Shown: in pieces, positions 1-42,244 of the stretch
Position numbering within the stretch: position 1 is the first letter of the stretch
Layout of the letters: each line of letters starts with the position of its first letter
Source: Acidimicrobiia bacterium
GTDB lineage: Bacteria; Actinomycetota; Acidimicrobiia; Spongiisociales; UBA5794
Length of the DNA: 42,244 bases
Assembly: GCA_030066715.1 (NCBI GenBank)
Contig: JASJBC010000006.1
Coordinates: forward strand, 1-42,244
Direction: 5' to 3'
The notes under the pieces: model-generated
Told to the model about the DNA's origin: nothing
Databases searched by the model: none
What the model saw: the letters and a program-made list of their open reading frames with translations, nothing else
Position numbers and translations under genes: made by a program

Positions 1-1557
<1,557 letters not shown>

Positions 1558-1618
1558 TTCCTGTTTCTCCTTGGTGGTGGTTCCCCGACGGGGTGTTTTG
1601 ATATCCTAGACGAGGTTG

Positions 1619-1648
1619 AGTATACACTGATGGTATAACCTGAGTCTA
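1619..1648 (-). promoter_or_regulatory. Putative dnaK promoter
   Basis: On the minus strand, TAGACT (1643-1648) and TATACT (1619-1624) are separated by 18 bases, matching the -35 and -10 consensus at 4/6 and 5/6 positions. They lie about 60-90 bases before the dnaK ATG. Two ACTCA half sites in direct orientation overlap this region; they recall half of the HspR site but do not form its inverted repeat. Confidence 0.45.
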
Positions 1649-1650
1649 GT

Positions 1651-1686
1651 GTTGTCATATTCCCGTTTGCGCGAAAACGTGACAAC
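1651..1686. promoter_or_regulatory. Dyad between dnaK and BON-OmpA gene
   Basis: GTTGTCA (1651-1657) is the exact reverse complement of TGACAAC (1680-1686), and the interior holds a second imperfect dyad, CGTTT facing AAAACG around GCGCG. The site sits between two divergent genes and each arm carries a TTGTCA that could act as a -35. It looks like an operator or paired promoters; no protein can be assigned. Confidence 0.35.
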
Positions 1687-1752
1687 TCTGGGTAGCAATA
1701 GCCCCCGGGTGTGGCTAGGTTTTTTGATAGGCCACCGAGGTAGGAGCGGGAG

Positions 1753-3165
1753 TTGGCGGATATCGACAGCAGTGGCGGCCGGGGGGTGCCCAGCTCGCTC
1801 TTCCTTCTGCTCGCGGTCTGGATCGCAGTGATTCTCGTCACTCTCGTGTGGGGGATCGGCAACGCCGAGGCGAAACTACAGGACGCCACCAGGGCGGCGT
1901 TGCAGGACGGGGGGTACGGCATCGCCGTCGACGTCTCGGGTCGAGATGCAACTCTCTACGGCACAGTGAGCTCGGAGGTCGAGGCCGAAGAAATCGTGAT
2001 GATGATCGACGGCATCCCCGGGGTGCGCAATGTCAACAGCGAGCTGGTCGTCATCCAACCGGTCGAGCCCGCTCCCGTTGCTCCTCAAGTGTCCATGCGC
2101 TTGATTGGGGATGCGGTCACGTTGCTTGGCCGGGTCCCCGACGAGGAGATCGTCACCGACCTCGTCGTCGCGGCCGAAGAGCAATTTGGCATCGATCGGG
2201 TGGTCAACGGCCTGTCGGTGGCTGAGAACGTGGCGAACCTCCCCTGGCTGGGCCGGGTGAAGGATGTATTCGTCCATCTGGGTGATCTCCGGTCGGGCGG
2301 CTTTGTTGCGGAGGAAGAGGGATTCACCGTCAACGGAGAAGTGATCTCCGAGACCGTTCGCACCGAGATCGAGCAGGAGTTGAGGCTGATCTTTGGGGAG
2401 GCGCTTCCGATCACCTCGAACCTCACAATCGCGGTTCTTCCGGCCCCGACTTTCTCGGCTTCGGGCTCGGGAGGCGTGGTGACCCTGCAGGGTCGGTTCC
2501 CCAATCAGGAGACGGTCGATCAGATTGCGGATGCGGCGCGCCGTCTTCACCCGGGCACCACGATAATCAACTCCATGGCGATCCGGGAGGTTGCCGGGTC
2601 TACCTGGCTGCAGTCGATCGACGGGTTGCTCGACGTCGTCACCAGGCTCGATCCGTGGACCATCGACGTCGCAGAGGGCCAGGTGACCATCACCGGGCTG
2701 GGGGTTGATACCGAGTCCGCCGAGGCGATTGGGGTGCTGACCGAAGAGGTGGTGGCGGGGCAGCTTTCGGTTGTGACGGATGTGGAAGCCAACCCTGCGG
2801 CCGTAGCGCTTCAGCTCACTCAGCTGCTCGAGGGGTTCGACATCTTCGCGAGTGACGAAGCCACCATCACTGCGGAAGGAGCCGCGCTGCTCGATGAGGC
2901 GATTCTCGTCCTGCGGGACAACCCGTCGACTCGGGTCGTTGTCGAGGCGCACACCGACGACCAAGGCGCCGCGCAGGACAATCTCGCCTTGTCGCAAGAG
3001 CGCGCCGAGGCCGTCGTTGCCTATCTGGTTGCAGGCGGCATTGACTCAGGTCGGCTCACGGCCATTGGCTACGGCGAGGAACGCCCGATCGCCGACAACG
3101 TCACCGACGAGGGGCGAGCCCAGAACCGGAGGATCGAGTTCGTGATCGAAGAAGGAGGCGGGTAG
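1753..3165 (+). CDS. Membrane-anchored BON-domain/OmpA-family envelope protein
   Basis: 470 residues. A single transmembrane helix at about 16-35 follows a short charged N-terminus; BON-type repeats follow (about 40-105 and 108-165, with weaker related segments to about 290), then an OmpA C-terminal peptidoglycan-binding domain at about 345-467 with VVVEAHTDD, LALSQERAEAVVAYL and NRRIEFVI. This order is that of mycobacterial ArfA (OmpATb), which ties the inner membrane to the cell wall. The start is TTG at 1753, preceded by AGGAG at 1742-1746. The next gene begins directly after the stop codon, so the two are probably co-transcribed. That partner is not one of the small arfB/arfC genes, so the ArfA ammonia-secretion role should not be carried over. 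Confidence 0.85.
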   Translation: MADIDSSGGRGVPSSLFLLLAVWIAVILVTLVWGIGNAEAKLQDATRAALQDGGYGIAVDVSGRDATLYGTVSSEVEAEEIVMMIDGIPGVRNVNSELVVIQPVEPAPVAPQVSMRLIGDAVTLLGRVPDEEIVTDLVVAAEEQFGIDRVVNGLSVAENVANLPWLGRVKDVFVHLGDLRSGGFVAEEEGFTVNGEVISETVRTEIEQELRLIFGEALPITSNLTIAVLPAPTFSASGSGGVVTLQGRFPNQETVDQIADAARRLHPGTTIINSMAIREVAGSTWLQSIDGLLDVVTRLDPWTIDVAEGQVTITGLGVDTESAEAIGVLTEEVVAGQLSVVTDVEANPAAVALQLTQLLEGFDIFASDEATITAEGAALLDEAILVLRDNPSTRVVVEAHTDDQGAAQDNLALSQERAEAVVAYLVAGGIDSGRLTAIGYGEERPIADNVTDEGRAQNRRIEFVIEEGGG

Positions 3166-3942
3166 ATGCTGGACGGAGTTGAGTGGGCTGCCGGAGAGAT
3201 CATCCTCTTCATGCTGGCTGCCACCCTCGTCGGCTTTGCGATCGCGTACATCTTCATCCGCTGGTTCCAGCGGGGGGACATCGAAGCGGCATACGAAGCC
3301 GAGTTGACTGCTCAGGAGGAGCTTGCTCGCAAGGCGGAGCACCGTCTCACCGAGAGCAACAAGACGCTCGACAAGCTACAGGGGGAGTTGAAGAAGGAGA
3401 GCGAGCGGATCGGGGAGCTCGAAGCTCAGCTCGAGGCTGCGCAGGAATCGCTCGCTTCCGTGGAGGAGACGGGCCCGGACGGGGCCGAGCTCGTCAAGTT
3501 GCGGGCGGACCTTGCCGAGAGTGCAGCGGCCCGCAAGGAGTTGACGGCTCGCGTAGAGGAGCTCGACGTCGAGCTGGCCAGACGTGAATCGAAGGTCACC
3601 CAGATCGAAGAGCAGCTCACGCCGGCGCCGGCAGGGGGCGACTCGGCGGGCCCGACGAAGGCTGAGGCTCTCGACAAGATGGCCGAGATCGCAGACAGGA
3701 CCGCCGGGGGAGCTTCACCTGCAGATGATGATCTGAAGCAGGTCCACGGCATCGGGCCCAAGCTGGAGCGCACGCTCAAGGACCTGGGCATCACCAGCTT
3801 CCGTCAGATCGCGGGCTTCAGGGATGACGACATCGTCTACGTCACCGCGGCACTTGGCGCCTTCAAGGGCAGAATCGAGCGGGATGACTGGATGAGCAGC
3901 GCCGCCGCCGCACACGCACGGGAGTACGGCGAGCCGGTCTGA
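3166..3942 (+). CDS. Membrane protein with coiled coil and C-terminal helix-hairpin-helix domain
   Basis: 258 residues. One transmembrane helix (about 11-33) is followed by a long charged coiled coil rich in Glu, Lys, Leu and Ala (about 40-165), a flexible linker, and a helix-hairpin-helix-like domain from about residue 188 containing LKQVHGIGPKLERTLKDLGI. Such domains occur at the ends of many membrane or ribosomal-associated proteins and may bind nucleic acid or protein. The ATG follows the upstream TAG without a gap and has AAGAAGGAGG before it, so it is translationally coupled to the BON-OmpA protein. It ends exactly one base before the stop of the convergent cytochrome gene. Specific function is unknown; a link between envelope and cytoplasmic DNA or RNA is only a suggestion. 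Confidence 0.75.
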   Translation: MLDGVEWAAGEIILFMLAATLVGFAIAYIFIRWFQRGDIEAAYEAELTAQEELARKAEHRLTESNKTLDKLQGELKKESERIGELEAQLEAAQESLASVEETGPDGAELVKLRADLAESAAARKELTARVEELDVELARRESKVTQIEEQLTPAPAGGDSAGPTKAEALDKMAEIADRTAGGASPADDDLKQVHGIGPKLERTLKDLGITSFRQIAGFRDDDIVYVTAALGAFKGRIERDDWMSSAAAAHAREYGEPV

Positions 3943-4566
3943 TCACTGCGTCGAGATGTAGGCGACGAGGGCCTGGAGTTCGTCCTCGGTGAGGCTGACG
4001 AACTGCATCAGGCCGGGGGTGAACCCGGCAACGATCTTGGCGTCGGGGGCGACGATCGACTCTCTGATGTAGCCGGCTGTCGCCGTCACGGTTGACCCGT
4101 CGTCGAGTGTCACTGTTGAGCCGGCAAGACCGGTCCACGATGGGCCGAGGCCGACCGAGCCGTCCGCCGAGTGACAATTCCGGCACCCGAGGTCGGTTGC
4201 CAATTCGGACCCGAGGCCGACGTAGTCGATTGACGTCGTCGTCGTTGTGGACGTCGTGGTCGTGGTTGGAGCCGCGGTTGTGGTAGTCGGGGCGGCGGTG
4301 GTGGTGGTCGTCGTCGTTGTCGAGGTCGTGGTCGTCGAAGTTGTCGTCGTTGAAGTTGTCGTTGTCGACGTGGTTGTCGAGGAGGTTGTGGTAGTCGAGG
4401 CCGTGGTCGTGGTTGGAGCTGCGGTTGTCGTAGTCGGGGCGGCGGTGGTCGTTGTCGCTGTCGTGGTCGTCGGAGCGGCGGCTGCGGGCGCCTCCGTCGT
4501 CGTCTCGGCAACGGTGCCGCCACAGGCCGCGGTCACAACCACGAGGGCGAGGATGGCTCGTCTCAT
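3943..4566 (-). CDS. Lipoprotein cytochrome c (class I) with Thr-rich linker
   Basis: 207 residues. A short signal sequence ends in a lipobox (VVTAAC, Cys15), then about 90 residues made almost wholly of Thr with Ala-Pro breaks, then a cytochrome c domain of about 90 residues. The haem site is CRNCH (Cys128, Cys131, His132) and the likely axial Met is Met187 in GLMQF. The segment YIRESIVAPDAKIV...TEDELQALVAYI is typical of the cytochrome domain at the end of cytochrome oxidase subunit II and of small soluble electron carriers. It is probably anchored outside the membrane with the Thr tract as a (possibly glycosylated) stalk, passing electrons to a terminal oxidase. No oxidase genes are adjacent. 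Stop codon abuts that of the convergent gene. Confidence 0.88.
   Translation of the reverse strand: MRRAILALVVVTAACGGTVAETTTEAPAAAAPTTTTATTTTAAPTTTTAAPTTTTASTTTTSSTTTSTTTTSTTTTSTTTTSTTTTTTTTAAPTTTTAAPTTTTTSTTTTTSIDYVGLGSELATDLGCRNCHSADGSVGLGPSWTGLAGSTVTLDDGSTVTATAGYIRESIVAPDAKIVAGFTPGLMQFVSLTEDELQALVAYISTQ
4225..4500 (-). repeat. Thr-coding trinucleotide low-complexity tract
   Basis: The DNA here is almost entirely GTN triplets on the plus strand (ACN on the coding strand), with units of ACT/ACG/ACC runs broken by GCCCCG (Ala-Pro) at least four times. Several blocks are repeated in near-identical form, for example the GTAGTCGG and GTGGTTGGAG segments. Such tracts can expand or contract by slippage, so linker length may differ between strains. 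Confidence 0.75.
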
Positions 4567-4605
4567 GCTGCTGATTATCGGCCGGTTGCCGCGGCTACCG
4601 GAGTG

Positions 4606-5079
4606 TTATGCCCCTGCGTACGAGCCGAGAACCTCGTTGAAGCGCTCGTCCCAGTCGACCGGTTCCGTCCCGGTGACCTGGGCGGAGAGCATGTCGAGAT
4701 GAGCATGCCAGCCTGCGCCGTAGCCGGTCGCCTGCTCCGACGGCAGCAGCCGATGCTCGAGTGCCAGCCGGGTCCCCGTGTCAACCACCTCGAGTTCGAA
4801 CAGAAGAATCGAGTCGGGCTCGTTGGTGAAGGTCCACGTGTACTCGAGACGGTGTGGCGGATCGTAAATGGTCACCTCGCCATCGACCTGCGCGCCCTCG
4901 CCGAAGTCGATGCGCACCGCACCTCCGAGCCTGGCATCGAAGGTGCACGGAGCCAACCATCCGGCCAACTCGTCGGCGTCGGTCAGCGCTGCCCACACGT
5001 CGTCGATGGGCGCCGCTAGCTGCCGTTCGAACCTCACAGTTGCGCTGTTCTCGAAGTGGCTCACCGTCCCGTAGCTCAT
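4606..5079 (-). CDS. SRPBCC/AHSA1-family protein
   Basis: 157 residues covering a complete AHSA1-type START-like fold: beta strand FERQLAAPIDDVWAALTDAD at the start, the family pattern LAGWLAPCTFDARLGG, the YDPPHRLEYTW strand and a C-terminal helix. These cytoplasmic proteins have a deep hydrophobic pocket; bacterial members are often paired with an ArsR-type repressor, as here. The start ATG overlaps the stop of the upstream ArsR gene (ATGA), so they form one operon. The ligand is unknown. Convention often calls these 'activator of Hsp90' proteins, but nothing here supports a chaperone role. Confidence 0.85.
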   Translation of the reverse strand: MSYGTVSHFENSATVRFERQLAAPIDDVWAALTDADELAGWLAPCTFDARLGGAVRIDFGEGAQVDGEVTIYDPPHRLEYTWTFTNEPDSILLFELEVVDTGTRLALEHRLLPSEQATGYGAGWHAHLDMLSAQVTGTEPVDWDERFNEVLGSYAGA

Positions 5080-5396
5080 TGCTCATTCCCTTCCCGTGCT
5101 CGTGCGGAGACCGCAACAGACAAGCGATCGAGCCGCTCCTCCCAAAAGGCGCTGTACCGGTTCACCCACCCCGCCACCTCGGCGAGCGGTGACGGCTCCA
5201 AGGTGTAGATGCGTTGTTGCCCATGCTCCCGAGCAGAGACAAGCCCCGCCTCACGCAACACCCGCAGGTGGCGCGAGATCGCAGGTCGGCTCACGGTGAA
5301 AGCACCGGCGATGTCGCCGGCGTTGCGGTCCTCCGCTGCCAGCATCTCGATGATGCTGCGCCGCGTCGGGTCTGCGAGAGCGGTGAACGTGTCCAT
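5076..5396 (-). CDS. ArsR-family winged-helix repressor
   Basis: 106 residues with a complete ArsR helix-turn-helix: FTALADPTRRSIIEMLA, then AGDIAGAFTVSRPAISRHLR and REAGLVSAREHGQQRIYTL. The usual metal-binding Cys pairs of ArsR/SmtB are absent, so it probably senses something other than a metal or responds through protein-level change. The ATG at 5396 is chosen over an upstream GTG/ATG because a promoter and palindromic operator occupy the intervening bases and the -10 ends seven bases from this ATG, implying a leaderless message. Overlaps the AHSA1 gene by four bases. This repressor plus SRPBCC pairing is common in actinobacteria. Almost certainly autoregulated. Confidence 0.88.
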   Translation of the reverse strand: MDTFTALADPTRRSIIEMLAAEDRNAGDIAGAFTVSRPAISRHLRVLREAGLVSAREHGQQRIYTLEPSPLAEVAGWVNRYSAFWEERLDRLSVAVSARAREGNEQ

Positions 5397-5403
5397 GCGC
5401 TTC

Positions 5404-5440
5404 AATGTAACATCAACGTTACGTAACGTCAAGGTTACAT
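5404..5440 (-). promoter_or_regulatory. ArsR operator with embedded promoter
   Basis: Two adjacent 16-base units of GTAAC-N6-GTTAC (5407-5422 and 5423-5438) make one large palindrome whose centre, ACGTTACGTAACGT (5416-5429), is perfect; outer arms ATGTAAC and GTTACAT share the same centre. On the minus strand, TTGACG (-35, 5427-5432) and TACATT (-10, 5404-5409) lie inside it with 17-base spacing, seven bases before the ATG. Bound repressor would cover both promoter boxes. Confidence 0.75.
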
Positions 5441-5491
5441 ATCTGACCGTCAGCTGCCGGCATCCGCTTGTCGCTGTGCCGGCGGCCCCGG

Positions 5492-5767
5492 CTAGAGCGC
5501 GTCGATTGCTGCGGCGAGATCCGTGTCCTTCGCCGTCAGCCCTCCGCTGTCATGGGTTGTCAGCGCAATCAGAACCTTGTTCCACCGGATGTCGATGTCG
5601 GGATGGTGGTCGGCGGTCTCTGCGAGCAGCGCCACCCGAACGACGAATCCGGTCGCCTCGTTGAAGTCGGCAAACACGTAGGTGCGGTGGATGGTCTCGC
5701 CATCCAGCGCCCAGTCCGCATGGTCCCGGAGAAAGGCCGATCGCGCCTCTGTGTCGAGGAGTGTCAT
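5492..5767 (-). CDS. phhB: Pterin-4a-carbinolamine dehydratase
   Basis: 91 residues, the normal length for the family, which dehydrates 4a-hydroxytetrahydropterin during pterin recycling and appears in many bacteria without an aromatic hydroxylase. The signature is complete: FNEATGFVVRVALLAETADH, then HHPDIDIRWNKVLIALTTHD with the catalytic His-His-Pro and Trp, then GGLTAKDTDLAAAID. The ATG at 5767 is chosen because the protein then begins one turn before the first helix; in-frame sequence further upstream is low-complexity and atypical. No strong ribosome binding site is seen (GGTCGGACTC). It stands alone, diverging from the riboswitch-gcvP unit. Confidence 0.9.
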   Translation of the reverse strand: MTLLDTEARSAFLRDHADWALDGETIHRTYVFADFNEATGFVVRVALLAETADHHPDIDIRWNKVLIALTTHDSGGLTAKDTDLAAAIDAL

Positions 5768-5830
5768 GAGTCCGACCCTACCCGGGCACGGCAGGGCCGG
5801 ATGACGCACCTGAGGTGTCGACCGACGCTG

Positions 5831-5857
5831 TTGCAGCGATTCGGGGTGGTGTACAGT
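5831..5857 (+). promoter_or_regulatory. Possible promoter of glycine riboswitch-gcvP
   Basis: TTGCAG (5831-5836) and TACAGT (5852-5857) precede the riboswitch. The -10 is good for an actinobacterium, but the spacing is only 15 bases. Transcription would begin near 5864, shortly before the first aptamer. Confidence 0.4.
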
Positions 5858-5879
5858 CGACGGTGCAGCTGCTGATGTT

Positions 5880-6050
5880 GTGCGGGAGAGTCCGGTTCGC
5901 ACCGGCGCCGAAGGAGCAACCGCCCCGGGAAACTCTCAGGCCGGCGAACCGCACAAACGAGGCGCCTCTGGAAAGCGGGTCGGGCAAGGCCCCACCGAAG
6001 GGGAAAGCCGGGTGACCGGTGAATCTCTCAGGTACCTTCGACAGAGCGGG
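5880..6050 (+). ncRNA. Tandem glycine riboswitch
   Basis: Two glycine aptamers in series are visible from conserved blocks. Aptamer 1 has GCGGGAGAGT, GGCGCCGAAGGAGCAA and AAACTCTCAGGC (about 5882-5941). Aptamer 2 has GGCGCCTCTGGAAAGCG, CACCGAAGGGGAAAGCC and GAATCTCTCAGGTACC, closing with GACAGAGCGGGG (about 5961-6050). This is the classic leader of glycine-cleavage genes, which it normally turns on when glycine is abundant. It lies directly upstream of gcvP. Confidence 0.96.
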
Positions 6051-6052
6051 GC

Positions 6053-6072
6053 GAGACCGCATTGGCGGTCTC
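6053..6072 (+). promoter_or_regulatory. gcvP: Hairpin in expression platform of glycine riboswitch
   Basis: GAGACCGC (6053-6060) and GCGGTCTC (6065-6072) form a perfect 8-base stem with an ATTG loop between the second aptamer and the ribosome binding site (AGGAGG, 6085-6090). No U-run follows, so it is not a standard terminator. Control may act on translation or this may be a weak or alternative switch helix. Confidence 0.5.
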
Positions 6073-6098
6073 TGCAGCTGACTCAGGAGGTGGCCGCC

Positions 6099-8975
6099 AT
6101 GGCTCGAGAAGGAACCGGAGTATCGGGTTCTCCCCGAACTGCAAGCTTCGCCGACCGGCACATCGGTCCCAACGACGCCGACATTGCGACGATGCTCGCT
6201 GCCGTGGGTGTCGAATCGCTTGACGAACTGACGGACCGTTCCGTCCCGGCTTCGATCCGGATTCGTGATGACTTCGACCTCCCTGCGGCGGCTTCCGAGC
6301 CCGAGGTGCTGGCCCGCCTCGAGCGGCTTGGTGCGGCCAACGCGGTCTACACCTCGCTCCTCGGCATGGGCTACTACGGCACGCACACGCCTTCGGTCAT
6401 CCTGCGCAACGTTCTCGAAAACCCGGGGTGGTATACCTCCTACACCCCGTACCAGCCGGAGATCTCGCAGGGCCGTCTCGAGGCGATGCTCAACTACCAA
6501 ACGATGGTGTCGGATCTGACCGGGCTCGATATCGCCAATGCTTCCTTGCTCGACGAGGCCACCGCGGTCGCTGAGGCGATGACCATGCTGCGGCGGGTCT
6601 CCAAGAGCAAGGCCGCGGGGTTCTTCGTCGATGCTGAGTGCCATCCCCAGGTGATCCAGGTCGTTCGCACCCGGGCCGTCCCGCTGGGCATCGAGATCAG
6701 TGTCGGCGACCCCGGCGAGATCGACACAGATGCGATCTACGGCGCGGTACTGGCCTACCCGGGGACCAGCGGTGTGATCCGGGACCTCGCCCCCGTCATC
6801 GGCAGCCTCAAGCAGGCCGGGGTCATGGTGGCTGTTGCCACCGATCTGCTTGCGCTCACGTTGCTGGCTCCCCCCGGTGAGATGGGTGCCGACGTTGCAG
6901 TCGGCTCGTCACAACGTTTTGGGGTGCCCCTCATGTTTGGCGGTCCCCACGCGGCATTCATGGCAACACGTGACCAGTTCAAGCGGTCACTTCCCGGTCG
7001 CCTGGTGGGGGTTTCCAAAGACGCAAAGAACCGGATGGCGCTGCGTCTTGCCCTCACTACACGCGAGCAGCACATCCGGCGGGAGAAGGCAACCTCCAAC
7101 ATCTGCACCGCACAAGCGCTGCTTGCCGTCATGGCCGGCATGTATGCGGTCTGGCATGGACCCGAGGGATTGACCGCGATCGCCGCGGAGGTGCACCGGC
7201 TCACCTCACTGCTGGCAGTTCGGCTACGCGGCGGGGGCGTCGACGTGGTGAACGATACGTGGTTCGACACCCTGACGGTTCGCATTCCCGGACGCGCTGA
7301 AGAGGTGATCGCCGCCGCCGAGGACCGGCGCATCAACCTGCGGCTCGTAGATCCGGACCATGTCGGGGTGGCGCTCGACGAAACGACCACCGAAGCCGTG
7401 GTCGATGCAGTTGTCGAGTCGTTCTTCATCGCCGGAGACGGCGAGGAGGCCGCATCCGGCATTCCTACCAACGTGCGGCGGACGAGCGAGTTCATGACAC
7501 ACGAGGTATTCCACAGCTACCGGTCGGAGACCGAGATGATGCGCTACCTCCGTCGCCTTCAGGGTCGCGACATCGCCCTCGACCGGTCGATGATCCCGCT
7601 GGGCTCCTGCACCATGAAGCTGAACGCAGCCACCGAGATGGCAGCCGTGACCTGGCCGGAGTTCGCCAATATCCATCCGTTTGTGCCGCTGGATCAGGCA
7701 GCCGGCTACCTCGAGATGATCTCCGACCTGGAGCGCTGGTTGGCGGCAGCCACCGGCTACGACGCCGTCTCGCTGCAACCGAATGCCGGCTCGCAAGGGG
7801 AGTATGCGGGGTTGCTGGCGATCGCCGGTTACCACGAGAGTCGCGGCGAAGGGCACCGCAACGTCTGTCTCATCCCCGCGTCTGCGCACGGCACCAACCC
7901 GGCCAGTGCGGTCATGGCGGGGCTGAAAGTCGTTGTCGTGGGTACCGACGATGACGGCAACATCGACATGCTCGATCTCAAGACGAAGGCAGAGGAGCAC
8001 AGCGAGAATCTTGCCGCCCTGATGATCACGTACCCGTCCACACACGGTGTGTTCGAAGAGTCCGTCCGCGAGGTTTGTGAGTTGGTGCACAGCCACGGTG
8101 GTCAGGTCTACATCGACGGTGCGAATCTCAACGCCCTGCTCGGCCTCGCCAAACCCGGCGAGTTCGGTGGCGACGTTTCCCACCTGAATCTCCACAAGAC
8201 CTTTGCCATCCCGCACGGTGGCGGTGGTCCCGGAGTCGGCCCGATCGGGGTCAGGGCGCATCTCGAGCCGTTCCTGCCCGGTCATCCTCTCGTCAACGAC
8301 CAGGCGGGGTCACGGGACGGCGTGGGAGCGGTGTCGGCTGCGCCGTGGGGATCGGCGGGGGTACTGCCGATCTCATGGGCGTACATAGCTCTCATGGGCG
8401 GTGCCGGGCTGGAGAAGGCCACGGAGGTGGCGATACTGTCGGCCAACTACATCGCAGCCCGGCTTGCCGACCACTACCCGGTCCTCTACACGGGTGCCGG
8501 CGGGCTGGTCGCCCACGAATGCATCCTGGACCTGCGGGACATTCGTCACGAAACGGGGGTCACCGCCGATGACTTCGCCAAGAGGCTGATCGACTACGGC
8601 TTCCACGCCCCAACCATGTCGTTCCCGGTCGCAGGCACGCTGATGGTGGAGCCGACGGAGTCGGAGAGCCTTGCGGAGCTCGATCGGTTCATCGCAGCGA
8701 TGATCGCCATCAAGGCGGAGGTCGATGACATTGCCACGGGAGCGGTCCAACTCGAGGACAGTCCGCTGCGCAACGCTCCGCACACGGCCGCCGATGCGGT
8801 CGGCGACGACTGGGCACATGGCTACAGCCGGGAGCAGGCAGCATTCCCGGTGGCCGGGCTGCGGGTAGACAAGTACTGGCCGCCGGTGAGTCGCATCGAC
8901 GGCGCCTACGGTGATCGCAACGTCGTGTGCGCCTGTCCGCCGCTGGATGTGTACACCGAAGGCATCACCGACTGA
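6099..8975 (+). CDS. gcvP: Glycine dehydrogenase (decarboxylating), P-protein
   Basis: 958 residues, full length for the single-chain P-protein of the glycine cleavage system, which decarboxylates glycine and loads the aminomethyl group onto the lipoyl arm of GcvH. N-terminus has [17 protein letters not shown] and [16 protein letters not shown]; the C-terminal half has the PLP site [18 protein letters not shown] with Lys700, and the usual [13 protein letters not shown] and [11 protein letters not shown] motifs. The ATG at 6099 follows AGGAGG by eight bases; a longer in-frame opening upstream only reads through the riboswitch and is discarded. gcvT and gcvH are not adjacent, so control of this gene by glycine is separate from its partners. 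Gene is intact. Confidence 0.98.
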
Positions 8976-8992
8976 ACCGGTACGCTGCCGAC

Positions 8993-10249
8993 ATGCGTTC
9001 GCCACTGCTGCTCGTCATCGTGCTGGTTGTCGCCGGGTGCTCCGAGGCCGATCCCGTCGCCAGTTCCGCGGCCACCGCAGCTCCGGCGACGACGACGAGC
9101 ACCTCTGCGCCCACCACCACCACGACCAGTACGACCTCGACTCCGGCTCCAACGACCACCACTTCCACGACCACAACAACCCAGCCACCGCCTGAACTGC
9201 TCGGTTTGTCCCTGGAGGTGGCGGCCGAGATCGACAGGGTGCTCGCAATCGCAGCGCCGCAAGGTGACGGCAGGGTCTTCCTTGCCCAGCGGGCGGGGAC
9301 GATCCACATCATCGAAGCGGACGGCCTCGTCCGTGACGAGCCGTTCCTGGACATCACCGACCGGGTTCGCGCCGGCGGCATCGAGCAGGGGCTGCTTAGC
9401 CTCACGTTTCACCCGGAGTACGCCGCCAACGGGCGGTTCTTCGTGTATTACACCGACGCCAACGACGACACCGTTCTCGCCGAGTTCAGTGTGACCGGAA
9501 GCGCTTCGCTGGCGGACCCCGGGTCCGAGCGGCAGATCCTGGTCCTCGAACAGCCCACCGAGCGGCACAACGGGGGCATGCTCGAGTTTGGTCCCGACGG
9601 CTTCCTCTACGTGGCCGTCGGTGATGGTGGCGACGGGGGTCATAACGGGCAGAAACCGGACACCCTCCTCGGCACGATCCTCCGGCTCGACGTCGACGGC
9701 GAGACGCCGTACGCCGTCCCGGCCGGCAATCCGTTTGTCGCCGGGGGAGGAGCGCCGGAAGTATGGGCCTACGGGCTCCGCAACCCGTGGCGGGTCAGCA
9801 TTGATGAGGACCACATCTACATTGCCGACGTCGGGCAGAGCGACCTCGAGGAAGTCACGGTTCTGCCTCTTGCTGCGGGTGGTGCCAATCTCGGCTGGGC
9901 CTACCGCGAAGGCTCGGCCTGCTTCAATAGTCCCGAGTGTGAGGAGACCGACACCGTTCTGCCCACCGTCGAGTATCCGCATGGCGAGGGCTGTTCGATA
10001 ACCGGCGGTCTCGTCTACCGGGGCGAGGCCATTCCGGAGCTTCGTGGCACCTACTTCTACTCGGATTGGTGCCAAGGTTGGGTCAGATCGTTCCGCTTTG
10101 CGGGTGGGGTCGCAACAGACCAGCAGGAATGGTCCGACCTCGACCCCGGCCAGGTGAACACCTTCGGCACCGACGGCATGGGGGAGATCTACATCGGCAC
10201 CTGGGGCGGCGGCGTCCTCAAGCTGGTCCCGGTTCGGGCTGAGGAGTAG
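8993..10249 (+). CDS. Lipoprotein, PQQ-dependent sugar dehydrogenase-like (GSDH/HHIP fold)
   Basis: 418 residues. Signal peptide with lipobox VVAGC (Cys16), a Thr/Ser/Pro linker to about residue 63, then a six-bladed propeller of the soluble glucose/aldose dehydrogenase family. Family marks include RVFLAQRAGTIHIIE, GLLSLTFHPEYAANGRFFVYY, ERHNGGMLEFGPDGFLYVAVG, LLGTILRLDVDG, VWAYGLRNPWRVS and GWAYREGSACF. These enzymes oxidise aldoses with PQQ; many actinobacterial members are lipoproteins of unproven substrate. The ATG is 17 bases after gcvP. It may share its transcript, but no functional link is evident. Convergent with the following membrane protein, six bases apart. Confidence 0.87.
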   Translation: MRSPLLLVIVLVVAGCSEADPVASSAATAAPATTTSTSAPTTTTTSTTSTPAPTTTTSTTTTTQPPPELLGLSLEVAAEIDRVLAIAAPQGDGRVFLAQRAGTIHIIEADGLVRDEPFLDITDRVRAGGIEQGLLSLTFHPEYAANGRFFVYYTDANDDTVLAEFSVTGSASLADPGSERQILVLEQPTERHNGGMLEFGPDGFLYVAVGDGGDGGHNGQKPDTLLGTILRLDVDGETPYAVPAGNPFVAGGGAPEVWAYGLRNPWRVSIDEDHIYIADVGQSDLEEVTVLPLAAGGANLGWAYREGSACFNSPECEETDTVLPTVEYPHGEGCSITGGLVYRGEAIPELRGTYFYSDWCQGWVRSFRFAGGVATDQQEWSDLDPGQVNTFGTDGMGEIYIGTWGGGVLKLVPVRAEE

Positions 10250-10255
10250 CAGCGT

Positions 10256-10753
10256 CTACTGGAGCGGCATACCCGGGGAGAAAGTAGGGATGGCGGCCTC
10301 CAGTTCGGGGTGGAGGCCGGTCAGCGTGACCTCCCCACTTGGTGCGGCAGTTGCCCGCACCCCGATACGCCCAACCGACGCAGCCCAATAGCCGAGTGCA
10401 CTCAGCGCCACAGTGGTCGCCCCCCAGACCGGGCCGCTGGCGAGCACTATCGAGAGGACAACCCCGATCGCCAAGGCCACCGCAAGCACGCTCATCCTCT
10501 TCGCCCTTTGCTCGAGCAGCCGATAGACACCGTCGCTGATCGGGATTTCCACGGTGGTGGTGCCAAACCTCCCGCCGCGATAGAGGAGGACGAGCCAGCC
10601 CACCACGGGAACAAGCAGCAAGAGGTAGCCGGTCCCGCGGGTATGACGCGTGACGCGGATGCGGAGATACCAGGTTGCCGGTTCACCGGTCACTGCACAC
10701 ACCGGCGGTAGGAGTCCACGCACATGCTGTGCGTCGGGGAGCACCACACTCAT
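10256..10753 (-). CDS. Small integral membrane protein, unknown function
   Basis: 165 residues if started at the ATG at 10753; an ATG nine codons upstream (10780) is possible and neither has a strong ribosome binding site. The N-terminus holds PPVCAVTGEPATWY, resembling short zinc-ribbon-like starts seen before membrane segments but with only one Cys. Hydrophobic helices lie at about 43-58, 88-105 and 108-124, joined by a basic loop (LLEQRAKRM), followed by a soluble tail of about 35 residues. I do not recognise the family. It diverges from the ATP-grasp gene with about 90 bases between starts, and its stop nearly meets that of the sugar dehydrogenase gene. Confidence 0.6.
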   Translation of the reverse strand: MSVVLPDAQHVRGLLPPVCAVTGEPATWYLRIRVTRHTRGTGYLLLLVPVVGWLVLLYRGGRFGTTTVEIPISDGVYRLLEQRAKRMSVLAVALAIGVVLSIVLASGPVWGATTVALSALGYWAASVGRIGVRATAAPSGEVTLTGLHPELEAAIPTFSPGMPLQ

Positions 10754-10821
10754 TTCCCAGATTCTAGCGACGGGTGTCATGCCGCGCCCGTCTTGACCCG
10801 CCATTCCCTGGTTGATGGCGA

Positions 10822-10841
10822 TACAGTGTGGGGCGGAGGGA
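10822..10841 (+). promoter_or_regulatory. -10 box and ribosome binding site of ATP-grasp gene
   Basis: TACAGT (10822-10827) is a good -10 and GGAGGGAG (10834-10841) a strong ribosome binding site four bases before ATG 10846. Because transcription would start near 10834, the upstream GTG at 10828 cannot be the start. No convincing -35 was seen. Confidence 0.5.
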
Positions 10842-10845
10842 GCAT

Positions 10846-12435
10846 ATGGTGCTTGGAGGATCAGCCCTGACACCACGACCCGGCTCGCCTGAGGAGTTGG
10901 CCGATTTCGCACGCCTGCAAAGCCGCATGGCGCCCATGTATCGCCGCGTTTTCAGCGACGATTCTGCGCCACGCACGGTGGTCGTCATCCCCAGCCTGAG
11001 TCTCGACCCGATCGAGCTACGCAAGATTGTCGGGGTACGGCACTACGAGGAGCGGATGCTGTGTTTGCTCATGCTGCTTCGTCTTCCCAACGCCAACGTC
11101 GTCTATGTGACAAGCAAGCCGATTCATCCTTCCATAATCGACTACTACCTCCACCTGCTCCCGGGCGTCCCGGGTAGGCACGCCCACAAGCGCCTGACCC
11201 TGCTCGACTGTGACGACGAGTCGCCCGACCCGCTGACGCAGAAGATCCTCGATCGGCCGCGGCTGATGAGCCGCATCATCGAGGCGATCCCCAACATGGA
11301 TTCGGCCCACATCACTTGCTTCAACGCCAGCCATATGGAGCGTTCGCTCGCCGTACAGTTGGGGATTCCCCTCTATGCCGCCGATCCCGATCTCGTGCAC
11401 CTCGGCGACAAGAGCCACGGTCGTGATCTGTTCGGGCGGGTCGGTGTCGACTATCCGCGCGGGGCCGAGCACTTGCGCGACGAGGGTGACGTCGTGGCGG
11501 CCCTGGCCGAGTTACGCGGGCAGGACCCGGCTTTGCGACGCTCGGTGGTAAAGCTCAACGAAGGCTTCTCCGGCGAGGGCAACGCCATGTTCGAATACGG
11601 CGACGCTCCCGACGGTTCGTCGCTCGAGCCTTGGATCCGGCGCAACCTGTTCGAGAGGCTGCGGTTCGAAGCTGAGGGAGAGTCGTTCGAGCCGTTCATG
11701 GCGAAGTATCGCGAGATGGGCGGAATCGTCGAGGAGTATCTGGAGGGCGAGAAGGCGTCGCCATCCGTCCAGGTCAGGATCGATCCCACAGGGGAGCACC
11801 AGATCGTCTCCAGCCATGATCAGATCCTCGGCGGACCCACCGGTCAGGTTTTCCTCGGTTCGACCTTCCCCGCTCACCCCGAGTACCGGGGTGACATCCA
11901 CGACGTTGCCGACCGTGTCGCCGCAGAGTTGTCGACCGTCGGTGTCATCGGCCGCTTCAGCGTCGACTTCGTCTCCGTGCGGAGAGATGACGGTTGGAAG
12001 CACTATGCGCTGGAGATGAATCTCCGCAAGGGCGGGACGACACTCCCTTATCTCATGCTGAAATTCCTCACCGGCGGGGCCTACGACTCGGCGACGGGTA
12101 TCTACACCACGCCGACGGGCCAAGCCCGCTACTACCACGCGTCCGACAACGTCGAGAAGGACCAGTACCGCGGCCTGACCCCCGACGACCTGATCGACAT
12201 CGTCGTCCAGAACGAGCTGCACTTCCGCTCGCACCGGCAGCAAGGTGTTGTTTTCCATCTCATCGGCGCCCTGTCTGAGTTCGGCAAGCTGGGCGTAGTT
12301 GGAATCGGCCACAGCCCCGAGCGGGCGACACAGCTCTATCAGGAGACCGTGGCGGTCCTCGATCGCGAAACCGGTGACGACATGATGATCGATCTGAGAG
12401 AACCGGCCGATCACCTCATCTTCTCCGAGCGTTGA
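10846..12435 (+). CDS. ATP-grasp carboxylate-amine ligase, PGM1-like
   Basis: 529 residues. The N-terminal third (TVVVIPSLSLDPIELRKIVG, YEERMLCLLMLLRLPNANVV, YVTSKPIHPSIIDYYLHLL) matches the pre-ATP-grasp region of proteins related to PGM1, the peptide ligase of pheganomycin biosynthesis. The ATP-grasp core follows: KLNEGFSGEGNAMF near residue 236 (nucleotide loop), EEYLEGEKASPSVQVRI (hinge) and YALEMNLRKGGTT with Glu390 and Asn392 as likely metal ligands. These enzymes join a carboxylate to an amine through an acyl-phosphate. No peptide precursor, exporter or other biosynthesis gene lies beside it, so the product is unknown; it may make a primary-metabolism amide or dipeptide. Starts at ATG 10846 for reasons of promoter and ribosome site. 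Confidence 0.82.
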   Translation: MVLGGSALTPRPGSPEELADFARLQSRMAPMYRRVFSDDSAPRTVVVIPSLSLDPIELRKIVGVRHYEERMLCLLMLLRLPNANVVYVTSKPIHPSIIDYYLHLLPGVPGRHAHKRLTLLDCDDESPDPLTQKILDRPRLMSRIIEAIPNMDSAHITCFNASHMERSLAVQLGIPLYAADPDLVHLGDKSHGRDLFGRVGVDYPRGAEHLRDEGDVVAALAELRGQDPALRRSVVKLNEGFSGEGNAMFEYGDAPDGSSLEPWIRRNLFERLRFEAEGESFEPFMAKYREMGGIVEEYLEGEKASPSVQVRIDPTGEHQIVSSHDQILGGPTGQVFLGSTFPAHPEYRGDIHDVADRVAAELSTVGVIGRFSVDFVSVRRDDGWKHYALEMNLRKGGTTLPYLMLKFLTGGAYDSATGIYTTPTGQARYYHASDNVEKDQYRGLTPDDLIDIVVQNELHFRSHRQQGVVFHLIGALSEFGKLGVVGIGHSPERATQLYQETVAVLDRETGDDMMIDLREPADHLIFSER

Positions 12436-12450
12436 GGACTACCCCTCCAA

Positions 12451-12502
12451 CCGTTCTTGCGTAGGACACGGCCGATATGTGCCGCCAGTTACGCAAGAAC
12501 GG
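12451..12502. repeat. Inverted-repeat element, copy 1
   Basis: CCGTTCTTGCGTA (12451-12463) and TACGCAAGAACGG (12490-12502) form a perfect 13-base stem around 26 bases that contain a smaller CGGC/GCCG pair. The right arm shares CGCAAGAACGG with a similar element at 36566-36615. It lies 15 bases after the ATP-grasp gene and may serve as its terminator, though no T-run follows. Confidence 0.6.
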
Positions 12503-12507
12503 AGAAA

Positions 12508-12531
12508 AGCCCCGCCACCACCGACGGGGCT
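12508..12531 (-). terminator. Terminator of nifJ-DHOD operon
   Basis: On the minus strand, AGCCCCG and CGGGGCT (12525-12531 and 12508-12514) pair in a 7-base stem with a 10-base loop and are followed by TTTTCTCC. It lies 20 bases after the stop codon of the dihydroorotate dehydrogenase-like gene. Confidence 0.75.
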
Positions 12532-12550
12532 CCTCCAGTGTTCGGCTGGC

Positions 12551-13558
12551 TTAGTAACGCGACGAGTAGGTGACCAGGGAGCGCATGTAGTTGGTGCGCT
12601 CGAAGGCCTCGGGATCTCCGGCCGATGCCTGGCTGAGGCTGCCCTTGCCCTGCTCGATCGAGGTGTACTCCCGCTCTGCGAACCAGGACTCCATCTCGAA
12701 CAGCACAGTCGCCAGATGGCTGGGACCGTACTTGAGGAGCGCCGATGTCATCTGGGTGACGTCTGCCCCGGCGAGGATGAGCTTGACCACGTCCTCGCCG
12801 GTGTGCACCCCGGAGCTGGCGGCAATCGAGGCGTTGACCCGTCCCCGCAGGATCGCAGTCCAGCGCAGCGGCAACCGGAGGTTGACCGGGCTGGACAGCA
12901 CGATATCCGGCTTCACCTTGAGCTCGTCCAGGTTGATGTCCGGCTGATAGAAGCGGTTGAACAGCACGAGACCGTCCGCACCTGCTTCGACGAGACGACG
13001 ACACATCGATGCCAGCGACGAGAAGTACGGCGATATCTTCACTGCCAGCGGAATGTCGATGGTGCTCTTGATGTCCTCGACCAGCTGGATGTACCCGGCC
13101 TCGATCTCGCTGCCCGTCATGGTGATGTCGGTCGCCACGCGGTAGACGTTCACCTCGAGTGCGTCGGCACCGGCGTCCTCGATGGTCTTGGCGTACTTGG
13201 TCCAGCCACCGGGTGACATACCGTTGAGGCTGGCAATGACCGGAATCGTCAGATTGTCCTTGGCCTTCTGCAGCAGCTCCAGGTAGTGGTCGGGGCCGGT
13301 GTTGTAGACCTCCATCTCGGGGACGTACCCGCCGAACGCTTCGGGGGAGATCGCCGACCCGTACTCGTAGAGGTCATGGACCGCCCACGAGTCGTGCTCG
13401 ATCTGCTCCTCGAACAACGAAGGGAGAACCACAGCAGAGGCGCCTGCCTCCTCGAGCTGGACGAGAGTGTCCAGCTTCGAGGTCAGCGGCGAGGCCGAGG
13501 CGACGAGGGGGTTAGCCAGGTCAAGCCCGAGATACTTGGTTGAGATATCGACGGTCAT
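12551..13558 (-). CDS. Dihydroorotate dehydrogenase-like flavoprotein
   Basis: 335 residues forming a complete TIM barrel of the DHOD family, with LGLDLANPLVASASPLT at the start, IPVIASLNGMSPGGW, ADALEVNVY, IPLAVKISPYF, GLVLFNRF and the FMN-phosphate region ASSGVHTGEDVVKLILAGAD. The usual active-site NxSCPN loop of DHOD is replaced by LEVNVY, so it belongs to the 'DHOD-like' group that often sits next to pyruvate:ferredoxin oxidoreductase and is unlikely to make pyrimidines. The start ATG overlaps the nifJ stop (ATGA), so the two are translated together. Its substrate is unknown; a flavin reductase fed by PFOR electrons is a reasonable guess. A terminator follows. Confidence 0.87.
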   Translation of the reverse strand: MTVDISTKYLGLDLANPLVASASPLTSKLDTLVQLEEAGASAVVLPSLFEEQIEHDSWAVHDLYEYGSAISPEAFGGYVPEMEVYNTGPDHYLELLQKAKDNLTIPVIASLNGMSPGGWTKYAKTIEDAGADALEVNVYRVATDITMTGSEIEAGYIQLVEDIKSTIDIPLAVKISPYFSSLASMCRRLVEAGADGLVLFNRFYQPDINLDELKVKPDIVLSSPVNLRLPLRWTAILRGRVNASIAASSGVHTGEDVVKLILAGADVTQMTSALLKYGPSHLATVLFEMESWFAEREYTSIEQGKGSLSQASAGDPEAFERTNYMRSLVTYSSRY

Positions 13559-16500
13559 TCGTCTTCCTCCTCGTCGACGAGCTCTGCGGTCCGTTCAACG
13601 TGGATCATCTGCTCGTACAGGTGCCACCGGTTGTCGATGTCATCCTGCGCCTGATCCATCAGCTCCTCGTAGTGGTCGGGATTGGCCCGGGCCAGCATCG
13701 CAAACCTGCCCTCGGACTTGGCAAAGTCACGGAAGGAGATCTTCGGCGCCCGGCTGTCCAGCTTCATTGCGGGTCGGCCTTCGGCCTCCTCCGCCGGGTT
13801 GAACCGGTACAACGGCCAGTAGCCGGACTCCGCAGCTTCCTTCTGGCGGGCCATCATCGTCGCCATGTCGATACCGTGAGCGATGCAGGGGCTGAAGGCG
13901 ATGATTATCGACGGCCCGTCGTGAGCTTCCGCCTCGGCAAAGGCCTTGGCCACCTGAGTCATGTTGGCGCCCATGGAGACCTGTGCCACGTACACGTGAC
14001 CGTAGGACATGGCGATCATGCCCAGGTCCTTCTTCCCGGTCGGCTTGCCACCGGACGCAAACTTGGCGACCGCAGCACGCGGCGTCGACTTCGAAGCTTG
14101 GCCACCGGTGTTCGAGTAGACCTCGGTGTCCATCACCAGGATGTTGACGTTGCGATCGGAGGCCAGCACGTGGTCGAGGCCGCCGAAGCCGATGTCGTAC
14201 GCCCAACCGTCGCCACCGAGGATCCAGATGCTCATCTTGACCAGATAGTCGGTGATGGTGTCGAGACGCTTGGCCTCCGGCGAGTCCATCGTTGCCAGGA
14301 CCCGCTTCAGTTCGGCAACCCGATCCCGCTGCTTGGCCAGACCCTCTTCGTTCGACTGGTCGGCGTCGAGGATCTCTCCGGCGAGGCCGCCGATCTGCGG
14401 GGCCAACTCGGTGAGCAGGCCACGCGCCATCTCGGTCTGTTGATCGACCGCCAGCCGCATGCCGAACCCGAACTCGGCATTGTCCTCGAACAGCGAGTTC
14501 GACCACGAAGGTCCGCGCCCGTTCTCGTCAACGGTGTACGGAGTCGTCGGCAGGTTGCCGCCGTAGATCGAGGAACAGCCGGTGGCGTTGGCGATGATCA
14601 TGCGATCGCCGAACATCTGGCTCATCAGCTTGACGTACGGGGTCTCGCCGCAGCCTGCGCACGAGCCGCTGTACTCGAAGAGCGGCTTGAGCACCTGGGA
14701 GCCCTTGACGGTCTCGGTCTTGACCTTGGTGCGGTCGTAGTCCGGGATGTCGAGGAAGAAGTCGAAGTTGACCTTCTCTTCCTCGAGAACGTCCATCTTC
14801 GGGACCATGTTGATGGCCTTGTGCTTGACCTCTTCCTTGCTCTTGGCCGGGCATACGTTGACACACACCGCACAGCCGGTGCAGTCCTCGGGCGCAACCT
14901 GGATGGTTGTGTTCATGCCGGCAAAGTCACGGCCCTTCCACGGCTTCGACTGGAAGCTGTCGGGAGCACCCTCGAGCTCGGCGGGGTCGTACACCTTGAG
15001 CCGGATGGCCGCGTGCGGGCAGACCAAGGCGCAACGGGCACAGTCGATGCAGATCTCGGGATCCCATACCGGGATCTCGAGAGCGATGCTGCGCTTCTCG
15101 TACTGCGTCGTCGCAGTCGGGAAGGTGCCGTCGACGGGCAGGGCGCTCACCGGAAGCAGATCGCCCTTGCGGGCGGCGATCATGCCGGTGACACGCTGCA
15201 CGAAGTCGGGAGCGTCGGCGGGAACGGGCGGGATGAACTCGATCGTCGACGAGACCTCGCCGGGCACGGTGACCTCGGCGAGGGCGGCGAGTGACGAGTC
15301 GACTGCTGCGTAGTTCTTGTCGAGGATGACCTGGCCCCGCTTGCCGTACGCCTTCTTGATGCCGTTCTTGATGGCGGCGATGGCCTCGTCCTGGGGGAGA
15401 ACGCCCGCCAGGGCGAAGAAGCAAGTCTGGAGGACGGTGTTGACCCGGCCCCCGAGCCCGGCTGCCTGTGCCACCGCGACGGCGTCAACGACGTAGAACT
15501 TCAGCTTCTTGTCGATGATCTGCCGCTGCGTATCGGCGGTCAGATGCTCCCACACCTCGTCCGGCCCGTACGGGCTGTTGAGGAGGAAGGTCGCCCCCTC
15601 AGCGGCAATGTCGAGCACGTCGACCTTCTCCATGAAGTTGAACTGGTGGCAGGCCACGAAGTTCGCTTGCCGGATCTCGTAGGTCGACTCGATCTTCTTC
15701 GGTCCGAAGCGCAAGTGGGAGACCGTCATGGCGCCCGACTTCTTCGAGTCGTACACGAAGTGCGCCTGGCTGAACATGTCGGTGTTCTCGCCGATGATCT
15801 TCACGGAGTTCTTGTTCGCCCCAACCGTGCCGTCGGCGCCGAGGCCGAAGAACACGGCTTGCACGACGTCGTCCGGCTCGATCCAAACCCGCTCCACGGG
15901 CAAGCTGAGGTGGGTGACATCGTCGGTGATGCCAACCGTGAAGTGGTTCTTGGGCTCGTCCTTGTCCAACTCGTCGAAGACCGTCATGGCCATGGCCGGG
16001 TCGAACTCCTTGGACGACAGGCCGTAGCGGCCACCGATCACCCGCGGGCCTGCGCCCCTCTCGGCGAAGGCGGTGACTACGTCCAGGTACAGCGGCTCGC
16101 CCGTTGCCCCGGGCTCCTTGGTCCGGTCCAGGACCGCAACCCCCTTCACCGTCTCCGGCAGCGCCGAGAGGAAGCTGTCGACGGCGAACGGACGGTAGAG
16201 GTGGACCGTGAGGAGACCGACCTTCTCGCCTGAGGCGTTGAGGTAGTCAACGGCCTCGGTGGCGGCGCCGACACCGGAGCCCATCATCACGACGACCTTC
16301 TCGGCATCTGCGGCGCCGTGGTAATCGAAGAGGTTGTAGCGGCGGCCGGTGAGCTCTGCCAGCTTGTCCATCTCGCCCTGGACGATTCCCGGCAGGGCGT
16401 CGTAGAAGACGTTGGCCGCTTCCCGTGCCTGGAAGAAGACGTCCGGGTTCTGGGCGGTACCACGCAGCTTCGGATCATTGGGGTTGAGGGCTCGGAGCCG

Positions 16501-17109
16501 ATGGTCGGCAATGAGGTTGTCGTCGATCATCGCCCGGATGGTCTCGTCGCTGATCGCCTCGATCTTCGAGATCTCGTGCGAGGTGCGGAACCCGTCGAAG
16601 AAGTGGAGGAACGGGATGCGGGCACGCAGCGTAGAGGAGTGGGCCACCATCGCCATGTCCTGAGCCTCCTGGACCGACGAGGAGGCGAGGAGCGCAAAGC
16701 CCGTCTGGCGAGCCGACATCACATCGGAGTGGTCGCCAAAGATGCTGAGTGCGTGCGTGGCGAGCGTGCGGGCCGCAACGTGGATGACCGTCGGGGTCAG
16801 CTCGCCGGCGATCTTGTACATGTTCGGGATCATCAGGAGGAGCCCCTGCGATGCCGTGAACGTCGTACAGAGCGCTCCTGCCTGGAGAGCACCGTGCACG
16901 GCGCCGGCTGCGCCGCCCTCGCTCTGCATCTCGGTGACGTCTGGGATCACGCCCCAGATGTTGGGCTGGCCCACTTGGGACCACGAGTCCGCAAGCTCAC
17001 CCATCGGCGATGCCGGTGTGATCGGGTAGATGGCAATTACTTCAGATACGGCATGGGCCACTCTCGTGGCGGCCTCGTTGCCGTCGACCATGGTGTATTG
17101 GGCAGTCAA
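13555..17109 (-). CDS. nifJ: Pyruvate:ferredoxin (flavodoxin) oxidoreductase
   Basis: 1184 residues, the usual length of the single-chain homodimeric enzyme that converts pyruvate and CoA to acetyl-CoA and CO2 with reduction of ferredoxin. All domains are present: N-terminal pyrimidine-binding part with AIYPITPASPMGE, CoA-binding region, a double 4Fe-4S ferredoxin domain (Cys687-690-693-697 in CIDCARCALVCP and Cys743-746-749-753 in CTGCAVCVNVCP), SCAGCGETPYVKL, and the thiamine-diphosphate domain with GDG at 966-968 and MDTEVYSNTGGQASKSTPR. The start is TTG at 17109, five bases after GAGGAG; an ATG six codons inside (17091) lacks such a site. Forms an operon with the DHOD-like gene and diverges from a radical SAM gene. 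Implies low-oxygen or ferredoxin-based carbon flow. Confidence 0.97.
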   Translation of the reverse strand: MTAQYTMVDGNEAATRVAHAVSEVIAIYPITPASPMGELADSWSQVGQPNIWGVIPDVTEMQSEGGAAGAVHGALQAGALCTTFTASQGLLLMIPNMYKIAGELTPTVIHVAARTLATHALSIFGDHSDVMSARQTGFALLASSSVQEAQDMAMVAHSSTLRARIPFLHFFDGFRTSHEISKIEAISDETIRAMIDDNLIADHRLRALNPNDPKLRGTAQNPDVFFQAREAANVFYDALPGIVQGEMDKLAELTGRRYNLFDYHGAADAEKVVVMMGSGVGAATEAVDYLNASGEKVGLLTVHLYRPFAVDSFLSALPETVKGVAVLDRTKEPGATGEPLYLDVVTAFAERGAGPRVIGGRYGLSSKEFDPAMAMTVFDELDKDEPKNHFTVGITDDVTHLSLPVERVWIEPDDVVQAVFFGLGADGTVGANKNSVKIIGENTDMFSQAHFVYDSKKSGAMTVSHLRFGPKKIESTYEIRQANFVACHQFNFMEKVDVLDIAAEGATFLLNSPYGPDEVWEHLTADTQRQIIDKKLKFYVVDAVAVAQAAGLGGRVNTVLQTCFFALAGVLPQDEAIAAIKNGIKKAYGKRGQVILDKNYAAVDSSLAALAEVTVPGEVSSTIEFIPPVPADAPDFVQRVTGMIAARKGDLLPVSALPVDGTFPTATTQYEKRSIALEIPVWDPEICIDCARCALVCPHAAIRLKVYDPAELEGAPDSFQSKPWKGRDFAGMNTTIQVAPEDCTGCAVCVNVCPAKSKEEVKHKAINMVPKMDVLEEEKVNFDFFLDIPDYDRTKVKTETVKGSQVLKPLFEYSGSCAGCGETPYVKLMSQMFGDRMIIANATGCSSIYGGNLPTTPYTVDENGRGPSWSNSLFEDNAEFGFGMRLAVDQQTEMARGLLTELAPQIGGLAGEILDADQSNEEGLAKQRDRVAELKRVLATMDSPEAKRLDTITDYLVKMSIWILGGDGWAYDIGFGGLDHVLASDRNVNILVMDTEVYSNTGGQASKSTPRAAVAKFASGGKPTGKKDLGMIAMSYGHVYVAQVSMGANMTQVAKAFAEAEAHDGPSIIIAFSPCIAHGIDMATMMARQKEAAESGYWPLYRFNPAEEAEGRPAMKLDSRAPKISFRDFAKSEGRFAMLARANPDHYEELMDQAQDDIDNRWHLYEQMIHVERTAELVDEEEDE

Positions 17110-17251
17110 TTCAGCTCCTCAGCTTGAGGTGGCTTCAATGATTGCGACTGAGGGGTTCGAGTCGGTAGGCCCATAAGTCCTCAGGGAGTAGGCCAACTGT
17201 CGAAAAGCGCGCACAACTGCGGGAACCGGCTCCGGCAGCCGTCCGGTCGTC

Positions 17252-17279
17252 TGCGATAATTGGGGGTGTCGACGAAGGG
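17252..17279 (+). promoter_or_regulatory. Extended -10 and ribosome site before radical SAM gene
   Basis: TGCGATAAT (17252-17260) is an extended -10 (TG-N-GATAAT). GAAGGG (17274-17279) follows within the expected short leader, five bases before an in-frame ATC codon at 17285. No -35 is evident, as expected for an extended -10 promoter. This supports a start earlier than the first GTG at 17315. Confidence 0.5.
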
Positions 17280-17284
17280 TTGAT

Positions 17285-18133
17285 ATCGCAGCCGTCGCCA
17301 CCTTCGACTTCCATGTGACCGCGGAATGCAGTCAGGAGTGCGCCTACTGCTGGGGACCGCAGGGAATCTCTGCCGTCGACACCTACACTGCCCTCGCCAT
17401 CATCAGCAAGATCGCCGATGAGGGCAGCCGGCGGATCGTCTTCACGGGTGGTGACCCGCTCCAGCGTGCCGACCTGGGCGTCCTGATCAACCATGCTGCA
17501 CAGATAGGGCTCGAAGTCGCCGTGTCCACTACCGGTGATCTGCTGACCGAGGCCTTTCTCGAGGAGCACGGATCGAGGATCGACCTGATCTCCCTACCCC
17601 TGGACGGATCTTGCGAGGAGGTGTCCTCCCGTACCAAGAAGCCAGGTCATTTTGCAGCAGTCATGGCGGCACTCGACCTTCTCGAGTCTTTCGCACCGAT
17701 CGCGGTGAAGGTGGCAACACCGGTGACGAAGCACAACATCGCGGACGTGCCGAACATCGTTGCCTTACTCGACCGGAGGGCGGCCGCCCTGCAAGGTCGA
17801 CTCTTCTACAACGTCTTCCAGGCGTTTCCCCGCTCGATGGCGAGCGATGTCGAGTGGGAGGAGATGGTCGTTGCCGATGACGAGTTCCGGGAGTTGCGGG
17901 AGCAGGTCGAGACGACCGACCACCCCTACCGCATCAACTGGCTGAGCCACGAAACCCTCGACAAGCTGTACGTGATGGTCTTCCCCGATGGGACGCTAAC
18001 GGTGCCGGTGGGGTCCGAGTTTCGCAATTACGGCCCCTTTCTCGAGGTGACCGACATGGACTCCCTGCTGGATGTCGCCGAGTTCGACCGGGCCAAGCAC
18101 CAGCGTCACTCCCAGGGGTGGTCGCGCTCGTAA
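17285..18133 (+). CDS. Radical SAM protein, probable non-standard (ATC) start
   Basis: About 282 residues from ATC 17285, or 272 from GTG 17315. The radical SAM cluster motif is CSQECAYC (Cys-x3-Cys-x2-Cys) followed by WGPQG, with the SAM-binding strand RIVFTGGDPL and ISLPLDG. The first beta strand of the family, ATFDFHVTAEC, is coded upstream of the GTG, in frame and free of stops back to 17192, but no ATG, GTG or TTG lies in that stretch. ATC at 17285 has GAAGGG five bases before it and a -10 further up, so I favour it; a sequence error is the alternative. No second Fe-S cluster motif (SPASM) is present. Divergent from nifJ. Substrate unknown. Confidence 0.75.
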   Translation: MAAVATFDFHVTAECSQECAYCWGPQGISAVDTYTALAIISKIADEGSRRIVFTGGDPLQRADLGVLINHAAQIGLEVAVSTTGDLLTEAFLEEHGSRIDLISLPLDGSCEEVSSRTKKPGHFAAVMAALDLLESFAPIAVKVATPVTKHNIADVPNIVALLDRRAAALQGRLFYNVFQAFPRSMASDVEWEEMVVADDEFRELREQVETTDHPYRINWLSHETLDKLYVMVFPDGTLTVPVGSEFRNYGPFLEVTDMDSLLDVAEFDRAKHQRHSQGWSRS

Positions 18134-18145
18134 GCCCTGGCTCCC

Positions 18146-18181
18146 TTCTCCGGCATCTTCTCCGGCATCTTCTCCGGCATC
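18146..18181 (+). repeat. 12-base tandem repeat, three copies
   Basis: TTCTCCGGCATC occurs three times in a row (18146-18157, 18158-18169, 18170-18181) and is bounded by CCCTGG (18135-18140) and CCAGGG (18185-18190), which are reverse complements. It lies between the radical SAM stop and the acidic repeat protein start. No coding role is apparent. Confidence 0.85.
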
Positions 18182-18251
18182 TTCCCAGGGCATTCACACG
18201 ATCTTCACCCCGGTCCTGTCTCCTACCGGCAAGCTAGGAAAGGAGCATGAC

Positions 18252-19262
18252 ATGCTTTCGAGACGAAGGATCGTGGCAATCGCCGTTGCGGCAGCACTGA
18301 TGGTCGCCGCTTTGGTCGGTGTTGCCTCGGCCCAGACCGGAGACACATTGCCGGCGGAAACGGGCAAGGCGTTCGTGGAGATGGCCGACAACGCCAAGGC
18401 AGTCGCACTCTTCGACGAGGGTGACTTCGATGACGGTTTCTTTGGTGAGGATTGGGTGCCGTCGGCTGAGGAGATCGCAGAGATCAATGCGGAGACGGAT
18501 GCGTTGGTCGAGTATCTGCGGGATCTCGGGTTCGAGGTGACGATCGCTACCGATGAGCTTGGCTTCACCTATGTCGACTTCGAGAAGTACGACGAGGCCG
18601 ATGAGGCACTGTTTGCCGCCATGGACGACTTCTACCGGCAACAGTTCGCCGACGAGCTGGTGGGCTGGTCGGATGAGGAGAAGGCAGAGTGGAACGCCGC
18701 GATCGACGCGTTTGTCGCCGAACTCGCCGCCGAGGGGATCACGGTGGAGACCGAGGAGATCGCTCCTGGTGTCTATGACATCGTGTGGACCGAGGACATC
18801 GAGAAAGCCCTCTGGGAGCTCGAAGACGGCATCTTCTTCGGCGGGGAGTATGAGGATTGGGTGCCGTCGGTTGAGGAGATCGCAGAGATCAATGCGGAGA
18901 CGGATGCGTTGGTCGAGTATCTGCGGGATCTCGGGTTCGAGGTGACGGTCGCCACTGATGAGCTTGGCTTCTCCTTTATCGATTTCGACGAAGCCGATGA
19001 GGCGTTGTTGGAGGCGATGGACGACTTCTTCCGGCAGCAGTTTGCCGATGAGTTGGTGGGTTGGTCGGATGAGGAGAAGGCGGAGTGGAACGCCGAGATC
19101 GATGCGTTTGTCGCTGAGCTCGCTGCCGAGGGGATCGTGGTCGAGACCGAGGAGATCGCGCCTGGTGTCTATGACATTGTGTGGACCGAGGACATCGACG
19201 AAGCACTCTGGGAACTCGAGTGCGACAAGGATTGGGATGACGAGGAACTCGAAGAGGAGTGA
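18252..19262 (+). CDS. Secreted acidic protein made of two near-identical repeats
   Basis: 336 residues. A signal peptide (basic MLSRRR, hydrophobic core, likely cut after VASA near residue 27) is followed by a linker and two repeats, about 66-200 and 201-323, then an acidic tail rich in Asp and Glu. Each repeat contains EDWVPS, EEIAEINAETDALVEYLRDL, FRQQFADELVGWSDEEKAEW and APGVYDIVWTEDI. Repeat 2 lacks three residues (EKY) of repeat 1. The protein is strongly acidic, free of Cys except one near the end, and I do not recognise a family. Repeat DNA is almost identical over the first 96 bases, showing a recent duplication or gene conversion. ATG 18252 has AGGAG six bases before it. A two-component system follows 18 bases later; the protein may be its signal input or output. 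Confidence 0.8.
   Translation: MLSRRRIVAIAVAAALMVAALVGVASAQTGDTLPAETGKAFVEMADNAKAVALFDEGDFDDGFFGEDWVPSAEEIAEINAETDALVEYLRDLGFEVTIATDELGFTYVDFEKYDEADEALFAAMDDFYRQQFADELVGWSDEEKAEWNAAIDAFVAELAAEGITVETEEIAPGVYDIVWTEDIEKALWELEDGIFFGGEYEDWVPSVEEIAEINAETDALVEYLRDLGFEVTVATDELGFSFIDFDEADEALLEAMDDFFRQQFADELVGWSDEEKAEWNAEIDAFVAELAAEGIVVETEEIAPGVYDIVWTEDIDEALWELECDKDWDDEELEEE
18447..19220 (+). repeat. Internal tandem duplication, 405-base period
   Basis: Unit 1 (18447-18851) and unit 2 (from 18852 to about 19220) lie head to tail in frame. Their first 96 bases differ at one position (GCT versus GTT, Ala to Val). Identity falls afterwards but remains high, with unit 2 short by nine bases. The period is 135 codons in unit 1. 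Confidence 0.9.
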
Positions 19263-19280
19263 GATCGTAGGATTCCCAAC

Positions 19281-19970
19281 GTGAAAGCTCGAGTAGTTCT
19301 CGCTGAGGACGACCCCAACCAGGCAAAGATCGTGAAGCTATACCTGGAGCGGGAAGGCCATTCCGTTGTCGTTGCCGACAACGGAATGACCGCGCTCGAG
19401 GAGGTGCGGCGCCGGGCGCCCGATCTGCTGATCCTCGACGTGATGATGCCCAAGCTCGATGGGCACGACGTCTGCCGGATTCTGCGCCGCGAGACCGACG
19501 TGCCCATCCTGCTGTTGACTGCCAAGTCGACAGAGGACGACGTGCTGATCGGTCTCGATCTCGGCGCCGACGACTACGTCACGAAGCCGTACCGGCCGCG
19601 GGAGCTGATGGCCAGGGTCAGGGCGCTGCTGCGTCGGGCAGGGAGAGCCGATGCGGAATCTCAGGCCACGGTCTGCCACGCCGATCTCGTCATCGACCCG
19701 GCGCGCCGATCGGTCCAGGTTGGAGAGAAGCCCGTCGACCTCACCGCGGCTGAGTTCGATGTGTTGCTGCAGCTGGTCTCGTCTCCCGGACTGGTGTTCA
19801 CCCGTCTCCAGCTGCTCGAAGCGGTAATGGGGTTCGACTACCGCGGGATGGAGCGGACCATCGACGCTCACGTCAAGAACCTGAGGCGCAAGCTGGGGGA
19901 CGACGCACGCCGGCCGCGCTACATCGCCACCGTCGTCGGTGTGGGCTACAAGGCGCCCGAGCATGCGTAG
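19281..19970 (+). CDS. OmpR-family response regulator
   Basis: 229 residues. Receiver domain with acidic pocket VVLAEDD, phosphoacceptor Asp53 in LLILDVMMPKLDG, Thr in LLLTAK and the conserved Lys in DDYVTKPYRPREL; then a C-terminal winged helix (LTAAEFDVLLQLVSSPGLVF, RTIDAHVKNLRRKLGDD, VVGVGYKA). It would bind DNA once phosphorylated by the kinase that follows and overlaps it by eight bases. The start is GTG 19281 with a weak AGGATT before it. The acidic repeat protein gene lies immediately upstream with only 18 bases between, so all three may share a transcript. Confidence 0.95.
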   Translation: MKARVVLAEDDPNQAKIVKLYLEREGHSVVVADNGMTALEEVRRRAPDLLILDVMMPKLDGHDVCRILRRETDVPILLLTAKSTEDDVLIGLDLGADDYVTKPYRPRELMARVRALLRRAGRADAESQATVCHADLVIDPARRSVQVGEKPVDLTAAEFDVLLQLVSSPGLVFTRLQLLEAVMGFDYRGMERTIDAHVKNLRRKLGDDARRPRYIATVVGVGYKAPEHA

Positions 19971-21432
19971 CTTCCGGGCCCGTCTCGTCGTGGCAATGGC
20001 GGCCATTGCGCTGTTGGCGGTCGCCCTGACCACTTGGGCGATTGCGGCAACAACGGAGAGCGCCATCGAGGATCGTCTCGAGGAACGCGACGCAGCCGAG
20101 GCGGAGATCGTCGAGGAGCTCACCTTCCTCGCCTTCGAGATCACGGACTGGTCCGACGCTGCCGACGAAGTAACGGCGCTTGCGACCGAGAACGAGGCGC
20201 GCATCGTGCTGCTGGACTTGGACGGCCGCCCGCTGGTCGATTCCGGGACCGGACCGCTACCCAACGCTCTCGTCGGAATCATCGACCCGTTCGGCCCACT
20301 CGCCGAGTTCGGCGAGGAGTTCAACGAAGCGGAGCTGGACCTGGTCGTTTCCGATTGCCTGTCAGACCAAGGTGTGGAGCACGTCGTCGACGAGTTTGGC
20401 GTGTACATCGTCGATGAAGCCGACGCTTTCTTGCTCGACCTCTGCTTCACCAAGGCGTTCGAGGACTTCGGGTCCCCGGTCGTCGAGACGGTCGCCGAGC
20501 CGGCCTATCTCCTCGTTGACTACAACGTGGATCCGCCGCTTCCGTGGCTACAACTGGGCCTCGTGGCTGGAGTGGTCCTCGTGCTTGCCGCCGGTGCCGC
20601 ACTCGTGACCAGCGGAGTGATTGCGGGCCCGGTGCGAAGTTTGACGGAGGCGACTCGTGCGATCCGTGGCGGCGATCTGAGTACGAGAGTCACCGGAGGA
20701 GGATCGGACGAGTTGGGTGATCTGGCCGACTCGTTCAACGAGATGGCCGACTCCCTAGAGGGGGCGGATCGGCGGCGCAAGCAGCTGACGTCGGATGTAG
20801 CCCACGAGTTGCGGTCGCCCGTCACCAACATCATCGGTCACCTCGATGCGGTCGAGGACGGGGTCACCGAGCCAACTCCGGAGCACCTCGCAGTCATCTC
20901 CGCCGAAGCGCAGCGGCTGCATCGACTGATCGAGGATCTCGGGCAGCTCACCGAGGCCGACGAAGGGGAGATTCGCCTGTTCCGCGAGGAGCAGAACGTC
21001 GGTGCGATCGTGACACGAGCCGTCGAAGCGCGGCGCATGCTGGCCGAGGAGCACGAGATCGATTTGAGCTGTGACTGTCCTACTGCCACTGCGTCGGTCG
21101 ATGGTGCCCGCATCGAGCAGGTCGTGGGCAACCTGCTGGACAACGCAATCGTGGCCGTGGCCGACGGCGGTGCAGTCCACGTCGATGTGGTCGCCGATGC
21201 AACGGAGATCCGAATCGTCGTCATCGACAACGGACCCGGCATCCCCGATGAGTTGCTCGAGTCGTTGTTCGATCGCCTCCGGCGTGGCGATCGGGCCCGT
21301 ACCCCGGGCCTCGCCGGGCGCGGTCTGGGTCTGGCCATCGCCCGAGCGTTGGTGCGTGCCCATGGCGGTGACATCGCTGCCGCCAACGACCCCACGGGTG
21401 GGGCGCGGTTCACGGTCACGCTGCCGATCTAG
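19963..21432 (+). CDS. Sensor histidine kinase
   Basis: 489 residues. First membrane helix about 7-29, an extracellular sensor region of about 170 residues (acidic, with two Cys in DCLSDQG and LLDLCFTKA that might form a disulfide), second helix about 198-222, HAMP, then HisKA with phosphoacceptor His281 in SDVAHELRSPVTNI, and HATPase with N box NLLDNAI, DNGPGIPDE and GRGLGLAIARAL. Overall it resembles BaeS-type envelope-stress kinases. The ATG at 19963 lies inside the end of the response regulator gene. Its stop overlaps that of the convergent LysE gene through a shared CTAG. The sensor domain itself is not recognised; its acidic nature next to a secreted acidic protein is notable. Confidence 0.94.
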   Translation: MRSFRARLVVAMAAIALLAVALTTWAIAATTESAIEDRLEERDAAEAEIVEELTFLAFEITDWSDAADEVTALATENEARIVLLDLDGRPLVDSGTGPLPNALVGIIDPFGPLAEFGEEFNEAELDLVVSDCLSDQGVEHVVDEFGVYIVDEADAFLLDLCFTKAFEDFGSPVVETVAEPAYLLVDYNVDPPLPWLQLGLVAGVVLVLAAGAALVTSGVIAGPVRSLTEATRAIRGGDLSTRVTGGGSDELGDLADSFNEMADSLEGADRRRKQLTSDVAHELRSPVTNIIGHLDAVEDGVTEPTPEHLAVISAEAQRLHRLIEDLGQLTEADEGEIRLFREEQNVGAIVTRAVEARRMLAEEHEIDLSCDCPTATASVDGARIEQVVGNLLDNAIVAVADGGAVHVDVVADATEIRIVVIDNGPGIPDELLESLFDRLRRGDRARTPGLAGRGLGLAIARALVRAHGGDIAAANDPTGGARFTVTLPI

Positions 21433-22061
21433 TCCTTGCCGCCGCTGACGGCCAGCTGGAGCCCGAGCCCGATCATCACGAGTCCACCGAGTCCGCCCAG
21501 CCTCTCGAGCCGCTGCGGCGATCCGGTCAGCCAGCTGCGCGCCGTTCCTGCGGCGACACCCCAGAGGCTGTCTGATATCAGAGCGATCAGGATAAAAACG
21601 ATCCCCAGTAGTGCCATCTGGATAGCGACGGGCGCACCTCCGGTGGCGACGTATTGGGGCAGGATGGCGGCAAAGAACACGATCGCCTTCGGATTGGCGA
21701 CGCCCACGATGAAGCCGTCGACGAACACAGAGCGCCGGCTCCCGGTGACCGTGTCCGGATCGATGGCCAGCTCGCGGCGGTGGACGAAAGCGCTCCAGCC
21801 CAGCCAGATGAGATAGCCGGCGCCGAGCAGCTTCACGGCGTTGAACGCCAGCACGGATTGCTCGACGACGACTCCGAGGCCGACCGCCACCAGGAGCACC
21901 TGCACATAGACACCGGCGGCGTTGCCGGCCACTGTGAGAAGGGCGGCGCGGCGACCCAACGCCACTGCGCGGCTCACCACGAACATGACGCTGGGGCCGG
22001 GAACGACGATCAGCGCAAACGACAGTGCGGCAAATGCGGCGATGGATTCGGCGGGCGGCAT
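21429..22061 (-). CDS. LysE/RhtB-family amino acid exporter
   Basis: 210 residues, typical length for the family, with about six membrane helices. The N-terminal signature is ALIVVPGPSVMFVVSRAVALG, followed by GNAAGVYVQVLLVAVGLG, LLGAGYLIWLGWSAF and FIVGVANPKAIVFFAAILPQY, all standard for LysE/RhtB proteins that export amino acids or related metabolites such as homoserine lactones. Substrate cannot be read from sequence. Stands alone: the stop overlaps the kinase stop on the opposite strand, and the next minus-strand gene (SRPBCC) lies 45 bases upstream. Confidence 0.9.
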   Translation of the reverse strand: MPPAESIAAFAALSFALIVVPGPSVMFVVSRAVALGRRAALLTVAGNAAGVYVQVLLVAVGLGVVVEQSVLAFNAVKLLGAGYLIWLGWSAFVHRRELAIDPDTVTGSRRSVFVDGFIVGVANPKAIVFFAAILPQYVATGGAPVAIQMALLGIVFILIALISDSLWGVAAGTARSWLTGSPQRLERLGGLGGLVMIGLGLQLAVSGGKD

Positions 22062-22106
22062 AGGGCGATTATCGCAGCCGATCTCCGGTGCTGATCGCGC
22101 TCAGGC

Positions 22107-22571
22107 TCAGCCTTCTTCGGCGACCTGCTTCAGCCTGGCCAAGCCTCGCTCGAAGTCGGGCCCGATCATGGCATCCATGCTGCGGAATATGCCCATGATG
22201 CGGGTGAGCAGGGTCTTGCGGCCCTTGATCGTCCAAGTGACTTCGGTCCCCGCCCCGGTGGGCTCCAACACAAACTCGGTCTTGTTCCGTGCTTTGAAGG
22301 GTTTCAGGAACTCGAGAGCAATCCTGACGTTCGACGGCTCGGCAACGTCCTTGATCTCCATGCTGCCCTGACCAACTTTGCGATTGCCCGACCAGGCATA
22401 CGCGGCGCCGACACCGGAGTCGGGACCGGAGTATGTCTTGTCCATTTCCGGGTCGAGCTCCTCCCATGGCGACCACGTCGACCAGTTGTGGAAGTCGACG
22501 ATATGGGGGTAGACGCTCTCGGGGGATGCATTGATCGTCGTGGATCGCTGAACGGTGTATGTGTCACTCAT
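22107..22571 (-). CDS. SRPBCC-family (polyketide cyclase/dehydrase-like) protein
   Basis: 154 residues. A complete SRPBCC fold begins with VQRSTTINASPESVYPHIVD and HNWSTWSPWEELDP, followed by GVGAAYAWSGNRKVGQGSMEI and RIALEFLKPFKARNKTEFVL, ending in a long helix (MDAMIGPDFERGLARLKQV). This subgroup is widespread and uncharacterised; it binds small hydrophobic ligands in some cases. The ATG at 22571 gives the normal start; another ATG four codons upstream (22583) is possible. Same strand as the LysE gene and the MarR gene, but spaced enough to be separate units. Confidence 0.85.
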   Translation of the reverse strand: MSDTYTVQRSTTINASPESVYPHIVDFHNWSTWSPWEELDPEMDKTYSGPDSGVGAAYAWSGNRKVGQGSMEIKDVAEPSNVRIALEFLKPFKARNKTEFVLEPTGAGTEVTWTIKGRKTLLTRIMGIFRSMDAMIGPDFERGLARLKQVAEEG

Positions 22572-22641
22572 GGCCTCGAACATACCAATGAGGATCGCTG
22601 CTTGGGCGAAGTCCGGCCCCAATCGATCCTCGGGGCCCGAG

Positions 22642-23100
22642 TCAGCGTTCTGAACAGGCCGTGCGGAGTCGTTCCAGAACTGGAACCGTCACCGCACGCT
22701 CCGACTCGGACATCTCAGAGAAGAAGTGGTCGTCGAGGTCGGCGAGATGGGTCTCGAGGGCTACCGACACCTTGGTCACTCCGTCGTCGGTCAGCTTTGC
22801 CCAGTGCACCCGCCGGTCGCTGGGGCAGGAGACCCGCTCGACCAGCCCTGCGGCGGCGAGCCTATCCACCAGCCGGGTCACCCCACCCGAGGTGAGGACC
22901 ATCTGACCGGCGAGATCCGACATCGACATCTGACGCTCCGGCGACCTGCCCAGCCGGACCATCGCCTCGAACTCGACCAGCCCCAAGTCGTGGTTGTCTC
23001 GCAACGACGTCTCGATCACGCGCGTCAGCCTCCTCGTCGCCTCGATGAGGAGGCCGAACTCGGTAATGCGGTTGTCGGCGAGAAGCTTCGAATTACCCAT
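22642..23100 (-). CDS. MarR-family transcriptional regulator
   Basis: 152 residues with the MarR winged helix: GLVEFEAMVRLGRSPERQMS, MSDLAGQMVLTSGGVTRLVD (recognition helix) and GLVERVSCPSDRRVHWAKLT (wing with the DRR motif). Terminal helices would form the dimer. It diverges from the yceI-family gene, with 94 bases between starts, and a promoter can be placed so that the message begins at the ATG (leaderless). It probably represses itself and the yceI gene; a single Cys in the wing (VSCPSD) could be a redox sensor, but that is speculative. Confidence 0.92.
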   Translation of the reverse strand: MGNSKLLADNRITEFGLLIEATRRLTRVIETSLRDNHDLGLVEFEAMVRLGRSPERQMSMSDLAGQMVLTSGGVTRLVDRLAAAGLVERVSCPSDRRVHWAKLTDDGVTKVSVALETHLADLDDHFFSEMSESERAVTVPVLERLRTACSER

Positions 23101-23107
23101 TGGGTTT

Positions 23108-23170
23108 ATCTTACTAGGAAAAGGTTGACGTGTCAGATATCTTCGCTATCATAATGTGACCAGTCAGATA
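23108..23170. promoter_or_regulatory. Overlapping divergent promoters of marR and yceI genes
   Basis: Minus strand: CTGACA (23131-23136) and TAAGAT (23108-23113), 17-base spacing, seven bases before the marR ATG. Plus strand: TTGACG (23125-23130) and TATCAT (23147-23152), 16-base spacing. The octamer GTCAGATA occurs twice in direct orientation (23132-23139 and 23163-23170), a possible regulator site that would touch both promoters. Confidence 0.55.
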
Positions 23171-23194
23171 AATATCCACGAAAGGATCTGCTCG

Positions 23195-23737
23195 ATGTCG
23201 ACTCTCACGCTTCCCACCACCGGGACCTGGTCCGTTGACCCCACCCACACCACCGTCGGATTCAGCGCTCGTCACTTGATGGCCGCCAAGGTCCGCGGTT
23301 CTTTCAAGACGTTCTCCGGTTCGATCACCATGTCGGATTCTCCTGAGTCCTCCTCGGTTTCAGTCTCGATCGACGCAGCGTCGATCGATACGGGTGTTGA
23401 GGATCGTGACAACCATCTCCGCTCTCCCGACTTCCTGGATGTCGAGAACTACGGCTCCCTCGAGTTCGTGTCGACGGCCGTGCGCCCGGTCGCAGGAGGC
23501 TACGAAGTGGACGGCACGCTGACCATTCGCAACACGACCCGGCCGGTGACTCTGCAGATGGAGTACGCCGGGGTCATGACCGATCCGTGGGGCAACGAGA
23601 AGGCCATCTTCTCCGCCAGCACGACGATCAACCGTGAGGACTTCGGGCTCACCTGGAACGCCCCGCTCGAGGCCGGCGGCTGGCTGGTTGGCAAGGAAGT
23701 GCAGATCGATATCGAGGTGCAAGCCGCCAAGGCATAG
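23195..23737 (+). CDS. YceI-family lipid-binding protein
   Basis: 180 residues, a single lipocalin-like YceI domain: TGTWSVDPTHTTVGFSARHL at the start, VRGSFKTFSGSITMSD, DAASIDTGVEDRDNHLRSPD (the family's Asp-Arg-Asp-x-His-Leu motif), and GTLTIRNTTRPVTL with FGLTWNAPLE near the end. YceI proteins bind isoprenoid chains such as polyprenols. No signal peptide is visible, so it is cytoplasmic here, as is common in actinobacteria. ATG 23195 is preferred, with AAAGGA before it; the in-frame GTG at 23156 lies only four bases after the -10 and cannot be used. Divergent from marR; a strong terminator follows. Confidence 0.92.
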   Translation: MSTLTLPTTGTWSVDPTHTTVGFSARHLMAAKVRGSFKTFSGSITMSDSPESSSVSVSIDAASIDTGVEDRDNHLRSPDFLDVENYGSLEFVSTAVRPVAGGYEVDGTLTIRNTTRPVTLQMEYAGVMTDPWGNEKAIFSASTTINREDFGLTWNAPLEAGGWLVGKEVQIDIEVQAAKA

Positions 23738-23749
23738 CCCCAGACCCCG

Positions 23750-23791
23750 AAAGGCGGCCCGGACAAGACGCTCCGGGCCGCCTTTCTTTTT
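23750..23791 (+). terminator. Rho-independent terminator of yceI gene
   Basis: AAAGGCGGCCCGG (23750-23762) pairs perfectly with CCGGGCCGCCTTT (23773-23785) around a 10-base loop, followed by CTTTTT. It lies 13 bases after the yceI stop codon. Confidence 0.93.
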
Positions 23792-23876
23792 GCGGCGAGG
23801 GACTCGGGACCTCCGGCACTTACCGGCTCCGTGTCGACACGCGACAATCCGTCGATAGGCGACCAAGGAGCGCAAC

Positions 23877-24905
23877 GTGACCGGGGACGAGAGCCACAAG
23901 GTGATGGTGGCCGGCCGAGGCGGACCCGAGGTGCTGACCTACACGGCCGTGGAGTTGGCCGAGCCCGGGCCGGGTGAGGTGAGGATCCGCAGCGAAGCAT
24001 GCGGGGTTTCGGCATACGACGCGATGCTCCGTCAGTATGCGTTCCCGGGAGCGCCAAAGCCTCCGTATGCGCCCGGTGAGGACGTCGTCGGAGTGGTAGA
24101 TGCAGTCGGCGACCGCGTTGTGGCCCCTGTGGTGGGTGACCGGGTTGCGGCCTGGACCTTTGGCGATGCCGGCTGCTACGCCGAGCATGTTGTTGTCGAC
24201 GCCGAACGTGCTGTTCCGGTGCCTGGGGACCTCGACGCCCCGGACGCGGTGGCGCTTGTCGTGAACTACCTGACCGCACACGCCGCAATGCACGCTGCGG
24301 CCGGCGTGGAGAACGGCGAACGCGTTCTGATCCACGGAGCTGCCGGGGGAGTGGGATCAGCCCTGGTCCAGCTCGGTGCTGTGGCCGGATTGGAGATGTA
24401 CGGCACTGCGTCGGGGCACAACCAAGAGATCGTGGCCGAGCTCGGTGCGATCCCAATCGACTACCGCAACGAGGACTTCGTGGCTCGTATCCGGGAACTC
24501 ACCGGGGACGGTGTCGACGTTGTGTTCGATGTCATCGGTGGTGGTCGCCAGATGTGGCGATCGGCACGCTGCTTGCGCAAGGGCGGTCGGCTTCTCCTGC
24601 TCGGCATGGCTGCGGCGAACCGGAAGGGTCGCGGCGTGATCCCCGGGAGCCTTCTCGTCGTCGGCCTGGTGAATGTGTTGCCAAACGGGAAGCGGTCGCC
24701 GGGCATGCCGAGTCTCGACAAGCACGCGGCCGACAACATGGACTGGTACCGCAACACCCTCGCCGAGATGTTCGAGCTGGCGAGCAGCGGGAAGATGAAG
24801 CCGCTTGTTGCCGATCGGATCCCGCTTGCCGAGGCCGGGCGCGCTCACGAGCTAATGGCCGCCGGAGGGTACGCCGGCAAGATCGTCTTGATGGCAGGCG
24901 ATTGA
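23877..24905 (+). CDS. MDR-family NADPH:quinone reductase-like oxidoreductase
   Basis: 342 residues of the zinc-free medium-chain reductase group. The N-terminal GroES-like domain has VMVAGRGGPEVLTY, GEVRIRSEACGVSAYDAMLR and PYAPGEDVVGVVDAVG; the Rossmann domain has VLIHGAAGGVGSALVQLGA and VDVVFDVIGGG, then GGRLLLLGMAA. The catalytic zinc Cys/His ligands of alcohol dehydrogenases are absent. These enzymes reduce quinones or enones with NADPH. The start is GTG 23877, preceded by AAGGAG. Between it and the yceI terminator there are about 85 bases with no clear feature. The lipoprotein gene follows after 41 bases. Confidence 0.9.
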   Translation: MTGDESHKVMVAGRGGPEVLTYTAVELAEPGPGEVRIRSEACGVSAYDAMLRQYAFPGAPKPPYAPGEDVVGVVDAVGDRVVAPVVGDRVAAWTFGDAGCYAEHVVVDAERAVPVPGDLDAPDAVALVVNYLTAHAAMHAAAGVENGERVLIHGAAGGVGSALVQLGAVAGLEMYGTASGHNQEIVAELGAIPIDYRNEDFVARIRELTGDGVDVVFDVIGGGRQMWRSARCLRKGGRLLLLGMAAANRKGRGVIPGSLLVVGLVNVLPNGKRSPGMPSLDKHAADNMDWYRNTLAEMFELASSGKMKPLVADRIPLAEAGRAHELMAAGGYAGKIVLMAGD

Positions 24906-24946
24906 CCAAGCGCGGACGCAGCCGTACCTACCATCAGGTTGTGAAA

Positions 24947-25282
24947 ATGCGCGTCCTCATACGAGTCGTAGTGCCGGTGCTCACTTTGGCTGCGCTCACC
25001 GCCGCGTGCTCATCGCCGGTGACGATTGTGGGAGTCGCCGTGTCGCGTGACGGCATGGTGCTGTCGTTATCGCTCTCCGCCTGCAATGCGAACCTGGTGG
25101 TTGACTACAGCGTGGATGACGAGGCGGTGATGATCCTCGTTCAAGAGCGAGGCTCGTTCATCGGGTCGGGTGGCGACGACTGCACCGATCAGTACACGAT
25201 CGTTCTCGACGAGCCGTTGGGCAGTCGGATCGTGATCGACGAGCAAACGGGGCAGCAGCTGGTGCCGGCTGCCGAGCCCTAG
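24947..25282 (+). CDS. Small lipoprotein, unknown function
   Basis: 111 residues. Signal sequence MRVLIRVVVPVLTLAALTAAC with a clear lipobox (LTAAC, Cys21), followed by a beta-rich domain of about 90 residues with two more Cys (SLSACNANL and GGDDCTDQY) that could form a disulfide. I do not recognise the family. The ATG at 24947 is favoured over GTG 24941 because the AGG at 24936-24938 is correctly spaced from it. It is the last gene before a convergent region with two hairpins and katG. Confidence 0.7.
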   Translation: MRVLIRVVVPVLTLAALTAACSSPVTIVGVAVSRDGMVLSLSLSACNANLVVDYSVDDEAVMILVQERGSFIGSGGDDCTDQYTIVLDEPLGSRIVIDEQTGQQLVPAAEP

Positions 25283-25302
25283 ATCCGAACCCGCCCAGGT
25301 CG

Positions 25303-25319
25303 GACGGGCTGTGCCCGTC
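25303..25319. terminator. Hairpin after lipoprotein gene
   Basis: GACGGGC and GCCCGTC form a perfect 7-base stem around TGT, 21 bases after the lipoprotein stop. No T-run follows, so termination may be weak or Rho-assisted. Confidence 0.45.
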
Positions 25320-25363
25320 GATGAGGGAAGCGTCGAATCCGCGGATCTACAGCGGAGGCACAA

Positions 25364-25391
25364 TGGCCGGGGAGGCACAACTCCCCGACCA
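25364..25391. terminator. Hairpin between convergent lipoprotein and katG genes
   Basis: TGG-C-CGGGGAG (25364-25374) pairs with CTCCCCG-A-CCA (25381-25391) around GCACAA, with one mismatch. It lies 15 bases beyond the katG stop and could end transcripts from both sides. No T-run. Confidence 0.5.
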
Positions 25392-25405
25392 TCATGTCCT
25401 TCCGG

Positions 25406-27613
<2,208 letters not shown>

Positions 27614-28054
27614 CTAGTCATCTCTGTTGCTCTTGTGGTCAGCCTCCGCACAGTCACGGCACTGCCCCCAGTACACGACCTCCGCCTCGTCGATGTCGTA
27701 GCCGTGATCGTCGGATGCAGTCAGGCATGGGGCCGATCCGGTCGCACAGTCGACGTCGACCACCTCGTTGCAGGTGCGACACACCAGATGGTGATGGTTG
27801 TCGGCGACCCGATCTTCGAAACGGGCTGCTGAACCGGCGGGTTGGATGCGTCTGATGAGATGCTTGGCGGCGAGAGTCGCCAGCGAGTCGTAGACGGCCT
27901 GGCGGGAGATAGACCCGATGGCAGACCTGACCTCGTCGGAGATCTCGTCGGCCGTCCCGTGGGGCCGGGCGGACACCGCCTGCAACACCGCAATGCGTTG
28001 TGCGGTGACCTGGAGGCCGTGTTCGCGGAGGAGGTCTGCTGGCTCGCGGCTCAT
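27614..28054 (-). CDS. furA: Fur-family regulator, FurA-like
   Basis: 146 residues. Winged-helix DNA-binding part ([39 protein letters not shown]) and dimerisation part with metal site [17 protein letters not shown] and structural zinc pairs CRTC and CRDC. Its place before katG makes it the FurA/CatR type, which represses both genes and is released by oxidation or metal loss. Start ATG 28054 is chosen because it is seven bases after the -10, implying a leaderless message; a TTG at 28072 lies inside the operator and is rejected. Confidence 0.93.
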
Positions 28055-28060
28055 GGTGCC

Positions 28061-28095
28061 ATACTCAATCAACTTTTGGACTCTGTCAAGAGTTG
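28061..28095 (-). promoter_or_regulatory. furA-katG promoter with inverted-repeat operator
   Basis: Minus strand: perfect -35 TTGACA (28084-28089), 17 bases, -10 GAGTAT (28061-28066), then the ATG seven bases on. Covering the -35 is an imperfect palindrome 28070-28095 with arms CAACTTTTG and CAAGAGTTG. Binding there would block the promoter. Confidence 0.7.
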
Positions 28096-28195
28096 GGGAC
28101 AGGTCTCTTCCGATACCCCGAACGTATCAGAGTTTCTCGTCGGGCGCAGGAGAACCCCAGGCAAGATGACCAGGTTGCCCCGAGCGGCGATCGGC
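28096..28195. other. Gap between furA control region and DUF2237 gene
   Basis: About 100 bases without a convincing gene, hairpin with T-run or repeat. The DUF2237 gene ends here on the minus strand, pointing at the furA promoter. Confidence 0.6.
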
Positions 28196-28585
28196 CTACT
28201 CGGTCAGCTCTCTCGGATCCGATGGCACGTCTACGGCATGTTTCTCGAGAACCGCGAGCGGCACGATCGAGAGCACATCGGCGCTGGTCGCCTCGAGCAC
28301 GACCGGGGCGGCTGCCCCCGCTTGGTTGGCAAGCAGCCAGTTGGGTGCAGTGACACACCAACGGTCACCCGGCTTCAGCCCGGGGAATCGGTACTCGGGC
28401 ATCGCAGTGGTCAGATCGTTGCCGATGCTTCGCTGGTGATCGAGGAACTCAGCCGTCATGACGGCACAGATCGTGTGGCTCCCTCGGTCGTTGGCCGCAG
28501 TCCGGCACGATCCATCACGAAACCACCCGGTCAGGGGATCGGTGCTGCACGCGGACAGCTCGGTGCCGAGGACGTTGAACTCCAT
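28196..28585 (-). CDS. DUF2237 family protein
   Basis: 129 residues. The family pattern is complete: FNVLGTELSACSTDPLTGWF, RDGSCRTAANDRGSHTICAV, FLDHQRSIGNDLTTAMPEY, FPGLKPGDRWCVTAPNWL and APVVLEATSADVL. This family is widespread, has conserved Cys and His residues and no settled function. GGAGGG lies directly against the ATG, unusually close; a nearby TAATACT could act as a -10 with a very short leader. It lies 50 bases after the hydrogenase maturation protease on the same strand and might be read by the tail of that operon. Confidence 0.88.
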   Translation of the reverse strand: MEFNVLGTELSACSTDPLTGWFRDGSCRTAANDRGSHTICAVMTAEFLDHQRSIGNDLTTAMPEYRFPGLKPGDRWCVTAPNWLLANQAGAAAPVVLEATSADVLSIVPLAVLEKHAVDVPSDPRELTE

Positions 28586-28635
28586 CCCTCCAGTATTACC
28601 GATCGTGTAGTCGCCGCGCTCGGTCGTCGCCGCAG

Positions 28636-29088
28636 CTAGGTGGCGAGCGCAGCGAGCAGCTTCTCGACAGCAATGCCCACGCTTGCAGTGACCGGCGCGG
28701 TCATGCCCTCGCCGTTGGTGAAGTCGGTGGCTTCGATTCCGACAAGTGTGAGTCCGTTGGGGAGACGACCGAGCAACTTCCCCAGCTCGATGGTCTCCAC
28801 GAGCTGCACCAGATGGCTCGACTGCCCGATTCCCATCTGATCGGGGAGCTCCTCGTCGGTCAACACATGAATCGTCCCGGCCGGGTGTTCTCCGGTGACG
28901 ACGGCATCGACCATGATCACCCGGGGCGCAAGTTCGAAAGCATCGAGCAGTCGGGTTGGCTCGCCGTCGCTCTCGACAAGCGAGACGGAATCATCGACGC
29001 GCTCCCGCAGCGCGTCGATGACTTCCAAGCCGGCTGCGTCGTCCCGGCGCCAGCGGTTGCCGACGCCGATGACGACGGCATCTGTCAT
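28636..29088 (-). CDS. Hydrogenase maturation endopeptidase (HyaD/HycI family)
   Basis: 150 residues. It trims the C-terminal tail of the hydrogenase large subunit after nickel insertion. [16 protein letters not shown] carries the first nickel-sensing acid (Asp16 or Asp17), Asp61 lies in [10 protein letters not shown], and His92 in SSHLVQLVE, matching Glu16, Asp62 and His93 of HybD. The start ATG overlaps the stop of the large-subunit gene (ATGA), giving a dedicated protease made with its substrate. The general maturation genes hypABCDEF are not in the window. Confidence 0.95.
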
Positions 29089-30386
29089 TGCGTGGTGATC
29101 CTCTCAACCTTGAGGTTGAGGAAGTGGGTCGCACACGAGATGCACGGGTCGTAGTTGCGGATCGACTGCTCCAGCACCCAGCTCAGCTCTTCGTCGGGCA
29201 GCTCGATCTGATCCTCGAGGACAACCCGCAGATCGTCCTCGATGGTCAGCTGGTTCTGAGCCGTCGGCGGCACGATCTGGGCCTTGAGAATGCGACCGTT
29301 GCTGTCCAGCTCGTAGCGGTGATAGAGCAAACCCCTCGGTGCCTCCGACGCACCGTGGCCGACTCCAGCGTGCACGTTGAGCTCGACATCGGGCTTGGCC
29401 GGTTCCTCGTACTGATCGATGATCCGGAGCGCTTCCTCGATCGCATAGAGCGTTTCCACCCCGCGCACGATGATGCTCTTGAACGGGTTGAGCTCGACTG
29501 GGCCGAGACCAACCTCCGCTGCAATCTCGCGACACGCCGGGGTCAGCTTCTCGTAGTTGAGCGCATAACGAGCCAGCGGTCCGACGTGATAAGCGCCTCG
29601 CTCGCGCACCCGGGAGTGGAGGGCGTTGGAACGCTCGACATGCTCCTCGAGGAAGTAGTCGTTCCACTCGGAGACTGCGATATCGAGGCCCTTGTTGGAG
29701 ACAATGCGCCCTTCATTGAACGGATACTCCAGCGGGTGGCTCAACGAAACGAACTCGAAATCCTGCTCGACGTTCGGGAACGTGAACCCGGAGACCAGCT
29801 TGATCGTCTCGACGACCGCCTCCAGCGACCACTCGAGTTCCGGGACGAGCTCGAGGAGCTCCTGCTTGGTCGGTGCCCGGTAGAAGCCGCCGACCTTCAC
29901 ATTGATCGGATGGATCTCGCGACCGCCCACCATCGTGACGATGGCGTTTCCCGCCTTCTTCATACGAAGGCCGAGCTCGACGATGTCCTTGTGATCGGCT
30001 GCCATGTGCACGGCGCTCTCGTACCCGAGGAAGTCGGGCGCGTGGAGCAGGAACATGTGCAGGATGTGACTCTCGATCCACTCGCCGCAGTAGAGCAGCC
30101 GGCGCAGAGACCGCAGCTGGCCGGTGACCGAAGTCCCGAACGCATACTCCATCGCATGCACCGAGCTCATCTGGTAGGCGACCGGGCAGATACCGCAGAT
30201 GCGGGCGGTGATGTCCGGCGCATCCGAGAAGGGTCGGCCCTCCAGGAACGCCTCGTAGAAGCGTGGCGGTTCGAAGATGCCGAACCAGACATCCTCGATC
30301 ACACCGTCTACCACCTTGACATGCATCTCGCCTTCGCCCTCGACCCGGGCGATGTAGTCAACGTCGATGTTTCTGACATCAGCCAT
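29085..30386 (-). CDS. hyhL: [NiFe] hydrogenase large (alpha) subunit, group 3b
   Basis: 433 residues; holds the Ni-Fe active site. The four Cys ligands are in RICGIC (Cys64, Cys67) and DPCISC (Cys415, Cys418). The protein continues as [15 protein letters not shown], so the maturation protease should cut after His421 and remove 12 residues. The subunit set of the operon and the [11 protein letters not shown] form fit group 3b, soluble NAD(P)-linked bidirectional hydrogenases ('sulfhydrogenases'). The ATG at 30386 has AGGGAG seven bases before it; a GTG two codons upstream (30392) overlaps the small-subunit stop and is less well placed. Confidence 0.96.
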
Positions 30387-30388
30387 GG

Positions 30389-31180
30389 TCACTCTCCCTT
30401 CGCCACGGCGAGCGCTTCATGGTGGTCACTGGTTATGCGGAATGGCTCCGCGTAGGCGTTGAACCCACGGAACGCATCGACGAGACCGCGATGGTTGACC
30501 CCGAGTCGCTGCCACGCTGCTGCAAGCATCTCGGTGTTGGGGCTCTCCATCGGGCCGAAGCACCCGTAGCAGCCACGGTTGTAAGAGGGGCACAGCGCCC
30601 CGCAACCTGCCTGGGTCACCGGGCCGAGACACGGTGTTCCGTGACCAACCATCACACACGGTGTGCCCCGTCGTTTGCACTCGACGCACACGCTGTACTC
30701 GGGGATGTTGGGTCTGCGCCCCTGGACGAAGGCCGCCACAACCTCGACGAGGGCCATCTTGTCAACGGGGCAGCCCCGCAGCTCGAAGTTGACCTCGACG
30801 TGGTTCTTGATCGGCGTGGAGGTCTCCAGCGTCTCGAGATACTCCGGGTGGGCGTACACGGTCCTCATGAACAGGTCCGTGTCCTTCCAGTTCTTCAGTG
30901 CCTGGATGCCACCGGCTGTGGCGCAGGCCCCGATGGTCACCAGATACTTCGACTGCCGGCGGATCTCGTGGATCCTCTCCGCATCGTGCGGGGTCGTGAT
31001 CGAACCCTCGACCAGGGTCAGGTCGTACGGGCCTTCCACAACCTCACGAGATGCCTCCGGGAAGTTGGCGATGTGGACAACGCTGGCGATGTCCAACAGC
31101 AGATCCTCGACATCGAGAATGCTGAGCTGGCATCCGTCGCATGATGCGAACTTGTAGACCGCAAGTTTGGGCAGCGCCAT
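30389..31180 (-). CDS. hyhS: [NiFe] hydrogenase small (delta) subunit, group 3b
   Basis: 263 residues; carries Fe-S clusters from the active site to the diaphorase. Cluster ligands seen are SCDGC (Cys14, Cys17), [29 protein letters not shown] and [18 protein letters not shown]. No twin-arginine signal is present, so the enzyme is cytoplasmic as expected for group 3. The ATG at 31180 follows AAGGGAG by six bases; a longer in-frame opening upstream is only shadow of the diaphorase gene. The gene starts one base after the diaphorase stop. Confidence 0.95.
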
Positions 31181-31181
31181 C

Positions 31182-32030
31182 TCACACTCCCTTGATATCG
31201 AATAGATGACCGACTTCGCTGTACGAGAACACCGCTCCGTCCGTGCAGATGAACTTCGCTCCGAACTGGCAGTGGCCACAGACGCCGATGCCACACTTCA
31301 TGTTGCGCTCCATGGTCACGTAGATGTTGCTCGGTTCCATGGAGTAGCCCTCCATGAGCCGCTCGGCGGTCACGGTCATCATGATCTCGGGACCGCAGAC
31401 GAGAGCGGTTGTATTGGAGGGGTCGAAGCCGACGCGCCCGATGAGTCGCGTGACAACGCCCACAGCCCCGTACCAGCCGCGATCGGCGGCGTCGACGGTG
31501 ATCAGTGTGGTTATGTCGGTGCGATCTCCCCAGCGGCGCAACTCGGTTTCGAACAAGATGTCGTCGGGAGTTCTCGTCCCGTAGAGAACGACAACCCGCT
31601 CGTAGTCGTCCCGGTTCTCGAGAGCGTGGTAGATGGCCGGCCGGAGTGGTGCCAGACCGATGCCGCCGCCCACGATCAACAGATCGCGGCCTTTGGATTC
31701 CTGCATCGGCCAGGGTGTTCCGTACGGTCCCCGGATTCCGACGTAGTCCCCGGACTTCAATGTGCCGAGGGCATGGGTCACGGCGCCGGTACGGCGGATC
31801 GTCTGCAACAGCGTTGCCTCGCGTGTGGAGCTGCTGCTGATCGAAATGGGAACCTCGCCGATGCCGAAGGCATAGACCATCGTGAACTGGCCGGGCTGGA
31901 AGTCGAAGTCACCGTTGGGCGGTTCGAGCTCCAGCGTGAACGTATGGCTCAGCTCCTCGCGGACGCTCCGAACCTTGAACGGGATCGGAGTCATCTGATC
32001 GATGACGGCGGGCTCAGTGAGTGTCACCAT
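31182..32030 (-). CDS. hyhG: Hydrogenase diaphorase (gamma) subunit, FAD/NAD(P)-binding
   Basis: 282 residues of the ferredoxin-NADP reductase/PyrK-like group. FAD domain with [20 protein letters not shown], nucleotide domain with [19 protein letters not shown], and a C-terminal 2Fe-2S site in CGIGVCGHC...ICTDG (Cys246, Cys251, Cys254, Cys262). It exchanges electrons between NAD(P)H and the small subunit. The ATG at 32030 lies inside the 3' end of the cNMP-domain gene (17-base overlap), with only GGTGG as ribosome site, so translation is probably coupled. Confidence 0.93.
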
Positions 32031-32480
32031 AAAAATCCACCAACTGGAGTCGGGTTGCCGCCAGGCGGCCTGTCATTACTTGGGCGAATCGTTTCATCAT
32101 CTCGTAGCCGAGCTCGCAATCGGATTCCCAGGCGGCGCGGAGCTGAATCGCATCGAAGCGCACCACCTTGGTTGGTTCCAGGGTCCTGGCGCTGAACGAC
32201 CAGCGGTGCGGCGGGAACAGCCAGCCCCACCCGAGCACCTCGCTCTCGTGGAGGGTCTGCACGATGTGGTGGGCCCGGTTCGTCACGTGGAGTTCCAGCG
32301 CTACGGCGCCTTCGAGGATCAGGTAGGCCGCATCGGCGCGACCGCCTTCCTCGAAGACCTCGACGCCACCGCTGTAGTCGACCTCGGCGGCCGTTGAAGC
32401 CAGCACGACCATCTGCTCGGGGCTGAGTCCCGTGAAGAAGCTCTGCTCGTCCAGGACCTTGATGAGATTCTCTGTGTCCA

Positions 32481-32484
<4 letters not shown>
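32014..32484 (-). CDS. Stand-alone cyclic nucleotide-binding-domain protein in hydrogenase operon
   Basis: 156 residues: one cNMP-binding beta roll ([60 protein letters not shown]) followed by one helix region ([20 protein letters not shown]). No helix-turn-helix follows, so it is not a Crp-type regulator. The phosphate-binding cassette is altered: RWSFSA stands where cAMP binders have R-S/T-A. It starts in an ATGA overlap with the beta-subunit stop and overlaps the diaphorase start, so it is made in step with the enzyme and may be a regulatory or assembly subunit. Function is inferred from position only. Confidence 0.85.
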
Positions 32485-33632
<1,148 letters not shown>

Positions 33633-33800
33633 AGTCGAATCTCCTCTCGGTAACCTTGACCACGCTACGTTTCAAGGGTCTACAGGTAATGGGTCTATTG
33701 GCCCATCTTCAGTGGCGCTCGACCCTTGTAACCATGCGGCGGTCCTGGTGAGCTAGGGCCGGTCCTGCGTGTGTTCACGCGGGCAGCTGATAACCATCAA
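33633..33800. promoter_or_regulatory. Motif-rich control region between hydrogenase operon and ppdK
   Basis: Contains: GGGTCTA twice in direct orientation 15 bases apart (33676 and 33691); GGGTCTATTGGCCC (33691-33704), an imperfect dyad inside ATGGG...CCCAT; CAAGGGTC (33673-33680) and its reverse complement GACCCTTG (33721-33728); and GGTCCTG twice 20 bases apart (33741 and 33761). No strong -35/-10 pair could be fixed for either direction. The pattern suggests binding by one or more dimeric regulators. Confidence 0.5.
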
Positions 33801-33814
33801 ACCTATCGATAGGT
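33801..33814 (+). promoter_or_regulatory. Perfect 14-base palindrome at ppdK start
   Basis: ACCTATCGATAGGT is its own reverse complement and its right end (AGGT) forms part of the ribosome binding site AGGTGG before ATG 33822. It could be a repressor operator or an RNA hairpin masking the ribosome site. Confidence 0.55.
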
Positions 33815-33821
33815 GGAAAGC

Positions 33822-36491
33822 ATGACTAAGTGGGTTTATACCTTTGACGAGGTCTCGGAGGCCGAGGCTCTGGTCGGTGAGTGGGAGAACGTGCGCGGTC
33901 TCCTCGGTGGCAAGGGTGCGAACCTCGCCGACATGACACGTCTCGGTGTCCCGGTCCCTCCCGGCTTCACGATCACGACCGTTGCTTGCAACGCATACAC
34001 CGACGCCGGCGGCGTCGTCCCCGAAGGGATGTGGGACCAGGTGCGCGCTGCGCTCGACAGCGTGGAGGAGAAGACCGGCAAGAAGTTCGGCGATCCGAGC
34101 AACCCGCTGCTGCTCTCCTGCCGTTCCGGCGCCAAGTTCTCGATGCCGGGCATGATGGACACGGTTCTCGACATCGGTCTCAACCACGAGGTTGCAGCGG
34201 AGCTCGCCGTCACCAGCGGTGACCCTCACTTCGCATATGACTCGTACCGTCGCCTCATCCAGATGTTCGGCTCCGTCGTCCTCGGCAACCCGGACGAGCC
34301 GTACGAGGAGATCCTCGAGGAGTTCCGCACCAAGACCGGCGTCGCCACTGACGCCGAGCTCTCCACGGATGCTCTGAAGGAGATCGTGGAGCGGTTCCTT
34401 GCGATCACGCCGCGTTTCCCGTCGGATCCCGACGAGCAGCTCAAGCTCGCCGTCGAGGCTGTGTTCAAGTCGTGGACCGGCAAGCGCGCCGTCGACTATC
34501 GCAACGCCTCCAACATCCCGCACGACCTCGGCACGGCCGTCAACGTGCAGACGATGGTGTTCGGGAACCTCGGCGAGGACTGCCTCACCGGCGTGGCAAT
34601 GTCGCGCAACGGCGCAACCGGGGAAAACCACATCGAGGGTGACTACCTGTTCAACGCACAGGGCGAGGACGTTGTTGCCGGTATCCGGGCGACGCTTCAT
34701 CTCGAGGACATGGCCGACGACATGCCGCACGCTTACGACGAGCTGCTGGCGATCTCGCGTCGTCTCGAGGAGCACTACCGCGACATGCAGGACATGGAGT
34801 TCACCGTCGAGAACAACAAGCTCTGGTTGCTGCAGACCCGCGACGGCAAGCGCACGGCCCAGGCCTCGGTGCGCATCGCCGTTGAGATGGCGGAAGAAGG
34901 TCTCATCTCCAAGGAAGAGGCCGTGATGCGGGTCACCCCCGACCAGATCGACTTCTTCCTCCATCCGCAGTTCACGACCGAGGATCGCAAGGCCGCCAAG
35001 GCGGAGGGCGCCCTCCTCGCCGAGGGTCTCAACGTCTCCCCGGGCGCTGCGGTGGGCGTCGTGGCCTTCGACGCCGACAAGGCAGTCGAGTGGGCAGAAG
35101 AGGGCAAGAAGGTCATGCTGGTCCGTCCGGAGACCAAGCCCGATGACGTTCACGGCATGCTCGCCGCTGAGGGCATCGTCACCAGCCGCGGTGGTCGCAC
35201 CAGCCACGCTGCCCTGGTTGCCCGCCAGTTCGGCAAGCCGGCCGTCGTCGGCATCGCCGAGCTCGACATCGATCTCGAGGGCCGCAAGATGTCCGTCGAG
35301 GATCGCGTCATCAACGAGGGCGAGTTCATCTCGATCGAAGGAACCTTCGGTGAGGTGTTCGTAGGTCAGCTGCCGACCGTCGTTCCCGACATCAACGACC
35401 GCTGGCTGTCCGCTCTGCTCGAGTGGGCGGACGAGTACCGCCGTCTCAAGGTGCTCGCCAACGCCGACTACCCGGTGGATGCCAATCGTGCCAAGGACTA
35501 CGGCGCACAGGGCATCGGTCTCTGCCGTACGGAGCACATGTTCTTCGAGGCGGAGCGTCTCCCCACCGTGCAAAAGATGATCCTCGCCGAGACCACCGAG
35601 GATCGGCAGGAGGCGCTCGACGTTCTGATGCCGATGCAGCGGGGCGACTTCCAGGGTCTGTTCGAGGCCATGTCCGGCATGCCGGTCATCATCCGCATGA
35701 TCGACCCGCCGTTGCATGAGTTCCTCCCGGACGCCGAAGAGCTCGAGGCGGAGATGGCTGCGGCCAAGGCCGCCGGGAACGGCGACGCTGTCGCTGAAGC
35801 AGAGCGCAAGCTGAGCCGGATCGAGGACCTGCACGAGGAGAACCCGATGCTGGGCTTCCGTGGTGTGCGTCTCGGCATCCTCATGCCGGAGATCCCGCGC
35901 ATGCAGGCGCAGGCCATCATCGAGGCCGCGTGCAACGCCAAGGAGAACGGGTTCGACCCGAAGCCTGAGATCATGATCCCGCTCTCCGTCCATGTGGCGG
36001 AGCTGGAGAAGGTCAAGGCAGTGATCGTCGACGTGGCCGAGGAAGTCATGGCGGCCCGTGGCGTCACGGTCGACTACCAGGTCGGCACCATGGTGGAGAC
36101 CCCGCGTGCGGCGCTCACCGCAGGTGAGCTGGCCAAGGAAGCGGAGTTCTTCTCCTTCGGCACCAACGACCTGACGCAGACGACTTATGCGCTCAGCCGT
36201 GACGACGCCGAGAAGAGCTTCCTGATCGAGTACGTCGAGCAGGGCATCCTGCCGGTGAACCCGTTTGCGACGCTCGATCCGAACGGTGTCGGCGGGCTGA
36301 TCAAGCTCGCCGTCGAGGGTGGCCGGGCAGCACGTCCCGGGATGGAGATCGGCATCTGTGGTGAGCACGGTGGCGACCCCGAGTCGGTTGCGACCTGTCA
36401 CGAGCTCGGTCTCGACTACGTGAGCTGCTCGCCGTTCCGGGTGCCCGTCGCCCGTCTGGCCGCAGCCCACGCAGCCATTAACGACGCGTAA
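33822..36491 (+). CDS. ppdK: Pyruvate, phosphate dikinase
   Basis: 889 residues, full length. It interconverts pyruvate, ATP and phosphate with PEP, AMP and pyrophosphate. N-terminal ATP-grasp part (LLGGKGANLADMTRLGVPVP, SCRSGAKFSMPGMMDTVLD), central swivelling domain with phospho-His462 in GGRTSHAALVARQFG, and C-terminal PEP/pyruvate barrel with GICGEHGGDP (catalytic Cys846). ATG 33822 is preferred to GTG 33813, which lies inside the palindrome. In this neighbourhood, with PFOR and hydrogenase, it may serve either gluconeogenesis or PPi-based glycolysis. A very strong terminator follows. Confidence 0.98.
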   Translation: MTKWVYTFDEVSEAEALVGEWENVRGLLGGKGANLADMTRLGVPVPPGFTITTVACNAYTDAGGVVPEGMWDQVRAALDSVEEKTGKKFGDPSNPLLLSCRSGAKFSMPGMMDTVLDIGLNHEVAAELAVTSGDPHFAYDSYRRLIQMFGSVVLGNPDEPYEEILEEFRTKTGVATDAELSTDALKEIVERFLAITPRFPSDPDEQLKLAVEAVFKSWTGKRAVDYRNASNIPHDLGTAVNVQTMVFGNLGEDCLTGVAMSRNGATGENHIEGDYLFNAQGEDVVAGIRATLHLEDMADDMPHAYDELLAISRRLEEHYRDMQDMEFTVENNKLWLLQTRDGKRTAQASVRIAVEMAEEGLISKEEAVMRVTPDQIDFFLHPQFTTEDRKAAKAEGALLAEGLNVSPGAAVGVVAFDADKAVEWAEEGKKVMLVRPETKPDDVHGMLAAEGIVTSRGGRTSHAALVARQFGKPAVVGIAELDIDLEGRKMSVEDRVINEGEFISIEGTFGEVFVGQLPTVVPDINDRWLSALLEWADEYRRLKVLANADYPVDANRAKDYGAQGIGLCRTEHMFFEAERLPTVQKMILAETTEDRQEALDVLMPMQRGDFQGLFEAMSGMPVIIRMIDPPLHEFLPDAEELEAEMAAAKAAGNGDAVAEAERKLSRIEDLHEENPMLGFRGVRLGILMPEIPRMQAQAIIEAACNAKENGFDPKPEIMIPLSVHVAELEKVKAVIVDVAEEVMAARGVTVDYQVGTMVETPRAALTAGELAKEAEFFSFGTNDLTQTTYALSRDDAEKSFLIEYVEQGILPVNPFATLDPNGVGGLIKLAVEGGRAARPGMEIGICGEHGGDPESVATCHELGLDYVSCSPFRVPVARLAAAHAAINDA

Positions 36492-36508
36492 CTTCCTCCG
36501 GAAGTTAC
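36488..36508 (+). promoter_or_regulatory. Hairpin overlapping ppdK stop codon
   Basis: GTAACTTCC (36488-36496) and GGAAGTTAC (36500-36508) form a perfect 9-base stem with loop TCC; the TAA stop is within the left arm. It stands just before the terminator and may protect the 3' end of the message. Confidence 0.6.
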
Positions 36509-36512
36509 GTCG

Positions 36513-36546
36513 GAAGAAGGCCCTCCCTCCTGGGAGGGCCTTCTTC
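36513..36546 (+). terminator. Terminator of ppdK
   Basis: A perfect 15-base stem, GAAGAAGGCCCTCCC (36513-36527) with GGGAGGGCCTTCTTC (36532-36546), loop TCCT. The T-rich right arm ends in CTTCTTC and the structure lies 22 bases after the ppdK stop. Confidence 0.9.
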
Positions 36547-36565
36547 ATGCTCGGCAGACTCTCAG

Positions 36566-36615
36566 CATTCTTGCGGACGTGAGTTCGCATATTGGAAGTG
36601 AGGTCCGCAAGAACG
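36566..36615. repeat. Inverted-repeat element, copy 2
   Basis: TTCTTGCGGAC (36568-36578) and GTCCGCAAGAA (36603-36613) pair perfectly, with one more C-G pair outside a mismatch. The 24-base middle holds GTGAG twice and TTC/GAA. The right flank CGCAAGAACGG is the same as in the element at 12451-12502. Lies between the ppdK terminator and a GNAT gene. Confidence 0.6.
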
Positions 36616-36641
36616 GCTAGATACCCGGTGGCTCGGCGCAC

Positions 36642-37157
36642 ATGTGCAAGACTCGCGCCGTGGACTTGCAGATCAGAACAATCTCCGGTGACGAGTGGCG
36701 GCTGTGGAGATCGCTTCGCTTGCGCGCCGTCGAGGATGCCCCGGATTCGTTTCGCAGCACTCTCGGGGAGGAGAGCGCCGAGGCCGACGAGTGGTGGCGC
36801 GACTTGATCGGGAGAACCGCCGAACACCCTCGCGGTCTCCTGCTCGTAGCCGAAGTGGATGCCGACCCGGTCGGGATGCTGTTCGGCAGGCTCGACGACA
36901 ACAGCGAGCTTCTCGACATCGGCGCAATGTGGGTGGACCCATTCATCCGGCGCAAGGGGATCGGGCGCCGTCTCGTCGCTGCCGCCATGGAGTGGGCACG
37001 TGCCGCAGGCGCCACCTCGGCAGAGCTCTGGGTGACGCTGGGCAACGATGCCGCGGAACGGCTCTACGAATCGGCTGGGTTCGAGGCGACCAGCAATGTC
37101 GAGCCGCTGCGAGAAGGCTCGGAACTGTCGGTTGTGAAGATGGTGGCTCCGATCTGA
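36642..37157 (+). CDS. GNAT-family N-acetyltransferase
   Basis: 171 residues from ATG 36642; GTG 36660 would give 165 and begins nearer the conserved fold (DLQIRTISGDEWRLWRSLRL). Neither has a clear ribosome site. The acetyl-CoA-binding motif A is IGAMWVDPFIRRKGIGRRLV, followed by AAMEWARAAGATSAELWVTL and NDAAERLYESAGFEAT. Substrate unknown; the early RLRAVEDAPDSF resembles GNATs that act on small amines. Its stop lies one base from the convergent deaminase stop. Confidence 0.88.
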   Translation: MCKTRAVDLQIRTISGDEWRLWRSLRLRAVEDAPDSFRSTLGEESAEADEWWRDLIGRTAEHPRGLLLVAEVDADPVGMLFGRLDDNSELLDIGAMWVDPFIRRKGIGRRLVAAAMEWARAAGATSAELWVTLGNDAAERLYESAGFEATSNVEPLREGSELSVVKMVAPI

Positions 37158-37158
37158 G

Positions 37159-37632
37159 CTACTGACCGTCGTAGGTCTCCACCACATCTTCGACGATGAC
37201 CAACTCGACACCGGCTGCGCTGAGGATCTCGGGTGTGTCACCGCCGGCGTGGTAGCGGCGTCGAGCGACGACGCGGCCGACGCCGCTGCTGGCGATGAGC
37301 ATTGCGCAGACACGACACGGCTCCATCGAGCAATAGATGGTCGTCCCCTCCAACTGCAAGCCGTAGCGGGCCGCCTGCACGATTGCGTTCTGCTCGGCGT
37401 GAACGGTGCGCACGCAGTGGTTGCGCGTCGTGCCGTCGTCGTCGATCACCTGCTTGAGGTCATGCCCGACGTCGTCACAGTGGGGCATGCCGGAAGGCGA
37501 ACCGACATAGCCGGTGCAGATGATGCGCTTGTTGCGGACGACGACACATCCACTCTTGCCACGATCGCAGGTGGCCCGGGTGGCAACTTGGTCGACTAGC
37601 TCGAGGAAGTACTCATCCCAACTTGGTCTCAT
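37159..37632 (-). CDS. Deoxycytidylate (dCMP) deaminase family protein
   Basis: 157 residues of the ComEB-like dCMP deaminase group, which makes dUMP for thymidylate synthesis. The zinc site is VRTVHAEQNAIV (His78, Glu80) and SMEPCRVCAML (Cys106, Cys109). Additional family residues are CDRGKSGCVVVRNKRIICTG, and CDDVGHD where the dCMP deaminases hold an extra metal-binding insertion. Starts at ATG 37632. The next minus-strand gene ends 42 bases upstream. Confidence 0.92.
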   Translation of the reverse strand: MRPSWDEYFLELVDQVATRATCDRGKSGCVVVRNKRIICTGYVGSPSGMPHCDDVGHDLKQVIDDDGTTRNHCVRTVHAEQNAIVQAARYGLQLEGTTIYCSMEPCRVCAMLIASSGVGRVVARRRYHAGGDTPEILSAAGVELVIVEDVVETYDGQ

Positions 37633-37674
37633 GGCGGCAACGCTAGCCGGAGAGAACCCCGGGAGTCTTGGAGC

Positions 37675-38367
37675 TCAGACCGCCCGGGCGTGATCGTCGT
37701 AGACGGCTGCGGCGTAGGCGTTGATGTAGCGGCGGCGGGAGAACTCGTTGTCCTCCTTGCGCAGCGCCATCGACCCTATGACCAGGTCGGGAGTCTTCTC
37801 GACGGACCGTGGCAGGTACTCGACCTGATATGCCCATGCGCCGGGGGAGCGATTCTCGTCCCAGTCGAGGTAGGCGGCGAAGCTCCCTGCGATCGCATCA
37901 CAGCTCAAGTAGTTGGAGCTCACCCTCGTCGGCAACGCACTGTAGAGATCGACGCTGTAGGTGGCGCCGTTGTCTTGGGCCAAGTCGAGGTAGAAGGTCT
38001 CCAGCATCTCCGGCGTACCCGGTTCGCACATTGCGATGGCTTCCCAGTGCTGGGCGACAGCGACGTCGGGGGAGAGGGAGATGTAGGCACGTTCCCCGAG
38101 ATGAAGCACCTGCAACGAGTTGTCGAACTGCGGCGCACCATCCTCGCTCCACTCCAGAGTCACCAGCGGGCGCATGCCCAACTCGTCGCGGATCCGGTCA
38201 AACGCCTCGTCCTCGTCGTGGAGCTCGTAGACGTCCGACGCCACGATCCCCATGTCGAGGGGAACCACAGGCATGAGAATGCGTCCGTGCTCGGTCTGGA
38301 GCCGGACCTCGGTGAGTTCTTGCTGCAGTTCTGCGTCGAGCGCGACCGGGTCGAGAGCCAACTTCAT
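37675..38367 (-). CDS. Uncharacterised conserved-looking protein
   Basis: 230 residues, cytoplasmic, no membrane helix or signal peptide. It begins MKLALDPVALDAELQQELTE and contains RPLVTLEWSEDGAPQF, HLGERAYISLSPDVAVAQHW and a C-terminal RRRYINAYAAAVYDD. Composition is even and codon use looks like its neighbours, which supports a real gene. I do not recognise a domain. The ATG at 38367 has GAGAGGAGG before it; an upstream in-frame extension is basic and atypical, so it is left out. Probably monocistronic. Confidence 0.7.
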   Translation of the reverse strand: MKLALDPVALDAELQQELTEVRLQTEHGRILMPVVPLDMGIVASDVYELHDEDEAFDRIRDELGMRPLVTLEWSEDGAPQFDNSLQVLHLGERAYISLSPDVAVAQHWEAIAMCEPGTPEMLETFYLDLAQDNGATYSVDLYSALPTRVSSNYLSCDAIAGSFAAYLDWDENRSPGAWAYQVEYLPRSVEKTPDLVIGSMALRKEDNEFSRRRYINAYAAAVYDDHARAV

Positions 38368-38539
38368 TCCTCCTCTCCGCTTCAATCGGCCAAAGCGGCC
38401 TCGGACCTGAGAGCCTTTTTTTGCTCGCCTCCCCTGGGGCCGTTGAGGGGACACAGTTTGTACAAAAGTCTAAAACTCGGAATAGACACGACTCTAGATG
38501 CGCTGAATCTCGATATCGGACCCTCAGGAGGGATTGGAA
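38368..38539. other. Intergenic region upstream of divergent unknown and SDR genes
   Basis: Holds GGCC-N5-GGCC (near 38388-38402), which can pair in the leader of the unknown gene, a run of seven T, CCCCT/AGGGG able to pair, and a perfect palindrome TTTGTACAAA (38457-38466). The palindrome lies about 75 bases before the SDR start and may be an operator. AGGAGG (38526-38531) is the SDR ribosome site. No convincing promoter pair was fixed. Confidence 0.45.
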
Positions 38540-39502
38540 ATGGAGAGCACACGCACCGCACTCGTCACCGGGGCAACCTCGGGACTCGGGTTTGAGGCTG
38601 CCGCCCAATTGGCCGAAGCGGGCTACGACCGAGTGGTTGTCACCGGACGGACGCAAGCCAAGGTAGACAGCGCCATCGCGCGTCTGGAGACACGCACCGG
38701 AGCCGAGGTATTCGAGGCCCTCACCGTTGACCTCGATGACCTGGGAAGCGCCGAGGCAGCCGCAGGTGAGCTGGTCGCCAGAGGCGAAGGCATCGATACG
38801 TTGATTCTCAACGCCGGTATCGCGCCTCCGCAGGACATGCGTATGACCGCAAGCGGCATCGAAGCGACGGTCACTTCGAGCTTGATCGGCCACCACGTGC
38901 TGACAAGCAGGCTCTTGGAGGCCGGGCTGGTGAACGAAGGCGGCCGTCTGGTTATCGCCGGTTCGGAGGCGGCGCGCGGCGACGTTCCGACGTTCAACCC
39001 GGTTGACCTCGAGGCGATGGCGGCGGACCACTTCGGCGGTGATCTCGAGGCTGCCATCGAAGCGCAGATGCGGATGACGCCGCCGGCTACCTACAAGCCG
39101 GGCGACACCTACGCCACTGCCAAGGTCTTCGTAGCCTGGTGGGCGGCAGAGCTGGCCAGAAGGCTCCCGGCAGGCACCACCGTCAACACGGTTTCCCCGG
39201 GTTCGACACCGGACACGAACGCCATCAGCAACGCACCGTTCTATATGCGCAAGTTCATGGTGCCGCTCTTCAGGCTCGTCCCCGGGATGTCGCACTCGGT
39301 TGCCGACGGCGCGGGTCGTTACCTCGAGGTGGCCGGCTACGGGCCCGAGGTGAATGGCGAGTTCTTTGCCAGCAAGCGGAAGAAGATGACCGGCCCGCTC
39401 TATCGAATGGATCACGAGCACATCGCAGACCGGTCCGGGCAGCAGGCGCTGTGGAACGTGGTCGGCCGGGTCTCCGGCGGCGTGTCCTACGAAGCGGCCT
39501 AA
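38540..39502 (+). CDS. Short-chain dehydrogenase/reductase
   Basis: 320 residues. Rossmann fold with TALVTGATSGLGFEAA (Gly-rich NAD(P) loop), TLILNAGIAPP, the catalytic Ser in LVIAGSEAARG, and YATAK (Tyr-x3-Lys). Arg in VTGRTQAKV after strand 2 suggests NADP preference. C-terminal part is longer than in the shortest SDRs and ends in a segment like protochlorophyllide-reductase-type members. Substrate unknown. ATG 38540 sits eight bases after AGGAGG. A hairpin terminator follows. Confidence 0.9.
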   Translation: MESTRTALVTGATSGLGFEAAAQLAEAGYDRVVVTGRTQAKVDSAIARLETRTGAEVFEALTVDLDDLGSAEAAAGELVARGEGIDTLILNAGIAPPQDMRMTASGIEATVTSSLIGHHVLTSRLLEAGLVNEGGRLVIAGSEAARGDVPTFNPVDLEAMAADHFGGDLEAAIEAQMRMTPPATYKPGDTYATAKVFVAWWAAELARRLPAGTTVNTVSPGSTPDTNAISNAPFYMRKFMVPLFRLVPGMSHSVADGAGRYLEVAGYGPEVNGEFFASKRKKMTGPLYRMDHEHIADRSGQQALWNVVGRVSGGVSYEAA

Positions 39503-39560
39503 TTGCCCGGAACGTGACCAACGCATAGTCCTGTGACGCTTCACCCCGTTGCCGCAGAAC

Positions 39561-39598
39561 ACGAAACCCCCGGGACGAGCTGTCGCCGGGGGTTTCGT
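39561..39598. terminator. Bidirectional terminator between SDR and DUF4870 genes
   Basis: ACGAAACCCCCGG (39561-39573) pairs perfectly with CCGGGGGTTTCGT (39586-39598), 12-base loop. It lies between convergent genes, 58 bases after the SDR stop and 39 before the DUF4870 stop. Confidence 0.8.
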
Positions 39599-39637
39599 GC
39601 GGGCGCGGGAGGGAGGAGTGTGTGCCCGGAGGAGGAT

Positions 39638-39997
39638 CTAGGAGACGAATCGCAGCGTCATTGGATACCGGTAGTACTCGCCGGCCGAGGCGCGGAGTGA
39701 ACCCTTGATCGTCAGCACGAACCAGGTGATGAGAACGGCAGGCAGCAACAGCAAACCGATGAGGAAGATGATGCTGATGGCGGCGACTGCCCCGTAGATC
39801 ATGAATGAGATCTGGAAGTTGAGCGCTTCCTTCGCATGGAACTCGGCATACGGCTGGTCGCGGCGGAGCAGCCACATCACCAGCGGGCCGAGGGCCGAGG
39901 GAATGCCAAAGAAGATCACAAACCCGGAAAGGTGACTCAGCGTCGCCCAGTTCCGGGTCTCTGCTGTCACTTGGGGTTGGGGTGCCGGTGCGGTCAT
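39638..39997 (-). CDS. DUF4870 family membrane protein
   Basis: 119 residues. The family layout is clear: a short Pro-rich start, RNWATLSHLSGFVIFFGIPS with the first helix, PLVMWLLRRDQPYAEFHAKE, ALNFQISFMIYGAVAAISII and LLLPAVLITWFVLTIKGSLR, then AGEYYRYPMTLRFV. About three membrane helices. Function of the family is unknown. ATG 39997 has GAGG seven bases before it. Divergent from the nicotinamidase gene. Confidence 0.9.
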   Translation of the reverse strand: MTAPAPQPQVTAETRNWATLSHLSGFVIFFGIPSALGPLVMWLLRRDQPYAEFHAKEALNFQISFMIYGAVAAISIIFLIGLLLLPAVLITWFVLTIKGSLRASAGEYYRYPMTLRFVS

Positions 39998-40110
39998 GGT
40001 GCGCCTCGCTTCTGGGTGTCTTTGTCTTCGCCCAGCTTCGCTCCAAACGCACGGTGTTTCCATCAGGACTGACCCTGGTCGTACCCTGAGGACCCCTTAG
40101 GGCCGTTCGG

Positions 40111-40123
40111 TATGATCGCCGCA
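40111..40123 (+). promoter_or_regulatory. -10 box for leaderless nicotinamidase message
   Basis: TATGAT (40111-40116) is followed six bases later by ATG at 40123, and no ribosome binding site is present between them. Transcription should begin at the ATG. The -35 is poor (GAGGAC). Confidence 0.55.
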
Positions 40124-40728
40124 TGTCTTCTCTCAACTATGACCGCGAGACGGCCCTCGTCGTCGTCGACGTACAGAACGACTTCGCCGACGTGAACGGC
40201 AACCTCTACGTGAGTGGCGGCGAGGACGTTATCCCCATCATCAACAGCGAGATTGCCCGCGCTCGCAGTGCCGGCGCCAGGGTGGTCTACACCGCCGACT
40301 GGCACCCGCCCTCGACTCCACACTTCGCCAAAGACGGCGGCATCTGGCCCGTGCATTGTGTTGGGGACACCTGGGGAGCAGCGTTTCACCCCAACCTCAT
40401 CGTTGACGGCCCCGTCGTGCGCAAGGGGATGGGTGGCGAGGACGGATACTCCGGCTTTGCGATGAAGGATCCCGAGGGCGACACCGTGACCGAGACCGGT
40501 CTCCGCGACCAGCTGGAGCGGTGGGGCATCCGCAGGCTGGTGGTCTGCGGTCTCGCCACCGACTACTGCGTCAGGGCAACGGCTCTAGACGGCATTGCGA
40601 CCGGCTACACAGTGGCTGTTCTCGATGACGCCATCCGCTCGGTCGATCTCGAGGCCGGCGACGGTGATCGCGCGATTGCCGAGATGGCCGCCGCAGGTTG
40701 TCTCCTCGACAGCGCCGTAGATTCGTGA
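40123..40728 (+). CDS. pncA: Nicotinamidase
   Basis: 201 residues, full length. Converts nicotinamide to nicotinate for NAD salvage. Catalytic triad Asp16 (ALVVVDVQNDF), Lys101 (VVRKGM) and Cys149 (GLATDYCVRATA); metal ligands Asp59 and His61 in TADWHPP and His78 in WPVHCVGDTWG. The message appears to be leaderless. The stop overlaps the GTG of the next gene (GTGA), so the two are one operon. Confidence 0.95.
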   Translation: MSSLNYDRETALVVVDVQNDFADVNGNLYVSGGEDVIPIINSEIARARSAGARVVYTADWHPPSTPHFAKDGGIWPVHCVGDTWGAAFHPNLIVDGPVVRKGMGGEDGYSGFAMKDPEGDTVTETGLRDQLERWGIRRLVVCGLATDYCVRATALDGIATGYTVAVLDDAIRSVDLEAGDGDRAIAEMAAAGCLLDSAVDS

Positions 40729-41525
40729 CCGTCGTCACGGCGAAGCGTCTCCTTGCCGACCTCGACGACGTGGGCTTGGCCGACGGATCCGTCGTCATCG
40801 TGCATTGCTCGCTGGCGGCGATCGGACGAGTCCCCGGTGGGGAGCAGACCGTCGCCCTCGCTCTGCGCCGGGTGATCGGGCCGCACGGAACGATCGTCGT
40901 CCCGACCCAGTCGTGGCATCTCTGTGACCCCGCCTATCTGGGAGTGGAACCGGAGGAGGCGTGGGACGAGATTCGTGACTCGCTGCCCGCGTACGTCCCG
41001 AGGTGGACCCCGACGCGGGCGATGGGTCTGCTCGCTGATGCCGTGCGGACCCATCCGGCCGCGCTGCGGAGCAGCCATCCCCATCGCTCCTTTGCTGCGT
41101 GGGGACCGGCGGCTGAGCCGATCACCGCGGTCCATGCCCTCGACGATCCCGTCGGGGAGGGCTCGCCGCTGGCGGCGCTATACGACCTGGCTGCCTCGAT
41201 CCTCATGATCGGTGTTGGCTTCGACAAGTGCACCGCGCTACACCTCGCGGAGAGCAGAAGCGGATTGGCCGGCGACCGAATCGCAAATGGCGCCCCGCTG
41301 ATGGTGAATGGCCAGCGCCAGTGGGTGGAGTTCACCGAACCCGCAGTAGACGACAGCGACTTCGTTGCGGTCGGTGAGGCATTTGCCGTCGCCGAGCCGG
41401 ACAAGGTGTCTACGGGTCGGGTCGGCTGCGCCGACACAGTTCTCGTCGAACTCGCTTCCCTGATCGACTTTGCCGCAGAGTGGATGGCGGCGCACCGCAA
41501 GGACCGGCGGTTGCCTACGCCTTGA
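40725..41525 (+). CDS. AAC(3)-family aminoglycoside N-acetyltransferase-like protein
   Basis: 266 residues. The family marks are VIVHCSLAAIGRVPGGEQTV, GTIVVPTQSW, RTHPAALRSSHPHRSFAAWG and LMIGVGFDKCTALHLAE, all found in the AAC(3)/YokD fold that uses acetyl-CoA. Chromosomal members in soil and marine actinobacteria are often not resistance enzymes, so a native substrate is more likely here. The GTG start overlaps the pncA stop. Its end overlaps the convergent methyltransferase by 11 bases. Confidence 0.87.
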   Translation: MTVVTAKRLLADLDDVGLADGSVVIVHCSLAAIGRVPGGEQTVALALRRVIGPHGTIVVPTQSWHLCDPAYLGVEPEEAWDEIRDSLPAYVPRWTPTRAMGLLADAVRTHPAALRSSHPHRSFAAWGPAAEPITAVHALDDPVGEGSPLAALYDLAASILMIGVGFDKCTALHLAESRSGLAGDRIANGAPLMVNGQRQWVEFTEPAVDDSDFVAVGEAFAVAEPDKVSTGRVGCADTVLVELASLIDFAAEWMAAHRKDRRLPTP

Positions 41526-42244
41526 CGCCACTGGTGGCAAAGACCCGGTGGGGGACGGAGAGAGGTTCGGGGAACTCGGCCTCCAGCAGCATCGCCAGTT
41601 CCTCGTCGAACTTGGCCACCGTCGGGGCCGACAGTGCGGACCCGACTCCGTTGCAGGTGCGAATCCGTCCTCGCCATGCCTCATGGCTGAACGCAACGTC
41701 GACGACGTAGCTGAAGCTCTCCACTGCGGTGAATCCGCCGTAGTCGAGAGCCATCACCTGCTCGGGGTGGACCCCGCGCCAGCCGGCCTTTGGCCACCCC
41801 GGGTTGTGCTCCAGGATGAGCGTCTCCGTGCGCTCGGCCACGTTGCCGGGGAGGGGAAGGTAGCTGAAGTCGCAGATGAGGAGCCTTCCCCCAGAGACGA
41901 GAACCCGCCGTGCCTCCGCAGCCGCCAGGCTGCTGTCGAACCACCACCAGCATTGGCCGGCAGTGACGAGATCGAAGCTGGAGTTCGCAAACCCGGTTGC
42001 CTCGGCACGGCCCTCGACAAACCTCGCTGCGAGGTTCCCGGCGTCGGCCGTCCGGCGCGCAACCTCGAGCAGTTCCGGTGCGATGTCCAGCCCGGTGACA
42101 TCGAGGCCAAGGGCAGCCAGACCGAGCGCAACGGTCCCGGTGCCTGTTCCCATATCCAGCGCCCGCCGGCCGGGCGCTATCCAGTCCTTGCTGAGCAGGT
42201 GCTGATAGAAGTCCTCGGGAAAGCCCGGTCGGTGTCGTTCGTAG
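41515..42244 (-). CDS. Class I SAM-dependent methyltransferase, N-terminus beyond window
   Basis: At least 243 residues are visible, the 5' end being outside. The visible start YERHRPGFPEDFYQHLL is typical of ubiquinone/menaquinone-type (UbiE-like) and 'YxxxRPxYP' small methyltransferases. Motif I is ALDMGTGTGTVALGL, followed by VTGLDIAPELLEVAR, FDLVTAGQCWWWFD and GGRLLICDFSYLPL. An ATG at 42153 lies inside motif I and cannot be the true start. Substrate unknown. Confidence 0.88.
   Translation of the reverse strand, partial: YERHRPGFPEDFYQHLLSKDWIAPGRRALDMGTGTGTVALGLAALGLDVTGLDIAPELLEVARRTADAGNLAARFVEGRAEATGFANSSFDLVTAGQCWWWFDSSLAAAEARRVLVSGGRLLICDFSYLPLPGNVAERTETLILEHNPGWPKAGWRGVHPEQVMALDYGGFTAVESFSYVVDVAFSHEAWRGRIRTCNGVGSALSAPTVAKFDEELAMLLEAEFPEPLSVPHRVFATSGVKA

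Follow-up and report, generated by a model that had tools for sequence, protein, structure and literature searches.

A radical SAM gene in an uncultured member of the Acidimicrobiia appears to begin at ATC, a rare start codon. The gene lies on the forward strand of a stretch of 42,244 nucleotides (hereafter the window) from a draft metagenome-assembled genome (MAG) of 3.14 Mb, in 239 contigs and 76% complete. Alignment with relatives and a predicted structure make it near-certain that codon 17285 is the true start position, and we consider it probable that the AUC itself is real and used for initiation. The open reading frame extends from 17192 to 18133 (+) and is preceded by a TAG stop codon (17189-17191). 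As the initial annotation had stated, this frame contains no ATG, GTG or TTG before GTG 17315, and it is likewise devoid of CTG up to that point; the only near-cognate start codon in its vicinity is ATC 17285, and the GAAGGG five bases upstream and the -10-like TGCGATAAT that had been reported with it are both present in the sequence. The elements relevant to the start are as follows.

17285..18133, forward strand: viperin-fold radical SAM protein of 282 aa, from ATC 17285 to TAA (PF04055, E 5e-15; alignment; model pTM 0.91; viperin fold, Z 30.6).
17285..17287, forward strand: ATC codon at the homologous start position, aligned with ATG, GTG or TTG in twelve relatives.
17274..17279, forward strand: GAAGGG, presumed Shine-Dalgarno sequence (-5.1 kcal/mol), five bases before ATC 17285.
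17252..17260, forward strand: TGCGATAAT, presumed extended -10 box, ending 24 bases before ATC 17285; the box is common to 6/11 loci.
17315..17317, forward strand: GTG, the first ordinary start and by homology an internal Val codon, located downstream of strand 1 and lacking a Shine-Dalgarno sequence; the GTG is internal in relatives too.

Homologues with about 62-76% identity are found in the genus, the family and the order, and the twelve class-level loci with a readable N-terminus (L002-L009, L033, L036, L225 and L226) were used for the comparison of starts. In all twelve, the codon aligned to ATC 17285 is an ordinary start: ATG in nine (L003, L004, L005, L006, L009, L033, L036, L225, L226), GTG in two (L007, L008) and TTG in one (L002). 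Three residues separate this codon from a conserved [VI]-x-T-[FI]-D-F-H motif in every case, and protein conservation stops upstream of it. More distant members in Gemmatimonadota and Chloroflexota mostly have an ATG one codon ahead of the aligned place, and the frames of two of them (L039, L040) are open further upstream. A longer N-terminus encoded within 17192-17284 was rejected, as no conservation is seen there and the promoter-like box occupies the region.

The predicted structure leads to the same position. In the AlphaFold model built from the ATC (pLDDT 90, pTM 0.91) residues 6-10 form strand 1 and GTG 17315 encodes Val11, which follows it; the earlier observation that the first strand of the barrel (ATFDFHVTAEC) is coded upstream of the GTG is thus borne out by both model and homologues, and no ordinary in-frame start could yield the whole radical SAM domain. 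Translation from GTG 17315, which might be coupled to that of a short overlapping frame (TTG 17280 to TGA 17316-17318, or GTG 17266 to TGA 17281-17283), would make use of the first ordinary start in the frame and of a TGA/GTG overlap that is indeed seen at 17315. It would also remove a strand that all relatives keep, it would start at a codon that is internal in those relatives and that has no Shine-Dalgarno pairing ahead of it (+0.4 kcal/mol), and neither short frame shows conservation in the upstream alignment; GTG 17315 was rejected as the start, and we regard such translation as extremely improbable. The twelve aligned start codons, the shared -10-like box, the position of strand 1 before the GTG and the missing Shine-Dalgarno sequence of the latter are together what makes a start at 17285 near-certain.

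The product conforms to the radical SAM superfamily, with a CxxxCxxC motif formed by Cys15, Cys19 and Cys22 and a Pfam Radical_SAM (PF04055) score of 56.4 bits against a cut-off of 29.5 (E 5e-15). The solved structures closest to the model are viperins, which match it over its whole length (Z 30.6, rmsd 2.2 over 270 residues; Z 23.6 for the next family), and the PADLOC pVip models match the sequence with an E value of 9.5e-27. The NCBIfam viperin model NF038283 gives 70 bits against a curated cut-off of 180. This score is not diagnostic of viperin because numerous other radical SAM proteins attain a level of about 70 bits: matches to the model at E 1e-15 are present in 171/396 genomes of the phylum, and not one of them exceeds the cut-off. 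For these reasons the protein should be called viperin-fold and not viperin, and the viperin reaction, in which a nucleoside triphosphate is turned into its ddh form, would be putative here. It shares with viperin and the prokaryotic viperins (SAND) the whole-length fold, the cluster motif and the pVip match, and differs from them in its 16-20% identity, in a W-G-P that follows the cluster motif and in having no recurrent neighbour. The gene is patchily distributed (14/395 genomes of the class) and also occurs in scattered Gemmatimonadota, Chloroflexota and one deltaproteobacterium; the nearest named records that carry it are Acidimicrobiia MAGs, and IMG/VR yielded no viral copies. The enzyme is a stand-alone radical SAM protein without a constant neighbour.

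Two genes on the opposite strand adjoin it in the window.

13555..17109, reverse strand: nifJ, pyruvate:ferredoxin oxidoreductase (PFOR), divergent neighbour with a TTG start (TIGR02176, 1802 bits).
12551..13558, reverse strand: dihydroorotate dehydrogenase-like gene following nifJ (NF005741, 446 bits).

The initial annotation had raised the question of a link to PFOR. This pair of genes stands beside the radical SAM gene only in three loci of the same genus (the window, L032 and L035), which amounts to synteny within one genus, and a functional link was rejected. The region that separates nifJ from the radical SAM gene contains a block, GTAGGCCCATAAGTCCTCAGGGAGTAGGCCAACTGTCGA (about 17163-17203), of which L003 and L005 have nearly identical versions and in which GTAGGCC occurs twice, 23 bases apart; it is perhaps a control site of nifJ, and a presumed resemblance to the DosR box was dropped. 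Downstream, the stop codon of the radical SAM gene is followed by short tandem copies of cttctccggcat (18143-18185) and by a predicted secreted acidic protein (18252-19262) with two long, very similar internal repeats and no Pfam match.

The signals ahead of the ATC are consistent with its use. GAAGGG pairs at -5.1 kcal/mol compared to a median of -5.6 over 134 shared starts of the genome; equally strong pairing occurs at 28% of random positions, and the Shine-Dalgarno evidence is therefore not compelling. The sequence [GC]ATA[CA]T is found 23-30 bases before the start in 6/11 compared loci, window included, against a mean of 0.08 and a maximum of 3 in 5000 shuffles, a test that serves only as a guide because the compared sequences are related.

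The start position proposed by the initial annotation is thus supported and GTG 17315 is dismissed; the identity of the codon is less secure. None of the twelve readable relatives shares the ATC, and a single-base error is possible because the species is represented by one MAG only. An error of consensus or assembly, or a base from a minority strain, could have replaced a genuine ATG, for which one wrong base is enough; the ordinary start at this place in every readable relative and the draft state of the genome (239 contigs, 76% complete) speak for it. Clear nonsense breaks are nevertheless absent from the roughly 104,000 conserved codons of the sampled genome, a result that limits the error rate only loosely (nearly all apparent frame splits lie in shadow frames; L125 may contain a frameshift), and AUC appears to be usable in the lineage, as judged from infC below. 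We consider such an error possible, though unlikely. A further alternative is that the substitution is real and abolishes useful translation, the gene being newly silenced in this species and bound to decay. AUC with an average Shine-Dalgarno sequence should initiate poorly and the gene is accessory, given its few carriers in the class. On the other side the frame is intact, the promoter-like box is retained, and only 3 changes are seen at 123 otherwise invariant columns compared to 0-10 in other members. This absence of an excess led us to reject a pseudogene, whereas a very recent loss would leave no trace in the frame, the columns or the box; we hold recent silencing to be very unlikely. 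A genuine AUC start thus remains our preferred reading.

Whether the lineage can initiate at AUC was addressed with a survey of starts in 229 genes, drawn from 616 kb of this genome and compared against relatives. Shared starts were ATG in 85, GTG in 31 and TTG in 17. The radical SAM gene was the sole surveyed gene with a strongly conserved N-terminus before every ATG, GTG or TTG and an AUH codon at the start of its relatives; no further AUH start was found among the 229 genes, and general use of AUC was not seen. In a frame elsewhere in this genome (L124, 8789-10939, +) a CTG is aligned to the ATG of a relative and the first ordinary start follows 15 codons on; its N-terminus is weakly conserved, and a CTG start is only possible.

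The classic gene with an AUH start is infC, which begins at AUU in E. coli. In the present genome its apparent start is an ATC as well.

G000:C211 (L172), near contig start, reverse strand: infC with apparent ATC start, AGGAGGTCTCCC-ATC-GCCAACGAACCA; the gene is cut further on by the contig end.

The same apparent ATC start is found in all six other members of the genus (7/7 in total); in two infC loci the frame is closed by a stop codon 6 (L178) and 9 (L184) codons ahead of the ATC, and the interval holds no ATG, GTG or TTG. Across the class, in the loci that were read (L173-L214), ATC, ATA or ATT stands at the apparent infC start, with an ordinary start also near in a few. In the Acidimicrobiia that were read these apparent AUH starts are mostly preceded by a good Shine-Dalgarno sequence. 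The infC Shine-Dalgarno sequence is strong (-11.5), that of the radical SAM gene average. Since infC apparently starts at ATC in all seven members of the genus, AUC initiation should be available here, a strong inference from sequence. A literature search found no paper on AUC starts of infC.

We propose that transcription from the -10 box would produce a leader of about 18 nt, and that the ribosome would bind GAAGGG and initiate with fMet on the AUC, as the lineage apparently must for infC, to give a predicted N-terminus of (M)AAVATFDFHVTAECSQECAY... With a third base that mispairs against the initiator anticodon and an only average Shine-Dalgarno sequence, the gene is expected to be expressed less than it would be from AUG and to show greater sensitivity to IF3. 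A single third-base substitution of an ATG, in this species alone, would be the most economical history. The initial annotation had suggested that a weak start might keep expression low or self-controlled; as a conserved role this is disfavoured, because the ATC is absent from relatives, all of which, where readable, have ordinary starts. It is conceivable, though quite unlikely, that through a real, working AUC start the viperin-like enzyme is subject to IF3-dependent discrimination, as infC is, with synthesis occurring chiefly while IF3 is in short supply; if true, IF3 would in Acidimicrobiia control more than the translation machinery itself.

Gene finders in routine use are for the most part limited to ATG, GTG and TTG, and would consequently annotate such genes without the first strand of the barrel. 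Genuine AUC starts in uncultured lineages can be sought in a simple manner, through AUH codons that align with the starts of homologues, with infC from the genome in question serving as a positive control. Should the start be in use, the gene offers a natural test of how well AUC sustains an accessory enzyme whose Shine-Dalgarno sequence is average.

The radical SAM gene resembles infC in that homology fixes the place of the start and the codon there departs from AUG in its third base; within this genome, the codon after the ATC is GCC in infC and GCA in the radical SAM gene. The two differ in that the AUH start of infC is conserved across the class and accompanied by a strong Shine-Dalgarno sequence, whereas the ATC described here is limited to one species and its Shine-Dalgarno sequence is average. 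For S. aureus, an AUA start is documented for infC, along with an AUU start for cvfC1 and an AUA start for ccpN; yield is reduced and the Shine-Dalgarno motifs are extended (PMC13009471). The radical SAM gene is comparable to cvfC1 and ccpN as an ordinary gene other than infC with an AUH start; the S. aureus genes have extended Shine-Dalgarno motifs, ribosome profiling and, as reported for cvfC1, a conserved non-canonical codon (PMC13009471), whereas the present gene has an average Shine-Dalgarno sequence and an ATC that is not conserved. AUU and AUA starts in bacteria being already documented, the present case is one of a known kind, and makes a good test of AUC initiation rather than a surprise.
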